DNA of 64,000 nt from Halarcobacter sp. (GTDB taxonomy: Bacteria; Campylobacterota; Campylobacteria; Campylobacterales; Arcobacteraceae). The DNA is taken from assembly GCA_030145305.1 (NCBI GenBank), contig JAQYVX010000003.1:186001-250000 (forward strand). The letters run 5' to 3'. Below the pieces are notes generated by a model. That model did no database searches and was not told the DNA's origin. It saw only the letters and a program-made list of their open reading frames with translations. The position numbers and the translations under genes are program-made. This document shows, piece by piece, positions 1-64,000 of this stretch (the stretch's first letter is position 1; each line of letters starts with the position of its first letter).

Positions 1-559
1 CCCATGTTTCAAAAAGCATTTTTTGAAAATATTCTTCATAACCATCTGTATAAGCTTTATTTTTTGAATCATAAATAAAAATTATGTTTTTATTTTTAAT
101 AATATATTTTTTTAAATTTTTAAATTTTTTTTCTGAGTTTTCAACTTGTATTCTTAAGAAATTGTCATCTTTTTTAGTAAAATCACTTCCACTAGCTGTG
201 GCAGATATAAGAAGGGAACCTTTTTGTTTATTTATAACAGGAAAGCTAACTTTTGTCATAGAACTTGTAGTATTTCCTACAATTAGTTTTATATTATTTT
301 CAACTAAATTGTCTATAATTTTTTTTGCTTCAAGCTCATCTTGTTTATCATCTTTTTGAATAATTACAACTTTTTGATTATTAATCGTATAATCAATTTC
401 TTTAAAAGCAAGTGTAAATCCATCTCGTATTCGTGTACCCAAAGAAGAATACTTTCCGCTTAAGCCTGCAATGAAGCCTATTTTAATATCTTCATCATTT
501 TTTTCTGAACAAGCATTGAAAATGAAAATTATTACAAGTAATAAAAAATATCTCTTCAT
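1..559 (-). CDS. ABC-type branched-chain amino acid/amide substrate-binding lipoprotein (3' end outside window)
   Basis: The minus-strand frame opens at ATG 557-559 and stays open to the window edge (about 186 codons seen). The N terminus is a hydrophobic signal with a lipobox-like FIFNAC, Cys17 being the expected lipidated residue. The mature part begins DIKIGFIAGLSGKYSSLGT, the typical start of periplasmic binding proteins of the Leu/Ile/Val and amide family (Peripla_BP_6, LivK-like), and continues with a REP/NTTSSMTK ligand-site region. It would be anchored to the inner or outer membrane and bind a small ligand. No permease or ATPase is visible in this window, so the ligand and the transport or sensing role are unknown. 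Family call is firm, specificity is not. Confidence 0.75.
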   Translation of the reverse strand, partial: MKRYFLLLVIIFIFNACSEKNDEDIKIGFIAGLSGKYSSLGTRIRDGFTLAFKEIDYTINNQKVVIIQKDDKQDELEAKKIIDNLVENNIKLIVGNTTSSMTKVSFPVINKQKGSLLISATASGSDFTKKDDNFLRIQVENSEKKFKNLKKYIIKNKNIIFIYDSKNKAYTDGYEEYFQKMLFETW

Positions 560-715
560 GGAAGTTCCTTTTTATCATAATAAATTATATCTTATTTTTT
601 ATAATTCTTGCGAGTTTATTTTATTTATAGCTTCTTGTTATAGCTTCTTGCTTTCAAAGTTTTTATTTACTTTTTTATAGTAAAATTTCTTTTTTAATAA
701 AAAGAGGTAGGAAAT

Positions 716-1315
716 ATGAATCAACAAGAATTTTGGAATAAAAAATATTTAAGAGATGGCTATCTTTATGGGAAAAAACCAAATGCCTTTTTGCTTTCTT
801 GTATAGGTAATTTCAAAAAAACTCAAAGATTTTTATGCTTAGGTGAGGGTGAAGGGCGAAATGCCATTTATTTTGCTAGCAAGGGTTTTGATGTAGTTGC
901 TCTTGATGCTTCAGACATTGGATTAAAAAAATTAGAAGTTTTAGCCCAAGAAGCGAAAGTTCAAGTAAAAACTAAGTGTGTTGATTTAAATAATTGGGAA
1001 CCTTCAAAAAAATATGGTTCAATTGTAGCTTCATTTTTACATATGTACAAAGATGATAGAGAATTTTTATTTAAGAAAATAGAGTCTTGCTTAAAAGAGG
1101 GTGGCTTTTTTGTAGGAGAATTTTTTTCTACAAATCAACTAAAATATGAAAGTGGTGGGCCAAAAGATATTGATTTACTTTATAGTATTGATGATTTTTC
1201 AAACTCTTTTCTTACTTGTTCAAAACATAAAATTGAAGAAGTAGAAACAATACTTGATGAAGGAAAAGGTCATCAAGGGAAAGCTAGTGTTATTAGGGTA
1301 ATTATTCAAAAATAG
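716..1315 (+). CDS. SAM-dependent class I methyltransferase (TehB/UbiE-like)
   Basis: A 199-residue cytoplasmic protein. Motif I is LCLGEGEGRNAIYFA (about residues 39-54), the GxGxGRNA form seen in TehB-like and small-molecule methyltransferases, followed by an acidic motif II VVALDASDIGL and the post-motif region DLNNWEPSKKYGSIVAS. It should bind S-adenosylmethionine in a Rossmann fold. The substrate is not readable from sequence; TehB relatives methylate tellurite or selenite, others act on thiols. Start is ATG with a GAGGTAGGA-type ribosome site just upstream. It is divergent from the binding lipoprotein and convergent with znuB, so it seems to be monocistronic. Confidence 0.8.
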   Translation: MNQQEFWNKKYLRDGYLYGKKPNAFLLSCIGNFKKTQRFLCLGEGEGRNAIYFASKGFDVVALDASDIGLKKLEVLAQEAKVQVKTKCVDLNNWEPSKKYGSIVASFLHMYKDDREFLFKKIESCLKEGGFFVGEFFSTNQLKYESGGPKDIDLLYSIDDFSNSFLTCSKHKIEEVETILDEGKGHQGKASVIRVIIQK

Positions 1316-1327
1316 ATTTAATTACTA

Positions 1328-1354
1328 AAAGAAAGAAATCAGATTTCTTTCTTT
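1328..1354. terminator. Bidirectional hairpin between the methyltransferase and znuB
   Basis: A perfect 12-bp inverted repeat AAAGAAAGAAAT / ATTTCTTTCTTT with a 3-base loop. It lies 12 bases after the methyltransferase stop and overlaps the last codons of znuB on the other strand. It is AT-rich and has only short T tracts, so terminator strength is inferred. Confidence 0.55.
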
Positions 1355-2157
1355 ATATTATTTAAAAATTCAAAAACTATAATAGAAAACATAAAAAAAG
1401 AACTAACAAGAATAATTGACGGTCCTGAACTTAAGTCAAAATTATACGATATTATTAATCCTAATATTGTAAATATCATAGAAAAAAACCCAGAAACTAT
1501 CATCATCGAAAATAGAGTGTTACAAAATCTTTGTGAAATATATATTGGAATTGTTAATAATGCAATTACTAAAATAAGTCCGACAATTTTTATGGAAATT
1601 ACAATAGATAGTGCTGATAGAAGAAGTATTAAGGTATAAAAAAATCTTGTTTTAACACCCCTTAATTTTGCATACTCACTATCATATGAAACAGCTAAAA
1701 TATCTCTATAAAATAATAATAAAGTAAAAATAATAAATCCAAGAAGTATTAACATAAAGCTAATATCCTCATTATTAACTGCTAATATTGAACCAAATAA
1801 ATAACTCATTAAATCAGCATTATATCCAGGTGTTAAATCAACAAGTAATATTCCAAGAGACATACCCATTGCCCATGTTAAGCCAATAATAGTATCAAGA
1901 TTTTCTCTTTTTTTGTAAGTTAAAAGTGCTATTATTATGGTAATAATAACTGAAAATATAGAAGTTGATAAAAGCATCGGTAATCCAAAATAAATAGATA
2001 ATCCAATACCTCCATACGCACTATGTGCAATTCCACCTGATAAAAAAACCATTTTATTTACTACTATTAATGAACCAATAATCCCTGTAATAATACTAAC
2101 TAAAACGCCTGCAATTATCGCATTTTGAATAAAACTGTATGATAAAGCTTCTAACAT
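1339..2157 (-). CDS. znuB: Zinc ABC transporter permease
   Basis: A 272-residue, very hydrophobic protein with about eight membrane segments, of the ABC-3 family (ZnuB/MntB type). Characteristic stretches are the N-terminal SFIQNAIIAGVLVSIITGIIG, GGIAHSAYGGIG (the coupling-loop region with the invariant AHSAYGG) and KIVGLILVIALLTIPI near the C terminus. It forms the membrane channel for metal taken from the periplasmic protein encoded two genes upstream. The start overlaps the znuC stop by 7 bases, so the two are translationally coupled. Zinc rather than manganese is inferred from the ZinT-like domain and histidine-rich loop in the partner binding protein. Confidence 0.88.
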   Translation of the reverse strand: MLEALSYSFIQNAIIAGVLVSIITGIIGSLIVVNKMVFLSGGIAHSAYGGIGLSIYFGLPMLLSTSIFSVIITIIIALLTYKKRENLDTIIGLTWAMGMSLGILLVDLTPGYNADLMSYLFGSILAVNNEDISFMLILLGFIIFTLLLFYRDILAVSYDSEYAKLRGVKTRFFYTLILLLSALSIVISIKIVGLILVIALLTIPIYISQRFCNTLFSMMIVSGFFSMIFTILGLIISYNFDLSSGPSIILVSSFFMFSIIVFEFLNNIKKEI

Positions 2158-2918
2158 CTACATTTTCCTAACATTTCTAAAAGTTCAATTTCACATATAT
2201 TTGATTCAATATTTTTAAAATCATCTTTCATTTTTGTTAAATCATGATATGTTAATTTTTTATTTATATAAACAGCTTTTGATGCATATTTTAAAACTAC
2301 TGATATATCGTGACTTATTACTACAACGGTGATATTTTTATTTAACTCTTTTAATACTTCATATACTTGTTTAGAACCTTTTATATCAATATTTGAAGTA
2401 GGTTCATCAAGAAGTAGAACTTTTGGATTACAAAATAAAGCACGAGCAATTAAAACCCTTTGTCTTTGACCACCTGATAAATTAGAAATTTTTGAGTTAG
2501 CAAAATCTTGCATATTTACTTTTTCTAAAACTTCAAGGGCTTTGCTTTTCTCTTCTTTTTTATAACCAAAGAATCTTTTTTTGATATTATTTTGTCCCAT
2601 CATAACAACTTCAATAGTGCTAATTGGAAAGTTAAGATTAATATGAGTATTTTGAGGCACGTATCCAAGATTAGGAAGTTCCTCTATTAGTTTATTTCCA
2701 AAAATAAAAATATCACCTTTTTTTAAAGGGTTTATTCCTAAAATTAGTTTTAATAGAGTACTTTTTCCGCCACCATTAGGTCCTAAAATAGTTAAAAAAT
2801 CTTTCTCTTTTACTTGTAAGTTTATATCTTCTAAAATAAACTCTTTTTCATATTTGAAAAAGAGTTTATTTATAGAAATTGCGTTAATTATTGTTTGCAA
2901 TTGAACTTGCCATTTCAA
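2151..2918 (-). CDS. znuC: Zinc ABC transporter ATP-binding protein
   Basis: A 255-residue ABC ATPase. Walker A is GPNGGGKST (about residues 46-54), the signature is LSGGQRQR, Walker B is VLLLDEPTS, and the switch His is in VVISHD. It powers zinc import through ZnuB. The start is uncertain: the longest frame begins with TTG at 2916-2918 and overlaps znuA by 35 bases; a second in-frame TTG at 2898-2900 would give a 17-base overlap. Neither has a strong ribosome site, as expected for coupling to the upstream gene. Gene order znuA-znuC-znuB in one direction supports one operon. Confidence 0.9.
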   Translation of the reverse strand: MKWQVQLQTIINAISINKLFFKYEKEFILEDINLQVKEKDFLTILGPNGGGKSTLLKLILGINPLKKGDIFIFGNKLIEELPNLGYVPQNTHINLNFPISTIEVVMMGQNNIKKRFFGYKKEEKSKALEVLEKVNMQDFANSKISNLSGGQRQRVLIARALFCNPKVLLLDEPTSNIDIKGSKQVYEVLKELNKNITVVVISHDISVVLKYASKAVYINKKLTYHDLTKMKDDFKNIESNICEIELLEMLGKCRC

Positions 2919-4170
2919 TAAGATTTTGTGACCAGTTTTTAGCTAGAGGAGTTTCTTTGATTACTTTGATTTTTAACTCTTTGGCAATAACTTTGGCACT
3001 TTTATCTGAAAACTCTCTTTGCGTAAAAATTGCTTTAACTTTTTCTTCTTTTGCTTTTTTGATGATTTTTTGAAGAATTTTTGGTTTTGGCTCTTTCCCT
3101 TCAACTTCAATCACTAATTGTTCTAAATGGTACTCTTTTGCAAAATATCCCCAAGAAGGATGGAAAACCATAAACTTAGAATTTTTTGGTAATACAGATA
3201 AAATACTTTTGATTTTTGAATCAGTTTGATTTATTTCTTTTATAAAATTATTGTAGTTAGTTTTATAATAGTTTTTATTTTTTACGTCAGCTTTAACTAA
3301 AGTCTCATAAATATTTTTAGCCATAATTTTTACATTTTGTGGACTTACCCATACGTGAGGGTCTTTTCCGTGATGTCCTTCTTCTGGCACACTTGTAAGA
3401 ACTTCAATGTCTTTATTTGATGAATCTTTAAAGTAGTGTTCCTTGGCTTCAAACTCAATTGGCATATGTTCTGTAAAAAAAATATATTTCCCATCTTTTT
3501 TTATTTCAACTTTGAATATAGTTTTATTTTTTGATTCATCAAACTTTAACGTATAAAAGGAATTACTTGTTTTTAATAAACTATTATTTTCAACAGTCTT
3601 AGCTTTCTTATTAGTAAATATATCTTTAGCTTTTTTTTCATAAGATTCAATTAAATCATCATCTTTTTTATCTGCTTTAATAATAAGCATCTTCATAGCT
3701 GGATCTGCATATTCTCCATCAACTTTTGAGAAACTCCAAGTATAAGCACCTTTTTCTAGATTAAAAATTCCAGCCCATTCATATGGTAATTTATCTTCAT
3801 TATGTTCTTCTTTATGCGTGTTATTATGGTGATGGTGATGAGAATGTTTTGCCATCTCAATATATTTCACGTCTTTTGTCATTTCTACAAATTTCATATT
3901 TTTATTTTGTGATGCAAATTTTGCAAGCCAAGTATTTTCAAACTCTAACCCAATTGGAAAATAGATACTTGCATTAGATATGTCTTTCATTTGTGCAGGT
4001 TTTGGTTCATAAGTATGCGGATCATTTCCTGGTCTTACCATATTAGTTACCTTAACTTTGTCTCCACCAATTTTCTCAACAAACGTTTTCTGAGGTAAAA
4101 TACTTACTACAATATTAGTTTGTGCATAAGTAAAATTCAATAATAAAAACAATGGGATTAAAAATCTCAT
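2884..4170 (-). CDS. znuA: Zinc-binding periplasmic protein ZnuA with inserted ZinT-like domain
   Basis: A 428-residue exported protein, longer than the usual 300-330 for ZnuA. After a signal peptide (about residues 1-16) comes the ZnuA N lobe with the metal histidine in MVRPGNDPHTYEP. A histidine-rich loop (about residues 109-125, HSHHHHHNN) follows. Residues about 128-245 (LPYEWAGIFNLEKGAYTWSF through FFTEHMPIEFEA) resemble the stand-alone zinc carrier ZinT/YodA and sit inside the ZnuA fold, which resumes at HHGKDPHVWVSPQNVK and MVFHPSWGYFAKEY with the other expected metal ligands. Zinc capture in the periplasm and delivery to ZnuBC is the likely role. It heads the operon behind two palindromic operators. 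Confidence 0.9.
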   Translation of the reverse strand: MRFLIPLFLLLNFTYAQTNIVVSILPQKTFVEKIGGDKVKVTNMVRPGNDPHTYEPKPAQMKDISNASIYFPIGLEFENTWLAKFASQNKNMKFVEMTKDVKYIEMAKHSHHHHHNNTHKEEHNEDKLPYEWAGIFNLEKGAYTWSFSKVDGEYADPAMKMLIIKADKKDDDLIESYEKKAKDIFTNKKAKTVENNSLLKTSNSFYTLKFDESKNKTIFKVEIKKDGKYIFFTEHMPIEFEAKEHYFKDSSNKDIEVLTSVPEEGHHGKDPHVWVSPQNVKIMAKNIYETLVKADVKNKNYYKTNYNNFIKEINQTDSKIKSILSVLPKNSKFMVFHPSWGYFAKEYHLEQLVIEVEGKEPKPKILQKIIKKAKEEKVKAIFTQREFSDKSAKVIAKELKIKVIKETPLAKNWSQNLIEMASSIANNN

Positions 4171-4190
4171 ATAATACTCCTTTTATATTT

Positions 4191-4205
4191 TGCAACTAAG
4201 TTGCA
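4191..4205. promoter_or_regulatory. Palindromic operator candidate 1 for znuACB (Zur-like)
   Basis: TGCAACTAAGTTGCA is a perfect 7-1-7 palindrome 21 bases upstream of the znuA start. A near-identical palindrome lies 46 bases away centre to centre. Position and duplication fit a metal-sensing Fur-family repressor such as Zur; the identity of the regulator is inferred. Confidence 0.6.
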
Positions 4206-4237
4206 TTTGTAGAATATTAGTAGAATAAAAATTAAAC

Positions 4238-4250
4238 GCAACTTAGTTGC
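4238..4250. promoter_or_regulatory. Palindromic operator candidate 2 for znuACB (Zur-like)
   Basis: GCAACTTAGTTGC is a perfect 6-1-6 palindrome with the same arms as the site at 4191-4205 and the complementary central base. It lies between znuA and metH, so it could also touch the metH promoter, although the znuA side is closer. Confidence 0.55.
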
Positions 4251-4410
4251 ATTTAACTTTTATAAAGATATAATTAACTAAATTAAGATGACATCTTAAA
4301 GTAGATATTTAAAAAAATTGTGTTTTTTACTTAACAACTTTTTAACGAAAATTTAAATACACTCCTAATAATAAATATCAATTATGAAATAATCAGAAAT
4401 AGAGAATAAA

Positions 4411-7400
4411 ATGTTAACAAAAATAAAGAATTTAATAGAAAACAAAGTACTAATTATCGATGGGGCTATGGGAACACAGCTTCAAATATCAGATATAAAA
4501 CAAGAAGAATGGATATATGAAGGTCAAGATTTAGAAGGGTGTAACGAACTTTTAAATTTAACTGCTCCTCATATTTTAAGAAATATTCATGATGCTTATG
4601 CAGAAGCTGGAGCTGATTTAATTACAACTAATACTTTTGGTTCAATGAATTGGGTTTTAGATGAATATAATATTTCAGAAACTTCTTATGAACTATCAAA
4701 GCTTGGAGCACAGCTTGTAAAAGAATCTTGTATTAAACACTCAACACCAGAGAAACCAAGATTTGTCTTAGGTTCAGTTGGACCTGGAACTAAACTTCCT
4801 TCACTTGGTCACATACAATATGACGAAATGTATGAAGGTTATAAAATTATGGCACAAGGGTTAGCTGATGGTGGAACAGATGTCTTCTTACTTGAAACTT
4901 GTCAAGATCCTTTACAAATAAAAGCAGCACTTCATGCTCTTAATGATGCAGCCCCACATATTCCAATTATGGTATCTGTTACTATTGAGTTAACAGGAAC
5001 TATGTTAATTGGAACTGATGCTCAAACAATTGCCGCTATTATGGCTCCTTTTAATATTTTATCACTTGGTTTTAACTGTGGAACAGGTCCTAAACAAGTT
5101 CATAAACATGTAAAATCATTAAGTGAGGTTTGTAAGTTCCCAATTTCTGTTCATGCAAACGCAGGGCTTCCTCAAAATAGAGGAGGAGTCTCATATTATC
5201 CAATGGGACCAGAAGAGTTTACTAAGTTACAAAAAGAATTTTTAGAAATTAATGGGGTTTCATTTTTAGGTGGTTGTTGTGGTACTACACCTGAACATAT
5301 TGAAGAACTAAGCCAAAAAGTTAAAGGTCTAGTTCCAAAGAAACCTTGTGGGTTTTTAAAAGCATCTTTAGCTTCATTATTTAATACAGTAACTTTAAAG
5401 CAAGAACCAGCGCCTTTATTAATTGGGGAACGTTCAAATGCAACTGGTTCAAAAGCTTTTAGAGAATTACTTAAATCAAATGACTATGAAGGAACACTTT
5501 CTGTGGGACAACAGCAAGTAAGAGCAGGCGCACATATTATTGATGTATCTGTTGGTTTTGCTGGAAGGGATGAAAGAGAAGATATGGATAAAGTTGTTGA
5601 ACTTTATTCTCAAAAAATATCACTTCCTTTAATGCCCGATTCTACACAAATCTATGCACTTGAAGCTGCATTAAAACAAATAGGTGGAAGACCTATTATT
5701 AACTCCGTTAATCTAGAAGATGGAGAAGAAAAGTTTGATGCTGTTTGTGCTTTAGCTAAAAAGTTTGGAGCAGCACTTGTTTGTCTTGTAATTGATGAAG
5801 TTGGTATGGCAAAGACTAAAGAAGATAAAATCAGAATTGCTGAACGTATTTATGACTTATGTGTAAATAGACATGGCTTTGATCCTCATGATTTAGTATT
5901 TGATATGCTAACTTTTACTATTGGTTCAGGTGATGATGAATATAGAACAGCTGGGATTGAGACTATGGAAGCTATTAGAGAGTTTCAAATACTTCATCCT
6001 GAAGTTGGAACTACTTTAGGGCTTTCAAATATTTCTTTTGGACTTGATATAAAAGCTAGAGCTTATTTAAACTCTATTTATTTGGATTATTGTGTAAAAG
6101 CTGGATTAACCTCGGCTATTGTAAATGTTAAGCATATTTTGCCTCTTAATAAAATAAACGAAGATGATAAAAAAGCTTGTGATGATTTGATTTTTAATAA
6201 TCATGAAGATGGAGATCCTTTATTTGCCTTTATTGAACACTTTTCAAATGTTGGTGATATTGAAGAGCAAAGTGATGAAGAGTATCAAAATCTTCCAGCT
6301 ATTGAAAAAGTAAAAAAGTTACTTTTAGATGGAGATAAAGATAGATTACTTCCTTTAGTTGAAGAATTAAGACATGAAATAAAACCAGAAATTATTGTAA
6401 ATGAATGGCTAATTGATGGGATGAAAATTATTGGTGAATTATTTGGTTCAGGACAAATGCAATTACCTTTTGTACTTCAAAGTGCTGAAACTATGAAAGC
6501 TACAGTGGACGCCTTAAATCCATATTTACCAAAAGAAGAAAAAGCTAGTGAAACTGTAATTGTAATAGGTACTGTAAAAGGTGATGTTCATGATGTTGGT
6601 AAAAACTTAGTTGATATTATTTTAAGTAATAATGGCTTTAAAGTTATAAATATTGGGATTAAAGCTGATTTAAATAGCTTCCTAATTGCTGCAAAAGAGC
6701 ATAAAGCTCAAGCTATTGGAATGAGTGGTTTACTTGTAAAATCAACAGCAGTTATGAAAGAAAACCTAGAAGAATTACAAAAAATGGGTATAGATATACC
6801 TATTTTAATTGGTGGTGCTGCACTTACAAAATCTTTTGTAAATGATTTTTGTAGACCAATTTATGATGGACCAATATTTTACTGTCGTGATGCTTTTGAT
6901 GGGGTTATTTCTATGCAAAGAATTGAAGGTGGAGATAGTAATACAGCTCTTGCCGCAGATTTAATAAATGAAGAAGATATTACACCTAAAAAAGAAGAAA
7001 AAGAAATAATAGTAAAAGAAGAGGATGTGATTTTACCAGAAGCTGGGACTTTTACTTTCCCTCCTTTATGGGGAAGAGTATCGGCAAGTGGAAATAAAAT
7101 TAATAAAGAACTAGTATTTAAATGGATAAATCATAGAGTTTTATTTAGACAAAGATGGGGATATAAAAGAGGTAAACAAAAAAGTGAAGATTTTTTAAAA
7201 CATGAAAACGAAGTTGTTGAACCTTTATATGAAAGACTAAAGAGTGAATTTATAGATAAAGGACTTTTTGATCCAATCTCTATTTATGCATATTATCCTT
7301 GTATTTCAAAAGAGAATAAGGTTTATGTTTTTTCTGAAGATTATGCTTTTCATAGTCTTGAAGAGGCAAAAAAAGTACCATCTTTAGACAAAGCTATAAA

Positions 7401-7881
7401 AGTATTTGAATTTCCAAGACAAAAGAAAAAACCACATAGATGTATAGCTGACTTCTTTGCAAGTGATAGACTTGACGTAATTGCTTTTACCTTTGCAAGT
7501 GCTGGACATAATCTAAGTCCATATGAAGCAGAACTTTACAAAGAAAGTAAATTTGCAGAATACTATCAAGTACATGGTTTAGGAGTAGAGTTAGCAGAAG
7601 CTTTAGCTGAGGTAATTCATAAGCAAGTTAGACTTGATTTAGATATCGTACCAAAAGAGGGTCATACTTTAAATGATGTTCAAATGAAACAATATGTAGG
7701 ATGTAGATACTCTCCTGGATATGCAGCTTGTCCAGATTTAGAAATGAGTAAAGATATTTTTGACTTACTAAAGCCTGAAGAGTTTGGAATTGAACTTTCA
7801 GAAACTTTTCAGATTCATCCTGAGCAATCAACGTGTGCTATTGTTGTGCCACATAAAAAAGCAAACTACTATAATGTTTAA
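4411..7881 (+). CDS. metH: Cobalamin-dependent methionine synthase
   Basis: An 1156-residue cytoplasmic enzyme with the full MetH layout. The N-terminal homocysteine-binding barrel ends with the zinc cysteines in FLGGCCGTTP (about residue 286). The methyltetrahydrofolate (pterin-binding) barrel starts near IGERSNATGSKAF. The B12 region has GDVHDVGKN with the cobalt-coordinating His at residue 727. The C-terminal reactivation domain contains RWGYKRGKQ and YSPGYAACPD, the S-adenosylmethionine site. It methylates homocysteine to methionine using methylcobalamin. No cobalamin or SAM riboswitch is apparent in the 240 bases upstream. The next gene starts 11 bases downstream. Confidence 0.97.
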   Translation: MLTKIKNLIENKVLIIDGAMGTQLQISDIKQEEWIYEGQDLEGCNELLNLTAPHILRNIHDAYAEAGADLITTNTFGSMNWVLDEYNISETSYELSKLGAQLVKESCIKHSTPEKPRFVLGSVGPGTKLPSLGHIQYDEMYEGYKIMAQGLADGGTDVFLLETCQDPLQIKAALHALNDAAPHIPIMVSVTIELTGTMLIGTDAQTIAAIMAPFNILSLGFNCGTGPKQVHKHVKSLSEVCKFPISVHANAGLPQNRGGVSYYPMGPEEFTKLQKEFLEINGVSFLGGCCGTTPEHIEELSQKVKGLVPKKPCGFLKASLASLFNTVTLKQEPAPLLIGERSNATGSKAFRELLKSNDYEGTLSVGQQQVRAGAHIIDVSVGFAGRDEREDMDKVVELYSQKISLPLMPDSTQIYALEAALKQIGGRPIINSVNLEDGEEKFDAVCALAKKFGAALVCLVIDEVGMAKTKEDKIRIAERIYDLCVNRHGFDPHDLVFDMLTFTIGSGDDEYRTAGIETMEAIREFQILHPEVGTTLGLSNISFGLDIKARAYLNSIYLDYCVKAGLTSAIVNVKHILPLNKINEDDKKACDDLIFNNHEDGDPLFAFIEHFSNVGDIEEQSDEEYQNLPAIEKVKKLLLDGDKDRLLPLVEELRHEIKPEIIVNEWLIDGMKIIGELFGSGQMQLPFVLQSAETMKATVDALNPYLPKEEKASETVIVIGTVKGDVHDVGKNLVDIILSNNGFKVINIGIKADLNSFLIAAKEHKAQAIGMSGLLVKSTAVMKENLEELQKMGIDIPILIGGAALTKSFVNDFCRPIYDGPIFYCRDAFDGVISMQRIEGGDSNTALAADLINEEDITPKKEEKEIIVKEEDVILPEAGTFTFPPLWGRVSASGNKINKELVFKWINHRVLFRQRWGYKRGKQKSEDFLKHENEVVEPLYERLKSEFIDKGLFDPISIYAYYPCISKENKVYVFSEDYAFHSLEEAKKVPSLDKAIKVFEFPRQKKKPHRCIADFFASDRLDVIAFTFASAGHNLSPYEAELYKESKFAEYYQVHGLGVELAEALAEVIHKQVRLDLDIVPKEGHTLNDVQMKQYVGCRYSPGYAACPDLEMSKDIFDLLKPEEFGIELSETFQIHPEQSTCAIVVPHKKANYYNV

Positions 7882-7892
7882 AGAGTAATATT

Positions 7893-8753
7893 TTGACAAA
7901 TAACGCAAAAGGCCTAATTATTACCTCTTTGGGTATTTTAATTATGAGCCTAGAATCACTTTTTATAAGATTAACAACAATATCTCCTATTACCTTTTCT
8001 TTTTATCTTGGTATTTTTATGTTCTTTTCAATGGCAGGAACATTACTTGTTAATAAAAAAGAATCACTAAGAGAAATTAGAAAGAATTCCTTTTCAATAG
8101 TTCTTCTTTGTGGCTTATTTATGGGAAGCGCAAATGTATTTTTCATTTCAGCAATAAAAAGCACAACAGTTGCAAATGTCGTACTTATTTTTGGAACCTC
8201 GGCACTTTTTTCCTCATTCTTTGCATATTTATTCTATAAGGTAAAGATTGAAAAAAATATTCTTATTGCTTCGTTTTTTATGTTTGTAGGTTTATTTATA
8301 ATTTTTAGTGATGAGTTAGGGATTGGTAATTTAAGAGGAAATATATACGCTCTTTTATGTACTATGTTTTTCTCTTTATATTTTGTAGTTTTATCAAAAT
8401 ATACTGAAATAAATAGAGTTGTATTAACTGCTGCTGGAGGTTTATCCTTAGCTTTAATAGCATTTGTTTTAGCAGATTCAATTTCTATAGATTTGTATAC
8501 CTTAGGAACAATTGCAATTATGGGATTGCTAATAACTCCAATTTCAAGAGTATTAATAGGTCATGGAACAAGATATATAAATGCAAGTGAAGTTAGTCTT
8601 TTGATGATTATTGAAACATTAATGGCACCTATTTGGGTTTGGATTTTCTTAAAAGAGATGCCTAGCTTTAACACTTTTGTAGGTGGAAGTATTATTATGA
8701 TTACTTTACTTACTAATTCAGTATATAAACTTAGAAGAAAAGAAATTATATAA
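7893..8753 (+). CDS. EamA/DMT-family transporter
   Basis: A 286-residue membrane protein with about ten predicted helices arranged as two repeats of the EamA domain, typical of the drug/metabolite transporter superfamily. Recognisable stretches are LESLFIRLTTISPITFSFY in the first repeat and ASEVSLLMIIETLMAPIWVW in the second. It likely exports a small metabolite. The start is TTG only 11 bases after metH, so the two are probably co-transcribed; a link to amino-acid or methionine-related export is plausible but not shown. An in-frame ATG 17 codons later would cut into the first helix and is less likely. Confidence 0.82.
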   Translation: MTNNAKGLIITSLGILIMSLESLFIRLTTISPITFSFYLGIFMFFSMAGTLLVNKKESLREIRKNSFSIVLLCGLFMGSANVFFISAIKSTTVANVVLIFGTSALFSSFFAYLFYKVKIEKNILIASFFMFVGLFIIFSDELGIGNLRGNIYALLCTMFFSLYFVVLSKYTEINRVVLTAAGGLSLALIAFVLADSISIDLYTLGTIAIMGLLITPISRVLIGHGTRYINASEVSLLMIIETLMAPIWVWIFLKEMPSFNTFVGGSIIMITLLTNSVYKLRRKEII

Positions 8754-8754
8754 A

Positions 8755-8790
8755 AACAGGAATATCTTTAAATATTCCTGTTCTTTTTTA
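8755..8790. terminator. Rho-independent terminator after the EamA transporter gene
   Basis: Perfect 11-bp stem AACAGGAATAT / ATATTCCTGTT with a six-base loop, followed on the plus strand by CTTTTTT. It starts two bases after the transporter stop and also lies downstream of the convergent peroxiredoxin gene. Confidence 0.8.
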
Positions 8791-8815
8791 ACTTAGGTAT
8801 TAAAAAATAAATCTC

Positions 8816-9526
8816 TTAAGATAAAATTTCTTCAATAGTAACATAATCACCAACTCTACCTGTCATTTGTTCAACATCAGTATTTACAGGAAGGGTTTTC
8901 TTTCCTGGTCTCCAACCTGCTGGACAAACTTCTCCTGTAGTTGTTGCGTGTTGCCAAGCTTGAACTTGTCTTAAAAATTCATTTACATTTCTTCCAACCA
9001 TTGGAGCTTGTACTTCTTGAGCTACACAAACTCCCTCAGGATTAAATAAAAATCTTCCTCTTAAAGCCATTCCCTCTTCTTCAATTAAAACACCAAAATC
9101 TTCACTAACAGTAGTTGTAGTATCAGCACCAATTGTAAGTTGTAATCCTTCTAAAAGTGGTTCAGTTTCAACAAATCTTTTATGTGAGAATTTTGTATCA
9201 GTAGATATTGCTAAGATTTCAACACCTAGTTTTTGGAACTGATCATAATGTGCATTCATAGCTGCAATTTCAGTTGGACAAACAAAAGTAAAATCAGCTG
9301 GATAAAAACATACAACTGCCCATTTTCCTTTATAATCTTCGTTTGAAACTGTTGTATAATGACCTGTTTTAGCATTAAATGCTTCCATTTTAAACTCTGG
9401 CATTTGTCTTTGAACCATACTTGAACTCATTTTTTTATCCTTTTTTATTTCTATATTTTCATTATTTTGGCTATTAGTTATAGCAACTCTTTCTTCTCTT
9501 GCTTTAATACTTGTATCACAAGCCAT
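8816..9526 (-). CDS. 2-Cys peroxiredoxin (AhpC/Prx1 type) with N-terminal extension
   Basis: A thioredoxin-fold peroxidase reducing hydrogen peroxide and organic hydroperoxides. The peroxidatic Cys is in FTFVCPTE and the resolving Cys in GEVCPAGW. The canonical domain starts at about residue 33 (MSSSMVQRQMPEFKMEAFN), giving roughly 204 residues; the frame adds 32 polar residues upstream. The long start is supported by a strong AAGGAGA ribosome site at 9531-9537, seven bases before the ATG; the internal ATG at 9430 has only a weaker GGAT. It is monocistronic behind a Fur/PerR-type palindrome, which suggests induction by peroxide or iron limitation. Confidence 0.92.
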   Translation of the reverse strand: MACDTSIKAREERVAITNSQNNENIEIKKDKKMSSSMVQRQMPEFKMEAFNAKTGHYTTVSNEDYKGKWAVVCFYPADFTFVCPTEIAAMNAHYDQFQKLGVEILAISTDTKFSHKRFVETEPLLEGLQLTIGADTTTTVSEDFGVLIEEEGMALRGRFLFNPEGVCVAQEVQAPMVGRNVNEFLRQVQAWQHATTTGEVCPAGWRPGKKTLPVNTDVEQMTGRVGDYVTIEEILS

Positions 9527-9541
9527 ATCATCTCCTTAAAT

Positions 9542-9556
9542 GGATAATAATTATCC
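9542..9556. promoter_or_regulatory. Fur/PerR-box-like palindrome upstream of the peroxiredoxin gene
   Basis: GGATAATAATTATCC is a perfect 7-1-7 palindrome, 15 bases upstream of the peroxiredoxin start. Its GATAAT-N-ATTATC core matches the general form of Fur and PerR sites, and PerR control of peroxidases is well established in Campylobacterota. Binding itself is inferred. Confidence 0.6.
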
Positions 9557-9691
9557 TTTGATAAAAAGTATTGTAATCTTTTGAGAATTAAAACTTGCTT
9601 AAATATAATATAAATTTATAATATAATTATAAGTAACAGTTATGTGTATGAATTTGGTATAGAAGGGAATAGTTGGAAAAAGTAGATAAAA

Positions 9692-9788
9692 AAAGTTTAT
9701 ATACTGAAACTGTCTTAATTACTAGGAGAAAAAAAATGACAGCTTCAATATATAAACTTTATCTCTCTTCTTTAAAAAGAAGAGAGAT
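9692..9788 (-). terminator. Tandem terminator of the porin gene
   Basis: Reading from the porin stop (minus strand) there are two hairpins. The first (9761-9788) has a perfect 13-bp stem ATCTCTCTTCTTT / AAAGAAGAGAGAT with a two-base loop. The second has 23-base arms (9692-9714 and 9738-9760, 21 of 23 matching) around a 23-base loop and is followed on the minus strand by seven T. A double terminator suits a highly expressed porin. On the plus strand the same DNA holds a 21-codon frame at 9736 behind TAGGAGA, which I regard as incidental. Confidence 0.6.
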
Positions 9789-9797
9789 AATTACTTA

Positions 9798-10964
9798 TTA
9801 AAAAGAATAAGCAAGTGTAAAGTTAAGTTGGTTGTAATCAGAAACTTTAGATTTTGAATCTTCATTTACCACTGTATATCCTAAGTTAGCTTTTAAATTT
9901 TTTGTAACAGGATACCCTAACCATAAAGTAGTTTCATTCATTTTAAGTGAATCATTTCCAACATCATATTTAGTTTGACCATAAAGTAATGTAGCACTTA
10001 CGTCATAAATTGATTTAGTAACTCCAAGATAGAAAGTTTGAGCATCTTTACTGTAAACATAATCACCTTCTTCAAAAGGAACAATAATTTCACCAGTTCC
10101 TGTAGTATATCCTGGGAATGCAGCGTCATTATCAACTTTTATATATCCAGCATAAGGAGAGAATCCAGCAATTGTAGTACTTACCATTAAATCAATAAGA
10201 CTAGAATCATTTTTTGAATTATTGTCATCATCACTAACTGCATAATGAGCTCTAATAGAAGTATCACCAAATGTTAGGTTTGCTTTAGCACCATAAATAT
10301 CTTTTACATCAGGCATTACTAATCCATATGCAGTTGTAGAAATAGTATCATTGAATTTATGAGTAAGACCTAATTTATACACACCATCATTTTCATTAAA
10401 TTTAGTCATTGGTCTATAATCTCTTGAATAAACTCTACCTTGTCTTAATGACCAGATAGCTTCAAGTGAAGTATTTCCAAAAATTGCATCAATTTTTATT
10501 GCATCTTGAGTTTTATTAATCCAATCAGTTGAAATAAATTGTCTACCAGCTTTTACTGAAAAGTTTTTTAGATTATATGATAAAAATAATTCTTCTAAAT
10601 CAACTGATCTATTACTTCCATTTTTTTCATGAAATCTTTCAGAAGCATCACCTGTTCCCATAAAAGTTGTAGAGTTTTTGTCTTCTTCAAATATAGTTCC
10701 ATATGCTCTAAATTTAGAAGTTAAACTTAAGTTATTCCATACACCTGTTTCATATTTTAATGCAAATGAACCAACACTATATGCTGAATCACGATAATAT
10801 GTAGCACCTGGAGCCTCTTTATCAAAATTTCTGTTTTCATAAGTAGCTGCAATTTCACCACTTACTTTACCACTTGTTAAAGCTTCTGCTAAACTTTGTG
10901 CATTTGCACTACTGTATAAAGACACTGCAGCTACGACTGCTAAACCAACGTTAAACTTTTTCAT
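9798..10964 (-). CDS. Outer-membrane porin (Campylobacterota major OMP-like)
   Basis: A 388-residue exported protein. The signal peptide (MKKFNVGLAVVAAVSLYSSANA) is followed by SLAEALTSGKVSGEIAATYEN, the typical opening of Arcobacter and Campylobacter porins of the OprD-like group. The rest alternates short amphipathic beta strands and polar loops and ends NQLNFTLAYSF, with a terminal Phe as expected for an outer-membrane beta barrel. It should form a passive pore. It is monocistronic, with its own T-rich promoter and a double terminator. Pore selectivity cannot be told from sequence. Confidence 0.85.
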   Translation of the reverse strand: MKKFNVGLAVVAAVSLYSSANAQSLAEALTSGKVSGEIAATYENRNFDKEAPGATYYRDSAYSVGSFALKYETGVWNNLSLTSKFRAYGTIFEEDKNSTTFMGTGDASERFHEKNGSNRSVDLEELFLSYNLKNFSVKAGRQFISTDWINKTQDAIKIDAIFGNTSLEAIWSLRQGRVYSRDYRPMTKFNENDGVYKLGLTHKFNDTISTTAYGLVMPDVKDIYGAKANLTFGDTSIRAHYAVSDDDNNSKNDSSLIDLMVSTTIAGFSPYAGYIKVDNDAAFPGYTTGTGEIIVPFEEGDYVYSKDAQTFYLGVTKSIYDVSATLLYGQTKYDVGNDSLKMNETTLWLGYPVTKNLKANLGYTVVNEDSKSKVSDYNQLNFTLAYSF

Positions 10965-11015
10965 TTCTTCTCCTTTTGTTTAAATTAGATTGAGTTCTAA
11001 TTTTCTGACTTGAAC

Positions 11016-11050
11016 ATGATAAAACAAAAAAATCGCAAAAAAATCGAAAA
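11016..11050 (-). promoter_or_regulatory. Porin promoter with two CGA-T-tract repeats
   Basis: On the minus strand two copies of CGA plus a T tract sit 11 bases apart (11046 and 11035), and a TATCAT -10-like box starts 14 bases after the second (11021-11016). The same layout and spacings precede torA at 13301-13331. T-rich periodic upstream signals are typical of promoters in this phylum. Confidence 0.5.
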
Positions 11051-11156
11051 ATTAGCTAGTTTGTAGAAATTAACATATAATTTAAAGAATTTGATATTCA
11101 ATTTAATAAAAAATTCTTCTATAATAAGTTATTAAAAATGTGCAAAGGAAATATAA

Positions 11157-12302
11157 ATGAGTTTAATATATGATTATTCAAATCCAACAGCAATACACTT
11201 TGGAAAAGGTCAAATTGCGTCAATTATTAAGTATTTAAGTAAAGATAATAAAATATTATTAGTCTATGGTGGCGGGTCTATTAAGAAAAATGGAGTTTAT
11301 GATGAAGTTTTATCAGCACTTGAAGGATATGATTATTTAGAGTTTTCAGGAGTTGAATCAAATCCTACTTATGAGACATTAAGTAAAGCAGTTGAACTTG
11401 CAAAGTCTGAAAAAGTTGATTTTATTTTAGCTGTGGGTGGTGGTTCTGTAATTGATGGTTCAAAATATATTGCGGCGGCTTCAGTTTATGATGGTGATGC
11501 TTGGGATTTTCTTGAAGGAATATCAGCACCTGAAAAGGCACTTCCTTTAGGAGCAATCTTAACCTTACCTGCAACTGGAAGTGAATCAAATATGAATGCA
11601 GTTGTATCAAAGAAAGCTACAAATGAAAAAAGATTTTTTGGCTCGCCTTATGTTTATCCAAAATTTGCAGTACTAGATCCTATCGTTATGGCTACATTAT
11701 CAGATAGACAATTAGCAAATGGTTTAGTTGATGCTTTTGTGCACACTTGTGAACAATATTTAACTTGCCCAAATACTTCATTATTGCATGATGGTTATTC
11801 TGAAACTATTTTAAAAGGTTTATTTGCATTAGCAAAAGATTGGGAAAATAGAAAAGATATAATCTGGCAAGAGAATTTAATGCTTCTTGCAAATCAAGCT
11901 TTAAATGGATTTATAGGTTCAGGTGTGGTACAAGATTGGGCTACTCATATGATAGGACATGAATTAACAGCATTTTATGGAGTAGATCATGCCCAAAGTT
12001 TAGCAGTAGTTCAACCTCAGTTATTAAGAGTAATGATTGAAGAAAAGAGTGAAAAATTAGCTCAAATGGGTGAAAATGTTTTTGGAATCAAAGATGATAA
12101 TGAAGCTGTAATTGTAGCAATTGAAGAAATGTACCAAAGTATTGGTGTTACTACAAATTTAAATGATTATGAAAGAGTAGATGATAAGGTTATTGAAAAG
12201 GTAATTCCTTCTTTAAAAGCTCATGGAATGACAGCTATTGGTGAAAATCAAAACATTACCTTAGAAGTTTCAGAGAAAATTCTAAGAATGGCTATGAAAT
12301 AA
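11157..12302 (+). CDS. Iron-containing alcohol dehydrogenase (YqhD-like)
   Basis: A 381-residue cytoplasmic dehydrogenase of the Fe-ADH family. The nucleotide site is GGGSVIDGSKYIAAA (about residues 93-107), and the metal ligands are the Asp and His of LVDAFVHTCEQY and the histidines of HMIGHELTAFYGVDHAQ. The N terminus (YSNPTAIHFGKGQIASI) and the ATGSESN segment match the YqhD/BDH branch, which reduces short aldehydes with NADPH. An aldehyde-detoxifying or fermentation role is likely. It ends 13 bases from a convergent AraC-type gene whose N-terminal domain is that of YqhC, the known activator of yqhD in E. coli. Confidence 0.88.
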   Translation: MSLIYDYSNPTAIHFGKGQIASIIKYLSKDNKILLVYGGGSIKKNGVYDEVLSALEGYDYLEFSGVESNPTYETLSKAVELAKSEKVDFILAVGGGSVIDGSKYIAAASVYDGDAWDFLEGISAPEKALPLGAILTLPATGSESNMNAVVSKKATNEKRFFGSPYVYPKFAVLDPIVMATLSDRQLANGLVDAFVHTCEQYLTCPNTSLLHDGYSETILKGLFALAKDWENRKDIIWQENLMLLANQALNGFIGSGVVQDWATHMIGHELTAFYGVDHAQSLAVVQPQLLRVMIEEKSEKLAQMGENVFGIKDDNEAVIVAIEEMYQSIGVTTNLNDYERVDDKVIEKVIPSLKAHGMTAIGENQNITLEVSEKILRMAMK

Positions 12303-12315
12303 TATAAATTAAGCT

Positions 12316-13191
12316 TTAGAGAATCTCAAAAGAGGCTTTTGCCTCTTTTGGTGGATATCCAAAATAATTTTTAAAATCTTTAGAAAACTGAGAACTACTT
12401 TCATATCCAGTTTCATAGGCTGTTTCATTTACTTGTAAATTATCTCTTGTTAATAAATCTTTAGCTCTATTTAATCGTATTTTTTTAATATATTGTAAAG
12501 GACTAAGCATTGTCACTTTTTTAAAGTGAGTATGAAAAGAAGAGACACTCATATCTTCTTCTTTTGCTAAACTTGGAATGTCAAGATGCTCTTTATAATT
12601 AGTATGAATAATTCTTAATGTTCTTGTCATCTTAGCTTCCATCTTATTTTTAAGAAACATCTTATGCAAGAAATGAGCATTTTCACCTATTGCAATTTTA
12701 TAAAAAATCTCTCTTAAAATAGATTCTCCTAAGATATTCGATTCTTCTTTTGATTGAAGTATTTTTAAAAGTCTATAAATTGAATCTTCTAAGTCTTTAG
12801 TAACTTTATCTTGAAAAATTGCCATTTTTACAGCTTTACATTTTTTTGATTCTTCTTTACAAAGTGATGAGATTATTTCATTCATAATCTCTTTTTTTAT
12901 ATCTATTAAAATGCAATAATAAGGCTCTTCTTTAGAAGCGATTGTTTCGCATTCAAAAGGAAGTGTTGCTGAAACTACTAAATAGTTTTTAGAATCATAT
13001 TCAAACTTTTTATTTGGTAGGTAAGCTATTTTTTTGCCTTGCAAAACAAATACTAGGCAAAAATCGTAAGTTAAAGGTGTTCGTGGTAGAAAAGTTGTAG
13101 TTTTATATAAATTTACACCTTCTATATTTGTTCTAGTTAAAGAATCTCTTTTTATAAGTTTATTTACTTCTTTTAAAATTTTATTATTCAT
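12316..13191 (-). CDS. AraC-family transcriptional regulator (AraC_N type, YqhC-like)
   Basis: A 291-residue regulator. Residues 20-180 form the AraC_N ligand domain (NLYKTTTFLPRTPLTYDFCLVF and the following beta strands). The C-terminal helix-turn-helix pair covers about 190-288 with SVSSFHTHFKKVTMLSPLQYIKKIRL and the second-helix signature ETGYESSSQFSKDFKNYFG. It probably senses an aldehyde or related molecule and activates the convergent alcohol dehydrogenase gene; that link rests on the YqhC/YqhD precedent and on adjacency. Start ATG has no strong ribosome site; no nearer alternative looks better. Confidence 0.82.
   Translation of the reverse strand: MNNKILKEVNKLIKRDSLTRTNIEGVNLYKTTTFLPRTPLTYDFCLVFVLQGKKIAYLPNKKFEYDSKNYLVVSATLPFECETIASKEEPYYCILIDIKKEIMNEIISSLCKEESKKCKAVKMAIFQDKVTKDLEDSIYRLLKILQSKEESNILGESILREIFYKIAIGENAHFLHKMFLKNKMEAKMTRTLRIIHTNYKEHLDIPSLAKEEDMSVSSFHTHFKKVTMLSPLQYIKKIRLNRAKDLLTRDNLQVNETAYETGYESSSQFSKDFKNYFGYPPKEAKASFEIL
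12328..12349 (+). terminator. Terminator of the alcohol dehydrogenase gene inside the araC-like 3' end
   Basis: A 9-bp stem AAAAGAGGC / GCCTCTTTT with a TTTT loop starts 26 bases after the dehydrogenase stop and lies within the last coding codons of the convergent regulator. It can serve either strand. Confidence 0.55.
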
Positions 13192-13300
13192 AGGGTTTCC
13201 AAATTGTTTTATTCATTATACTAAAAGTTTTGTTACATTACTTATATAATGTGTATATTTTAGAAAAATAACACAATATAAGTATAATTCTCTATTTATT

Positions 13301-13331
13301 CGATTTTTTTTCGATTTTTTGTTATTATAAT
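13301..13331 (+). promoter_or_regulatory. torA promoter with two CGA-T-tract repeats
   Basis: CGA followed by a T tract occurs at 13301 and 13312 (11-bp period), and a perfect TATAAT box at 13326-13331 starts 14 bases after the second repeat. An 11-bp direct repeat suits either a PhoB/OmpR-type regulator, which this operon encodes, or the periodic T tracts of housekeeping promoters in this phylum. Confidence 0.55.
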
Positions 13332-13360
13332 TTCAGCATAAAGATTGAAAAGGACAAAAT

Positions 13361-15766
13361 ATGAATAATTCAAGAAGAGATTTTCTAAAAAAAGGTGCTA
13401 TAGGAACAACAGCTGTTGCTTTAACTAGTACAAGTGGTGTTGCTGCCAATATATTGGAATCAAGAACAGTAAAAATTCCAAGTGCGTCTCACTTTGGTGC
13501 TTTTTATGCTCACGTTAGAGATGATAAAATTGTAGATATTACTTCTCAATTGGACTCTGATGCAAACCCTACAGTTATTGTAAAAGGTTTAGCTGATAGA
13601 AATAGTTCAAACTCAAGAGTGAAATATCCTGTTGTAAGAAAATCTTACTTAGAAGGAAAAGGTCGAGGTGATTTAAGAGGTAAAGAAGAATTCGTAAGAG
13701 TTTCTTGGGATACTGCACTTGACTTAGCTGCTAATGCTATTAAAAAAGCACAAAAAAAAGGTGGAAATGAATCTATTTATAATGCGTCGTATGGTGGTTG
13801 GTCACATCCAGGTGCTTTCAAGCCAAATGTTTTAGCTGGAAGATTCTTTAATCAAATTGGTGGTGCTATTGGAACTGCTGGTGAGTATTCAAATGGTGCT
13901 GCTGGTCCTGTTAACCCTTCAGTTGTGGGAGATATGGAAGTTTATTCTATTCAAACTGCACATGAACAAATCATTGCAAATACAGAAGTTATGGTTTTAT
14001 GGGGAGCAGATTTATATAAAACAAATAGAGTAGGATATTCTGTAGCAAACCATAGATGTTTTGATGCTTATGAAGAGTATAAAAAAGCTGGAATGAAAGT
14101 TATTTTAATTGACCCTATTTATAATACATCAGGTCAAGAATTCAATGCTGATTGGATTAAAATTAGACCAGGTTCAGATGTTGCTATGATGATGGCTATG
14201 ATGAATCATTTATATAAAACAGGTAAATATGATAAAGCATTTATTAAAAAATATACTCATGGTTTTGATAAATTTTTACCTTACCTTTTAGGAAAAACTG
14301 ATGGTATTGAAAAAACAGCTAAATGGGCAGAAAAATTAACAGAAGTTCCTGCTAAAACTATTGAGCAATTAGCTGAACTTATGGTTTCAAAAAGAACTAT
14401 GATCGCTGGAAACTGGGCAATGCAAAGAGCTGAACATGGTGAACAAGTGGATTGGTCTATTATTACATTAGCTTCAATGATTGGACAAATTGGACTTCCT
14501 GGTGGAGGTTTTGGTTTCTCAATGCATTATGAAGGTGGTGGTGATGCTGCTTCTGGAAAAAGAACTGTTGGAGGATTAAGTCAAGGTAAAGGTGGTGCTG
14601 TAAATCTTACAATTCCAGCTTCAAGAATGAGTGATTTAATTAATAAACCTGGACAAACAGTTACATATAAAGGTAAAACAATTACTTATCCAAAAGTTGA
14701 AGTTATGTTAAGTGCAGGTTGTTCTCCAATAGGACATCAACCAGATGTAAATGAACTAATTGAAGCGATGAGAAAATTAGACACTGTAGTTGTTATGGAA
14801 CCTTGGTGGACACCAACAGCAAAAATGGCTGATATTGTATTCCCTGCAACAACAACTATGGAAAGAGACGATATCTCAAGTGGTATGTCGTATTCAAATG
14901 ATAGAGTTTATGCAATGAAACAAATTGTAAAACCTAGATATGAATCAAAAGATGATTATGAAATCTTTACATTATTAGCAAAAAGATTTGGTACAGAGAA
15001 GAAATTTACAAGAGATAGAACACCAATGGATTGGATTGAAAGATTATATAAAAAATCATATGCAAAAAAAGATATGAATGTAACTTTTGAGAAATTCTGG
15101 GAAAAAGGTAGTGTTCATTATGAAATTCCAGCTAGTGCAAGAAAATATGTAAGACATGAAGCATTTAGAAAAGATCCTGTAAATAATGCGCTTAAAACAG
15201 AAACAGGAAAAATTCAAATTTTCTCTGATAAATTTGAAAATTATAAATATGAAGACTTTAAAGGTCACCCAATGTGGTTTGAACCAAAAGAGTGGTTAGG
15301 TAATGAAAAATTAGCAAAAAAATATCCATTACATTTAGTGTCTCCACACCCAACATATAGAATTCATTCACAAATGGATAATACATGGGTACAAAATGCA
15401 CATAAAGTACAAGGACGAGAGCCTATTAGAATTTCACCAGCTGATGCTAAAAAATTCGATGTTAAAGATGGAGAAATTGTAGAAGTATATAATGACAGAG
15501 GAAGTTTACTTGCTGGTGTTGTAGTTACTAAAACAATAAGAGAAGGTGTTGTAGCAATTGAAGAAGGTGCTTGGTATAGCCCTGAAGAAACTTCAAAAGA
15601 TAAATCAAGATGTAACTCAGGACAAGTTAATGTATTAACATCATCTAGACCAACATCACAAATGGCGAGTGCAACATCTGCAAACTCAACATTAGTTTCA
15701 ATTAGAAAAGCTAAGGTTGTTACTCCAAATGTAGCATATAATCCACCAAGAATTCAAGGAGCATAA
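13361..15766 (+). CDS. torA: Trimethylamine N-oxide / DMSO reductase catalytic subunit (TorA-like)
   Basis: An 801-residue periplasmic molybdoenzyme of the DMSO reductase family. It has a Tat signal (NSRRDFLKKGAIGTTAVAL). There is no N-terminal iron-sulfur Cys cluster, as in TorA/BisC/DorA. The SYGGWSHPG segment (about residues 145-153) holds the likely Mo-ligand Ser, with later pterin-binding signatures VMVLWGADLYKTNRVGY and GGGFGFSMHYEGGG, and a C-terminal dinucleotide domain (HPTYRIHSQMDNTWVQ). It reduces N- or S-oxides as terminal electron acceptors. Two bases downstream begins a monohaem cytochrome c that should be its electron donor, the arrangement known for Cj0264c-Cj0265c in C. jejuni. 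Exact substrate is inferred. Confidence 0.92.
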   Translation: MNNSRRDFLKKGAIGTTAVALTSTSGVAANILESRTVKIPSASHFGAFYAHVRDDKIVDITSQLDSDANPTVIVKGLADRNSSNSRVKYPVVRKSYLEGKGRGDLRGKEEFVRVSWDTALDLAANAIKKAQKKGGNESIYNASYGGWSHPGAFKPNVLAGRFFNQIGGAIGTAGEYSNGAAGPVNPSVVGDMEVYSIQTAHEQIIANTEVMVLWGADLYKTNRVGYSVANHRCFDAYEEYKKAGMKVILIDPIYNTSGQEFNADWIKIRPGSDVAMMMAMMNHLYKTGKYDKAFIKKYTHGFDKFLPYLLGKTDGIEKTAKWAEKLTEVPAKTIEQLAELMVSKRTMIAGNWAMQRAEHGEQVDWSIITLASMIGQIGLPGGGFGFSMHYEGGGDAASGKRTVGGLSQGKGGAVNLTIPASRMSDLINKPGQTVTYKGKTITYPKVEVMLSAGCSPIGHQPDVNELIEAMRKLDTVVVMEPWWTPTAKMADIVFPATTTMERDDISSGMSYSNDRVYAMKQIVKPRYESKDDYEIFTLLAKRFGTEKKFTRDRTPMDWIERLYKKSYAKKDMNVTFEKFWEKGSVHYEIPASARKYVRHEAFRKDPVNNALKTETGKIQIFSDKFENYKYEDFKGHPMWFEPKEWLGNEKLAKKYPLHLVSPHPTYRIHSQMDNTWVQNAHKVQGREPIRISPADAKKFDVKDGEIVEVYNDRGSLLAGVVVTKTIREGVVAIEEGAWYSPEETSKDKSRCNSGQVNVLTSSRPTSQMASATSANSTLVSIRKAKVVTPNVAYNPPRIQGA

Positions 15767-15768
15767 GT

Positions 15769-16320
15769 ATGAGAACAGTTTTACAAAAATTATTAATAAC
15801 ATTACTTGCAATGGGAAGTTTTTCCCTTGCAAGTGCAGGTGATGTTTTTATTTTCCAAACAGCAGATGTTAAAATTGATAATAAAAAAGCAACTGTTTAT
15901 ATTGGAACACCTGTTAAGGTTTTAAAAAATGTAGATGATAAAAATGCATTAATAGAGCTCTCAGGAATGGTTTTTGATAATAAACTTTTTATAAATAAAG
16001 ATAAATCATTATTACTAGCATCAGCGGAGAAAAATACTTTTGGAAAAAATGGTGAAGAAAAAAAACTTCAAGCTATTATTGAAAAAGGTTACTTAACAAA
16101 AAAGTCAGCTGAAGTTTGGGAAGAACACGAAGAATTCTTCTATGAAACGTGTACACAATGTCATGCTGCTCATGAACCATCTGAACATTCAATGTTAGAA
16201 TGGGATGCTATTTTAGCAACTATGAATGGTTTTGCTCAACTTGATGAAGAAGAAGCAAAGTATTTAGCAAGATATTTAAAAGCAAATGCAAATAATGGGT
16301 TTTATCAAAAGTCAAAATAA
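15769..16320 (+). CDS. Monohaem cytochrome c partner of the TMAO-reductase-like enzyme
   Basis: A 183-residue exported protein with signal peptide (MRTVLQKLLITLLAMGSFSLASA). The first half is a beta-rich domain without clear family. The C-terminal half carries one haem site, CTQCH at about residues 125-129, followed by a Met-rich stretch (MLEWDAILATMNG) and the cytochrome-like end EEEAKYLARYLKAN. It lies two bases after torA and is likely the electron-transfer subunit between the quinol pool and TorA, replacing the multihaem TorC of E. coli. It resembles the small c-type protein paired with the TorA-like enzyme of C. jejuni. Confidence 0.85.
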   Translation: MRTVLQKLLITLLAMGSFSLASAGDVFIFQTADVKIDNKKATVYIGTPVKVLKNVDDKNALIELSGMVFDNKLFINKDKSLLLASAEKNTFGKNGEEKKLQAIIEKGYLTKKSAEVWEEHEEFFYETCTQCHAAHEPSEHSMLEWDAILATMNGFAQLDEEEAKYLARYLKANANNGFYQKSK

Positions 16321-16351
16321 AGATTGATATAATAAGTAAAAAGGAGAGAAG

Positions 16352-17038
16352 ATGACAAAAAATGTAATTGAAAAACTACAAAATTTATCTCTTCTTTATG
16401 CTGAAGATGAAGTTGGAATTAGAGAAAATATTGCAGATTCATTAAGATATTATATAAAAGATGTTTATGAAGCAAAAGATGGAGAAGAAGCTTATGAGAT
16501 ATATCTGGAAAAAGAACCTGATATTATTTTAAGTGATATTCATATGCCAAAGGTAAATGGCCTTGAATTTGTAAAAAAAGTTAGAGAAACAAATAGAGAT
16601 ATTCCTGTTGTAATGATAACAGCACATACAGATAAAGAGTATTTACTTGAAGCTGTTGGTTTACATATGGAAAAGTATATTGTAAAACCTATAGATATAG
16701 ATGAATTATTTGAAGCTTTAGAAAAATGTGTAAGTCTTTTAGATTCAAATAAAAAAGTCTTATTAAAAGTTGATGAAGATTATATTTATGATTATGATTT
16801 AAAAGAGTTGAAATATAAAGATGAAAGAGTTATCTTAAATAAAAAAGAGATGATGTTTTTAGAAACTTTAATTTCAAATCAAAGTAGAGTTGTAACTTAT
16901 GATGAGTTACAAGAAAAAGTCTGGTGCGATGATGTTATGACTGATAGTGCATTAAGATCATTAGTAAGAAACTTACGAAAAAAACTTCCAACAGATTTAA
17001 TATTTAATCTTTCAGGAGTAGGATATAGGCTTGTTTAG
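16352..17038 (+). CDS. OmpR/PhoB-type response regulator
   Basis: A 228-residue two-domain regulator. The receiver has the acidic pair in YAEDE, the phosphorylated Asp in IILSDIHMPKVNG (about residue 60), the Thr in VMITAHT and the Lys in EKYIVKPI. The C-terminal winged-helix domain starts at about residue 140, with the recognition region TDSALRSLVRNLRKKL. It is 31 bases after the cytochrome gene and overlaps the next gene by 8 bases, so it belongs to the tor operon. It probably activates torA; the 11-bp repeat in the torA promoter is a candidate site. Confidence 0.9.
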   Translation: MTKNVIEKLQNLSLLYAEDEVGIRENIADSLRYYIKDVYEAKDGEEAYEIYLEKEPDIILSDIHMPKVNGLEFVKKVRETNRDIPVVMITAHTDKEYLLEAVGLHMEKYIVKPIDIDELFEALEKCVSLLDSNKKVLLKVDEDYIYDYDLKELKYKDERVILNKKEMMFLETLISNQSRVVTYDELQEKVWCDDVMTDSALRSLVRNLRKKLPTDLIFNLSGVGYRLV

Positions 17039-18674
17039 GCGAATACTTTTTTTTAATTTTTTTTTAGTGCTTACTTTATTAAATGCTAATAGTTTTAGAG
17101 AAGATGATTCTCAAACGAGAATTGCTAAACCTTTGCATCCAAAGTCTCATATAAAAATATTTTTACCCTCGATTCCTTATTCTTATATCTCAAAAAATAC
17201 AAACTCAGGATTGCTACGCTCGGCTGATAATAAACAAGGCTGGGAATATGATTTGGCAGAAGAACATAAAAGAATAGATGATTATACGTATATTTTTAAA
17301 ATAAGAAAAAACTTAAAATTTCAAGATGGAAGTTCTTGTAGTATTGATAATGTAATTAAAAATTTAGAGTATTTTAGAAAGTATCCACTTTTATACACTA
17401 ATATTGATAAAGTAAATTTTTCAATTAAAAAAATAGATAAGCATAGTTTTCAAATAAAACTTGAAAAAAAATATGAAATGTTTTTGCATGATTTAGCTAG
17501 GGTTTATTTTTATACAGATGAGTATTTAAAGAAATATAAACCAAAAGGTGGAGAAACAGGCTCGGCAAATAAAATAGCAGGTGCTTTTGGAATGGGACCA
17601 TATATTTTAAAAGAAGGTTTTGCAATTGGAAAAAAGCAAACTTCAAAATTAGAATTAGAAGCAAATCCTTATTATTGGAATAAAAAGTTTCCCAAAATAA
17701 AAAAAGTAAGTGTTTACACCCAATTAAAAGTAAGTGATGCTTTAGATTTGATTACAAAAGATGAAGGACAGCTTGATTTAATGCCCATTCCTTTTAACAA
17801 AAAGATTAATGTTTTAATGTCAAAATATTCAAAATTAATAATTAAAGAGTCTACAAATAATTTTTTAATCTTTTTTAATCAAATAAATGGAAATAAAAGT
17901 CTTGAAAATCAAGATATAAGAATTGCTTTAAATGAAGCTATTAACCAAGAAGATTTGTTAAATTTTGTTTATAAAAAAGAGGGGAAAGTTTCTCCTTTTT
18001 CTGCTTCAATTAACTATAAAGTTGTAAAAGAAGTTGCAAAAAAAGAAAAGTATAAAAAATATAGATTTTCTTTAGAAAAAAAGAAAGAACTTTTAGATGG
18101 TTTAGAATTAAATGTTTTTATTCAAGATAGATTTATTTTTTTATTCAAAGGAATTGAGTTTCAATTAAAAAAATATGGTGTTAAATTAAACTATACAATT
18201 ACAAGCAGTGAAAAAGATATTTATGAACAGTTATTAGCTACAAAAGCAAATAAAAATACCAAAAAATGGGATCTCTTAATATGGGGAGATGATGATTGGT
18301 ATTATCTAAATCCTTGGACTGTATTTTTTATTTATGAAAATGATTCACCTTGGTCAACAAGTAAAAATGATGAAATATTGAATGGCTATATTCAAGAATA
18401 TTTTGAAACAAAAATAGCTACAAAAGAGTATGAAAATATAGTAGAGAAGATACTCTGTAGAGCGAGAGAAAAGGCCTATACTCTTCGTGTGCCTTCTCCT
18501 AATAAAGTAATTGCCGTAAATAAAGAACTTATATACAAACCCTTAACAGGAGGGATGATACCTCTTTGGGCGATTGAATTAACAAAAGATCATTGGTCAA
18601 TTAGAGAAGAAAAAGAGTATCCAAAAAAATTACACATTCCAATTAAAACAAAAAGAATAAAAAATGAATTTTAA
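17031..18674 (+). CDS. SBP_bac_5-type periplasmic binding protein, possible sensor partner of the tor two-component system
   Basis: A 547-residue exported protein of the DppA/OppA fold (SBP_bac_5). After a signal peptide (FFNFFLVLTLLNANS) come domain-typical stretches: WEYDLAEEHKRIDDYTYIFKIRKN, the GMGPYILKEG turn, DIRIALNEAINQEDLLNFVY and WDLLIWGDDDWYYLNPWTVFF. The start is TTG at 17031, overlapping the response-regulator stop by 8 bases, and the end overlaps the kinase start by 11. No ABC permease or ATPase is nearby, so transport is unlikely and a ligand-sensing role with the kinase is inferred, by analogy with TorT (which is of a different binding-protein family). No lipobox is visible. 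Confidence 0.75.
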   Translation: MFRRILFFNFFLVLTLLNANSFREDDSQTRIAKPLHPKSHIKIFLPSIPYSYISKNTNSGLLRSADNKQGWEYDLAEEHKRIDDYTYIFKIRKNLKFQDGSSCSIDNVIKNLEYFRKYPLLYTNIDKVNFSIKKIDKHSFQIKLEKKYEMFLHDLARVYFYTDEYLKKYKPKGGETGSANKIAGAFGMGPYILKEGFAIGKKQTSKLELEANPYYWNKKFPKIKKVSVYTQLKVSDALDLITKDEGQLDLMPIPFNKKINVLMSKYSKLIIKESTNNFLIFFNQINGNKSLENQDIRIALNEAINQEDLLNFVYKKEGKVSPFSASINYKVVKEVAKKEKYKKYRFSLEKKKELLDGLELNVFIQDRFIFLFKGIEFQLKKYGVKLNYTITSSEKDIYEQLLATKANKNTKKWDLLIWGDDDWYYLNPWTVFFIYENDSPWSTSKNDEILNGYIQEYFETKIATKEYENIVEKILCRAREKAYTLRVPSPNKVIAVNKELIYKPLTGGMIPLWAIELTKDHWSIREEKEYPKKLHIPIKTKRIKNEF

Positions 18675-20328
18675 TATAAATATCAAGTTTAAGTTAGGAA
18701 TATTATTTCTAATTTTATGTATTTCTATAGCAATACTTGCCTATAAATCGATTAATATTAGTGAATATAATAAACAAACTTTAAAAACAATACATAGCAA
18801 ATCTCAAGAAATGTTATCTTTACAAGATAAGATTATTACACCTCTATATAGATTAAGAGAGTTAACTCAGTCATTAGTAATGGCCCCCAATAATAGTATT
18901 AGAAGGAATATTCAAAGAAGTTTAAATACACTTCAAATCTCACTTGAAAAAGAGTTTAAAGTCCTTGATCTTGAAAATACAGATTTATTAAATAAATGGG
19001 AAGTTTATAAGAAATTAACAAATGATACAATTAATTATTTAGAAGAAGAGTTTGAAGAAGGAGCTTATGTAAATGTTACTACTTTAAGTAGAACACAGTT
19101 TCATAAACTTTTGAAAGATTTATTAGAAATTCAAAGTAAATCTTTAAATAATTCTACCGTTGCCTATACAAAAGCTTCACAAGAAGCAAAAGAGATAAAG
19201 TTAGAAATCTTAATAGTAATAATTACTGTGTTAATTTTATCAACAATTATTGGATGGTTGATTTCTAGTAATATAATAAACTCAATACACACTGTACAAA
19301 AAGGGCTTAGAGATTTCTTTGAATATCTAAATCATAAAAAAGGTGATGTAAAAAGAATAGAAATTGCATCAAAAGATGAATTTTATGAAATGGCAGAGAT
19401 GATTAATGGAAATGTTTCAAATATAAAAGCAAATATAGAAGAAAATGAACAATTAATTAAAAATGCAACAAAAGTTTTAGAAGATATAAAAAGTGGAAAT
19501 TTAGGTTCAAGACTTACAAAAAAGAGTAAGCATGAAGCTTTACATGAATTAAAAATTATGATGAATAATATGATTGATAATCTAGAATTCAAAATTCAAG
19601 AACAAATTGATAAAAGATTAGAACAAGAACAACTTTTAATACAACAATCAAAATTAGCCTCAATGGGTGAAATGATTGGTAATATTGCACATCAATGGAG
19701 ACAACCTTTAGCAGAAATATGTGCAATTCATATGAATATGAAAGTTACTTATGATTTTGATAAATTCACAAAAGAGTACTTAAGTAAAAAAATGAAAGAG
19801 GCTAATACCTTAACAACTTATATGTCACAAACAATTACAGATTTTCAAAATTTCTTTAAACCACAAGGAGAAAAAGAAGAGTTTTCTGTAGAAAAAGCTT
19901 GTCGTGAGGCATTTTTTATTCTAGAATCTTCTTTAAAATATCACAATGTTGATACCACTATTTCAGTAGTTGAGGATTCAATTGTATTTGGATATAAAAA
20001 TGAGTATTCGCAAGTTATCTTAAATGTTTTAAGTAATGCAAAAGATATTCTAATAGAAAGAGAAATTAAAAATCCAGAAATTAAAATTGAAATAAAAACT
20101 GGCGATAATTTTGCAATAATAAAGATTCAAGATAATGCAGGTGGAGTAAAAGAAAATATTATAGAAAAGATATTTGATCCATATTTTACAACAAGACATA
20201 AAACCCAAGGAACGGGGATTGGACTTTATATGTCAAAAAATATAATTGAGCGAAATATGAATGGCTTTATAAATGTAAGAAATCAAGATAATGGAGCTTT
20301 ATTTACTATAAAAGTAAAAAAACAATAA
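18664..20328 (+). CDS. Membrane sensor histidine kinase of the tor locus
   Basis: A 554-residue kinase. Transmembrane helix 1 (about residues 8-26), a periplasmic helical domain (30-175), helix 2 (about 180-202) and a HAMP-like linker lead to a coiled coil and the phosphorylation segment MASMGEMIGNIAHQWRQPLA, with the His near residue 345. The ATP domain shows NVLSNAKDIL (N box), DNAGGVKENI and GTGIGLYMSKNI. The HQWRQP signature is common in Campylobacterota. Its start overlaps the binding-protein gene by 11 bases, so sensor protein and kinase are made together. It should phosphorylate the regulator encoded two genes upstream. Confidence 0.88.
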   Translation: MNFNINIKFKLGILFLILCISIAILAYKSINISEYNKQTLKTIHSKSQEMLSLQDKIITPLYRLRELTQSLVMAPNNSIRRNIQRSLNTLQISLEKEFKVLDLENTDLLNKWEVYKKLTNDTINYLEEEFEEGAYVNVTTLSRTQFHKLLKDLLEIQSKSLNNSTVAYTKASQEAKEIKLEILIVIITVLILSTIIGWLISSNIINSIHTVQKGLRDFFEYLNHKKGDVKRIEIASKDEFYEMAEMINGNVSNIKANIEENEQLIKNATKVLEDIKSGNLGSRLTKKSKHEALHELKIMMNNMIDNLEFKIQEQIDKRLEQEQLLIQQSKLASMGEMIGNIAHQWRQPLAEICAIHMNMKVTYDFDKFTKEYLSKKMKEANTLTTYMSQTITDFQNFFKPQGEKEEFSVEKACREAFFILESSLKYHNVDTTISVVEDSIVFGYKNEYSQVILNVLSNAKDILIEREIKNPEIKIEIKTGDNFAIIKIQDNAGGVKENIIEKIFDPYFTTRHKTQGTGIGLYMSKNIIERNMNGFINVRNQDNGALFTIKVKKQ

Positions 20329-20403
20329 GAGCTTTATTTTTTAATTAACACATTGTTATCTTTATTTTGATAAAATACTTCTGATTACTTTATAGGAAGA
20401 AAA

Positions 20404-20904
20404 ATGCAACAAGAAAAAACATTAGTTGATAAGATTTTAGCTTATATTTATATTTTGTCAAAACAACCATTGTTGTTAAGAGACTTATTAGATGCAAATA
20501 GACAATATAAAGAAGGAATGCATGTTGATCCTGCAAAACTAGGCTTTAGATTAAAGTTAAGTCGTGCTTATTTTGTTTATATATTAATAGTTCTTTCTAT
20601 ACTTATTCCTATCTCAGCACTAACACATAAACCTTTAGCAGGTATTGATTCACATATTTCTATTTTAGGTGCAATGGCGATAACTGCTGCTATCTTTATG
20701 GGATTTAATTTTTTTAGAGCTAAAATGAGAGATATAATTACATTAAGACAAATTAAAAAATCTTGGAAATTAAGATTTCCTTATTTCTCTTATGATGAAT
20801 ATAATCATAAAGTTGAAGAGATATATCTAAGAGCAATTAAAGAAGAGGTTTCAAAAAGAGATTTAGAAAAATATATTTTAGATAAATTGGTTATAGAAGA
20901 GTAA
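20404..20904 (+). CDS. Small two-helix membrane protein of unknown function
   Basis: I do not recognise this 166-residue protein. It has a charged N-terminal region (1-55), two membrane helices (about 57-77, YFVYILIVLSILIPISAL, and 86-105, ILGAMAITAAIFMGFNFF) separated by a short loop, and a long basic C-terminal cytoplasmic tail (HKVEEIYLRAIKEEVSKRDLEKY) with probable coiled-coil character. It starts 75 bases after the kinase gene behind its own ribosome site (TATAGGAAG) and ends in a convergent-type hairpin. Codon use is like its neighbours, and it reads as a genuine conserved-looking gene. Confidence 0.7.
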   Translation: MQQEKTLVDKILAYIYILSKQPLLLRDLLDANRQYKEGMHVDPAKLGFRLKLSRAYFVYILIVLSILIPISALTHKPLAGIDSHISILGAMAITAAIFMGFNFFRAKMRDIITLRQIKKSWKLRFPYFSYDEYNHKVEEIYLRAIKEEVSKRDLEKYILDKLVIEE

Positions 20905-20927
20905 ATTTTACTCTTCCTCTGTTTTTT
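20896..20927 (+). terminator. Terminator overlapping the stop of the small membrane protein gene
   Basis: A 10-bp inverted repeat GAAGAGTAAA / TTTACTCTTC around one central base includes the TAA stop and is followed by CTCTGTTTTTT on the plus strand. Confidence 0.65.
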
Positions 20928-21079
20928 CATATGCTTTTAAAGTATGAAAAGAAACTTCTCCTACAACTCCTTTATAAATAAACCTTTTCCCCTAGTTCCT
21001 TTTTCAATTAAATTGATATTTTAAAATATAAGTAATAAGAGTGTACAATAATCAAGATTATCAATAAGTTGGATTAATT

Positions 21080-22156
21080 ATGAAATTTAAAAAATTTAGT
21101 AATGGCGAAAATTTTACTCTAGGTTTAGAATTAGAAGTAAGAATTTTAGATAAATTTGACTTAACACCTTGCAATGAGTATGAGTATATATTTCAAAATA
21201 TAAATCCCAAATATAAAGATAATATAACTCCTGAATTTTTAAGTTCTATGATTGAAATTAATAGCCCAATATTTTATGAAAATAAAAATTTGATAAGCTT
21301 TTTAAAAGAGATTACTAATGATTTAAAAAGAATTGCAAAAGAAAAAGACTTTTGCATACAAACAAGTGGAAGTTTTGCTCAAAAGAGTAGTAATATAAAA
21401 ATTAATAGTAATAATAGATATGAAAAACTTTATGAAGAGCACCAAGTTTTGTTAGATGATTTTACTATATGTGGAACTCATATTCATGTTGGATTTGAGG
21501 ATTCAGATAAAGCTTTAAAAGCTTATAACTATGCTTTGTATTATCTTCCTTTATTTGTAGCTCTAAGTGCTTCCTCTGCCTTTTATGACAGTATAAATAC
21601 AGGTATCCATTCATATAGAACAAAAATATTTGAAAGGTTACCAAAAGCTTCTATTCCTGAATATTTTGAAACTTATGAAAAGATGCAAGACTTATATAAT
21701 CTTTTAAATAAATCAAATGTGATAAATAGTACAAAAGATATTTGGTGGGACATAAGAATTCAGCCCCATTTTAAAACTATAGAATTCCGTATTTGCGATG
21801 CTATAAATGATTTTGAAAGATTAGAAGTAATTATTGATTTATTAAAAGTCATATGTAAATTATCACAAATTGAGAAAGTAATAAAAATGCCAATGCAAGT
21901 ATTGAAACAAAATATGTGGAGTGCAACAAGATATTCTATGAGTGGAAATATGGTTACCAATAATGGGCTAGAAACAATTAGAAATGTTTTATCTACTATT
22001 ATTATAAAAGCAGAAGATAATTGCTTATTAACAAAAGAGTCTATACAAAAAGCAAAAGAATTAATCGAGAAAAAAAGTATAGCTCAAGAAATGCAAGAAC
22101 TTTATAAAAAAACAAAGAATCTAAAAGATATAGATAACTTAGGAGTGTTTAAATGA
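21080..22156 (+). CDS. GCS2-family glutamate-cysteine ligase-like enzyme (YbdK type)
   Basis: A 358-residue enzyme of the GCS2 superfamily (carboxylate-amine ligase, YbdK-like). Expected signatures are FTLGLELEVRILDK (Mg/glutamate site, residues 11-24), FLSSMIEINSP, ICGTHIHVGF (about 135-144) and IQPHFKTIEFRICDA near 233-247. These enzymes form gamma-glutamyl amides from glutamate and an amine or cysteine with ATP. Its stop overlaps the start of a gamma-glutamyltransferase gene by 4 bases (ATGA), a strong functional link. The amine partner is unknown; glutamyl-cysteine synthesis is one possibility. No gshB-like gene is visible in this window. Confidence 0.82.
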   Translation: MKFKKFSNGENFTLGLELEVRILDKFDLTPCNEYEYIFQNINPKYKDNITPEFLSSMIEINSPIFYENKNLISFLKEITNDLKRIAKEKDFCIQTSGSFAQKSSNIKINSNNRYEKLYEEHQVLLDDFTICGTHIHVGFEDSDKALKAYNYALYYLPLFVALSASSAFYDSINTGIHSYRTKIFERLPKASIPEYFETYEKMQDLYNLLNKSNVINSTKDIWWDIRIQPHFKTIEFRICDAINDFERLEVIIDLLKVICKLSQIEKVIKMPMQVLKQNMWSATRYSMSGNMVTNNGLETIRNVLSTIIIKAEDNCLLTKESIQKAKELIEKKSIAQEMQELYKKTKNLKDIDNLGVFK

Positions 22157-23673
22157 AAGGTGTAGTAGCAGCAGGAGACCCTAAAAGTGCCCAAGCAGGA
22201 GCTGATATTTTAAGAAGAGGAGGAAATGCCTATGATGCTGCTCTTGCAGTTATGTTAGCTGCTCCTATGTGTGAACCTCTTTTTACTTCTTTAGGTGGGG
22301 GAGGTTTTTTATTAGCTTTAGAAAAAGATAAGAAGCCTGAACTTTATGATTTTTTCGTACAAGTTCCTAAAAAAAGAGTTGAAGAACCAGAGTTTTATCC
22401 CATTTATGTTGACTTTGGTGCTGCTGTTCAAGAATTTCATATAGGGGCTGGTTCTATTGCTATTCCAGGATTAGTTGCAGGAATAGAACAAGTGCATAAA
22501 GAAAAATGTACTTTGTCTATGAGTGAGATAATAAAACCAGCTGTAAAGTATGCAAGAGAAGGTGTTTATTTATCCAAAATGCAAGCAAGTTTTGTAAAGC
22601 TTTTAGAACCAATCTTCACTTCTACAAAATCTTCGATGGATGTTTATGCTTTAGATGATGCTTCTTTAATTGATGAGAATCATTTATTTAAAAATCCAAA
22701 TTATGCAAATTTTTTAGAAGAATTTGCAGTGCAAGGAGCTAAACTTTTTTATGAAGGGGAAGTGGCCAATGAGATTGAAAAAATATCAAAAGAAAATGAC
22801 GGGCTTATTTATAAAGAAGATTTAAAAAATTATAAAGTAATAAAAAGAGAAGTAATTGATTTTACATATAAAGATTATGAAATAGTAACTAATCCACCTC
22901 CTAGTGGCGGTGGAATTTTGATTGCTTTTACAATGAAACTTTTGGAAAAATATGATTTAAAAGATTTTAGATCTTATGAATATGTAAAAGGTTTGATTGA
23001 AGCTTTTAATACCACAAGTGATTTTAGACGTGAACATATTGATGAATTTTTACATGATGAAAAATTAAAAGCAATTTTAGACAATGATAGACTTATTAAA
23101 AATTATTGTACAACAATGAATAGTAGACTTAATCTTTGGGGAAATACTACTCATTTATCAGTAATTGATGAACTTGGAAATGCAGTTTCTGTAACTACTA
23201 CAAATGGAGAAGGTTGTGGACATGTGATTCCTAGTTCTGGAATTATGCTTAATAATATGATGGGAGAAGAGGATTTAAATCCTCATGGTTGGTTTGCTTG
23301 GAAAGAAGGTATTAGACTTCCTTCCATGATGGCTCCAACTGCTGTATTAAAAGATGGAAAACCAAAACTAATACTAGGAAGTGCTGGAAGTAACCGTATT
23401 CGTTCTGCAATAACTGCAACAATTATAAATAATTTAGAATATAAAATGACTTTAGATGAAAGTATAAATGCTCCAAGAATTCATTTTGAAAAAGGTGTTG
23501 TTTGTGTAGAACCAAAAATAAGTGAAGATATAAAAAAAGAATTAGAAAAACATTATAAAGTCCAATATTTTGATGATTTAAATCTATTTTTTGGAGGAGT
23601 TCAAGCTGTAAATGATGAACTTGAAGGTGGCTGTGATTCTAGAAGAGGCGCTGCTGTTATCAAAGTAGAGTGA
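22153..23673 (+). CDS. ggt: Gamma-glutamyltransferase-like protein, cytoplasmic
   Basis: A 506-residue N-terminal-nucleophile hydrolase of the GGT family. It opens directly with VVAAGDPKSAQAGADILRRGGNAYDAALAV and has no signal peptide, unlike the periplasmic GGT of E. coli or Helicobacter. The autocleavage site and nucleophile are in NTTHLSVID (Thr332), followed by VSVTTTNGEG and PSSGIMLNNMMGEEDLNP, and the end keeps LGSAGSNRI and GGVQAV. It would cleave or transfer gamma-glutamyl groups inside the cell. The ATGA overlap with the GCS2 gene suggests the two enzymes make and remodel the same gamma-glutamyl compound. Confidence 0.87.
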   Translation: MKGVVAAGDPKSAQAGADILRRGGNAYDAALAVMLAAPMCEPLFTSLGGGGFLLALEKDKKPELYDFFVQVPKKRVEEPEFYPIYVDFGAAVQEFHIGAGSIAIPGLVAGIEQVHKEKCTLSMSEIIKPAVKYAREGVYLSKMQASFVKLLEPIFTSTKSSMDVYALDDASLIDENHLFKNPNYANFLEEFAVQGAKLFYEGEVANEIEKISKENDGLIYKEDLKNYKVIKREVIDFTYKDYEIVTNPPPSGGGILIAFTMKLLEKYDLKDFRSYEYVKGLIEAFNTTSDFRREHIDEFLHDEKLKAILDNDRLIKNYCTTMNSRLNLWGNTTHLSVIDELGNAVSVTTTNGEGCGHVIPSSGIMLNNMMGEEDLNPHGWFAWKEGIRLPSMMAPTAVLKDGKPKLILGSAGSNRIRSAITATIINNLEYKMTLDESINAPRIHFEKGVVCVEPKISEDIKKELEKHYKVQYFDDLNLFFGGVQAVNDELEGGCDSRRGAAVIKVE

Positions 23674-23680
23674 TTTTTAT

Positions 23681-24451
23681 TTAATCATATATCGCTTTAG
23701 CTTCTGTATTTCTTTGCTTTTTTAAAAGCATATCAATATATTTTGCTTCTATATTTTGTTTTGATTTAAAAGCTATTGTTTGCTTCTTTTTTACAGGTTT
23801 GATTTCATAAATTTCAAAACCTGCTTCATACATAGATAATCTTATATTTGTAGAAACAGAATAGCTTGTGATAATTGTATTTTTACTACATAGTTTGTAA
23901 ATATCTTTAAAATACTCAACAGTCCATAGTTCTTTATTAACATCTACGCTAAAAGCATCTTGATAAACTATATCTATATCTTTTAACTCTTTAGAATATT
24001 CTTTTAAATATTTTCTTGCATCACCTATAAAAAGTTTGATTTTTATATTTTCATCTTCATATTTTAAATCTTTTGATAAAGTTTTAATAATATGTAAAAT
24101 ATTATCAAACTCTTTTGGATATTCAAAAGATTCTAAAGATTTAATAAGCTCTAAATCAAACTCAGGAGAATAAATCTCAATACTAATATTTAAATTGTTT
24201 TCTAAAATATAATAAATAGTGCTAAGAGTGTTATATCCTAGTCCAAAGCAGATATCCAAAATCTTAAGATGCTTAATATCTTTATGAAATTTACTATGAA
24301 ACTCAAAAGCAGGAATAACATGCTTTGTAAGGGATTCTAAGATTGCACCTGTTTTTATATCATGAAAATATTGATTGTATTCTTTTGAGTAAAGAGTATT
24401 TGAACCATCTTTGGTTTGATAAAATTCTTGTATTATAATCCATTTCCCCAC
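23681..24451 (-). CDS. mnmD: tRNA 5-methylaminomethyl-2-thiouridine methyltransferase (MnmD-like)
   Basis: A 256-residue methyltransferase of the MnmC N-domain family (Methyltransf_30). It contains the early TKDGSNTLYSKEYNQYFHD segment, SAM motif I as ILDICFGLGYNTLS, and the catalytic region VYQDAFSVDVNKELWTVEYFKDI, followed by TSYSVSTNIRLSMYEAGFEIYEI and the basic end KKKQTIAFKSKQN. It should methylate the aminomethyl-uridine at wobble position 34 of some tRNAs. The FAD-dependent MnmC C-domain is absent. The start overlaps the preceding small gene by 19 bases, and that gene abuts luxS, so the three form an operon. Confidence 0.82.
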   Translation of the reverse strand: MGKWIIIQEFYQTKDGSNTLYSKEYNQYFHDIKTGAILESLTKHVIPAFEFHSKFHKDIKHLKILDICFGLGYNTLSTIYYILENNLNISIEIYSPEFDLELIKSLESFEYPKEFDNILHIIKTLSKDLKYEDENIKIKLFIGDARKYLKEYSKELKDIDIVYQDAFSVDVNKELWTVEYFKDIYKLCSKNTIITSYSVSTNIRLSMYEAGFEIYEIKPVKKKQTIAFKSKQNIEAKYIDMLLKKQRNTEAKAIYD

Positions 24452-24876
24452 ATATGCATTTTTTTTGCGGTAATTAAATTATATTCTTCAAAGAGTTCTA
24501 TATTATTTATTGCTACAAAAGAGGTTTTATCTAGGAGTTCTTTTATTTCTTCTAAGTTTTCATTTGTTTTTTTCTCTAAAATTATTAAGTTTGCAGAGTT
24601 TTCTAAAGCTCTATACATTAGCTTTAAAATTTTGTCTTTATTTGGACAATATAAAAGTATATCAGATAAGATTATATATTCATATTCTCTTGCACTAGCT
24701 CTTAATCTTGCAGAATTTTCATCTGTAAACTCTTTATATTCTACCTTTCCTTCTAAAGAAGAGGCTATGTCTTCAATAGTAGGATTTATAAAAGAAAGAT
24801 TGTTATTTATATGCAAGATTGAAATATTTGTAAACTCTTGGAATAAACCTCTAAATAAATTTAACTCTTTTTGCAA
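24433..24876 (-). CDS. Small protein of unknown function between luxS and mnmD
   Basis: A 147-residue soluble protein that I cannot name. A central block (EYEYIILSDILLYCPNKDKILKLMYRALENSANLIILEKK, read in two parts around residues 64-103) looks like the last strands of a SAM methyltransferase fold, but the glycine-rich SAM motif is missing. It starts directly before the luxS stop and overlaps mnmD by 19 bases, so it is co-translated with both. A plus-strand frame of similar length over the same DNA is treated as a shadow, because the minus frame has the coupling and coding character. A degenerate or accessory methyltransferase-like role is only a guess. Confidence 0.65.
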   Translation of the reverse strand: MQKELNLFRGLFQEFTNISILHINNNLSFINPTIEDIASSLEGKVEYKEFTDENSARLRASAREYEYIILSDILLYCPNKDKILKLMYRALENSANLIILEKKTNENLEEIKELLDKTSFVAINNIELFEEYNLITAKKMHMWGNGL

Positions 24877-25392
24877 TTAGCAACCTAAAGTATTTAGTTT
24901 TTCATCTGATAAATATAACTCTTCATTTGACATTACGCCAATATCAGAACTTAAAATATCTTTTGCAATATCTTTTGCTTCTTCTAAAGAATGCATTTTA
25001 TATGTGCCACATTGAAATTCATTTAATTCTGGAATATCATTTTGTGATTTTACATTTAAAACATCTTCCATAGCTTCTCTCCAAGCAATTCCTACTTCTT
25101 CTTCACTTGGGCTTCCCAATAAACTCATATAAAAACCAGTTCTACATCCCATTGGTGAAACATCAATAATTTCTACTGTGCTTGAGTTTAAATGTGTTCT
25201 AATAAATCCTGCAAAAAGGTGTTCTAAAGTATGAATTCCTTTTTCTGTTAGCATTTTTTCATTTGGTACACAAAATCTTAAGTCAAATACTGTAATAACA
25301 TCACCTGATGGTGATTTCATTGTTTTTGCAACACGAACAGCTGGTGCTGGCATAATTGTATGGTCTACTCTAAAGCTATCTAATAGAGGCAT
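24877..25392 (-). CDS. luxS: S-ribosylhomocysteine lyase
   Basis: A 171-residue enzyme splitting S-ribosylhomocysteine into homocysteine and DPD, the precursor of autoinducer-2. The metal-binding HTLEH (residues about 55-59) and the later QCGTYKMHS with the third ligand Cys are both present, as are [18 protein letters not shown] at the N terminus and the [15 protein letters not shown] segment. Length is normal. It is first gene of the operon luxS, unknown, mnmD. It works in the methyl cycle together with metH, which is elsewhere in the window. Confidence 0.95.
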
Positions 25393-25661
25393 TAAAAATC
25401 CTTTTATATATAATATATTTTAAGAATTTTATCTAAAATCATTCGTTTAAACCCTTAAGTATATGATGTAGTTAAAAGCTTTGTATTTAGACTTTCTAAT
25501 AGTAAATAAAGCCATTATTTTTTATAATTATAAAAATAAATAATTTAAATGTATAAATTTAATAATTTTATTAAAACTTCTAAAATAGTGCCTTTAAATT
25601 AATAAGTTTTTTATATAATAGCTGAAAATTATTAAATAATTTTATAATTAAGGAAAAAATT

Positions 25662-28037
25662 ATGTTAAAGAATATGTCAATTAAGCTGAAACTTATCAGT
25701 TCCTATGCTGTAATCGCTATATTAGTATTAGTATTAGCAGGATATAGTATATTAGGTGTTTTAAAATCAGCAGAAGGTTTCACTAGTTATAGGGAAATGT
25801 CAAAAAATAGTGAGCTTGCTTCTGGAATTCAAGCAAATATGCTTATGACAAGAACGAGTATTAAAAATTATTTATCAACACAATCAAAAGAAGATCTTGA
25901 TACTTTCAATAATTATTATGAAAAAACAGAAAAGTTTATTCATGAATCTTTAAAAGCTATAAAAAAGCCAAATAGAATAGGGTTTGTAAAGCAAATTGAT
26001 GAGGAACTGGTTCCTTATAAAGAGAACTTTTTAAAAGTTATTGATTTTATGAATAAAAGAGATGATATTTATACTAAGAATCTTTCGCATAGTGGAAATG
26101 AAATTGATAAATTATTAACATCTGTTATGATAACAGCTGAAGTAGCAGGAAATAAAGATGCTTCAATTGAGACAGGATATAGTATTAGAAACTTATTATT
26201 AGCTAGATTATATGCAATGAAATTTTTAGATACAAATTCAAAAGAAGATGCTAAAAGAGTACATGATGAATTTGAAACTTTAGAAGAAAGTTTAGTTGAA
26301 GTAAAAGCTTTAATTGAAAGTGAAGAGAGAATAAAAAAACTTGATAAGGCTATTGTTTTAATCAAAAAATATGGTCTTGGAATTAATGAAATAATTGAGG
26401 TTATAGATAGTAGGAATGAAGTTATTAATAACTTAAATATAATTGATGAAAAGATTGGAAAATTTGCAGAAGATATTAAACTCTCAATTAAAGATGACCA
26501 AGATAGAATTGGCTTAGAGGTTACCGAACTTAATGATAATATTTTAAAAATATCTATTATTATTTCAAGCATAGTTTTATTATTGGTTTTATTATCAGCA
26601 ATCTTTATTTCAAAAGAGATTAGTTCACAAATTGAGAAGTTTGAAATTGGTTTATTAGATTTCTTTAAATATTTAAATAGAGAATCAGAAACAGTTGAGA
26701 AACTTGATGATAGTAGTAACAATGAAATTGGAACTATGGCAAAAGTTGTAAATGAAAATATTGAAAAAACAAAAAAAGGGATAGAAGAAGATAGAAAATT
26801 TATAGATGATTCTGTTGTTATTCTTTCTGAGTTTGAGCAAGGTGATTTATGCCAAAGAATTAATTTAAGTGTTGATAACCCAGCTTTAATGGATCTTAAA
26901 AAAGTAGTAAACTCTATGGGTGAACATATGGAAAGTAATATTAATGAAGTTTTAGATGTCTTAGAACAATACACAAATTATAATTATTTAAATCAAGTTC
27001 AATCTTCAAATGTAAAACATCATTTACTTAAGCTTTCAGATGGGGTTAATAATGTTGGTTCATCAATTGTAAGTATGCTAACACAAGAGAAAAAAGTTGG
27101 TCTAACTCTAAATGCTTCTTCTGAAGCACTTTTAAAAAATGTAAATATTCTAAATGATGTTTCAAATGAGGCTGCTGTTTCTCTTGAAGAGACAGCAGCC
27201 GCTTTAGAAGAGATGACAGGAACAATTATAAGTAATACGCAAAACGTAGTTGATATGGCTGATTTTGCTCAAAAAGTTACTCTTTCAGTTAATGAAGGGA
27301 ATGCTCTTGCAAATCAAACTACATCTTCAATGGATGAGATAAATGAACAAGTAACGGCTATTAATGAAGCAATAAGCATAATTGATCAAATCGCTTTTCA
27401 AACAAACATATTATCACTTAATGCAGCAGTTGAAGCAGCAACAGCAGGTGAAGCTGGAAAAGGATTTGCAGTAGTTGCCCAAGAAGTTAGAAATCTTGCC
27501 TCAAGATCAGCAGAAGCTGCAAAAGAGATTAAAGATTTAGTTCAAAATGCAACCCAAAAAGCAAATGACGGTAAAAGTATTGCAGATAAAATGATTCATG
27601 GTTATACAGAACTTAATGAGAATATCAAAAAAACAATTGAACTTATTAATCAAGTTGAAGCAGCTTCAAAAGAACAACAATCAGGAATTGAACAAATTAA
27701 TGATGCTGTAACAATTCAAGATCAACAAACACAAAAAATTGCGAATGCATCAAATGAGACACAAAACATTGCAATGCAAACTTCTGATATTTCTAAATCA
27801 ATTGTAGAGGCTGTTAATAAAAAAGAGTTCCCTTCTAAAAATGATATAAAAGAGGAAAGCATAATTAATAATACTAAAATTGCAAAAAAAGAAGTAAGAG
27901 TAAAAAAAGAAGAAAAAATGAAAAAAGAGCTAGTTAATAAAAAGAAAGTTAAGCCTTCTACTTCTACTTCTACTTCTTCTTCTTCAAAAGTTATTACTTC
28001 AAATAATCAAGATGATAATGAGTGGGAAAGCTTTTAA
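25662..28037 (+). CDS. Methyl-accepting chemotaxis protein with CheR-docking tail
   Basis: A 791-residue transmembrane chemoreceptor. Helix 1 (about residues 10-31), a long helical periplasmic domain (33-297), helix 2 (about 298-320) and a HAMP region precede the cytoplasmic signalling hairpin, whose tip [20 protein letters not shown] lies near residues 572-592. The C terminus has a Lys-rich segment, a Ser/Thr run ([10 protein letters not shown]) coded by an in-frame CTTCTA repeat, and ends NEWESF, a match to the xWxxF pentapeptide that tethers CheR in receptors such as Tar. Ligand is unknown. The promoter carries TATAAT near 25612. Confidence 0.92.
27954..27985 (+). repeat. In-frame hexanucleotide repeat in the chemoreceptor tail
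   Basis: CTTCTA units and CTT variants repeat several times, encoding the Ser/Thr run in the linker before the CheR-docking pentapeptide. Unit gain or loss would change linker length without frameshift. Confidence 0.55.
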
Positions 28038-28058
28038 AATAAGCTCTATTTATTAGAT

Positions 28059-28096
28059 AAAAAAAGGAGTCAAGATTTAACTTGACTCCTTTTTTT
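28059..28096. terminator. Strong bidirectional terminator between chemoreceptor gene and nifJ
   Basis: A 16-bp perfect stem AAAAAAAGGAGTCAAG / CTTGACTCCTTTTTTT with a six-base loop. It provides a T tract on both strands and sits between convergent genes. Confidence 0.9.
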
Positions 28097-28121
28097 TAGA
28101 AGTATAACTTAATGCTTTAAC

Positions 28122-31100
28122 TTATACTTCTTCGCTAGTTGCTTCTATCTCATCTGAGTAATCAGCCGCTGCCATTCTTGTTAATTGTCTATATCTATAT
28201 TGAGCATCTTTTTTATTTTGTTCTAATAAAAATGATGCTTTTTCTGGATTAAGTTTTTTTAGAGATCTATATCTATTTTCTCTTAATAAGAACTCTTCAT
28301 ATCTAGTCCAATCTGGTTTTTTACCAGAAATCTTAATTGGGTTTTTACCCTCTTCAATTTTTCTTGGATCAAATATATAAATTGGCCAATAACCACAATC
28401 CGTAGCCAATTGTCCTTGGTCAACAGATTTCATTAACCCACCTTGAATTCCATGTGCAATACAAGGAGAATATGCAATAATCAATGATGGCCCATTATAA
28501 GCTTCTGCTTCTTTCATCGCTTGTGCTGTTTGTTTTTGACTAGCTCTTGAGTTAATTTGTGCAACATAAATATTTCCATAAGTCATAGAAATATATCCAA
28601 GATCTTTTTTAGCACTTTGTTTACCATCATTAGTAAAGTCTGCAACAGAACCTGTTCTTGCAGATTTTGAAGATTGACCACCTGTATTTGAATAAACTTC
28701 TGTATCAACAACTAAAACATTTACATTCGCCCCAGTTGCAAGAACATGATCTAATCCACCATAACCAATATCATAAGCCCAACCGTCTCCACCAATTATC
28801 CATTGTGATTTTTTAACAATGAATTTTTTAAGACTTATTAAATCAGCAACTCCAGCAGTTTCTGGATTTTGTTCTAATTGTGGAACTAATTTATCTCTAA
28901 TTTCTTGAGTTCTTTTACCATCAGATCTATTTTCTAGCCATTCTTTATATAGTACCTTAAGTGGATTTGAAACTTCTTCCATAGTCTCTTCCATGATTCT
29001 ACCAATTCTATTTCTAATAGTTTCATTTGCCTTATGCATTCCGTAACCAAACTCAGCAGTATCTTCAAATAATGAGTTAGCCCAAGCAGGACCTTCACCT
29101 TTATCATTTTTAGTATATGGAGTTGATGGTGCAGAGGCTGAATAAATAGAAGTACAACCAGTTGCATTTGCAATTACCATTCTATCCCCAAACATTTGAG
29201 TAGCTAGAGTGATATATGGAGTTTCTCCACACCCAGGACATGCTGAATGGAATTCAAATAAAGGTTTAGCAAACTGAGAACCTTTTAAAGTATCTTTTGA
29301 TACTAAATAATCTTTATAAGTTACATCATTGAATAAATAATCTGCATTTTCTTGTTCTCCATCACTAGCTTCTTGTTGATATGGAACCATTTTAAGTGAT
29401 TTTTCAGCAGTTGGACAAATATCAACACAAACATTACATCCTGTACAATCTAAAATAGAAACTTGAATTTTGTATTTTAATCCTTGATTCTTAAGACCTT
29501 TTCCAGTAGCATCAATTGAATATTTTTTAACTCCCAAAGGAGCTTGTTCAAACTCTTCTTCATCTAATAAGAAAGGTCTAATTACTGCGTGTGGACACTC
29601 AAATGCACATTGATTACATTGAATACAAGTCTCTTCATTCCATTCAGGAACCATTGTAGCGATTCCTCTTTTTTCATATTTAGTTGAGCCATTTTCAAAA
29701 GAACCATCTTCTCTATTTGTAAATATTGAAACAGGTAAAGTATCACCTTTTGCTGCATTTACAATTTTTGCAAAATTTTCAACAAAATCAGAACCTTTAT
29801 AGTTTGAATTTAAAATTAAAGGAGCATATTCAATATCTGACCATGAAGGATCAACTGTAACTTCTTCAATTCCTCCAGCACCAGCATCAATAGCAGCATA
29901 GTTCATTTTAACAATTTCGTCACCTTTGTTACCATAAGCTTTTTCCGCATACTCTTTCATATATTCTTTTGCAGTTTCATAATCAATAACTTGAGCTAAT
30001 TTAAAGAATGCTGCTTGCATAATTGTATTTGTTCTATTCCCTAATCCAATATCTCGTGCTAGTTTAGTTGCATTAATGATATAAAATTTAACTTTTTTAT
30101 CTGCTAATATTTTTTTAACTCTTGAAGGGATTTTTGCAAGAATCTCTTCAGCATTATTAATTGAGTTTAGTAAGAATATCCCACCTTCTCTAATATTATC
30201 AATAACTTCATATTGCTCTAAATAAACTTCTTTAGAACAGGCAATAAATCCAGGAGTTGATACAAGGTATGTTGATCTAATTGGTTTTTTACTAAATCTT
30301 AAATGAGATCTTGTATATCCTCCAGATTTTTTTGAATCATATGCAAAATATGCTTGTGCATATAAATCTGTTTTATCTCCAATAATTTTGACAGAGTTTT
30401 TATTCGCTCCAACAGTACCATCCGCACCTAATCCATAGAATAGGCACTCATTTACATCATCAGTAACTGTAACATTTTCGCCAACTTTGATTGAAGTAAA
30501 AGTAACATCATCATTAATTCCCACTGTGAAATTATCTTTTGGTGTATCTGATTTTAAGTTATCATATAAAGCAATGATTTGTGCAGGAGGAACATCTTTT
30601 GAAGATAATCCATATCTTCCACCAATAATTTTTGGTTGTTTCTTTTCATTATAAAATACTGATTTAATATCCATAAATAAAGGTTCACCTAAAGATCCTG
30701 GTTCTTTAGTTCTATCTATTACACAAATTCTTTCAACTGACTGGGGTAATACATTCATAAAGTATTTTGTAGAAAAAGGTCTATATAAATGAACTGTTAG
30801 TAAACCAACTTTTCTACCTTCAGTTTCTTGTAAGTAATCAATAGTTTCTTTAATAGTTTCAGTAACAGAACCCATAGCAATAATTATGTCAGTTGCATCT
30901 TTAGCTCCATAATAAGTAAATGGTGCATAATTTCTTCCTGTAACTTTTGAAATTTCTTGCATATAATCATTTACAATATCAGGAACCGCATTATAAAATT
31001 TATTTGAAGCTTCTCTTCCTTGGAAATAAATATCGTCATTTTGAGCAGTTCCTCTAGTAATTGGAGACTCAGGATTTAAAGAACTATCTCTAAACTTTTG

Positions 31101-31700
31101 AACAGCTTCTTTATCTAATAATCTATCAAATACAGAATAATCCATAACTTCAACTTTATTGATTTCATGTGAAGTTCTAAATCCATCAAAGAAGTGCATA
31201 AAAGGAACTCTTCCTTTAATAGCAGCAAGATGAGCTATCCCACCAATATCCATTACTTCTTGAACTGAACCAGAAGCCATCATTGCAAATCCAGTTGCAC
31301 GTGCTGACATAACATCTTGATGATCACCAAAAATTGATAAGGCATGTGCGGCTAATGATCTTGCAGTTACATGGATAACACCAGGAAGGAGTTGTCCTGC
31401 AACTTTATACATATTAGGAATTTTTAATAATAGTCCTTGTGATGCTGTATATGTTGTAGTTAATGCACCAACTTGTAGTGAACCATGAAATGTACCAGCA
31501 GCTCCTGCTTCACTTTGCATTTCAATAACTTTTACAGTTGAACCAAATAGGTTTTTTTTACCTTGGGTAGCCCATTTTTCAGTATTGTCTCCCATTTGCG
31601 AAGAAGGTGTAATAGGATATACACCAGCAACTTCTGTAAAGGCATAAGAGACATGCGCTGCGGCTTCATTTCCATCCATTGTAGCAAATATTTTTGACAT
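28122..31700 (-). CDS. nifJ: Pyruvate:ferredoxin/flavodoxin oxidoreductase
   Basis: A 1192-residue single-chain enzyme with all PFOR domains fused. The N-terminal pyruvate domain (MDGNEAAAHVSYAFTEVAGV) is followed by the gamma-type domain, a two-cluster ferredoxin insert (CIQCNQCAFECP and CTGCNVCVDICP, about residues 690-760) and a C-terminal thiamine diphosphate domain with CPGCGETPY, GDGWAYDIGYGGLDH and DTEVYSNTGGQ near 970-1000. It converts pyruvate to acetyl-CoA and CO2 while reducing ferredoxin or flavodoxin. It is central to carbon entry in this phylum, including the reductive TCA cycle in some members. It is monocistronic with its own upstream region of about 225 bases. Confidence 0.97.
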   Translation of the reverse strand: MSKIFATMDGNEAAAHVSYAFTEVAGVYPITPSSQMGDNTEKWATQGKKNLFGSTVKVIEMQSEAGAAGTFHGSLQVGALTTTYTASQGLLLKIPNMYKVAGQLLPGVIHVTARSLAAHALSIFGDHQDVMSARATGFAMMASGSVQEVMDIGGIAHLAAIKGRVPFMHFFDGFRTSHEINKVEVMDYSVFDRLLDKEAVQKFRDSSLNPESPITRGTAQNDDIYFQGREASNKFYNAVPDIVNDYMQEISKVTGRNYAPFTYYGAKDATDIIIAMGSVTETIKETIDYLQETEGRKVGLLTVHLYRPFSTKYFMNVLPQSVERICVIDRTKEPGSLGEPLFMDIKSVFYNEKKQPKIIGGRYGLSSKDVPPAQIIALYDNLKSDTPKDNFTVGINDDVTFTSIKVGENVTVTDDVNECLFYGLGADGTVGANKNSVKIIGDKTDLYAQAYFAYDSKKSGGYTRSHLRFSKKPIRSTYLVSTPGFIACSKEVYLEQYEVIDNIREGGIFLLNSINNAEEILAKIPSRVKKILADKKVKFYIINATKLARDIGLGNRTNTIMQAAFFKLAQVIDYETAKEYMKEYAEKAYGNKGDEIVKMNYAAIDAGAGGIEEVTVDPSWSDIEYAPLILNSNYKGSDFVENFAKIVNAAKGDTLPVSIFTNREDGSFENGSTKYEKRGIATMVPEWNEETCIQCNQCAFECPHAVIRPFLLDEEEFEQAPLGVKKYSIDATGKGLKNQGLKYKIQVSILDCTGCNVCVDICPTAEKSLKMVPYQQEASDGEQENADYLFNDVTYKDYLVSKDTLKGSQFAKPLFEFHSACPGCGETPYITLATQMFGDRMVIANATGCTSIYSASAPSTPYTKNDKGEGPAWANSLFEDTAEFGYGMHKANETIRNRIGRIMEETMEEVSNPLKVLYKEWLENRSDGKRTQEIRDKLVPQLEQNPETAGVADLISLKKFIVKKSQWIIGGDGWAYDIGYGGLDHVLATGANVNVLVVDTEVYSNTGGQSSKSARTGSVADFTNDGKQSAKKDLGYISMTYGNIYVAQINSRASQKQTAQAMKEAEAYNGPSLIIAYSPCIAHGIQGGLMKSVDQGQLATDCGYWPIYIFDPRKIEEGKNPIKISGKKPDWTRYEEFLLRENRYRSLKKLNPEKASFLLEQNKKDAQYRYRQLTRMAAADYSDEIEATSEEV

Positions 31701-31925
31701 ATAATTTCCTTTATATTTCTTTCTATATAGATATTAATTAAACTATACTTATAATATCTTGAATATGAAGTAAAATAAGTTGATATTAATTAATATTTAT
31801 ACCTAAAAGAATAGTTTTTGTTTGAATTAAGTTTATCTAATGGAAATGATAATAGTATGATAGTTAATACAGTCTTTTCTAAAGATATGTTAAATTAAAA
31901 TAATATGTATTTTGATAAGCCTATC

Positions 31926-32579
31926 TTATAAATCTGAAAGTTCTTTGATTAGTTTTACGGCATCTAAAGGGTTTTTTGCAATAAAAGTAGTATGCTCTTT
32001 TAATGTCTCTTCTTTTCCATATCCACATAAAACTCCTACTGAGTTTATTCCTGCTTGATTTGCAGCTATTAAGTCTAGTTCTGTATCTCCAATCATCCAA
32101 ATATCGCAAGTTTTTTTTATATTCATTAAATCTAATGTTCTATGAATTGGCTCAGGATGAGGTTTTGGGTGTTCCACATGTTCTCTTCCTGTAACATGTT
32201 CAAAATATTTCATAATATCCATATGTTCAAGAAGTTGCTCACTGTATATACCTGTTTTTGTTGTTACAATTGAAAGTCTTGCAAAAGTATTAGCTAATTG
32301 TACAGCCTCAAGTGCAAATTCTAATAAAGCAGTTTGTTGTTTTGAGATTTCTTTATATCTCTCTTTGTATGTATGAACATAGTCCCAAACAATTTCTTGA
32401 GGAATTCCAAGCTCTAAATACATAATATCTAAAGGATATCCTATTAAGGACTTAATATCTTCATCTGTTCCTTTAAAATCGTAATCCATTTTTTCAAAAG
32501 AGTGATGAAACGTCGAAACAATAGCATCAGTTGAATCAATTAGTGTTCCATCTAAATCAAAAAGAATAATTTTTTCCAA
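31926..32579 (-). CDS. HAD-superfamily phosphatase (phosphoglycolate phosphatase/PpaX-like)
   Basis: A 217-residue cytoplasmic HAD hydrolase. Motif I FDLDGTLIDST (residues 6-16) gives the nucleophile Asp, motif II is VTTKTG, motif III includes the Lys of HPKPHPEP, and motif IV is MIGDTELDLIAANQAG. The cap domain between motifs I and II is the helical type. Such enzymes dephosphorylate 2-phosphoglycolate, pyrophosphate or sugar phosphates; the substrate cannot be picked here. Gap to nifJ is about 220 bases, so it is probably transcribed alone. Confidence 0.82.
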   Translation of the reverse strand: MEKIILFDLDGTLIDSTDAIVSTFHHSFEKMDYDFKGTDEDIKSLIGYPLDIMYLELGIPQEIVWDYVHTYKERYKEISKQQTALLEFALEAVQLANTFARLSIVTTKTGIYSEQLLEHMDIMKYFEHVTGREHVEHPKPHPEPIHRTLDLMNIKKTCDIWMIGDTELDLIAANQAGINSVGVLCGYGKEETLKEHTTFIAKNPLDAVKLIKELSDL

Positions 32580-32663
32580 ATTCTTACCTTGTAGTATATT
32601 TAATATATAGTGTAATATATTATTGTTTATAATTGAATATACTCTCTTAATCTTTAAATATTC

Positions 32664-34172
32664 TTAGGGTTTTATCCAATCTTTTTGGTTGTGCATAATG
32701 CCTATAAAAGAGGGCTTTACATTTTTTATTGTATCATTAACAACAGAAATTGAATTTGGAATATATAAAAATAAATAAGGAATATCATCTGTTATTTTTT
32801 TAAAAATTTTTCTATAAATTGAACTTAATTCTTCTTTATTTACAGTAGTTGAACCTTGTTCAATTAATGAATCAACTTCTTTATTTTTATAACCTGTAAG
32901 ATTAAAACGTCCTAATTTATCAGAATCTGAATGCCATAAGGGATAAGCATCTGGCATTAAAGCAAGACTCCAAGCTAAAAGTACTGTTTCAAATTTTCTT
33001 GGATGTACAACTGTATTTAAAAATGCTTGCCATTCCATAACTCTAATTTTGACTTTTATACCAATTTTTGCAAGTTGATATTGCAAGATTAAAGCTGCAT
33101 TTATTCGTATTTCATTCCCTGTATTTGTAATAAGTTCAAAGGAAAAAGGATTGTTTTCATCATATCCAGCTTCTTTTAGAAGCTGTTTCGCTTTTTTTAT
33201 ATCTGGTTTTATTTGTTTGACTTCTTTATTATATGCAAAACTTCCAGGAAGAAAAGGACCATTACAAACCTCTCCATGACCAAAATACAGAATATCAACC
33301 ATCTCTTGTCTATTAATTGCTAAAGATAAAGCTTGTCTAACTCTTATATCTTGAAACTTTTTATTTTTTAGATTAAAGCCTAAGTAGGCGTAGCCAAAAC
33401 TTGGCTTTTCTATTATTTTATAATCTTCTTTAAATTTATCATCTATTTGCCTATCAATTTGTAAAGGACTTAATGCGCCCACATCTAATTGTTTTTGTTT
33501 TAACATTAAAAAGGAAGTTGTAGTATCAGGCAAGAATTTATAATTAATGAAATCTATTTTGGGTCGGCCATCAAAGTAATCGTCATTTGCAATAAGTTTT
33601 ATATCTGAGGAGTTTTTAAAAGATTCGAGCTTATAAGAACCCGTGCCTATTGGATTTTTATTAAATGAACTACTCATTATATCTTTTTCATTTTCTAAAA
33701 TATGTTTTGGCAAAATTCCTACCATCCAAATCTCTAAGGCCTTAAAATATGCTTTTTTATAAATAACTTCAATTGTATAATCATCTAAAGCTTTTACGCT
33801 TTTTACTTCTTTATAATTTGAAAGAATAGAGGTAAATACTTTGGGATTAATAATTGTATTGTAAGTAAAGATTACGTCTTGTGCTGTAAATTTCTTTTTA
33901 TCATGCCAAAGTACATTTCTTTTTAATTTTATAATTAATTTGGTGCTATTTTCAAACTTATAAGAAGAAGCTAAATCGGGGGTTGGATTACCATCTTTAT
34001 CATATTTAAAAAGACCATTAAAAAGCCATTTAGCTATATCTCCACTTGCAGAATCATTTGCCAAAATTGGATTTAGTCTACTAGGACTTGAACTCATAGA
34101 TAAATTTAGAGTTGAAGAAAAAGAGACGCTTATTGATATGATAAATATAAATAAAAGTTTTAAAGATTTCAT
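32664..34172 (-). CDS. Stand-alone peptide/nickel-type periplasmic binding protein (SBP_bac_5)
   Basis: A 502-residue exported protein with signal peptide (LKLLFIFIISISVSFSS). Family hallmarks are LNPILANDSASGDIAKWLFNGL, the PDLASSYKF and LKRNVLWHDKKKFTAQDVIF segments, IGTGSYKLESF and VRQALSLAINRQEMVDILYFG. It resembles DppA/OppA/NikA-like proteins. No permease or ATPase is adjacent, so its transporter must be elsewhere or it has another role. The mature N terminus does not carry a lipobox. Ligand specificity is not predictable. Confidence 0.82.
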   Translation of the reverse strand: MKSLKLLFIFIISISVSFSSTLNLSMSSSPSRLNPILANDSASGDIAKWLFNGLFKYDKDGNPTPDLASSYKFENSTKLIIKLKRNVLWHDKKKFTAQDVIFTYNTIINPKVFTSILSNYKEVKSVKALDDYTIEVIYKKAYFKALEIWMVGILPKHILENEKDIMSSSFNKNPIGTGSYKLESFKNSSDIKLIANDDYFDGRPKIDFINYKFLPDTTTSFLMLKQKQLDVGALSPLQIDRQIDDKFKEDYKIIEKPSFGYAYLGFNLKNKKFQDIRVRQALSLAINRQEMVDILYFGHGEVCNGPFLPGSFAYNKEVKQIKPDIKKAKQLLKEAGYDENNPFSFELITNTGNEIRINAALILQYQLAKIGIKVKIRVMEWQAFLNTVVHPRKFETVLLAWSLALMPDAYPLWHSDSDKLGRFNLTGYKNKEVDSLIEQGSTTVNKEELSSIYRKIFKKITDDIPYLFLYIPNSISVVNDTIKNVKPSFIGIMHNQKDWIKP

Positions 34173-34283
34173 GTCTTAATTCTAGTGATTTTTAAATAAA
34201 GAACATCTTCAAATAAGAATCTTTATTTTAAAAGAAGTTAGACAACTTCCTAACAAATAAAAATTCTTTTTAATTTAAATGAG

Positions 34284-34330
34284 AATTAAAACAACAGTCT
34301 CTAACAATTAGAGAAGTTGCTGTTTTAATT
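34284..34330. terminator. Long imperfect hairpin downstream of the torD-like gene
   Basis: Outer arms AATTAAAACA (34284-34293) / TGTTTTAATT (34321-34330) and inner arms TCTCTAA / TTAGAGA (34298-34304, 34308-34314). It falls just after the last gene of the molybdoenzyme operon. The T tract is better on the plus strand, so its use as an operon terminator is uncertain. Confidence 0.4.
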
Positions 34331-34337
34331 TTTATAG

Positions 34338-34964
34338 TTATTTTACTTTTTCTAAAAAAAGTTCTTCTTTTTTCATTATATCTTGTATAAATGAGCCTAA
34401 TTCTTTTAAAACTTCTTGTTTAGAATTGATTATAATATCTTCACTAAATTTATTAATCCAAGTTTTAGGATGATTATCAAAAAACTCTTTTCTTGTTTTA
34501 AGTAAGCTATTTACTTCTATCATATTACCCGTTTTATATGACTCAATTATCAATAAAGACATACAATAAAGGTATTGAAATTCAAAACCTATAAAATCAT
34601 CAGGAAAATGATTTAATTCTTCAACTTCTATTCCCACTTGAGAGTAATACTCCCTTACTTGGTAAGTAAACTCTCTCATAAGTAGGTTTTCATCTGATCT
34701 ATAAGACGATTCAAAGGGAATAGCTAAAGGTTTTTGTGGTCCTATAAATAATCTGTTATAATCCCATCTTGCCTCATCTAGCATATCAGCTTGTAATTTT
34801 TCAAGCAATTTAATAAATCTAATATCTTTCATATCTATACTCAAATTACTAGATTTTTGTTTTAATGAACCTATTGTCTCTTCTGTCCATTGGTTAAAAA
34901 AAAGTTCTCTTAATAAATCATAGGCTTTGGCTAGATCTTCGCAATCTTTAACTATATTTTTCAT
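34338..34964 (-). CDS. TorD/DmsD-family molybdoenzyme chaperone
   Basis: A 208-residue, almost all-helical cytoplasmic protein of the TorD family. Characteristic stretches are DEARWDYNRLFIGPQKPLAIPFESSYRSDE (the family's core, about residues 78-107) and FPDDFIGFEFQYLYCMSLL. These chaperones bind the Tat signal of a molybdoenzyme and hold it until cofactor insertion. It is the last gene of the molybdoenzyme operon, 10 bases after the cytochrome b gene, so its client should be the catalytic subunit encoded at 36306-38633. Confidence 0.85.
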   Translation of the reverse strand: MKNIVKDCEDLAKAYDLLRELFFNQWTEETIGSLKQKSSNLSIDMKDIRFIKLLEKLQADMLDEARWDYNRLFIGPQKPLAIPFESSYRSDENLLMREFTYQVREYYSQVGIEVEELNHFPDDFIGFEFQYLYCMSLLIIESYKTGNMIEVNSLLKTRKEFFDNHPKTWINKFSEDIIINSKQEVLKELGSFIQDIMKKEELFLEKVK

Positions 34965-34974
34965 CTTTGATTCC

Positions 34975-35697
34975 TTATTTTTCTTCTATTTCGTCTTTTA
35001 TTATTTTTTGTTTTTTTAGTCTTTCGTACCAATAAATATGATGTTCTTTAACATGATCAATACTCATCTCTCCTGTTTGGAACATTGCTTTAAATGCAGG
35101 TAAATTTGATGGTAATAATGCAAAAATAACATGTATTATCAAAATAATTCCTAGCATAATAAAACTAAAAGAGTGAAGAGTACCTATAAACTCAGCATCT
35201 CTTAATGATAAAGCACCCGCATTTGCACTTTTATAAACTAAAATAAATCCTGTAACTATTAATGCTGTAACAAAAAAATACATAGCCCAAGCTGATGCTT
35301 TTTGTCCCATATTATATTTACCAAACTTTGCTGGTTTATTCTCGATATAATGCAATTTCATTTGTTTAATACCATCTATAATTGCTTCTACACTCCATTT
35401 TTCAGGCCAGATACTTAATTCTTTTAGTCTTCTTAGCATTACTATTGCAAAAATCAATGATGTTATTGCTAGTAAAAACCCACTTACCCAATGTAATGTT
35501 CTAAAAATCATTAGTCCCGTTACTAAAGCTTCGTTGTTCTTTAATACTATACTTGCTGGATAACCTACATAATAGGCTAAAAAGCTAAATGTTTTAGAAA
35601 AAAATGGCAATCCTGTTATTATTAAAGTTATAGTTTGTATTAATATAAACTTGTGAGTTGTCATTATCAACGGATGATACGCTTTTATTGTTTTCAT
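34975..35697 (-). CDS. Cytochrome b membrane subunit (FdnI/DmsC-role)
   Basis: A 240-residue membrane protein with four or five helices, of the formate-dehydrogenase-gamma / cytochrome b561 type. Helix histidines that could bind haem occur in LIMTTHKFILIQTITL (about residue 15), RTLHWVSGFLLAITS (about 70), GTLHSFSFIMLG and IHVIFAL in the C-terminal half. It should exchange electrons between the quinone pool and the ferredoxin subunit. It replaces the NrfD/DmsC-type anchor found in classical DMSO reductases. Gaps of 10 and 21 bases place it firmly in the operon. Confidence 0.8.
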   Translation of the reverse strand: MKTIKAYHPLIMTTHKFILIQTITLIITGLPFFSKTFSFLAYYVGYPASIVLKNNEALVTGLMIFRTLHWVSGFLLAITSLIFAIVMLRRLKELSIWPEKWSVEAIIDGIKQMKLHYIENKPAKFGKYNMGQKASAWAMYFFVTALIVTGFILVYKSANAGALSLRDAEFIGTLHSFSFIMLGIILIIHVIFALLPSNLPAFKAMFQTGEMSIDHVKEHHIYWYERLKKQKIIKDEIEEK

Positions 35698-35718
35698 TAT
35701 TTTTCTCCCACTTATAAG

Positions 35719-36294
35719 TTAAATTTTTATTGAAAATTCTTTTCTTTTCATACCTGTTACAAATTTTGGATAAAATCGTGTTGATGGTACATAAGAATTT
35801 GCTTCAAATCCAACAACTTCTTTTTCCATACCCGCTCTATCTGCTAAATCTGTCTCAATAATACTTAAAACAGCCATAGGACAAGCTCTTACACAAGCAG
35901 GAAGTTCTCCTATATCTAGTCTTTCAGTACACATATTACATTTTTGTGCTTTACTTTCTTTACCCACCATAGTTATGGCATCATATTCACAATTTTGAGC
36001 ACAATAGCCACAACCAATACATTTATCTCTATCTAATTCTACTATTCCATCTTCTCTAACCGTATAAGCCTCAGCTGGACAAACTTCAGCACAAATTGGA
36101 TTTTCACAGTGATTACATGAATGTGTTAAAAATACACTTTTTAACTTATTATTTTCAGTTACTTCATATTCATCAACTTTCCTCCAATTTATTTCTGGTT
36201 CTTGTTTATGATAAGTTTGACACGCAACTTCACATGCTTTACAGCCTATGCAAAAATCTTGATCAAATAGGAAACTTTTTCTTAACTTTTTCAT
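35719..36294 (-). CDS. Four-cluster ferredoxin electron-transfer subunit (DmsB/PhsB-like)
   Basis: A 191-residue iron-sulfur protein with four Cys clusters: CIGCKACEVAC (residues 16-26), CNHCENPICAEVCP (about 60-73), CIGCGYCAQNC (about 91-101) and CNMCTERLDIGELPACVRACP (about 119-139, in two parts). This pattern matches DmsB/NrfC/PhsB-type subunits carrying four [4Fe-4S] clusters. It has no signal peptide and would be exported with the Tat-bearing catalytic subunit. It is 11 bases after that gene and passes electrons from the cytochrome b subunit to it. Confidence 0.9.
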   Translation of the reverse strand: MKKLRKSFLFDQDFCIGCKACEVACQTYHKQEPEINWRKVDEYEVTENNKLKSVFLTHSCNHCENPICAEVCPAEAYTVREDGIVELDRDKCIGCGYCAQNCEYDAITMVGKESKAQKCNMCTERLDIGELPACVRACPMAVLSIIETDLADRAGMEKEVVGFEANSYVPSTRFYPKFVTGMKRKEFSIKI

Positions 36295-36305
36295 TTTATA
36301 CTCCT

Positions 36306-38633
36306 TTATACTTTTTCAACTTCAATAAATGTCGCAGTATACGTTGAACCTTGACCTAGGTCACTAATACCATCACTACATAAAATATTGGCCCCTGTAT
36401 CTGTCTTTGTCGTTCTACACCATATATTATTCCATGCATATGTAACACCAGGATTCATATCAGTTGTAATTCTAACTCTAAAGAATGCTTTACCTTTTTC
36501 ATTTACTCCTGAAACAACTGTTCCTTCTTTTATACCTCTTGCTTGGGCATCTTTTTTATGCATAAATAATTCTGGGTAACCATCGAATAACACTCTTGGT
36601 AAAATATATTTATTTGTTCCCCAATTTGAATTATTTTGTAATTGTGTTCCTGGAGTCATAAAATATAATGGATATTTTTCCAAATATTCTTTTCCAAATT
36701 CTTTATGTGCTTTATAATAATCCCAATCTGTATCAAGGTCAATAACTGGATGGAATCCTGAATCTTTAAAGTATTGAGAATAAAGTTCTGCTTTTCCAGA
36801 TGGTGTTTTAAATTTAAGCTCTGTTTCTGGACAATATGGATAGTAAGGGAAATGTTCTTTCATTGAGTCAACTGTTCTAATAGGTTTTACTTGACCCTCT
36901 TTTACTAATCTTTCATAAGTAATGCCTTGCATTTTACTAAAAGGAGTATCTATCATATTTTTTATAATTTCTTTTGGATCATTAATATTAAAACATTCTT
37001 CTTTATATCCCATAGCTTTTGCAATACCATTGAATATTTCTAAATTAATTTTACTTTCACCAACTAGTCTAGCTGCTGCCGCGTTATAACAAACATAGCC
37101 AGAAATTTGATCATTTTGAACATCTTCAGATTCTAAAAAAGTCCCTGCTGGTAATACTAAGTCTGCATAATCAACAGTATCTGTATGAAAAGGATCTAAT
37201 ACAATTAAATAAAAATCATCATCTTCCATTAATCTTTTTTTAATTAAATCAGAATTTGGTGCAGTTGTCATCATACTAGTGTTGAAATGGATAACTGCTC
37301 TTAATGGTGTAGGAAGAGTTACTTCTTTATAAACTTGAGATTCTGTATCTAAACTTGTTGGATTATCAAGTTTTAATGCTCCACCAAATTGGACATAATT
37401 TGCAGTTTGTCTTTTAATAGTCTCTCCATTTTCATCTTTTGGTGATAAATCAGGCATAACATTACTGAAATTATAACATGGACTTAAATTTGTATATGCC
37501 CAAAATAATCCAGCACCTTTTTTATTTAAGGCCCCAACTAAAACAGGTAAAAAAGTAACTGCTCTAACAAGTCTAGCTCCATTAAAATGTCTCTGACCTC
37601 CGTCACCATGAGCAATAGCAGGTCTTTTTGCTGCTGCATATATTCTTGCAAATTCAACTATTTCTTCAGGTGTAATTTCACATGCTGTTGCTAGTTCTTC
37701 TAAGGTATATTCTTTAGTTTCTTTTACTAAATCTTCAAATCCCATTGCATATTTAGATACAAATTCTTTATCATATAAATTCTCTTCAATAAGTACTTTA
37801 CATACACCTAAACAGAAGAATGGATCTGTTGAAGGTTTTAATTGTATAAACATATCTGAATTGTTTGCCATTGGTGTTCTAACAGAATTAATTGTAACTA
37901 ATTTTCCACCATTTTTTCTTCTTACATCTTGTCCAAATCTAGCCCAGTGAACAGCAGTATATGCTTCATTTGAACCCCATGTAATATATAAATCTGAGTC
38001 AACTGTTTCAAGCATATCTTTTGAATATGGCGTACCAATAACACTTGGAGTACCTTGATATCTTGGCCAATCACAAGGATTTCTAACTAATCTTGTTGCT
38101 CCAATTTTTTCAAGTAAATTACCTGGACCTACTGTTTTTGAGATATGTCCTTCATTCCCAGAATAAACCATTTCACCAATAGCTTCACCACCATATTTAT
38201 TTTTAATATCAGTTAATTTTTTTCCTGCTAATTCAAAAGCTTCATCCCAAGAAATTCTTTCCCATTTACCTTCTTTTCTTTTGCCTACTCTTTTCATAGG
38301 ATACAAAATTCTATTTGGTTGGTATAAGTATTCTCTATAAGTATTACCTTTTACACAAGGATGACCTTTTGTAACAGGATGTGATTTATTTCCTTGTATA
38401 TCTATCATCACACCATTTTGTACTTCTGCAACTAAAGAACATGCATCTCTACAATTTCTTGGACAAGTTACAAAATGATATTTAGAGGCACCATTTGTTT
38501 GGGTAGGTTTATGATCTACTTTGTCATACTTTGTAGATGTATATGACATTCCAAATAGTGGCACACTAACTAAACAAGCTGTAGTCCCTTTTAGAAAACT
38601 TCTTCTGCCATTATTAATATCTAAGGCTCCCAT
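36306..38633 (-). CDS. Tat-exported molybdopterin oxidoreductase catalytic subunit (DmsA-like, substrate unknown)
   Basis: A 775-residue catalytic subunit of the DMSO reductase superfamily. I chose ATG 38631-38633 because AAGGAG lies seven bases before it; the frame is open 15 codons further upstream but without a ribosome site. The Tat signal is GRRSFLKGTTACLVSVPLFG. An N-terminal [4Fe-4S] site CPRNCRDAC plus a later GHPCVKG Cys follows, as in DmsA. The segment expected to hold the Mo ligand reads NPCDWPRYQG (near residue 185), with Cys and Asp rather than the Ser of DMSO reductase. Sulfur, selenium or N-oxide substrates are all possible. Operon partners supply ferredoxin, cytochrome b and chaperone. 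Confidence 0.85.
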   Translation of the reverse strand: MGALDINNGRRSFLKGTTACLVSVPLFGMSYTSTKYDKVDHKPTQTNGASKYHFVTCPRNCRDACSLVAEVQNGVMIDIQGNKSHPVTKGHPCVKGNTYREYLYQPNRILYPMKRVGKRKEGKWERISWDEAFELAGKKLTDIKNKYGGEAIGEMVYSGNEGHISKTVGPGNLLEKIGATRLVRNPCDWPRYQGTPSVIGTPYSKDMLETVDSDLYITWGSNEAYTAVHWARFGQDVRRKNGGKLVTINSVRTPMANNSDMFIQLKPSTDPFFCLGVCKVLIEENLYDKEFVSKYAMGFEDLVKETKEYTLEELATACEITPEEIVEFARIYAAAKRPAIAHGDGGQRHFNGARLVRAVTFLPVLVGALNKKGAGLFWAYTNLSPCYNFSNVMPDLSPKDENGETIKRQTANYVQFGGALKLDNPTSLDTESQVYKEVTLPTPLRAVIHFNTSMMTTAPNSDLIKKRLMEDDDFYLIVLDPFHTDTVDYADLVLPAGTFLESEDVQNDQISGYVCYNAAAARLVGESKINLEIFNGIAKAMGYKEECFNINDPKEIIKNMIDTPFSKMQGITYERLVKEGQVKPIRTVDSMKEHFPYYPYCPETELKFKTPSGKAELYSQYFKDSGFHPVIDLDTDWDYYKAHKEFGKEYLEKYPLYFMTPGTQLQNNSNWGTNKYILPRVLFDGYPELFMHKKDAQARGIKEGTVVSGVNEKGKAFFRVRITTDMNPGVTYAWNNIWCRTTKTDTGANILCSDGISDLGQGSTYTATFIEVEKV

Positions 38634-38697
38634 AATATTTCTCCTTCTTCTCTTTCGTGAAATTAAATACTTCTTCAATTAAGAAGAAGTATCTTTA

Positions 38698-40206
38698 TTA
38701 TTTAAGTATATAAAGTATATTTTTACCATCTTGGTAACTAACTATGTTGATATTCCCATCAACAAAATCTATAGCTCTAGCATTTGTTATCTTACTTGGG
38801 TATGAATATGTTTTTACAATTTTTTCAGTTTCTGGATTAATTTGTAAAATCGTATTATAGTTTTTGCTTAATGCATACAACATGCCATCTTTCTTTGCAA
38901 GCCCTGTAACATAATAATCACCAAGTTCTTTGTCATTTTTAGCTTTTATATCTGAAGATAAAGTTGGTGTGTATTCAGCAGATAGTACTCCATCAAGATT
39001 TGATTGTTTTACAACAACAAAACTCTTTTCTAAATTACTAGGAACACTAATTGTATAACTATAATTTCCCATAACCACAAAGCTATTTACATAGTGAGTA
39101 TTAGCTCTAACTGTTCTAAATACATTTTTATCAATAGCAATGAATTTATCTGCACCCTTTTTAAAGTTTGCAAATCCTTCTACTTCATCAGCTTTTGTTG
39201 GGTCAAATTTCACAATAGAATATGCTTTATTTGTTCCCATCATTTTTATATTTCCATCATCCATAAAGTCAACATCTGCAAAGTTTGTCATAAAGGGGAA
39301 ATAGAAATTATCTAAAATTAAATAATCATTTATATTGTTTAAACTTTTATTTGTAAGATACATTCCCCAATCTTGTGTAACTATTGCGAATTGATTATTC
39401 TCTTTATTAAATCTAATACCACTGATAGCTGAATCTAAATCTAGAGTTATCTCTTTTTCCGATACTAGTTCTAGTTTATTTGTTATATATAAAGGAGAAT
39501 TCTCTGAATTATTATCAAATACCATATATTCTGCTTTATCACTTGGTAAATCTGGACTATCTACACCAAAAGAACCTCTCCATGTTGGAGCAGAAAATGC
39601 ATTTGGAAGTAAACTACTCCAACTATTATATTTTGGATTAAAAGTAAATCTAGCTGGTGAATCAGGTGCAGTAAAAGGAGGTGGTCCTGCTGCTATAAAT
39701 GCTTGCAATGCGTTTGAAGCTGTAACAATCATAAAAATAACAAAAGCAAATTTATTTATTTTTGTTAAGTTTCTATAATTTAATTTTGCTAAAATTTCTT
39801 GATCTTCTTTCATATTAGCAAATGCTAGAATCAAGCCAAGAACAATTAATACAGCCCAGAAAACTATTCCTGCCCATACTTGTGTATGTAGATTAAATAT
39901 TGGTAAGGCTTGTCCTTGTCCAATATCCATTTGAGCATACCATCCTAAATGCCAAAAAGCATTCCATATACCAAAAGCTGCAACCATAATAATAAGGGCT
40001 AAGTATTTCATTTTTAATCCATATCTTATTATAAATAATGCTCCTGCTGCTATTACAATCATATTTATTCTAAGAGCCCAGCAACTTGTACAAGGAGCAT
40101 CTCCTAAGATATATCCAAATACCATGTTAGCAATGGCGACAGGTCCTGCCATAACAGCTAAAACGGCAAAAGACATTAATACATATATATTTATATTTTT
40201 TTTCAT
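38698..40206 (-). CDS. dsbI: DsbI: DsbB-like membrane thiol oxidoreductase with C-terminal beta-propeller domain
   Basis: A 502-residue protein. Residues 1-175 form about five membrane helices; after helix 1 comes the DsbB-type Cys pair in GDAPCTSCWALRI (C39 and C42). The second periplasmic Cys pair of classical DsbB is not present in the following loop. Residues about 185-502 are periplasmic and beta-rich with repeated blade-like segments (FAIVTQDWGMYLTN, YYVTGLAKKDGMLYALSKNYN, NARAIDFVDGNINIVSYQDG). This layout matches the epsilonproteobacterial DsbI branch. It lies 9 bases after a 56-codon gene resembling Dba, which precedes dsbI in C. jejuni. Here the pair heads a molybdoenzyme operon. 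Confidence 0.8.
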   Translation of the reverse strand: MKKNINIYVLMSFAVLAVMAGPVAIANMVFGYILGDAPCTSCWALRINMIVIAAGALFIIRYGLKMKYLALIIMVAAFGIWNAFWHLGWYAQMDIGQGQALPIFNLHTQVWAGIVFWAVLIVLGLILAFANMKEDQEILAKLNYRNLTKINKFAFVIFMIVTASNALQAFIAAGPPPFTAPDSPARFTFNPKYNSWSSLLPNAFSAPTWRGSFGVDSPDLPSDKAEYMVFDNNSENSPLYITNKLELVSEKEITLDLDSAISGIRFNKENNQFAIVTQDWGMYLTNKSLNNINDYLILDNFYFPFMTNFADVDFMDDGNIKMMGTNKAYSIVKFDPTKADEVEGFANFKKGADKFIAIDKNVFRTVRANTHYVNSFVVMGNYSYTISVPSNLEKSFVVVKQSNLDGVLSAEYTPTLSSDIKAKNDKELGDYYVTGLAKKDGMLYALSKNYNTILQINPETEKIVKTYSYPSKITNARAIDFVDGNINIVSYQDGKNILYILK

Positions 40207-40215
40207 AATTGGCTC

Positions 40216-40386
40216 CTATAAATTAAATGCAGGTAATACATTGTAATGAATGTCAATTGCATAAAATACAAAGGCGACTAGTGCTGCTGTAAAGGCTAAT
40301 AAATTAAAAGCCAACTTTTCTTTCTCTGGTTTTTTGTAAACCAAGTACGATACATATAGTAATAAACATAATTCTAAGAATTCCAT
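40216..40386 (-). CDS. dba: Dba-like small membrane protein upstream of dsbI
   Basis: A 56-codon frame behind an excellent ribosome site (AGGAGG six bases before ATG 40384-40386). It has two hydrophobic segments, LELCLLLYVSYLVY (residues 4-17) and LAFNLLAFTAALVAFVFYAI (about 25-44), joined by KKPEKEK, and ends IHYNVLPAFNL. Its stop is 9 bases before dsbI and the dsbI ribosome site touches that stop, so translation is likely coupled, as reported for dba-dsbI in Campylobacter jejuni. Function of Dba is as an accessory for DsbI; assignment here rests on size, topology and position. Confidence 0.7.
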   Translation of the reverse strand: MEFLELCLLLYVSYLVYKKPEKEKLAFNLLAFTAALVAFVFYAIDIHYNVLPAFNL

Positions 40387-40717
40387 AAATTACCTCCTCT
40401 TTTAGTTTTAAACTTAAGTATTAATTAATTAACTAAGTAATTATATATTTTAATAAAACTTTATACTTTACAAAAAATGCTATGTTTTATCTATTACTAT
40501 ACAAAAAATGCTATAATGAAAAATTCTAAGGATTCCTTATATACAGCTTATATAAGTTTTAAACTTAAATATAAATAAATTAATAAATTAATTATATATT
40601 TTTATAATATTTAACAATATATTAAAATATACAAAATTATTATGCTTTTTTATTAATATATAAAAAATGTTATAATCCGAATTTTTAGTAAATAATATTT
40701 TTTTGAGAAGGCAAACT
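40387..40717. promoter_or_regulatory. Repeat-rich divergent intergenic region between dba and the AraC/GyrI-type regulator
   Basis: 331 bases with no coding frame. AGTTTTAAACTTAA occurs at 40404-40417 and again at 40555-40568, each followed by a similar AT-rich stretch with TAATTATATATTTT. ACAAAAAATGCTAT occurs at 40470-40483 and 40501-40514 and as ATAAAAAATGTTAT at 40660-40673; the second and third run into TATAAT. The third TATAAT (40671-40676) suits the plus-strand regulator. The layout looks like a partial internal duplication that multiplied promoter or operator elements. Confidence 0.5.
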
Positions 40718-41548
40718 ATGAAGTCACTTAACTTATCTAGTTATAATCCACATATTGAGAGAGTACTAGATGAAATTGAATGTAAATTAGGTCATAGTTT
40801 ATCTATTGAAAAATTAGCTTATTTAGCAGGGTATTCACCTTTTCATTTTCAAAGATTATTTAAAGAGTATGTAGGTGAATGTGTTCATCACTATATAAAA
40901 AGGTTAAGAGTAGAAAAAACTGCATTAATGTTAAAATATCAGTACAATAATGTAACAGATTCTGCAATTAGAACTGGTTTTAATAGCAATACCTCACTTA
41001 CTCGAGCATTTAAAAGTATATATAATTGTTCTCCTAAAGAATATAAGGATCAATTCCGTGTATTTAATAAAAATTTTGATACTCCATCTTTTGAAATTGT
41101 AAATATTGCTGATTTTAAAGTTTTTTTTGTAAGAGTATGTGGAGATTATAACTATTCAGAAGAAGCATCTTGGATTGAGATTGAGAATAAATTTCATCGA
41201 GTACCTCAAAATGATCTTCAATATATTTCTATATGTTACAATGAACCCTCAATTACCCTTAAAAAAACAAATTTAAGATATGAGGCTTGTATTTTATATG
41301 AAAAAAATAAACATTCCCATATATCAGGCTTACCAATAAAAACTATAAGAGGTGGTAACTATGCAAAATTTTCATTTTCTGGTACTTTAGATGAATTCGA
41401 TAACTTCTTTAATGTCGTATTTGATACTTTCTATCATGACAAGAATTATCAGATATCTTTAAAACCATCTTTTCAACTCCATCATAATTCATATAAAGAT
41501 TTATTATTTGGCAGAACTACTACTGATTTATTTATACCTATTGATTAA
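40718..41548 (+). CDS. AraC-family regulator with GyrI-like effector domain
   Basis: A 276-residue regulator of the Rob/SoxS-like class with C-terminal ligand domain. I take ATG 40718 as start because GAGAAGG lies six bases upstream; a TTG five codons earlier is in frame but overlaps that site. The two helix-turn-helix motifs cover residues 10-105 (SIEKLAYLAGYSPFHFQRLF and DSAIRTGFNSNTSLTRAFKS). Residues about 120-276 resemble the GyrI/AraC effector-binding fold (FEIVNIADFKVFFVRVCGDY and IRGGNYAKFSFSGTLDEFDNFF). It is divergent from the dba-dsbI-molybdoenzyme operon and may regulate it. Confidence 0.82.
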   Translation: MKSLNLSSYNPHIERVLDEIECKLGHSLSIEKLAYLAGYSPFHFQRLFKEYVGECVHHYIKRLRVEKTALMLKYQYNNVTDSAIRTGFNSNTSLTRAFKSIYNCSPKEYKDQFRVFNKNFDTPSFEIVNIADFKVFFVRVCGDYNYSEEASWIEIENKFHRVPQNDLQYISICYNEPSITLKKTNLRYEACILYEKNKHSHISGLPIKTIRGGNYAKFSFSGTLDEFDNFFNVVFDTFYHDKNYQISLKPSFQLHHNSYKDLLFGRTTTDLFIPID

Positions 41549-43392
41549 TGCCCAGGAATTTTTATTTCAAAAGAAGCTCCATGAAACTCTTTATTTTGAT
41601 AAGTAAAATTAATATTTTCAACTAAAATACTACCTTGTAAATGTTTTGTAATAATTTGGCTTGTCATATATAAACCAATTCCCGTACCTTGGGCTTTATG
41701 TTTTGTAGTAAAATATGGTTCAAATATCTTATCTTTAATATTTAAAGGAATTCCCTTTCCTGTATCATTTATTGTTAGTAAATACTCTTTTTTATCTTTA
41801 ATAAGATTTACAAATACATATTTGTCAGCTAGCTCAGCTTTGGATAATACATCTCTTGCATTATTAAGAATATTAAGAATAGCTTGAATAAAAATATTTT
41901 CATTTATAACTATATTTGCATCTGCAATATTAAATATAATTTCAATATGAGAATTTCTGAAAGAGTCTTTTATTAAAGAATGAATTTTATTAAAAGTGTC
42001 TTTTAAATTATGTTTTACTTTAATATTTGAATCTAAAGTAAAAAAACTTCTAAAATCATCAATTGTTTTAGAAAGGTATTGAGCATTTGCATTTATTAAA
42101 TCCATGTTTTCATGAAATTCATCATCACTTAATATACCAACTTCTTTTTTTAGTTTAGTTCCTGTTGCTAGACTTGATATAGAGGATAAAGGTTGTCTCC
42201 ATTGATGAGAAATATTACCTAACATTTCTCCCATAGATGCAATTTTTGATTGATGATATACTAATTCTTGATTTTTTACTTGCTCTGAAATATCAATAAT
42301 ATATGAAATAAAACTTGTTATTTGTCCAGATTCATTTTTTAAAGTAATTGTATTATCTAAAACCCATTTTTCTTCATTCTCTTTTGTAATTATTCTATAA
42401 GGTTTTTGTTTGAAATAATCTAGTTTTTTTGCAAAGGCTGTTTTAGTCTCTTCAACTACCTTTTCTAAGTCATCTTTATGAATACAATCAGAGTAATCTA
42501 TTTTTTTTTCTAAAAAGTCTTCTTTGCTATAACCTAATAATTTTGACACACTTAATGAAACATACTCAATACTCCATCTTTCATCATTTTCCCACATAAA
42601 TAAAACAGTATCTCCTTTATCGAAAAGTGATAAAAGTATTTGTTGAGATTTTACAAGTTCAGCAGTTTTTTTATGTAATTTATTTACTTCATCTTCTTTT
42701 TGTTTTCTTATTGTAATATCATGACCAATTCCAAGAATTCCTAAAGTATTGCCTTTTTGATCCTTTAAAGCTTTTTTAGAAATTTCAAAAAGGACTTTTC
42801 TATTATTAGAAGCATAAGTTACCCATTCTTCATTTATCAAAATTTCATTTGACTTCATAACTAATTTATCTTTTTCTCTAAAAATATCAGCTAATTTTTT
42901 ATTTGTAAGCTCATAGTCTGTTTTCCCTATTATTAATTCTTTATCTTTTCCTTGACATTTTTCAAACTCTTGATTACAGGAAATATAAGAACCATTTTTA
43001 TCTTTAACCCAGACTAAATCAGGAATAGTAGAAAGAATATTCAAATTTAATAATTCACTATTTTTAAGTTTTGTTTCATACTCTTTTCTTAAAGAGATAT
43101 CTTTTATCATCCATAACATACCTTTTGAAAAGTCTTCTGAAGTTATTGATCTTCCTGATATTTCACAATAAATAATTGAGCCATCTTTTTTTCGTAGCCT
43201 ATACTCTACATCTAATTTATTAGTGCTTTTTAAAGTATTGAAGTATTTCCTTTCAAAATCTTTAAAACTTTCTTTTGAAAGATAAAAGTTAATTAACTTC
43301 AATCCTTCCATTTCCTCAGCTTCATTATAATCGAAAATATCTGCTAATTTTTTATTTGCTTTTACAATTACTCTTTTGGAGGAGATATACAT
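41545..43392 (-). CDS. C-terminal half of a frameshifted PAS-GAF sensor histidine kinase
   Basis: 615 codons from the first available Met, but the frame is open upstream to about 43700 and the apparent start falls inside a PAS domain. It carries three PAS domains (YISSKRVIVKANKKLADIFD; TIPDLVWVKDKNGSYISCN; FMWENDERWSIEYVS) and a kinase core with MASMGEMLGNISHQWRQPLS, ILNILNNARDVL and GTGIGLYMTSQI. Adding one A to the A6 tract at 43692-43697 joins it to the upstream piece at 43686-44303, restoring a GAF domain. It shares 4 bases with the stop of the convergent AraC-type gene. Function as separate protein is doubtful; signal unknown. Confidence 0.75.
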   Translation of the reverse strand: MYISSKRVIVKANKKLADIFDYNEAEEMEGLKLINFYLSKESFKDFERKYFNTLKSTNKLDVEYRLRKKDGSIIYCEISGRSITSEDFSKGMLWMIKDISLRKEYETKLKNSELLNLNILSTIPDLVWVKDKNGSYISCNQEFEKCQGKDKELIIGKTDYELTNKKLADIFREKDKLVMKSNEILINEEWVTYASNNRKVLFEISKKALKDQKGNTLGILGIGHDITIRKQKEDEVNKLHKKTAELVKSQQILLSLFDKGDTVLFMWENDERWSIEYVSLSVSKLLGYSKEDFLEKKIDYSDCIHKDDLEKVVEETKTAFAKKLDYFKQKPYRIITKENEEKWVLDNTITLKNESGQITSFISYIIDISEQVKNQELVYHQSKIASMGEMLGNISHQWRQPLSSISSLATGTKLKKEVGILSDDEFHENMDLINANAQYLSKTIDDFRSFFTLDSNIKVKHNLKDTFNKIHSLIKDSFRNSHIEIIFNIADANIVINENIFIQAILNILNNARDVLSKAELADKYVFVNLIKDKKEYLLTINDTGKGIPLNIKDKIFEPYFTTKHKAQGTGIGLYMTSQIITKHLQGSILVENINFTYQNKEFHGASFEIKIPGH

Positions 43393-43685
43393 TAATCCAA
43401 TTTGTGTATTATCAAAAAGTTGCTCTAACTCTCTTTCTCTTTCTATAAGGTTTTTTGTATTAGTATCTTTTTCAATTGCTTTTGATGCTAGATTAGAGTA
43501 GGTTTCAATAAGTTTTATTTCGAAATCAGAAGGTTCTTTTTTTGTATTTGTATAAATAGTGAATGTTCCTAATATTTCATTTTTTGAGGAAAATATTGGT
43601 TCTGACCAACATGAATGTAGATTTGCTTCATTAGTAAGCTCTAAAAAATTTTGCCAGTTTTCATGGCTATCAATATCATCTACAA

Positions 43686-44303
43686 TTATTCTTTTTTATT
43701 AAATGCCGCACTACCACAAGAGCCTATTTTATCTCCAATTTCTATACCATTTATTGCACTTGAATAAAACTCAGGTAATCTAGGCGCTGAAGCTGTAAAA
43801 AGATGTTTTTTTTCTTTATCAAGTAGAAGAATTGAACATATACTATTTCTATTTCTTTTTTCTGCAAAGTTTACAATTTTATTTAGAGTTTTTTTCAATG
43901 AATTTTCAATAGCAATGTATTCTAAAAGAGTCTTATTATCTTCATAAATAATCTCATGTTCTTGTTGTTCTTTATTTTCTTCAAGTTGCATCCAAACTAA
44001 ATTTTCTTGCTCTTCTAATAAAAAGCAACTTAAGGTAATAGATATTTTATGCAAATTTTTATTAATTAATTTTGTATGTATTTTTGAGATTTTTTTTTGA
44101 GATTTTAATTTTTCTATAAACTGTTTTTTATTTTTATCTAGGAAAAGATTCCAAAAATTCAGATGTGACAATTCTTCTGGGGTATAAGAGCATAAGTTTT
44201 TAAAGCTTTGATTCATCTTTATACAATTTCCACTATTTATGTCTAGTAAAACTATTGCAAAGGGTGATGATTCAAAAAATTGTTGGTATAGCTTATTTTC
44301 CAT
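43686..44303 (-). pseudogene. N-terminal half of the frameshifted PAS-GAF sensor histidine kinase
   Basis: 205 codons beginning at a genuine-looking start (ATG 44303, GAAAGAACA upstream). A PAS domain (QQFFESSPFAIVLLDINSGN, residues 6-25 onward) is followed by the first two thirds of a GAF domain (KIVNFAEKRNRNSICSILLLDKEKKHL through GSCGSAAFNKK). The frame then stops at 43686-43688. In the next frame the GAF domain continues RIIVDDIDSHENWQNF and HSCWSEPIFSS, and runs without stop into the kinase half. The break lies exactly at a run of six A. It is a recent pseudogene, a phase-variable gene or a sequence error. Confidence 0.75.
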
Positions 44304-44363
44304 TGTTCTTTCCTATAATAAATTATATTACAAATATTATTTAAATAAAGAACTGAAATAAAA

Positions 44364-44393
44364 AAAGGGGAACAACATAAGTTGTTCCCCTTT
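44364..44393 (-). terminator. Rho-independent terminator of the rplM-rpsI operon
   Basis: 13-bp perfect stem AAAGGGGAACAAC / GTTGTTCCCCTTT with a four-base loop, followed on the minus strand by TTTTTTTATTT. It lies 25 bases after rpsI. Confidence 0.92.
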
Positions 44394-44417
44394 GTAGAAA
44401 AGTAAATTTCTGACCAA

Positions 44418-44807
44418 TTATCTTTTTGAGAATTGAGTAGACTTTCTTGCTTTTTTCTTTCCGTATTTTTTTCTTTCTACTGATCTTGCATCTCTTGTTA
44501 ATAAACCATAAGGTTTTAAAACAGCTCTGAATTGCTCATCATAAGCAACTAAAGCTCTAGAAATACCATGTCTAACAGCATCAGCTTGTGCAGAGTAACC
44601 TCCACCTAAAGTTTGAACAACAATATTTACAGAAGTTTCTTGTTTAGCTACTTCTAGTGGTTGCATAACTCTTTTTTTAATTGCTTCGTGTCCACCTAAC
44701 CATGCATCTAAAGTTTGACCGTTGATTGTTAGTTGACCGTTTCCATTTTCTAACCATACTTTTGCAATAGAAGATTTTCTTCTACCTGTTGCGTATACTT
44801 TTGCCAT
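44418..44807 (-). CDS. rpsI: 30S ribosomal protein S9
   Basis: 129 residues, normal length for bacterial uS9. The N terminus [20 protein letters not shown] and the C-terminal tail [22 protein letters not shown], which reaches the P-site tRNA, are both diagnostic. It starts 5 bases after the rplM stop; the two form the usual L13-S9 operon with a strong terminator behind. Confidence 0.98.
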
Positions 44808-44812
44808 TAGTC

Positions 44813-45232
44813 TTATCCTTTAATTTGCGCAGAGTGAGGGTGTTCAGAACCTGCATATACTTTTAGTTTTTTTAACATTACTTTTCCAAGTTTAGTTTTT
44901 GGAAGCATACCTCTAGTAGCTAGTTTGAATAATTTTTCAGGATTATTATCTAGCATATCAGACATTTTGTGAGTTTTTGTACTACCAAAATAACCTGAGT
45001 GTGTATAGTAATTTTTATCTTCTAATTTAGCACCAGAAAATTTTGCTTTTGAAGCATTAATTATAATTACATTGTCTCCACAGTCTACATGAGGAGTAAA
45101 AGAAGGCTTGTGTTTACCTCTTAAGATTGTCGCAACTTCAGTAATAATTCTACCAAATATCTTATCAGTAGCATCTACTATGATCCAATCTCTCTCAACT
45201 TCGTTAGCTTTTGCCATTTGAGTAAATTTCAT
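44813..45232 (-). CDS. rplM: 50S ribosomal protein L13
   Basis: 139 residues of the uL13 family: [54 protein letters not shown] and the end [17 protein letters not shown]. First gene of the L13-S9 operon. About 76 bases separate it from the kinase gene upstream, which is in the same orientation but divergent in function. Confidence 0.98.
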
Positions 45233-45308
45233 TTATTTTCTCCGATTTTATTAATGAGGTGGAATAATAGTGTATAATTACTTAATTAAACCTTAAATTA
45301 AGTTATTT

Positions 45309-46685
45309 TTAATAAACTATTTTAAATTCAGAACCAACATTGATTTCACTATTGATTTTTAGTTCAAATTTATGAAGTTTTAGGATTGAATAAACAATAA
45401 ACAGCCCTAGCCCTAAGGAGTTATTCCAACCATTTTTAGAGACTCTATAAAATTTCTGATTTATCTTACTTAAATCACTTTCTTCTATTCCTATACCTCT
45501 ATCTTTTACGACAATAGAATCTTTTGTGAGTTCCACAATCACTTCATCTTCTGAATATTTTAATGCATTCTCAATCAAGTTAGAAATAGCCATAGAAATT
45601 AGAGTTTCATCAACTTTTAGATTAATATCAGAACCTGTGATTACAATCTCTCTATTTTTATATTTTTCTTTTAAATCAGGAATTATATCATCAAGTATTT
45701 TTTTTATGGGACAGGGTGTTAAAATTAATTCTTGTTTACCTTCTTCAAATTTTAAGGTTAATCTTAGTTTGTCAATAATTTGAGACATTTTATTTGCATT
45801 TGTATGAATTTTCTTTAAAAAATTCTCTTTCATAACTAAGGGCATTTCATCATCATTTAGAATAGTTTCACTATACCCTGAAATAATCGCAATTGGATTT
45901 TTGAATTCATGGGATAAAGCTGAGATAATTTCATCTTTTTGTCTATTAGAAATTTTTAATTTTGCAGTTTGTTTTGACTTTTGTTTTTCTCTTTTTGATA
46001 ATTTCAAAGCAACTTTATTTAACAATCTTGTTATTTTATAAAATTCAACTGTATATCTTGATTTTAATAAATAAGTTGGTTTTTTATCTGATAATTCAGT
46101 TAAAAAATTTAAAATGGAATCGGTTTCTTTTTTAATTTTCAAACTTATAAAATAAGTTGCTAAAAAACCAAGAATTAAGAAAAAAGTAATTAAAGCAAAT
46201 ATTTGGGTAGTAAGATTAACAAAGTTATCGGTTATTTTATCTGTGTAGTCTGCCATTCTTATAAAATAGATTTTTTTATTTATAGTTACTTTTTTAATAA
46301 CATATAAAAGTTCTTTATTTACAGTATTAGAGAAACGTATGACTTTTCCAATACCAAAATCTTTTGCTTGAAGAACTTCTTCTCTATTTGAATGATTTTT
46401 CATTAAGTTTTTATCTTCATCACTCTCTGCTATTATATTGCCTTTTTCGTCAATAATAGTAATACGAAGATTAATACTAGCTCTTAAATCTTTTATTATA
46501 TTGTCAACATTTTCTAAATCTTTTATTACAATAGAAAAAGTATCTATATTTTGAATAAGATTTTTTTCTATTTGATTAATATAAACACTTTTTGACCAAA
46601 AATAAGTAATAGTAGCAAGTGTTAGGAGTATTCCTAAAAATATTAGAATATAAGTTCTTAAAAAAAGTTGATGAATTTTTAACAA
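45309..46685 (-). CDS. Phosphate-type sensor histidine kinase (PhoR/PhosS role)
   Basis: A 458-residue membrane kinase. Helix 1 (about residues 10-30), a periplasmic domain of about 125 residues, and helix 2 (about 157-178) precede a dimerisation helix with ALSHEFKNPIAIISGYSE (His near residue 262) and an ATP domain with NLIENALKYSE, KDRGIGI and GLGLFIVYS. The start overlaps the response regulator by 7 bases. Position at the end of the pst-phoU-psiE cluster indicates it senses phosphate status, the job of PhoR in E. coli and PhosS in Campylobacter. No PAS domain is seen. Confidence 0.85.
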   Translation of the reverse strand: MLKIHQLFLRTYILIFLGILLTLATITYFWSKSVYINQIEKNLIQNIDTFSIVIKDLENVDNIIKDLRASINLRITIIDEKGNIIAESDEDKNLMKNHSNREEVLQAKDFGIGKVIRFSNTVNKELLYVIKKVTINKKIYFIRMADYTDKITDNFVNLTTQIFALITFFLILGFLATYFISLKIKKETDSILNFLTELSDKKPTYLLKSRYTVEFYKITRLLNKVALKLSKREKQKSKQTAKLKISNRQKDEIISALSHEFKNPIAIISGYSETILNDDEMPLVMKENFLKKIHTNANKMSQIIDKLRLTLKFEEGKQELILTPCPIKKILDDIIPDLKEKYKNREIVITGSDINLKVDETLISMAISNLIENALKYSEDEVIVELTKDSIVVKDRGIGIEESDLSKINQKFYRVSKNGWNNSLGLGLFIVYSILKLHKFELKINSEINVGSEFKIVY

Positions 46686-47353
46686 AATATGTAACCTTCT
46701 CCTCTTACAGATTTTATATAATTTTTTGTTGAATCTGGATCTATTTTACTCTTAAGTCTTTTAATTGCAACATTTACTGTTTTTACTTTTTTATCAAAAG
46801 AATCTTCCCAAACAGTGTTTAATAAATGCTCCCTAGACATTAAGATATCTTTATTTTTTATAAACTCTAAAAATAAATCATGTTCTAAATGAGTTAAAAC
46901 TAGTTCCTCATTTTCTATGTAAAATTTTTTATTAGTAGCTTTATAAGTAATATCTTTAATTTTTAAAATATCAACTTCTTTTGAAGTTCTTTTAATTACA
47001 GCTTTTACTCTTGCACATAATTCTTTTATTTTAAAGGGTTTAGTTATGTAATCATCAGCATGTGCTTCGAAGCCATCAATGATGTCTTCATCTTTATCTT
47101 TTGCTGTGACATATATAACAGGAATATTATAACCCTCTTTTTTTATTTGATTTATAAAAGTAGTTCCTTCACTTCCAGGAAGGTTTCTATCCATTAAAAT
47201 CAAACTTATATCTTCTTCTTCTAAGACTCTTTTTAGGGTTTTATCAATACTCAAAAAGCCTATTGTTTCGAAACCTTCTTTTTGAAGAGTATATTCAAGT
47301 AGTTCTAAAATATCTTCTTCATCTTCTACTATTAGAATTAATTTATTTTTCAT
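46679..47353 (-). CDS. OmpR-family response regulator (PhoB/PhosR role)
   Basis: 224 residues. The receiver shows the acidic cluster VEDEED, phospho-Asp in LILMDRNLPGS (about residue 55), Thr in VIYVTAKD and Lys in DDYITKPFK. The winged-helix DNA-binding domain follows from about 130 and ends in VKTVNVAIKRLKSKIDPD and SVRGEGYIF, typical of PhoB-like regulators. It overlaps psiE by 11 bases and the kinase by 7. Probable targets are the two 11-bp GTAAYC direct repeats ahead of pstS and pstC in this window. Confidence 0.88.
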   Translation of the reverse strand: MKNKLILIVEDEEDILELLEYTLQKEGFETIGFLSIDKTLKRVLEEEDISLILMDRNLPGSEGTTFINQIKKEGYNIPVIYVTAKDKDEDIIDGFEAHADDYITKPFKIKELCARVKAVIKRTSKEVDILKIKDITYKATNKKFYIENEELVLTHLEHDLFLEFIKNKDILMSREHLLNTVWEDSFDKKVKTVNVAIKRLKSKIDPDSTKNYIKSVRGEGYIFC

Positions 47354-47795
47354 TTTTCATCAACTTATCATTATCTTTAACTTCTTTATTTTCTCTACCA
47401 TCTTCATATTCTATAACAGTATCTTTTGATACTTTTATAATACCAGGAGAGAATTTTATAGCTAAAATTCTAAATATAAAGAATATAGATATTACAATTA
47501 ATAAGAAAATAATATCAAAATAGTCTTTATGCAAATTGGTACTTAATATAATTACATCTCTAATTAAAAAGATAATAAAAATATCTATAACAAAGCGTAG
47601 TCTCAATTTCTGTTTTTTTATAAAATCAGAAATCATTTTTACAACTTCCATAATAACAATAAATTCTAACATAAGAATAATTGCTTTATAAAAATCAACA
47701 GATGTAAGCATAATACCTATAAATATTATTGAAGCAGCAAGCACTTCAAAGTTTGAATTAAAGTAAGTTTTTATTTTAGTTATTGCGTTTTTCAT
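47343..47795 (-). CDS. PsiE-family phosphate-starvation-inducible membrane protein
   Basis: A 150-residue membrane protein with four hydrophobic helices. Segments FEVLAASIIFIGIMLTSVDF, LMLEFIVIMEVVKMISDFI and RFVIDIFIIFLIRDVIIL match the PsiE family. The C-terminal tail (about 115-150) is charged and cytoplasmic. PsiE proteins are induced on phosphate limitation but their activity is unknown. Its place between phoU and the response regulator, with an 11-base overlap, fits a phosphate-linked role. Confidence 0.8.
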   Translation of the reverse strand: MKNAITKIKTYFNSNFEVLAASIIFIGIMLTSVDFYKAIILMLEFIVIMEVVKMISDFIKKQKLRLRFVIDIFIIFLIRDVIILSTNLHKDYFDIIFLLIVISIFFIFRILAIKFSPGIIKVSKDTVIEYEDGRENKEVKDNDKLMKNEK

Positions 47796-47815
47796 ATGTT
47801 AATTATATCATAAAA

Positions 47816-48484
47816 TTATGATTGTATAATGTCTCCTCCAACTTGAGCAAAAAGGGCTAGGCTTGCAATTGAAGATGCTCTATCTGCTGTTCTTTCTAAT
47901 CTTCTAAGACTACTTAATATATCAAAATATTCTTTTGAAAGTTCAAGATTTTTTGAAATGAGTTTTAAAATATTTTTTTCAACAATTGCATATAAATCAT
48001 TGGCTTTACTCTCTTCAACAATTACTCTATGGTATTTTTCTTCTGTATGCTTTTCATTTGTTTCTTCTATCATTGACATTGAAGTTCTTAATGCTAATAG
48101 TGATGATTTATGCAATGGAATTGTAAATTCTAAAATTGTATTAGTATTTAAATCTTCAGAAAATGCTTTTCTAAATATTTTTACAAATCCTTTTACATTT
48201 GCTGCTGCTCTTATTAGTTCATTTGTAATTTTTAAATATGAAATCATTTCTCTTAAATCTTTGGCTTCTGGTGAATATAATGCTAAAGCTGTAACAATCA
48301 AATTATCGATTTGATTTGATTTATTAGATAACTTTTTAACTGATAAATCAATATCTTTTAAGGCTGATATATCATCACTTTTTAATGTCTGTAAAGATAT
48401 TTCAAGTGCTTCAATTACACTATTTCCCATAAATAGAACTTCATCTTTAATAATATTTCTTTTTTCTTCGTATATTTTTAACAT
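47816..48484 (-). CDS. phoU: Phosphate transport regulator PhoU
   Basis: A 222-residue all-helical protein made of two PhoU repeats (about 1-105 and 110-215). The repeats contain the family's Asp/Glu-rich helices such as LKDIDLSVKKLSNKSNQIDNLIVTALALYSPEAKDLREMISYLKI and SLRRLERTADRASSIA (read in parts). It shares one base with the pstB stop. PhoU damps PstSCAB activity and the phosphate kinase when phosphate is plentiful. Confidence 0.9.
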   Translation of the reverse strand: MLKIYEEKRNIIKDEVLFMGNSVIEALEISLQTLKSDDISALKDIDLSVKKLSNKSNQIDNLIVTALALYSPEAKDLREMISYLKITNELIRAAANVKGFVKIFRKAFSEDLNTNTILEFTIPLHKSSLLALRTSMSMIEETNEKHTEEKYHRVIVEESKANDLYAIVEKNILKLISKNLELSKEYFDILSSLRRLERTADRASSIASLALFAQVGGDIIQS

Positions 48485-49254
48485 TATCCAAATCTCCCTG
48501 TAATATAATCTTCTGTTTTTTTGTTTGATGGATTAACAAATATTGTTTCTGTCTCATCATATTCAACTAGTTTTCCTAAATGGAAGAATGCTGTATAATC
48601 AGCAACTCTTGCAGCTTGTTGCATATTGTGCGTTACAACAATAATTGTGTAATCTTTTTTTAACTCTAGCATTAAAGCTTCAATTTTCTCAGTTGAAATT
48701 GGATCAAGAGCTGATGTTGGTTCATCCATTAAAATTACTTCTGGTTTAATTGCAATTGTTCTTGCAATACATAATCTTTGTTGCTGTCCTCCTGAAAGTG
48801 AAGTTCCAGGTTGATTTAATTTATCTTTAACTTCATTCCAAAGACCCGACTTTCTTAATGAAGTTTCAACTAATTCATCACACTCTTTCCCTTTTGAAAC
48901 GATACCATGTTTAATTGGAGCATATGCAACATTATCATAAATAGATTTTGGAAAAGGATTTGGTTGTTGAAATACCATTCCTACTCTTTTTCTTACACTA
49001 ACTTCATCGACATCTTTATCATAAATATTCTTTCTATCAATAATTATTTGTCCTTCAATATTTACTGATGAAATTAAATCATTCATTCTATTTAAGCATC
49101 TTAAAAATGTAGATTTTCCACATCCTGAAGGTCCAATTAAGGCAGTGATTTTATTTTCATAAATATCTGTACTAATTCCATGTAAGGCATGATTCTCTCC
49201 ATACCAAAGATTTAGCTTTTCTACTTTTACTTTTACTTTATTATCTTTTGACAT
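48484..49254 (-). CDS. pstB: Phosphate ABC transporter ATP-binding protein
   Basis: About 256 residues. Walker [11 protein letters not shown] loop [21 protein letters not shown] (the PNPFP form is diagnostic of PstB), signature [13 protein letters not shown], Walker [14 protein letters not shown] and switch [13 protein letters not shown] take ATG 49252-49254, which has AGAAGG upstream; the frame also allows ATG 49275, overlapping pstA by 7 bases. It energises phosphate import through PstCA. Confidence 0.95.
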
Positions 49255-49268
49255 TCTAATTTTTCCTT

Positions 49269-50450
49269 CTACCATTTAACTTCAAATTTTTTTCTTAAAT
49301 AAATTGCTATTGCGTTAAGTGAAATTAAAATTGTTAATAACACCATAATTCCAGCAGCGGTTTTTTCAATATACATACGTTCAGGCATACCAGCCCACGT
49401 AAAGAGCTGTGCTGGCATAACTGTTGCTGCTTCCATAATTGAACCTGGTGCATCGGGAATAAATGCAATCATACCAATAATAATTAAAGGAGCAGTTTCT
49501 CCCATTGCTTGGGCTAATCCAATAATTGAACCTGTAAGAATCCCTGGAAAAGCTAAAGGTAAGACGTGATCTCTTGTAACTTCAATTTTTGTAAGTCCTA
49601 AACCATATGCTGCTTGTCTTATTGAATCAGGAACTGATCTAAGTGCTGCACGTGAACTTACAATAATAATTGGCAAAGTCATAAGAGCAAGTGTTAACCC
49701 TCCAACTAGTGGAGAAGACCTTGGAAGTCCAAAAAGGTTAATAAATATTGCTAGACCTAAAAGACCAAATAAAATTGATGGAATAGCTGCAAGGTTATTA
49801 ATATTTACTTCAATGATTTGTGTAAATTTATTATCCTCAGCAAACTCTTCAAGATAAATTGCTGTCATAACTCCAATAGGAAAAGCAAAAGCCATTGTAA
49901 TTAGAAGTGTAAAAATAGAACCTACAATTGCAGAGTTTAGACCAGCAAATTCAGGTATTTTAGAATCTCCATTTAAAAAGAAGATTTCATTGAATTTTAA
50001 TTCTACTTTACCATGCGTTTTCATATTATCAATTAAAGCTCTATCTTTTCTTTTTAGTTTGTGATAATGTCCTTTAAGATATTGATCCACTTGATCATCT
50101 GCTAAAACCCAAGTATCAATTGTTTTACCCATAAATTCAGGATTTGCTTCAACAAGTTTAGGTAAGCCTCTTAACCATGCTCTTGAAATTATTTTTCTAT
50201 ATTTCTTATCAATTGCCGTTCTAGTATTTTTAATAGTTTTTTCATTATACGTCACAGGAATATTTATATAAGCTTGTTCAAAAGCAGGAGAACCTTTTGA
50301 AATAATATCAAAAAGAAAAAATGCTAAAAATGCAATTGAAAAGATTAAAGAGGAAAGGGTAAAGGTCTTAAATCTTTTTGAACTTCTATGTCTTGCATTT
50401 AATGAAGGATCATAAAATGGGTTATTGTTATTTCTATCTTTTTTACTCAT
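49269..50450 (-). CDS. pstA: Phosphate ABC transporter permease PstA
   Basis: A 393-residue membrane protein, longer than E. coli PstA (about 296) because of an extra periplasmic region of about 110 residues between helix 1 (about 28-50) and the permease core. The core begins near [26 protein letters not shown] and has the coupling EAA loop around [24 protein letters not shown], then [20 protein letters not shown]. The long loop ([20 protein letters not shown] and onward) is common in the larger PstA forms. Start overlaps the pstC stop by 4 bases. Confidence 0.93.
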
Positions 50451-51376
50451 AATGTATTCACTTTATATTTTTCTTTGAATTTTCTAATTAGCATTAATGA
50501 AACAATATTTAAACATAATGTAATAATAAACAATGCTAAACCTAATGCAAATGCAGAAAGAGTTCCAGGAGAGTTAAATGCTTGGTCACCAACAAGAGCA
50601 TCAACAATTCTAACTGTAACAGTAGTCATATCTTCTAAAGGATTAATAGATAAGTTCGGTCTTAATCCTGCTGCCATTACAACAATCATTGTTTCACCAA
50701 TAGCTTTTGAAAAACCAAGTAATGTTGCTGAAATGATTCCAGGAAGAGCTGAAGGTAAAACAATATTTCTAATAGTTTCACCTTGAGTCATTCCTAAACC
50801 TAAAGAGGCTTTTCTTTGAGAATCAGGAACTGCTCTAATTACATCATCTGAAAGCGATGAAATTACAGGAATAATCATAATCCCCATAACAATTCCAGAA
50901 GCTAAAGCTGAGTTGAAAGAAGCTTCAAGTCCAAACCAAGCAGCAGCTTTAACTATAAAAGGAGCTACTGTAATTGCTGCAAAAAATCCATAAACAACTG
51001 TTGGGATTCCTGCAAGAATTTCTAAGATGGGTTTTAAATAATCTCTTGTTGTATGAGAAGCGTATTCACTCATATATATAGCACTTCCTAATCCAATTGG
51101 AATTGCTACTGCCATTGCTATGAAGGTAATCATAATTGTACCAGCGAAAATAGGTACGGCTCCAAATTTACTTCCTACAATTCCAGGAGACCATTCTGTA
51201 CCTGTTAAAAAGTACCAAAAACTTCTTAATTCAAAGAAGGCTAAAGCTTCAAAAAGAATTGAAAATAAAATACCAAAAGTAGTTAAAATTGAAATAGTTG
51301 ATGCTGTAATCAATGCAATTTTAATTGCTTTTTCTTTTAATTCTCGTGATTTGTTTTTTGATTCAAATGTATGCAA
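50447..51376 (-). CDS. pstC: Phosphate ABC transporter permease PstC
   Basis: 309 residues with six membrane helices. Diagnostic stretches are FLTGTEWSPGIVGSKFGAVPIFAGT, the EAA loop AVPDSQRKASLGLGMTQGETIRNIV and FSKAIGETMIVVMAAGLRPN. The start is TTG at 51374-51376 with AAAGG upstream. A TATACAAT-type -10 and a Pho-box-like repeat (51421-51444) give it its own promoter, separate from pstS. Confidence 0.94.
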   Translation of the reverse strand: MHTFESKNKSRELKEKAIKIALITASTISILTTFGILFSILFEALAFFELRSFWYFLTGTEWSPGIVGSKFGAVPIFAGTIMITFIAMAVAIPIGLGSAIYMSEYASHTTRDYLKPILEILAGIPTVVYGFFAAITVAPFIVKAAAWFGLEASFNSALASGIVMGIMIIPVISSLSDDVIRAVPDSQRKASLGLGMTQGETIRNIVLPSALPGIISATLLGFSKAIGETMIVVMAAGLRPNLSINPLEDMTTVTVRIVDALVGDQAFNSPGTLSAFALGLALFIITLCLNIVSLMLIRKFKEKYKVNTL

Positions 51377-51420
51377 AAGAAATTACCTTTCTATATATTT
51401 TTGATATTGTATAGGCAAAA

Positions 51421-51444
51421 GGTTACAATATGATTACAAGTTAC
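51421..51444 (-). promoter_or_regulatory. Pho-box-like direct repeats upstream of pstC
   Basis: On the minus strand GTAAC, GTAATC and GTAACC follow one another; the last two are exactly 11 bases apart (51432 and 51421), the period of PhoB-type direct repeats. The site overlaps the stop region of the EAL-GGDEF gene and lies 45-68 bases before pstC. Confidence 0.55.
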
Positions 51445-53155
51445 AGCAGATAGCCAAAGGATAGGGAACTTCTTTGGAATATTTTTTGATTTTACTTAGG
51501 TTTGAATTGAAAGTTTCGAGTTGGCAATTTTTTTTGATTTCAATAATTGCTGCACTTACACTTAATAAATCAAATTTTCTATCAACTCCAAATCTGTCTT
51601 TTGCGAAGATAAATTTATTTTTTAAATCTTCTTCTGAATATAAACTTGAAGCGCAATTTTTAAAATCTACTTGGCTTTTGTGGATTAAAGAATACACTTC
51701 TTCAAAATCTTTTTCTAAAAAACCTACAAAGAAATCATCGCCACCAATATGTGCAACAAAATGTTCATTTGATATATTCTTTTGTAATATTTCAGAAAAC
51801 ATCAAAATAGCTCTATCTCCTTGTCTAAATCCATAATAATCATTAAAAGGTTTAAAGTCATTAAAATCAAAATAAACTATGTGGGCATTAATATTTTTTT
51901 TAAATACTTTTTGAATAAAGTTATCAATTTGTTTATTTCCAGGAAGTTTAGTTAAAGGGTTCTGATTTTGTGCAATCTCAAGATTTCTTTTGTATGAAAG
52001 GGATAGAAGATTATTAAGATTTATAAAGCCATAATAGGTATCATCTCTTCTAACAAAAATACCTTTTGAGTCATTTCTTAAATGAAACATTTCTAAAGCT
52101 TTATCTATTCCCCAGGTAATATCTATTTCTAATACAGGCTTTATATAAGTTTTAAGTTTTGTTTTAAAAGAGACATTTTTGGCCAAAGATAAACCATATT
52201 GTGAATATGAAAGTTCTTTAATATCAACTTCATATATTACTCCTTCAATTTTTTTTTCATTGTTGATTATCGGAACAAAGGTATTTTGAGTGTTATTTTT
52301 AAAATATATGAATAACTCATGTAATGAAGAATTAATATTTAATGGAAGAATTCTTTCAATATAGGCTTTGTCAATAAAATTATTATTTGAAGCTCTTCTA
52401 TCTTTTTTAAACAAAGCTCTACACTTTGAATAAGTTTTTTGAATAAGATTTGTATTTATAGTAGGCTTTGAAATTAAGAAACCTTGGACATAATCTGCTT
52501 TTATTTCCTTACAAGTATAATATTCTTCAATTGTTTCAATGCCTTCTGCAATAACTTTCATCCCCATTATATGTGCCATTTCTACAACTGAAGAACAAAA
52601 TAATCTTTTTTTTGAATCACGATTAATTTCATTTATAAAAAATCTATCTATTTTAATAAAATTTGCTTCTGAGATATATAGTAAATGAAGTCCCGAAATT
52701 CCCGTACCAAAATCATCTATTGCTATATTAAAATTATGTTTTTTATATATTTGAATAATTTTTTTTAATAAATTTTCATCATCAAAAGAGTGATGTTCTG
52801 TTAACTCAAAACAAATTGTATTTTGCTCTAATTCTTCTGCTTCTAATAATTTACTTGTTAATCCTACTTGAAAATCTGGCATGCTTAGAATTCTATTATC
52901 TATATTATAAAAAAGTTTTATTTTTTTTATATCGATTTTCTTAAATTTCTTTATTGCTTTTTCTCTAAGAAGAATGTCAAATTTAAATAGTATTTGCTCT
53001 TTATATAAGTAATCAAAGAAGTCTTGTATAGATTTAAATCCTAGTTCTTCTGTATTTCGAATTAAGGCTTCAACAGCGTAAGTTTTTCCTGTATAAGTAT
53101 TAACAATAGCTTGGAATGCAAAATCAAGTTTGTCAATGTCAATTTTTGTTGACAT
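51434..53155 (-). CDS. Dual-domain c-di-GMP protein, EAL first then GGDEF, with a middle regulatory region
   Basis: A 573-residue cytoplasmic protein. The EAL domain (about 10-240) keeps EALIRN, FELTEHHSF, FIKIDRFFINEI and the IDDFGTG segment, so the phosphodiesterase could be active. The middle region (about 265-395) resembles a CBS pair (INSSLHELFIYFKNN; VFVRRDDTYYGFINL-like segment GIFVRRDDTYYGFINLNNLL). The C-terminal GGDEF domain (400-570) has HIGGDDFFVGF as its signature and NPLTKLPGN at its start. EAL-CBS-GGDEF order is a known but less common layout. It sits alone between pstS and pstC in the phosphate locus, with its own leader hairpin. Confidence 0.85.
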   Translation of the reverse strand: MSTKIDIDKLDFAFQAIVNTYTGKTYAVEALIRNTEELGFKSIQDFFDYLYKEQILFKFDILLREKAIKKFKKIDIKKIKLFYNIDNRILSMPDFQVGLTSKLLEAEELEQNTICFELTEHHSFDDENLLKKIIQIYKKHNFNIAIDDFGTGISGLHLLYISEANFIKIDRFFINEINRDSKKRLFCSSVVEMAHIMGMKVIAEGIETIEEYYTCKEIKADYVQGFLISKPTINTNLIQKTYSKCRALFKKDRRASNNNFIDKAYIERILPLNINSSLHELFIYFKNNTQNTFVPIINNEKKIEGVIYEVDIKELSYSQYGLSLAKNVSFKTKLKTYIKPVLEIDITWGIDKALEMFHLRNDSKGIFVRRDDTYYGFINLNNLLSLSYKRNLEIAQNQNPLTKLPGNKQIDNFIQKVFKKNINAHIVYFDFNDFKPFNDYYGFRQGDRAILMFSEILQKNISNEHFVAHIGGDDFFVGFLEKDFEEVYSLIHKSQVDFKNCASSLYSEEDLKNKFIFAKDRFGVDRKFDLLSVSAAIIEIKKNCQLETFNSNLSKIKKYSKEVPYPLAICCNL

Positions 53156-53184
53156 TATAAGCCTTTCTATTAGCGTAGATTTAC

Positions 53185-53232
53185 ATATAGACTTTTACCT
53201 CTTTCGTCCGCACAACAGATAAAAGTCCATAT
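53185..53232 (-). promoter_or_regulatory. Structured leader hairpin ahead of the EAL-GGDEF gene
   Basis: Arms ATATAGACTTTTA (53185-53197) and TAAAAGTCCATAT (53220-53232) pair with one mismatch around a 22-base loop containing TCGTCCGCACAAC, the only GC-rich spot nearby. It lies 30 bases upstream of the gene start. I could not match it to a known riboswitch; the c-di-GMP GEMM pattern is not evident. Confidence 0.4.
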
Positions 53233-53242
53233 ATAAAACTAT

Positions 53243-53267
53243 AAAAAGAGAGGTGTTCTCTCTTTTT
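53243..53267. terminator. Terminator of pstS
   Basis: 10-bp perfect stem AAAAAGAGAG / CTCTCTTTTT with loop GTGTT, 9 bases after the pstS stop, with T tracts on both strands. Confidence 0.8.
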
Positions 53268-53275
53268 ATTAATAA

Positions 53276-54331
53276 TTAGTGTTTTAATTCTTTTAAAGTA
53301 ATTTTTTTACCAGCTAGTACAGACTTTCTAAGTTCTGCTCTTTGTTCTTGTGGTAAAGGAATAAGTCCAATCTCAGCTAAAATACCATCTTCTCCAATCA
53401 TATTTTCAGACATAAACATCTCAAGATATTTATTCATTGCAGGAACATCTTTCTTGTGAGAGTTTTTAGTATAGAAGAATAAAGATCTAGAAACAGGATA
53501 TTTTCCTGAAGATATAGCCTCAGGAGTTGGTTCAATACCATTAATTGTAGAACCAGATAATTTGTCATCATTTTCAACTAAGAAAGAGAATCCAAAAATT
53601 CCAAATGCATTTTTATTTTTAGTTAATTTTTTAACAATAAGATTATCATTTTCACCTGATGGAACATAAACACCATCTTGTCTTACTACAGAATATTTTT
53701 TATATCTCTTATTTGCTTTTTTATCAAGCTTGTAAAGGTCCGTATAAATAGGCATTTTTTTGAATGTAGCTTGCATTACTAATTCTTCAAAAGCATCTCT
53801 TGTACCTGATGATTTTGGTGGTCCGTAAACTATGATTTCTCTAGAAGGTAATGAAGAATCAATATCTGACCATTTTTTATAAGGGTTAGCAATTAGTGAT
53901 TTACCATCTTTTGAAGGAACTTCTGCTGCAACTGCTAAAGCTAAGTTTTTTCTTGAAATATCAAAAGCAGGATTAGCTTTGTCTTGTGCAAAAGCAATTC
54001 CGTCATAACCAATTACCGCTTCAGTAATATCTGTAACGCCATTTTTTTCACAAAGTGTAAACTCTTTTGTTTTCATTCTTCTTGAAGCATTTGTAATATC
54101 AGGAGTATTTAAATCATTTCCAGCACAAAATAATTTCATTCCCCCACCTGAACCTGTTGATTCTACAACAGGAGTTGGGAACTTTGAAGTTGCTCCTAAT
54201 TCTTCAGCAACTGAAGATGAAAATGGGTATACAGTTGATGACCCAACGATTTTAATTTGATCTCTTGCACTTAAACTTACTGTTAAAGCCGCACTTGCTA
54301 ATAATGCTAACGATGTTTTCTTTATTGTCAT
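53276..54331 (-). CDS. pstS: Periplasmic phosphate-binding protein PstS
   Basis: 351 residues with a signal peptide (TIKKTSLALLASAALTVSLSA). Binding-site segments are IVGSSTVYPFSSSVAEELG, VVESTGSGGGMKLFCAG, VIGYDGIAFAQDK and YGPPKSSGTRDAFEELVM, matching the phosphate-binding class (PstS, alternative longer type). It feeds PstCAB. It is transcribed alone: its own terminator follows, and a Pho-box-like repeat precedes it. Confidence 0.94.
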   Translation of the reverse strand: MTIKKTSLALLASAALTVSLSARDQIKIVGSSTVYPFSSSVAEELGATSKFPTPVVESTGSGGGMKLFCAGNDLNTPDITNASRRMKTKEFTLCEKNGVTDITEAVIGYDGIAFAQDKANPAFDISRKNLALAVAAEVPSKDGKSLIANPYKKWSDIDSSLPSREIIVYGPPKSSGTRDAFEELVMQATFKKMPIYTDLYKLDKKANKRYKKYSVVRQDGVYVPSGENDNLIVKKLTKNKNAFGIFGFSFLVENDDKLSGSTINGIEPTPEAISSGKYPVSRSLFFYTKNSHKKDVPAMNKYLEMFMSENMIGEDGILAEIGLIPLPQEQRAELRKSVLAGKKITLKELKH

Positions 54332-54377
54332 TTTATTGTCTCCATAAAAAATTTGATATGGAAGTTTATGATTTTAT

Positions 54378-54394
54378 GATTACAATTTGGTTAC
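54378..54394 (-). promoter_or_regulatory. Pho-box-like direct repeat upstream of pstS
   Basis: GTAACC (54389-54394) and GTAATC (54378-54383) on the minus strand are 11 bases apart, the same unit and spacing as at pstC. It lies about 47-63 bases before the pstS start. Confidence 0.55.
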
Positions 54395-54435
54395 GTAAGA
54401 ATGGATGAAATATTTTATTAAAAGGTATTTGAGTA

Positions 54436-54503
54436 AAAGTTAAATAAGAATTATTTTTTTAAAGAAAATTTTTGTTCAAATTCAAAAAGGCTTCTTACAA
54501 ATA
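54436..54503. repeat. Left copy of a 68-bp direct repeat bracketing the toxin island
   Basis: Matches 57175-57242 at 67 of 68 positions, same orientation; the single difference is at position 54449. It corresponds to the last 51 bases plus downstream flank of the DUF1653-like gene, so it is a displaced copy of that gene's 3' end. Adhesin coding begins immediately after 54503. Confidence 0.9.
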
Positions 54504-55088
54504 GCATTTGGACAACAACATAGTGATACAGATAGTCTAAAAAATAATAACACTCAAATAGAAGCAAATAATATAAATATAAATGCAACAAATGATGCGA
54601 ATTTCATAGGAGCAAATGTAAAAGCAAAAGATACCCTAAAATTAAATGTAAAAAATGACCTTGTAATAGAATCCCAAAGAGATATATATAATACAAATCA
54701 AAATGGTTTTAATGTAAGTGCAGGATTTAGTATAGGTGGAAGTAATAAAGACCAAGGGAAAGACTCAAAGGGTAAATCTACAGTAGCTTCAAGAGAAACT
54801 GCAAATCAAAATGTAGGACTAAGAATAGGTAATGGAAAAGTATCTTCTGTAAATGCTTCATATGGAGCAAATACAGGAAGAGTAAGAATAAAACAAACAG
54901 AACTTACCTCTCTAATAGGAAATAAAGTAAATGTAAATGTAGGAAATAATACTCACCTAAAAGGTTCACTTCTAGCAGCAGGAAAATATGATAAAACAAA
55001 TACCTTTATAGATAATGAAAACCTAAATCTAAAAACAAAAACCTTAACATACTCAAAAAATACAGTACAAGTAATAGTTTTAAAATAG
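54504..55088 (+). pseudogene. Truncated CdiA/FhaB-type exoprotein, haemagglutinin-repeat fragment
   Basis: A coding frame with no start that begins exactly at the edge of the left direct repeat. It encodes beta-helix-type repeats ([53 protein letters not shown]) typical of filamentous haemagglutinin and contact-dependent inhibition proteins. Signal, TPS secretion domain and most of the stalk are missing. The frame ends at 55086-55088; adding one A to the A6 tract at 55055-55060 lets it run on as [16 protein letters not shown] into the next piece. Confidence 0.75.
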
Positions 55089-55318
55089 GAACAAATATAG
55101 GTTTAAATCAAAATGCAAAAGATGATACAACAAAAGTAAACTCAACAAATCTAGTCTTTAGTAATAAACTAGGATATCAAAGAGATAAAACTCTAGCAAC
55201 CTTAGGAAAAGGTAAGGTAACAGTTACTGATAAAGAAAACTCAGATGATATAAACTCATTAAATAGAGATACAAAAAATATCAAAAAAAGCCAAGCAAAA
55301 ATAGGCTATGGAGTTGAA

Positions 55319-56125
55319 GTGGATGCCTCTTTGAATCATAGACTTCTTAGTGAAGAGGGTAGAAAAGAAATAGTAAAAGATTATGAAACAATAGCAAATA
55401 AACTAGGAGACTTTAAAGCTAATATCAAAGATAAATTTAATAATACAAAATTAACAAAAGAACAAAGAATAAAAATAAAAGAAAAAGGTTTAAAACAAAG
55501 CTTTGAGGAGAATTTAAAAAATAAAGGAATAAGTGCAGATAAAATACAAGAAATTATGAATGATGATTATATTAATAGTATCTTGACTTTATCTGATGAA
55601 AGTTTTCAAGAAAGCCCTGCTTCTAGTAAAAGTAAAACTATAGAAGCCCTAGGTGTGATTTCTGTTACAGCATCTAAAAAAAGCTTTGTTGAACATATGG
55701 TAGATTTAGTTGAAGTAGGTTCTGAATCAGTTAATAAGCTAGTAGAGTATATAGGAGAGGATAATGCAATTGGCGCAATTATGGTATTGCAAGTTGCACT
55801 TGAAGGAGCACCAAAAGCACTGTTAAGTTTAGCAGGAGAAGAGATACTAAATACTGTAAAAAAACCAGTAGTAGATAAAGTATCAACAATAATAGATGAA
55901 AAAGCATTAAAGACACAAGAAATAGTAAATAAAGAGAAAAAAGAAGCCTATGAAAACTTTTCAGATGTCTTAGCAGAGTTTGGATTTGATGTAGCACTTG
56001 GAGGAGCATATTCTACTATTAGAAGTGCTAAGAAGGTTGATAAGGCAAGTATTACTAAGGGTGATAAAGGGACAGTGGAAGAGTCGATAACTTTAAAAAT
56101 TCAGAAAGCAATACAAATCAACTGA
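55319..56125 (+). pseudogene. Middle piece of the decayed CdiA-type exoprotein (pretoxin region)
   Basis: 268 codons in the track frame, really open from about 55061 onward (LGYQRDKTLATLGKGKVTVT), so the GTG at 55319 is not a true start. It has the typical last part of a filamentous exoprotein: residual repeat strand, a helical acidic region (KIKEKGLKQSFEENLKNKGI), and a hydrophobic helical stretch (AIGAMVLQVALEGAPKALLSLA, near residues 155-175). It stops at 56123-56125 shortly after an A5 tract (56095-56099); one more A joins it to the nuclease domain as NSESNTNQLTSQEQL. Confidence 0.65.
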
Positions 56126-56265
56126 CTTCACAAGAACAATTATCTACTAATTATTTTGGTAATGAAAGAAAATATTGGATTAAAGAACCAATTACTTTTA
56201 ATGGAAATAAGGTATATCAAAGAGATAATCTATTTGATATAAATAAAATTGATTCAAAAACAGGA

Positions 56266-56514
56266 ATGACAAATTTACAGTTAATGAAAAATGGATATTC
56301 TCCTATTGGAATTGATGGGAAAAAAATTAATTTACATCATATGACACAAAGACAAAGTGGAGCTATTGCAGAAGTAACACAATCTTTTCACCAAAGTAAT
56401 TATGGTACAATTCATATTAATAGTGGAACAAAAATTCCTTCTGGAATTAATCGAAATGAGTTTAAAAAGTGGAAAAAACAATATTGGATAAATCGTTCTA
56501 AAGATTTTAAATAA
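56266..56514 (+). CDS. C-terminal LHH-type HNH/Endo VII nuclease toxin domain of the exoprotein
   Basis: 82 codons from the first Met, with the same frame open upstream to about 56100 (NYFGNERKYWIKEPITFNG). The core GKKINLHHMTQRQSGAIAEV followed by the later His-containing FHQSNYGTIHINS matches the LHH nuclease toxins found at the ends of polymorphic exoproteins; the predicted metal-binding histidines are all kept. It would cut nucleic acid in a target cell. Without the stalk it has no obvious delivery route. The immunity gene starts 11 bases after the stop. Confidence 0.75.
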   Translation: MTNLQLMKNGYSPIGIDGKKINLHHMTQRQSGAIAEVTQSFHQSNYGTIHINSGTKIPSGINRNEFKKWKKQYWINRSKDFK

Positions 56515-56525
56515 AAGGAACTAAA

Positions 56526-56948
56526 TTGAAATATAATATTGAAAATGTAATTGAAGAATTAGTTGAAGTATCTGAAAATAATAGATTAATGATAGATTTA
56601 CCAAATGATAAAATTTTAGAGAATTATCAAAAAGAAGTTGGAGTACCTTTCCCTAAAGATTACATATATTATTTAAAAAAAGCAAATAATATTTTTTATA
56701 ATTTAGATGAAATAGTATTAGTGACAAATAGAAATGAAAATGCCCCTAGTGAATTAAAAAGTATTATCAAAGAAGCTAGAAAATTAGGGCTTGATAGAAA
56801 TTGGATTCCTCTTTGTGAAGACAATGGTAACTATTATTGTCTAACTCCTAATGGAAATGTAAAATATTATGATTTAAATGGACCATCTTGTGAAGTATGG
56901 GAGAGTTTAGCTAGTTGGATAAAAGATGTTTGGATAGAAGGAAATTAA
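56526..56948 (+). CDS. SUKH/SMI1-KNR4-family immunity protein
   Basis: A 140-residue cytoplasmic protein. The family core is KEVGVPFPKDYIYYLKKANN (about residues 38-57), then a strand with WIPLCEDNGNYYCLTPNGNVKYYD (about 98-121) and the end VWESLASWIKDVW. SUKH proteins commonly neutralise nuclease toxins of the preceding gene. The start is TTG 56526 behind AAAAGGAAC, 11 bases after the toxin stop. Unlike the exoprotein it is fully intact, as expected if protection is still selected. Confidence 0.85.
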   Translation: MKYNIENVIEELVEVSENNRLMIDLPNDKILENYQKEVGVPFPKDYIYYLKKANNIFYNLDEIVLVTNRNENAPSELKSIIKEARKLGLDRNWIPLCEDNGNYYCLTPNGNVKYYDLNGPSCEVWESLASWIKDVWIEGN

Positions 56949-56949
56949 A

Positions 56950-56978
56950 AATTCTGGAAATTCCGGGGACAGGCATCT
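56950..56978. repeat. RAYT-associated terminal sequence
   Basis: TTCCGGGGACAGGCATC, a GC-rich motif foreign to the surroundings, sits just beyond the transposase remnant. Such GGGGACAGGCA-type sequences commonly flank REP-associated tyrosine transposase genes. Confidence 0.5.
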
Positions 56979-57139
56979 TTAAATTGAATCTTTTCTAGGA
57001 CGGCCCCTAGGTCTAAGAGTAGATTCAAGACCATATTTTTTAGATATCATATATTGCCAGTTGTCATTTCCTAAAGGAGATTGTCTTTCTATAGAATTTC
57101 TTATAAAATCTAAAGCAATCTTTTTTTCATATTCGTTTA
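56979..57139 (-). pseudogene. Remnant of a REP-associated tyrosine transposase (RAYT, Y1_Tnp-related) 3' end
   Basis: The minus strand encodes about 50 residues ending in a stop at 56979-56981: RNSIERQSPLGNDNWQYMI then KKYGLESTLRPRGRPRKDSI. The PLG...W...LGLESTLRPRGRPRK pattern is the usual C terminus of RAYT/TnpA-REP transposases. The catalytic HUH and Tyr region is absent; the match fades near 57139 and the right direct repeat begins at 57175. No intact copy is in the window. Confidence 0.65.
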
Positions 57140-57174
57140 TAAATAGTAACACCAAAAAATAAAAAACTTGCCTT

Positions 57175-57242
57175 AAAGTTAAATAAGGATTATTTTTTTA
57201 AAGAAAATTTTTGTTCAAATTCAAAAAGGCTTCTTACAAATA
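57175..57242. repeat. Right copy of the 68-bp direct repeat
   Basis: Identical to 54436-54503 except one base. It overlaps the final 51 bases and stop of the DUF1653-like gene, which shows that this copy is the original location of the sequence. Confidence 0.9.
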
Positions 57243-57375
57243 ATTCATCGCAATCATCTGGTTTATAAATAACTGCATCTATCCATATATCATTTTCTTG
57301 GATTTTACAAAAATCTTTTACGATGTAAGATTGTTTATTTTTATAATGTAAGTATGTTTTATCTTTTTGAATCAT
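57190..57375 (-). CDS. DUF1653-like small protein
   Basis: A 61-residue soluble protein. YLHYKNKQSYIVKDFCKIQE (residues 9-28) and [26 protein letters not shown] resemble the DUF1653 pattern (GxYxHYKG, VVYR, WVRPxxMF). Function is unknown. Its last 17 codons lie within the direct repeat that has been copied to 54436-54503. Upstream lies prfA in the same orientation; no strong ribosome site is seen before ATG 57373-57375. Confidence 0.65.
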   Translation of the reverse strand: MIQKDKTYLHYKNKQSYIVKDFCKIQENDIWIDAVIYKPDDCDELFVRSLFEFEQKFSLKK

Positions 57376-57404
57376 TAGTAAGTTTATTTTGGATTTGAAG
57401 GAAA

Positions 57405-57428
57405 CAAATGGCTATTATAAGCCATTTG
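57405..57428 (-). terminator. Hairpin overlapping the prfA stop
   Basis: 9-bp stem CAAATGGCT / AGCCATTTG with a six-base loop that includes the prfA stop codon. The following T content is low, so it may be a weak terminator. Confidence 0.45.
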
Positions 57429-58482
57429 CCTCAATAAGTCTTGTTTGATAATCTGCAATTAATGGATCTATTACTTCATCAAATAATCCATCATTCATAA
57501 TATAATCAAGTCTATAAAGAGTTAAAGTTATTCTATGGTCTGAAACTCTGTTTTGTGGGTAATTATATGTTCTAATTCTTCCACTTCTATCTCCAGTACC
57601 AACTTGCTCTTTTCTGTCAGCACCTTCTTTAGCCATTTTTTCTTGGTTTTCTAAATCATAAAGTCTAGCTTTTAAAACTTTCATAGCTTTGTCTTTATTT
57701 TTATGTTGAGATTTTTGATCTTGGTTTGTTACAACTAATCCTGTTGGGATATGAGTGATTCTAACAGCTGAATCTGTAGTATTTACAGATTGCCCACCAT
57801 TTCCACTAGCTCTCATAACATCAATTTTTAAATCAGTTGAATTAATTTCGATTTCTATATCATCAACTTCAGGAATAACTGCAACTGTGATAGCTGAAGT
57901 ATGTACTCTTCCTTGAGATTCAGTAGCAGGAACTCTTTGTACTCTGTGGGTACCACTTTCAAACTTTAATTTTGAATAAACATGGTTACCTTTAAAAAGT
58001 GCAACGATTTCTTTGAAACCACCTGATTCACTCTCACTTTGGTTCATGATTTCAACTTTCCATCCATTGTTTTCTGCGTATCTAAGGTACCCTTTAAAAA
58101 GGTCACCAACAAAGATTGCAGCTTCATCTCCACCAGCTCCAGCTCTTAGTTCTAAATAGATATTTTTATCATCATTTGGATCTTTAGGAAGCATTAGTAG
58201 TTTGATTTCTTCTTCGATTTCAGGTTGACGTTTTTCAAGTTCTTTAAGTTCTTCTTTTGCAAGTTCACCTAAGTCTTCATCATCAAGTAGTGATTTGTTT
58301 TCTTCAATATCTTCAATATTTTGAAGATACTCTTTCGCTAAATTAACTGTGGGTTCTATAGAAGATTGCTCTTTAGAAAGAGCAGTCATTCTCTTAATAT
58401 CGCTTGTTATTTCAGGAGAGATTAACAGCTTGTTAATCTCATTATATCTGTCTATAAATGGTTGTAGTTTATTTTTCTGCAT
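57415..58482 (-). CDS. prfA: Peptide chain release factor 1
   Basis: 355 residues, normal for RF1. The peptidyl-hydrolysis motif GGQ is in [11 protein letters not shown] (about residue 231), and the stop-codon reading motif PAT is in [12 protein letters not shown], which marks RF1 (UAA/UAG) rather than RF2. [15 protein letters not shown]-like segment [13 protein letters not shown] is also present. In the same orientation as rpsT, which lies 67 bases upstream. Confidence 0.97.
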
Positions 58483-58549
58483 AGTAGTTTGTATTTATGT
58501 AAGTGTTATATGTATTATAGACTAAATATAAAAATATTTAAGTTTATAA

Positions 58550-58810
58550 TTATATAGCATTCACTTTTGTTTGTAATCTAGAAACTTTTCTAGCTGCAGT
58601 AGTCTTTTTTAAGATACCTTTACTTACACAATGGTGTACATATTTGTTAGCAACTTTCATAGCTTCAACCGCTGTTTCTTTATCAGCTGATTCGATTGCA
58701 ACCATTACATTTTTAGTTACATTTTTAATTCTTGTTTTGAAGAATCTATTTCTTTCAGTCTTTACTATTGTTTGTCTTGCTCTTTTTTCAGCAGATTTAT
58801 GATTTGCCAT
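58550..58810 (-). CDS. rpsT: 30S ribosomal protein S20
   Basis: 86 residues of bS20: [20 protein letters not shown] at the start and [21 protein letters not shown] near the end, highly basic and helical. Divergent from glmM, co-oriented with prfA. Confidence 0.97.
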
Positions 58811-58904
58811 TTTAATTAACCTCTTTGTAAAATTTTTAAGGATAGAATGTTAGCCAATTAACTTTAAAGTAAGTTTAAAATAAGTTTAATTTTAGGAAGA
58901 TTTA

Positions 58905-60239
58905 ATGAAACTATTTGGTACAGACGGAGTAAGAGGCCTAGCAGGTGAGTTTTTAGATGCAATTACAGTTATGAAGTTAGCAACAGCTGCTGGGGTCTAT
59001 TTTAGAAAACATTCAACAACAAAACGAATTTTAGTAGGAAAAGATACGAGAAGAAGTGGATATATGATTGAAAATGCACTTGTAAGTGGATTAACTTCAA
59101 TAGGATATGATGTAATTCAAATTGGTCCAATGCCAACTCCTGCAATTGCATATTTGACAGAATCTATGAGATGTGATGCAGGAATTATGATTTCAGCTTC
59201 ACATAATTCATATGAAGACAACGGAATTAAATTTTTTGATAATCATGGCGATAAATTAGATTCTGCTTGCGAAGCAGAAATTGAAAAAATATTTTTTGAT
59301 GAACAAAGATTGATTTCTGAACAAGTTACAGGTAAAAAAATCGGAGCATCAAAAAGAATTGATGATGTAATTGGTAGATATATTGTTTCGATTAAAAGTT
59401 CTTTTCCAAAAGACTTATCTTTACATGGCTTAAGAATTGTTCTTGATTGTGCAAATGGAGCAGGATATAAAGTAGCGCCTACAATATTAGATGAATTAGG
59501 TGCGGATGTTATTACAATTAATAATGAACCTAATGGATTTAATATTAATGAAAACTGTGGTGCTCTTCATCCAGCACAAGTTGGGAAAATTGTAAAAGAG
59601 TATAGAGCTGATATTGGTATTGCACTTGATGGTGATGCGGATAGATTAGTTGTAATTGATGAAAATGGTGATGTAATTGATGGTGATAAATTATTAGGAG
59701 CTTTATGTGTGTTCTTAAATAATGAAGGAACATTAAAAGGTAAAGCCTGTGTTGCTACGGTTATGTCTAATAAAGCTTTGGAAGATTATTTAAAGAGTAA
59801 TGGATTAAATTTAATTCGTACTGATGTTGGTGATAAACATGTATTACAAGAGATGAAAAAAAATAGTATCAATTTTGGTGGTGAACAAAGTGGTCATATT
59901 ATTTTCTCTGATGTTGCAAAAACAGGAGATGGGTTAGCTTCTGCACTTCAAGTATTAGCACTTATTTTAAGAACTGGAAAGAAAGCTAGTGAAGCTTTAA
60001 ACCCGTTTGAACTTTATCCTCAACTTTTAACAAATTTAAAAGTTACAGAAAAAATACCCTTAGATAAAATCGAAGGTTTAGAAGATATTTTAAAACCAAT
60101 AAGAGAAAAAGGTATTAGAGATTTAATTAGATACTCAGGAACTGAAAATAAAATTAGACTTTTATTAGAAGGTAAAAATAAAAAAGACGTAGAGAACTCT
60201 ATGGATGTATTAGTAAAATTTATTAAAAAAGCTTTATAA
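58905..60239 (+). CDS. glmM: Phosphoglucosamine mutase
   Basis: 444 residues of the alpha-D-phosphohexomutase family, GlmM branch. The N terminus [13 protein letters not shown] is diagnostic. The phosphorylated catalytic Ser is in [13 protein letters not shown] (Ser99), the Mg site is DGDADRLVV (about 238-246), and the sugar and phosphate sites are GGEQSGHII and [11 protein letters not shown]. It converts glucosamine-6-phosphate to glucosamine-1-phosphate for UDP-GlcNAc. lspA follows 6 bases later. Confidence 0.97.
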
Positions 60240-60245
60240 AATAAT

Positions 60246-60719
60246 ATGAGTAGAAAATTAAAAATTGTTTTTATTATCTTTAGTATCATTTTTATAATTG
60301 ATCAAGTAGTAAAATATGGTTTTGCAAACTTAGATTGGGATGTTGAAGGGCCATATATGTCTTTGCAATTGGCATATAATTATGGGGTAGCTTTTTCAAT
60401 GTTCTCTTTTTTAGCTGAATATTTAAAATATATTCAATTAACAATAGTCTTAGGAGGATTAATTTATTTATATAAAAATCCAGATGTATTTGAAGATTAT
60501 TATATTCCAATTGCTTTATTATGTGCAGGAGGTCTATCTAATATCTTAGATAGATTCACTTATGGGGGAGTTGTTGATTATTTTTATTGGCATTATGGAT
60601 TTGAGTTTGCGATATTTAATATTGCAGATGTAATAATAGATTTGGCTATAGTAATCATTATATATAAGCAAATAAAACAAGCAAGATTAGAAAAAAGACA
60701 AGAAGAGTCAAACTCTTAA
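60246..60719 (+). CDS. lspA: Lipoprotein signal peptidase II
   Basis: 157 residues with four membrane helices. The catalytic aspartates are in SNILDRFTYGGVVDYFYW and FNIADVIIDLAI; the conserved QLAYNYGVAFSMF loop is present. It cleaves signal peptides of lipidated proteins such as the binding lipoprotein at the window start. It is coupled to glmM by a 6-base gap. Confidence 0.94.
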   Translation: MSRKLKIVFIIFSIIFIIDQVVKYGFANLDWDVEGPYMSLQLAYNYGVAFSMFSFLAEYLKYIQLTIVLGGLIYLYKNPDVFEDYYIPIALLCAGGLSNILDRFTYGGVVDYFYWHYGFEFAIFNIADVIIDLAIVIIIYKQIKQARLEKRQEESNS

Positions 60720-60801
60720 AATTTTAATGTTTGGTGGGTTTAGTGAATTTTTGCTATAATCTCAAAAATTTAATAAAAATATAGAAAAAAAGTAGGGATT
60801 T

Positions 60802-62082
60802 ATGGGTCAAACAATAACAGAAAAAATATTTAGTGAACACGTAGGGCGTGAAGTTTTCGCTGGCGAAATTGTAAGAAGTCCAATTGATATGGTAATTGGA
60901 AATGATATTACTACTCCAATTTCAATTAGAGCCTTTGAAGAAGGTGGTTTTGAAAAATTAGCAAATCCAGATGCTTTTGCAATTGTTTTAGACCACTTTA
61001 TTCCAGCAAAGGATATTGCATCTGCAAATCAAGCTAAAATTTCTAGGGATTTTGCTTATAAACATGATTTAAAATACTTTTTTGATGAAAAAGATATGGG
61101 AATTGAACATGCACTTTTACCTGAAAAAGGTTTAGTCTTACCAGGTGATGTTATTATTGGAGCAGATTCACATACCTGTACGCATGGTGGATTAGGTGCC
61201 TTTTCTACAGGGATGGGAAGTACAGATATCTCTTTTGGAATGATTACTGGGGGAAATTGGTTTAAAGTTCCTGAAGCAATTAAAGTTGTTTTCAAAGGAA
61301 AACCAGCAAATGGAATTACAGGAAAAGATTTAATCTTAGAAATCATTAGAATTTTGGGTGTTGATGGAGCTTTATACAAAACTTTAGAGTTTACAGGTGA
61401 AGCAATACAATACTTATCAATGGATGATAGATTTTCTTTATGTAATATGGCAATAGAAGCAGGTGCTAAGAATGGTATTGTTCCTTATGATGAAGTTACA
61501 AAAGAGTTTTTAGATCAAACATCTATTTTAAATGATGGATTAAGAGCTGAGCCTAAAATTCACTATTCTGATGAGGATGCAAATTATTGTCGAATAATAG
61601 AAATTGATACAGATAAATTAGAGCCAGTTATTGCATATCCATTTTTACCATCAAACGGCCACTCAGTTTCACAAGCAGTTGCTGATAATATAAAAGTAGA
61701 CCAAGTCTTTATTGGATCTTGTACAAATGGAAGATTATCTGATTTTAAAGTAGCATCAGAAATCTTAAAAGGTAAAAAAGTTGCACGTCATGCCAGACTT
61801 ATTGTAACACCAGGAACTCAAAAAATACTTAGAGATGCTACAAAACTTGGATATATAGACATTTTAGTAGATGCAGGTGCTGTTGTATCAAATCCAACAT
61901 GTGGAGCATGTTTAGGTGGATATATGGGAATCTTAGGTGATGATGAGGTTTGTATTTCTACAACAAATAGAAACTTTGTAGGAAGAATGGGTTCACGATC
62001 TTCTAAAATTTATCTTGCAAACTCAGCTGTAGCAGCAGCAAGTGCTATTTCTGGATATATAACAGATCCTAGAAGTTTATAA
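60802..62082 (+). CDS. leuC: 3-isopropylmalate dehydratase large subunit
   Basis: 426 residues of the aconitase superfamily, LeuC/HACN type (shorter than the E. coli form of about 466). Cluster cysteines are in ADSHTCTHGGLG, GSCTNGRLSDF and NPTCGACLGG. It isomerises 2- and 3-isopropylmalate in leucine synthesis and needs the small subunit LeuD, which is not in this window. Promoter GCTATAAT lies near 60749-60760. mobA starts 2 bases after the stop. Confidence 0.93.
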   Translation: MGQTITEKIFSEHVGREVFAGEIVRSPIDMVIGNDITTPISIRAFEEGGFEKLANPDAFAIVLDHFIPAKDIASANQAKISRDFAYKHDLKYFFDEKDMGIEHALLPEKGLVLPGDVIIGADSHTCTHGGLGAFSTGMGSTDISFGMITGGNWFKVPEAIKVVFKGKPANGITGKDLILEIIRILGVDGALYKTLEFTGEAIQYLSMDDRFSLCNMAIEAGAKNGIVPYDEVTKEFLDQTSILNDGLRAEPKIHYSDEDANYCRIIEIDTDKLEPVIAYPFLPSNGHSVSQAVADNIKVDQVFIGSCTNGRLSDFKVASEILKGKKVARHARLIVTPGTQKILRDATKLGYIDILVDAGAVVSNPTCGACLGGYMGILGDDEVCISTTNRNFVGRMGSRSSKIYLANSAVAAASAISGYITDPRSL

Positions 62083-62084
62083 CT

Positions 62085-62666
62085 ATGTTAAGCACATATG
62101 ATATACCTTGTGTAATTTTATGTGGTGGGAAAAGCTCAAGAATGGGAGAAGACAAAGCTCTTCTTCCTTTCTCACATTCAGACTCTTTAACTGAATATCA
62201 ATACAAGAGACTCAAACCTTATTTTAAAAAAATATATCTCTCTTCAAAAAATGATAAATTTCCTTTTCTTAAAACTCAAACTAATAATTTAATTTTAGAT
62301 ATAAAAGAAGAATCCTCTCCAATTGTAGCTTTGGAAGCTATACTAAAAACAATAAAATCTTCAAAAGTATTTATAATAACAGTTGATACTCCTTTAGTAA
62401 AAATTGAATCAATAAAACAACTTGTTGAAAAATCTTTTGATAATGACATCTGCGTTGCCCAAACAGAAAGAACACATAATTTATGTGGAGTTTTTGATAA
62501 ATCTTGTTTATCAAAAATTGAAGATATGCTAAAAAATGATATTCATAAAGTAGGTTATTTATTGAAAAGTATGGAAACAAAGTATCTAAACTTTGAAAAT
62601 GAAGATGAATTTATCAATTTAAATGATAAAGAAGAATATGCAAGAGCCAAGTCTATTATAAGCTGA
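62085..62666 (+). CDS. mobA: Molybdenum cofactor guanylyltransferase
   Basis: 193 residues of the nucleotidyltransferase fold. The diagnostic N-terminal loop is VILCGGKSSRMGEDKALLPF (residues 10-29), and the Mg Asp is in VFIITVDTPLV. It attaches GMP to molybdopterin to give bis-MGD, the cofactor required by both DMSO-reductase-family enzymes in this window. It starts 2 bases after leuC, an unrelated pathway, so co-transcription looks like chance linkage. Confidence 0.85.
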   Translation: MLSTYDIPCVILCGGKSSRMGEDKALLPFSHSDSLTEYQYKRLKPYFKKIYLSSKNDKFPFLKTQTNNLILDIKEESSPIVALEAILKTIKSSKVFIITVDTPLVKIESIKQLVEKSFDNDICVAQTERTHNLCGVFDKSCLSKIEDMLKNDIHKVGYLLKSMETKYLNFENEDEFINLNDKEEYARAKSIIS

Positions 62667-62765
62667 AGTAATAATTATAATTGAATTATTCAGTCTTTTC
62701 TAAGTTTAGTATTATTTGTTTTTAGATACCCTTATAGATAAATTAACTAAATATAAGGACGTCAT

Positions 62766-64000
62766 ATGGGACATAAGGGAGATCTTAAAAAAGCATTAGA
62801 TATTCTAGATACGGAACTAAAGAAAAAAGGTATTTCAAGAAGAGAGGCCTTTAAACTAGCAGGACTAGGCTCTGCATCTTTTTTAATGGGAAATACAACT
62901 GAAGCAGAAGCTGCAACAGTTGCAAGTGCAAGTGAAGCTAAAGGTAAAATCTTAATTGTAGGTGGTGGATTAGCAGGGATCTCGACAGCAGCTAGACTTT
63001 CAAATTCCTTATCTACTCCTAATATTACTATAATTGAACCAAATCCAGAATCAGTCTCATACCAACCTGGCCAGACACTAGTTGCTGGTGGAGTTTGGGA
63101 CAAATCAGATATTGTTTATCAAACTAAAGATTTTATACCCTCTGGCGTTAAAATGATAAAAGATAAAGCAAAAGAGTTTGATCCTGAGAATAATAAAGTT
63201 ATAACAGAGGGTGGAGAAGTTATAAGTTATGATTATTTAATTGTTGCAACAGGATTAGTCTTAGATTTTGGAATGATAAAAGGCTTAGAAGGAGTAGGAA
63301 CATCTGCTTCAGCAAATCCTGAAATATCTAAAAAAATTGGTAAAAATGGTGTTCATTCTATTTATTATGCCGATGGTGCAGTTAATACATGGACTGGAAT
63401 GCAAGAATTAATAAAAGAAGCTAAAACTGGTAAAAACTTAAAAGCTTTATATACTCACCCAAATACTCCAATAAAATGTGGTGGAGCTCCAAAAAAAATT
63501 ATGTATCTTACTGATGCTAGATTAAGAGAAGCTGGAGTTAGAGATAACGTTGAATTATCTTTCTATCCAAATGGTGGAACAATGTTTGGAGTACCTGAAT
63601 ATCACGATGCAATTGTAAAACAATTTGAAGCACGGGATATGAAATGGGAATATAAAAATAATCTTGTAGAAATAGATGTAAATACTAAAAAAGCAATCTT
63701 TGAAAAAAGATGGTTAGAAAAAGGTGTTTATGATGAAGATATTGAAGATTATGAAATGATTCCAATGAGTAAAAAAGTCGAAAGAGATTATGATTTTATT
63801 CATGTTACTCCTCCTATGCGAGCACCTGATGCTGTTAAAAACTCTTCATTAGCTTGGCAAAAAGGTAGTGCTTCTAAAGGTGGCTGGGTAGAAGTAGATA
63901 AAGAAACTCTACAACATACTAGATATAAAAATGTATTTGCCTTAGGTGACGTAGCTGGTGTTCCAATGGGTAAAACAGGTGGAAGTGTTAGAAAACAATA
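62766..64000 (+). CDS. Tat-signal type II sulfide:quinone oxidoreductase-like flavoprotein (3' end outside window)
   Basis: 411 codons are seen. A Tat motif SRREAFKLAGLGSASFLMG starts at about residue 23, after an unusually long N region. FAD binding is ILIVGGGLAGISTAARL, then VSYQPGQTLVAGGVW, DYLIVATG and NVFALGDVAGVP. The segment HPNTPIKCGGAPKKIMYL matches type II SQR (eukaryotic SQRDL-like), including its redox Cys. It would oxidise sulfide in the periplasm and pass electrons to quinone. The window ends before the C-terminal membrane-binding region. Confidence 0.85.
   Translation, partial: MGHKGDLKKALDILDTELKKKGISRREAFKLAGLGSASFLMGNTTEAEAATVASASEAKGKILIVGGGLAGISTAARLSNSLSTPNITIIEPNPESVSYQPGQTLVAGGVWDKSDIVYQTKDFIPSGVKMIKDKAKEFDPENNKVITEGGEVISYDYLIVATGLVLDFGMIKGLEGVGTSASANPEISKKIGKNGVHSIYYADGAVNTWTGMQELIKEAKTGKNLKALYTHPNTPIKCGGAPKKIMYLTDARLREAGVRDNVELSFYPNGGTMFGVPEYHDAIVKQFEARDMKWEYKNNLVEIDVNTKKAIFEKRWLEKGVYDEDIEDYEMIPMSKKVERDYDFIHVTPPMRAPDAVKNSSLAWQKGSASKGGWVEVDKETLQHTRYKNVFALGDVAGVPMGKTGGSVRKQ

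Follow-up and report, generated by a model that had tools for sequence, protein, structure and literature searches.

A transport-free SBP_bac_5 protein as a candidate periplasmic co-receptor in an N-/S-oxide reductase operon of Halarcobacter sp.

Introduction

Why does a solute-binding protein (SBP) of the SBP_bac_5 family lie between a response regulator (RR) and a histidine kinase (HK), directly behind the genes of an oxide reductase? The question is raised by a window of 64,000 nucleotides from Halarcobacter sp. (contig JAQYVX010000003.1, positions 186,001 to 250,000, forward strand), to which all coordinates below refer. An earlier note on this DNA proposed that a protein with the DppA fold has taken over the periplasmic sensing role here, possibly as a separately evolved sensor. 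We analyzed the locus, its relatives and the predicted structures of its proteins.

Results

Gene layout and the reductase

The ORF calls give a single run on the + strand, comprising the reductase, a monohaem cytochrome c, the RR, the SBP and the kinase. The ORF coordinates confirm this order, as well as the overlaps of 8 nt (RR/SBP) and 11 nt (SBP/HK) described before. The features are:

9798..10964, - strand: Opr-family outer-membrane porin, predicted regulon member (NF033923; operator copy 61 bp upstream)
11026..11048, - strand: second operator copy TTCGATTTTTTTGCGATTTTTTT, before the porin (genome-wide motif scan)
13299..13321, + strand: candidate operator, two tandem 11-bp repeats TTCGATTTTTT-TTCGATTTTTTG; ends 39 bp 5' of the reductase ATG
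13361..15766, + strand: predicted TorA/BisA-type periplasmic N-/S-oxide reductase (ORF, Pfam Molybdopterin; Tat signal SRRDFLK; Ser in the Mo-ligand column)
15769..16320, + strand: monohaem cytochrome c, TorC-like C-terminally (Cj0265/BisB kind), predicted electron donor
16352..17038, + strand: OmpR/PhoB-type response regulator (Pfam Response_reg and Trans_reg_C)
17031..18674, + strand: transport-free SBP_bac_5 protein, cluster C, DppA-like fold, putative sensor protein
18282..18305, + strand: C-lobe signature WGDDDWYY, SBP residues 418-425; differs between classes
18664..20328, + strand: membrane histidine kinase with a periplasmic four-helix bundle (Pfam HATPase_c; AF2 bundle)
18841..18891, + strand: first distal-tip motif PLYRLRELTQSLVMAPN, kinase residues 60-76
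19051..19065, + strand: second distal-tip motif FEEGA, kinase residues 130-134; lost in SBP-less relatives

The first gene of the run had been called torA. The enzyme stays below the cut-offs of both curated TorA equivalog profiles (714.5 bits, cut-off 1465; 752.8 bits, cut-off 909). It also scores just below bisC_fam (983 bits, cut-off 1017.55), a cut-off that the class-C and class-D relatives exceed. Because of these scores, TorA/BisA-type N-/S-oxide reductase is the safer name. The alignment places Ser (GEYSNGA) in the Mo-ligand column. The cytochrome c carries a single CxxCH motif (CTQCH), matches Pfam DHC weakly and reaches 46.7 bits against the TorC C-terminal profile. This kind of periplasmic reductase with a monohaem cytochrome c is also found in the Cj0264c/Cj0265c and BisA/BisB pairs of Campylobacter (PMC10653797, PMC4178425); however, where reductases of 53-62% identity occur elsewhere in the phylum sample, no SBP trio lies next to them.

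Conservation of the trio

Co-occurrence of the RR-SBP-HK trio across genomes had been suggested as a check on the proposal. The trio is kept in 31/31 homologous loci of the Campylobacterota phylum sample and in all 29 loci of the family sample (six genomes of which are also present in the phylum sample), and this is beyond chance: the link between SBP and kinase is not accidental. A DMSO-reductase-family gene occurs within ~7.5 kb of the SBP in all loci except L069, a trio without a reductase nearby; this count covers 47 full-length SBPs from the wide Campylobacterota loci plus the window, with the reductase of L032 cut by a contig end. The genome itself holds only 12-13 genes of this family per 3.03 Mb. 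In Grimontia/Enterovibrio the SBP directly precedes a chemoreceptor (MCP) instead of a kinase, and therefore appears again as part of a sensor. We found no description of the trio in the open-access literature.

In L042 and in L061, the latter from the Halarcobacter genome, an SBP of the class-A clade adjoins a class-B enzyme whose Mo-ligand column holds Cys; this Cys-ligated molybdoenzyme is probably not a TMAO reductase. Ligand and reductase are thus not matched one to one, and the two loci rule out a strict rule by which SBP class equals reductase class.

The SBP and the question of a permease

The SBP has a TTG start and a signal-like segment at its N-terminus. Its sole Pfam match is SBP_bac_5 (PF00496; 111.5 bits, cut-off 32.4), which spans only residues 73-356, and it did not qualify as PhnD-like. 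The AF2 model (pLDDT 84) aligns with 1dpp at a VIA-align Z of 29.3 over 444 residues (rmsd 3.1); the predicted fold is three-part and DppA/OppA/NikA-like.

A match above the cut-off of a transport family might mean that the SBP is an ordinary component of peptide or metal uptake, located in the operon by chance and feeding a permease encoded elsewhere. Orphan SBPs can serve distant permeases, and the genome has 26 BPD_transp_1 matches. However, none of its four SBP_bac_5 genes has a permease partner beside it; three paralogues are present in the genome, each within a trio. The absence of ABC transporter genes reported earlier applies to the whole neighbourhood, the nearest BPD_transp_1 gene on the contig being ~31 kb away. 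Orthologues beside permeases of their own, which would speak against a sensor, were looked for in the relatives; no permease adjoins any examined trio, the one exception being an ABC operon close to trio 2, which carries its own SBP (PBP_like_2), and the sensor reading stands. Furthermore, the RR-SBP-HK order is invariable in dozens of loci, the genes overlap in the window, Vibrionaceae have an MCP in place of the HK, and loss of the SBP goes with loss of the kinase tip (see below). Chance location in the operon is hence highly improbable, and with no permease near, peptide or metal uptake was rejected as the main role of the SBP.

A different possibility is that the SBP is a sensor with a peptide- or amino-acid-like ligand, e.g. 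methionine sulfoxide or an oxidised peptide, and that the reductase is coupled to the repair of oxidised methionine. Peptides are the usual ligands of SBP_bac_5 proteins, and the related enzyme BisA of C. concisus acts in the repair of protein-bound methionine sulfoxide (PMC10653797). Judged by strand pattern, D421 and R367 are possible counterparts of D436/R383 of DppA, which contact the dipeptide according to the structure title. The attempt to derive pocket residues from sequence was nevertheless abandoned: the C-lobe profile had no match among PDB sequences at E 0.5, the hhalign alignment with E. coli DppA ends at residue 358, short of the C-lobe, and pLDDT falls below 50 at residues 422-424. 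The tentative match is for these reasons a lead only; in addition, R367 varies within class A, being K in L040 and S in L041. We regard this possibility as rather unlikely. The C-lobe signature itself is WGDDDWYY in most of class A and in Grimontia, WGNDDWSS in class B, mostly QxTQDWYG in class C and WGNEDWYG in class D.

The kinase and its distal tip

The kinase has 554 aa, with HATPase_c as its only Pfam domain. AF2 predicts the bundle with a pLDDT of about 80-94 (full-length pTM 0.36). A fold search with it was not diagnostic: TorS (Z 12.8), XylFII-LytSN (Z 12.9) and also unrelated bundles were matched, and values under about 13 are common among bundles.

More informative is the membrane-distal tip of the periplasmic bundle. 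Its conservation is 0.83-0.90, compared with 0.47-0.64 elsewhere in bundle helices 2-4, which is the same degree as in the catalytic core. The tip motifs are common to all classes, and every locus of the family sample (29/29) has a FEEGA-type motif. The FEEGA loop is kept by all 47 SBP-bearing kinases and lost in all four SBP-less ones, even though the core of the latter is 65-81% identical to that of SBP-bearing relatives. F130, invariant in the 47, is D/Q/D/Y in these four; E132, equally invariant, is L/E/K/K. Three of the four genomes contain no close SBP anywhere. Since G256 and G207 probably share a single loss of the tip, the total comes to about three.

The SBP-less relatives retain RR, kinase and operator, and the RR-kinase pair can thus act without an SBP. 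This would fit a kinase that senses ligand or redox state alone via its bundle, with an SBP that scavenges or modulates, e.g. as an inhibitor. The precedent is CBP-ChiS of Vibrio, in which a cluster-C SBP, the chitin-oligosaccharide-binding protein CBP, likewise governs a histidine kinase. In sequence, CBP belongs to the solved structures nearest to our SBP, and by E-value it is the best single-sequence PDB match. CBP exerts negative control on ChiS in chitin signalling, but it is also an uptake SBP and has no link to a reductase (PMC10667598). A kinase that senses alone would alter the sign of the SBP role, not the sensing role itself, and the changed tip of the SBP-less lineages looks as though their input was rebuilt. 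We consider it unlikely.

Operator and porin

The two tandem repeats before the reductase form a perfect 11-bp repeat and are directly followed by a TATAAT-like -10 element. The repeat core is exact upstream of 12 of the 14 type-A reductases and present in a variant form in the other two. With up to 3 mismatches the 3.03-Mb genome contains only two operator matches (reversed control: 0), and the second precedes the porin gene (554.9 bits against NCBIfam NF033923, cut-off 150). Porins of this cluster (c5) are close to torA in several relatives, mostly in divergent orientation. The operator likewise lies ahead of class-B reductase operons and of one trio, and among the porins ahead of those from clusters c5 and c13. 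A scan with a consensus promoter gave no excess above shuffles.

Discussion

The permease-free trio, the fold of the SBP, the decay of the kinase tip and the shared operator all support a DppA-fold protein in the periplasmic sensing role. The best explanation, which we hold to be likely, is that the SBP is a dedicated periplasmic co-receptor for an N- or S-oxide, or a close marker thereof. The loaded SBP would dock on the membrane-distal tip of the four-helix-bundle sensor domain, whereupon the kinase would phosphorylate the OmpR-type regulator. The latter would bind, PhoB-like, to the two 11-bp repeats over the -35 region and turn on the run from reductase to HK, including its own genes, together with the outer-membrane porin, which would admit the substrate. 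This explanation is based on the gene order, the conservation of the trio, the predicted fold, the conservation and loss of the tip, and the repeats. We infer the ligand, the activation, the docking and the binding of the regulator to the repeats; TMAO, DMSO, methionine sulfoxide or a peptide-like oxide are candidate ligands.

The arrangement resembles TorT-TorS-TorR of E. coli, with a periplasmic binding protein, a helical-bundle kinase and an OmpR-type regulator beside a TMAO-type reductase; the presumed docking site is also the membrane-distal end. TorT, however, belongs to another SBP family (TIGR02955), which has no match in this genome while the E. coli control was detected. A separately evolved sensor, as first suggested, fits this finding. 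TorS, a hybrid kinase, has additional phosphorelay domains; its receiver and HPt domains contrast with the single Pfam domain, HATPase_c, of the Halarcobacter kinase. The RR, too, is unlike TorR (65.5 bits, cut-off 275). The arsenic-oxyanion sensors AioXSR, ArxXSR and ArrXSR share the three-gene module of SBP, kinase and regulator beside a molybdoenzyme, with sister modules by different enzymes and an SBP outside any transporter (PMC5908839). AioX, however, is PhnD-like and the output of AioXSR works with RpoN promoters (PMC5908839), whereas the present system has an SBP_bac_5 protein and an OmpR/PhoB-type regulator. In our best reading, the trio would work like TorT-TorS-TorR and AioXSR with a different binding-protein fold.

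The locus offers a concrete and testable candidate for N-/S-oxide sensing in these bacteria: an operator and a regulon of two sites, one of them at a porin gene, are predicted, and a single loop of the kinase can be targeted by mutation. Such a sensor would mean that more binding-protein folds have been recruited as respiratory sensors, and the SBP-less relatives provide a natural experiment on SBP-kinase docking. More tentatively, there may be a family of transport-free SBP_bac_5 co-receptors, in which a single scaffold was adapted to several N-/S-oxides, its classes A-F having distinct C-lobe signatures and distinct 11-bp operators, and was coupled to four-helix-bundle kinases or, in Grimontia/Enterovibrio, to dCache chemoreceptors; we see this as quite possible, though short of probable. 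Several sister systems could be used to find ligand-specificity residues or to build biosensors. If such a co-receptor family exists, the same class of ligand would drive both respiration and taxis.

The window operon and its reductase

The window carries one run of five genes:
13361-15766 (+), reductase
15769-16320 (+), cytochrome c
16352-17038 (+), OmpR-type response regulator (RR)
17031-18674 (+), SBP_bac_5 binding protein (SBP)
18664-20328 (+), histidine kinase (HK)

The gene order given in the earlier note, with the last three genes overlapping by 8 and 11 nt, was borne out, and its five protein identities agree with Pfam. The torA label held in part: the reductase has a Tat motif and a Ser in the Mo-ligand column, but it scores below the curated TorA cut-offs. 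Reductase and monohaem cytochrome resemble both the Cj0264c/Cj0265c and the BisA/BisB pairs (PMC10653797). The host genome (G000; 3.03 Mb) is Arcobacteraceae-like, with Arcobacter, Malaciobacter and Poseidonibacter as its nearest named relatives.

A 166-aa protein without a family match (20404-20904, +; cluster c14) follows the kinase, and about nine relatives conserve it in that position. A second molybdoenzyme operon (31926-38678, -) encodes a DmsA/Psr-like subunit whose Mo-ligand column has Cys, an FeS subunit, cytochrome b and a TorD-like chaperone; 165 bp beyond it lies the genome's fourth SBP_bac_5 protein, which is Opp4A-like (32664-34172) and has no permease.

Conservation of the trio

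RR, SBP and HK are inherited together as a trio. The SBP occurs in 22 of 298 Campylobacterota genomes, where RR and kinase adjoin it in 31/31 loci read (at L026 two tandem SBPs precede the kinase). It also occurs in 32 of the 104 genomes of the family sample, where all 29 loci read are trios; the two samples share six genomes of these 29 loci. The window's own genome has four SBP_bac_5 genes, three of which belong to trios: the window SBP and two paralogues, each within a trio of its own. Orthologues with their own permeases were sought as a possible refutation of the sensing role claimed earlier; no SBP had a permease partner at the loci read in either sample. One trio (L082:7576-10756, genome G146) has two tandem SBPs that each share about 42% identity with the window SBP and may form a two-ligand sensor.

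Enzymes beside the trios, sorted into classes by adjoining reductase
Class A (the window's class): TorA/BisA type with monohaem cytochrome
Class B: NarJ/TorD-like chaperone; molybdoenzyme of 758 aa, Cys in its Mo-ligand column; DmsB-like iron-sulphur protein
Classes C, D, F: further members of the bisC family, paired with TorC-like monohaem cytochromes
Class E: DmsA in the strict sense, above the cut-off

Only one trio locus, L069, lacks a reductase. The window's own genome holds 12-13 molybdopterin enzymes in 3.03 Mb; at that density, roughly 6% of randomly chosen genes would have one within 7.5 kb. In the SBP tree the classes cluster strongly, with 9 label changes versus 34.3 in shuffles. 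Two loci, L042 and L061, adjoin class-B enzymes, yet their SBPs nest inside the class-A clade, a placement which indicates that trios have been re-paired with enzymes.

Class-B operons also encode, always after the FeS subunit, a small protein of 117-173 aa that is predicted to be secreted and belongs to no known family (L061:14347-14700; cluster c25 in L070-L078). At L062 (C38 of the window's own genome) and L073, a second reductase system adjoins the trio back to back; it comprises dCache-HK (dCache shown in L062), RR, cytochrome c and a TorA-like enzyme, an arrangement that looks like two coexisting ways of sensing for similar enzymes.

Predicted operator and output

The predicted operator consists of paired 11-bp repeats, TTCGATTTTTT-TTCGATTTTTTG, at window positions 13299-13321, and the pair is conserved 5' of class-A reductases. 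It begins 60-66 bp 5' of the ATG with an exact core in 12 of 14 class-A cases, and a variant is present in 2 of 14. A TATAAT/TATACT-like hexamer abuts its last T-run, a geometry that would fit PhoB-type activation over the -35, judging from known OmpR/PhoB promoters. Allowing up to three mismatches, the whole genome contains two matches only, 5' of torA and of the Opr porin (11026-11048); the reversed-sequence control gave 0 genome-wide. The same element lies 5' of class-B operons, of the porins of clusters c5 and c13, and of the reductase-less trio L069. Other classes have their own 11-bp repeats (GCCATTTTTTC, CCAATTTTTTT, CTCATTAATTC). The trio RR probably binds these repeats.

SBP fold and kinase tip

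The SBP model (AF2, pLDDT 84) falls among DppA, OppA and NikA (Foldseek/VIA-align, Z 27-31). The C-lobe has diverged so far that its profile matched no PDB sequence. A serious alternative to TMAO as ligand is methionine sulfoxide or a peptide-like oxide, which fits this fold.

The periplasmic part of the kinase was modelled with high confidence as a four-helix bundle (AF2). Conservation at its membrane-distal tip (0.90 at residues 63-76, 0.83 at 128-143) is comparable to that of the DHp region (0.90); off the tip it is 0.47-0.64 in helices 2-4 and 0.75 in proximal helix 1. The tip motifs P..LRE..SLV..PN and FEEGA(Y/F) were found in all classes.

Searching 298 genomes with the periplasmic domain gave 41 loci in 25 of them. 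Four of these loci, in G061, G207, G256 and G261, have no SBP in the operon; G207, G256 and G261 have no close SBP family member anywhere in the genome. F130 and E132 of the FEEGA motif (residues 130-134) are invariant in 47/47 SBP-bearing kinases; in the four SBP-less kinases they read D/Q/D/Y and L/E/K/K, while their cores retain 65-81% identity with SBP-bearing relatives. G261 has lost the tip entirely (17-23% identity, where comparable pairs of SBP-bearing kinases have at least 57%); G256 and G207 depart at the FEEG loop alone. These make up about three loss events. The comparison supports the tip as the putative SBP dock, although the change may reflect general relaxation of a changed sensor.

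In G261 the SBP-less kinase shares one run with a Peripla_BP_2 binding protein, a permease and an ATPase, followed by the reductase (L098:8183-13009); this set may serve uptake of molybdate or a metal, or may supply a substitute input.

With the tip as dock, the SBP would bind an oxide ligand and dock on the kinase, and phosphotransfer from sensor to regulator would lead to activation. The opposite sign, negative control as in CBP-ChiS, is a serious alternative by analogy.

Comparison with known systems

The trio would work similarly to TorT-TorS-TorR and AioXSR (PMC5908839) but belongs to neither, because it lacks the hybrid kinase of the former and the PhnD-like SBP and NtrC-type regulator of the latter, and TorT was not found in the window's own genome. 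The principle of SBP-driven sensing is already known, as at least 13 SBP families drive receptors (PMC9602780) and CBP-ChiS is an established case of a kinase under the action of a cluster-C SBP. In the open-access papers searched, this SBP family, its reductase link and its transport-free state appear undescribed.

Grimontia, Enterovibrio and one Shewanella carry a relative of this SBP (45-50% identity). In all eight intact Grimontia/Enterovibrio loci (L045-L052), a dCache-HAMP-PAS-MCP chemoreceptor lies directly 3' of the SBP, with no HK or permease, so that the setting is again sensory. The C-lobe signature WGDDDWYY, common to these SBPs and class A, hints at a common ligand. The SBP and chemoreceptor of these loci are a candidate SBP-assisted oxide chemotaxis receptor.
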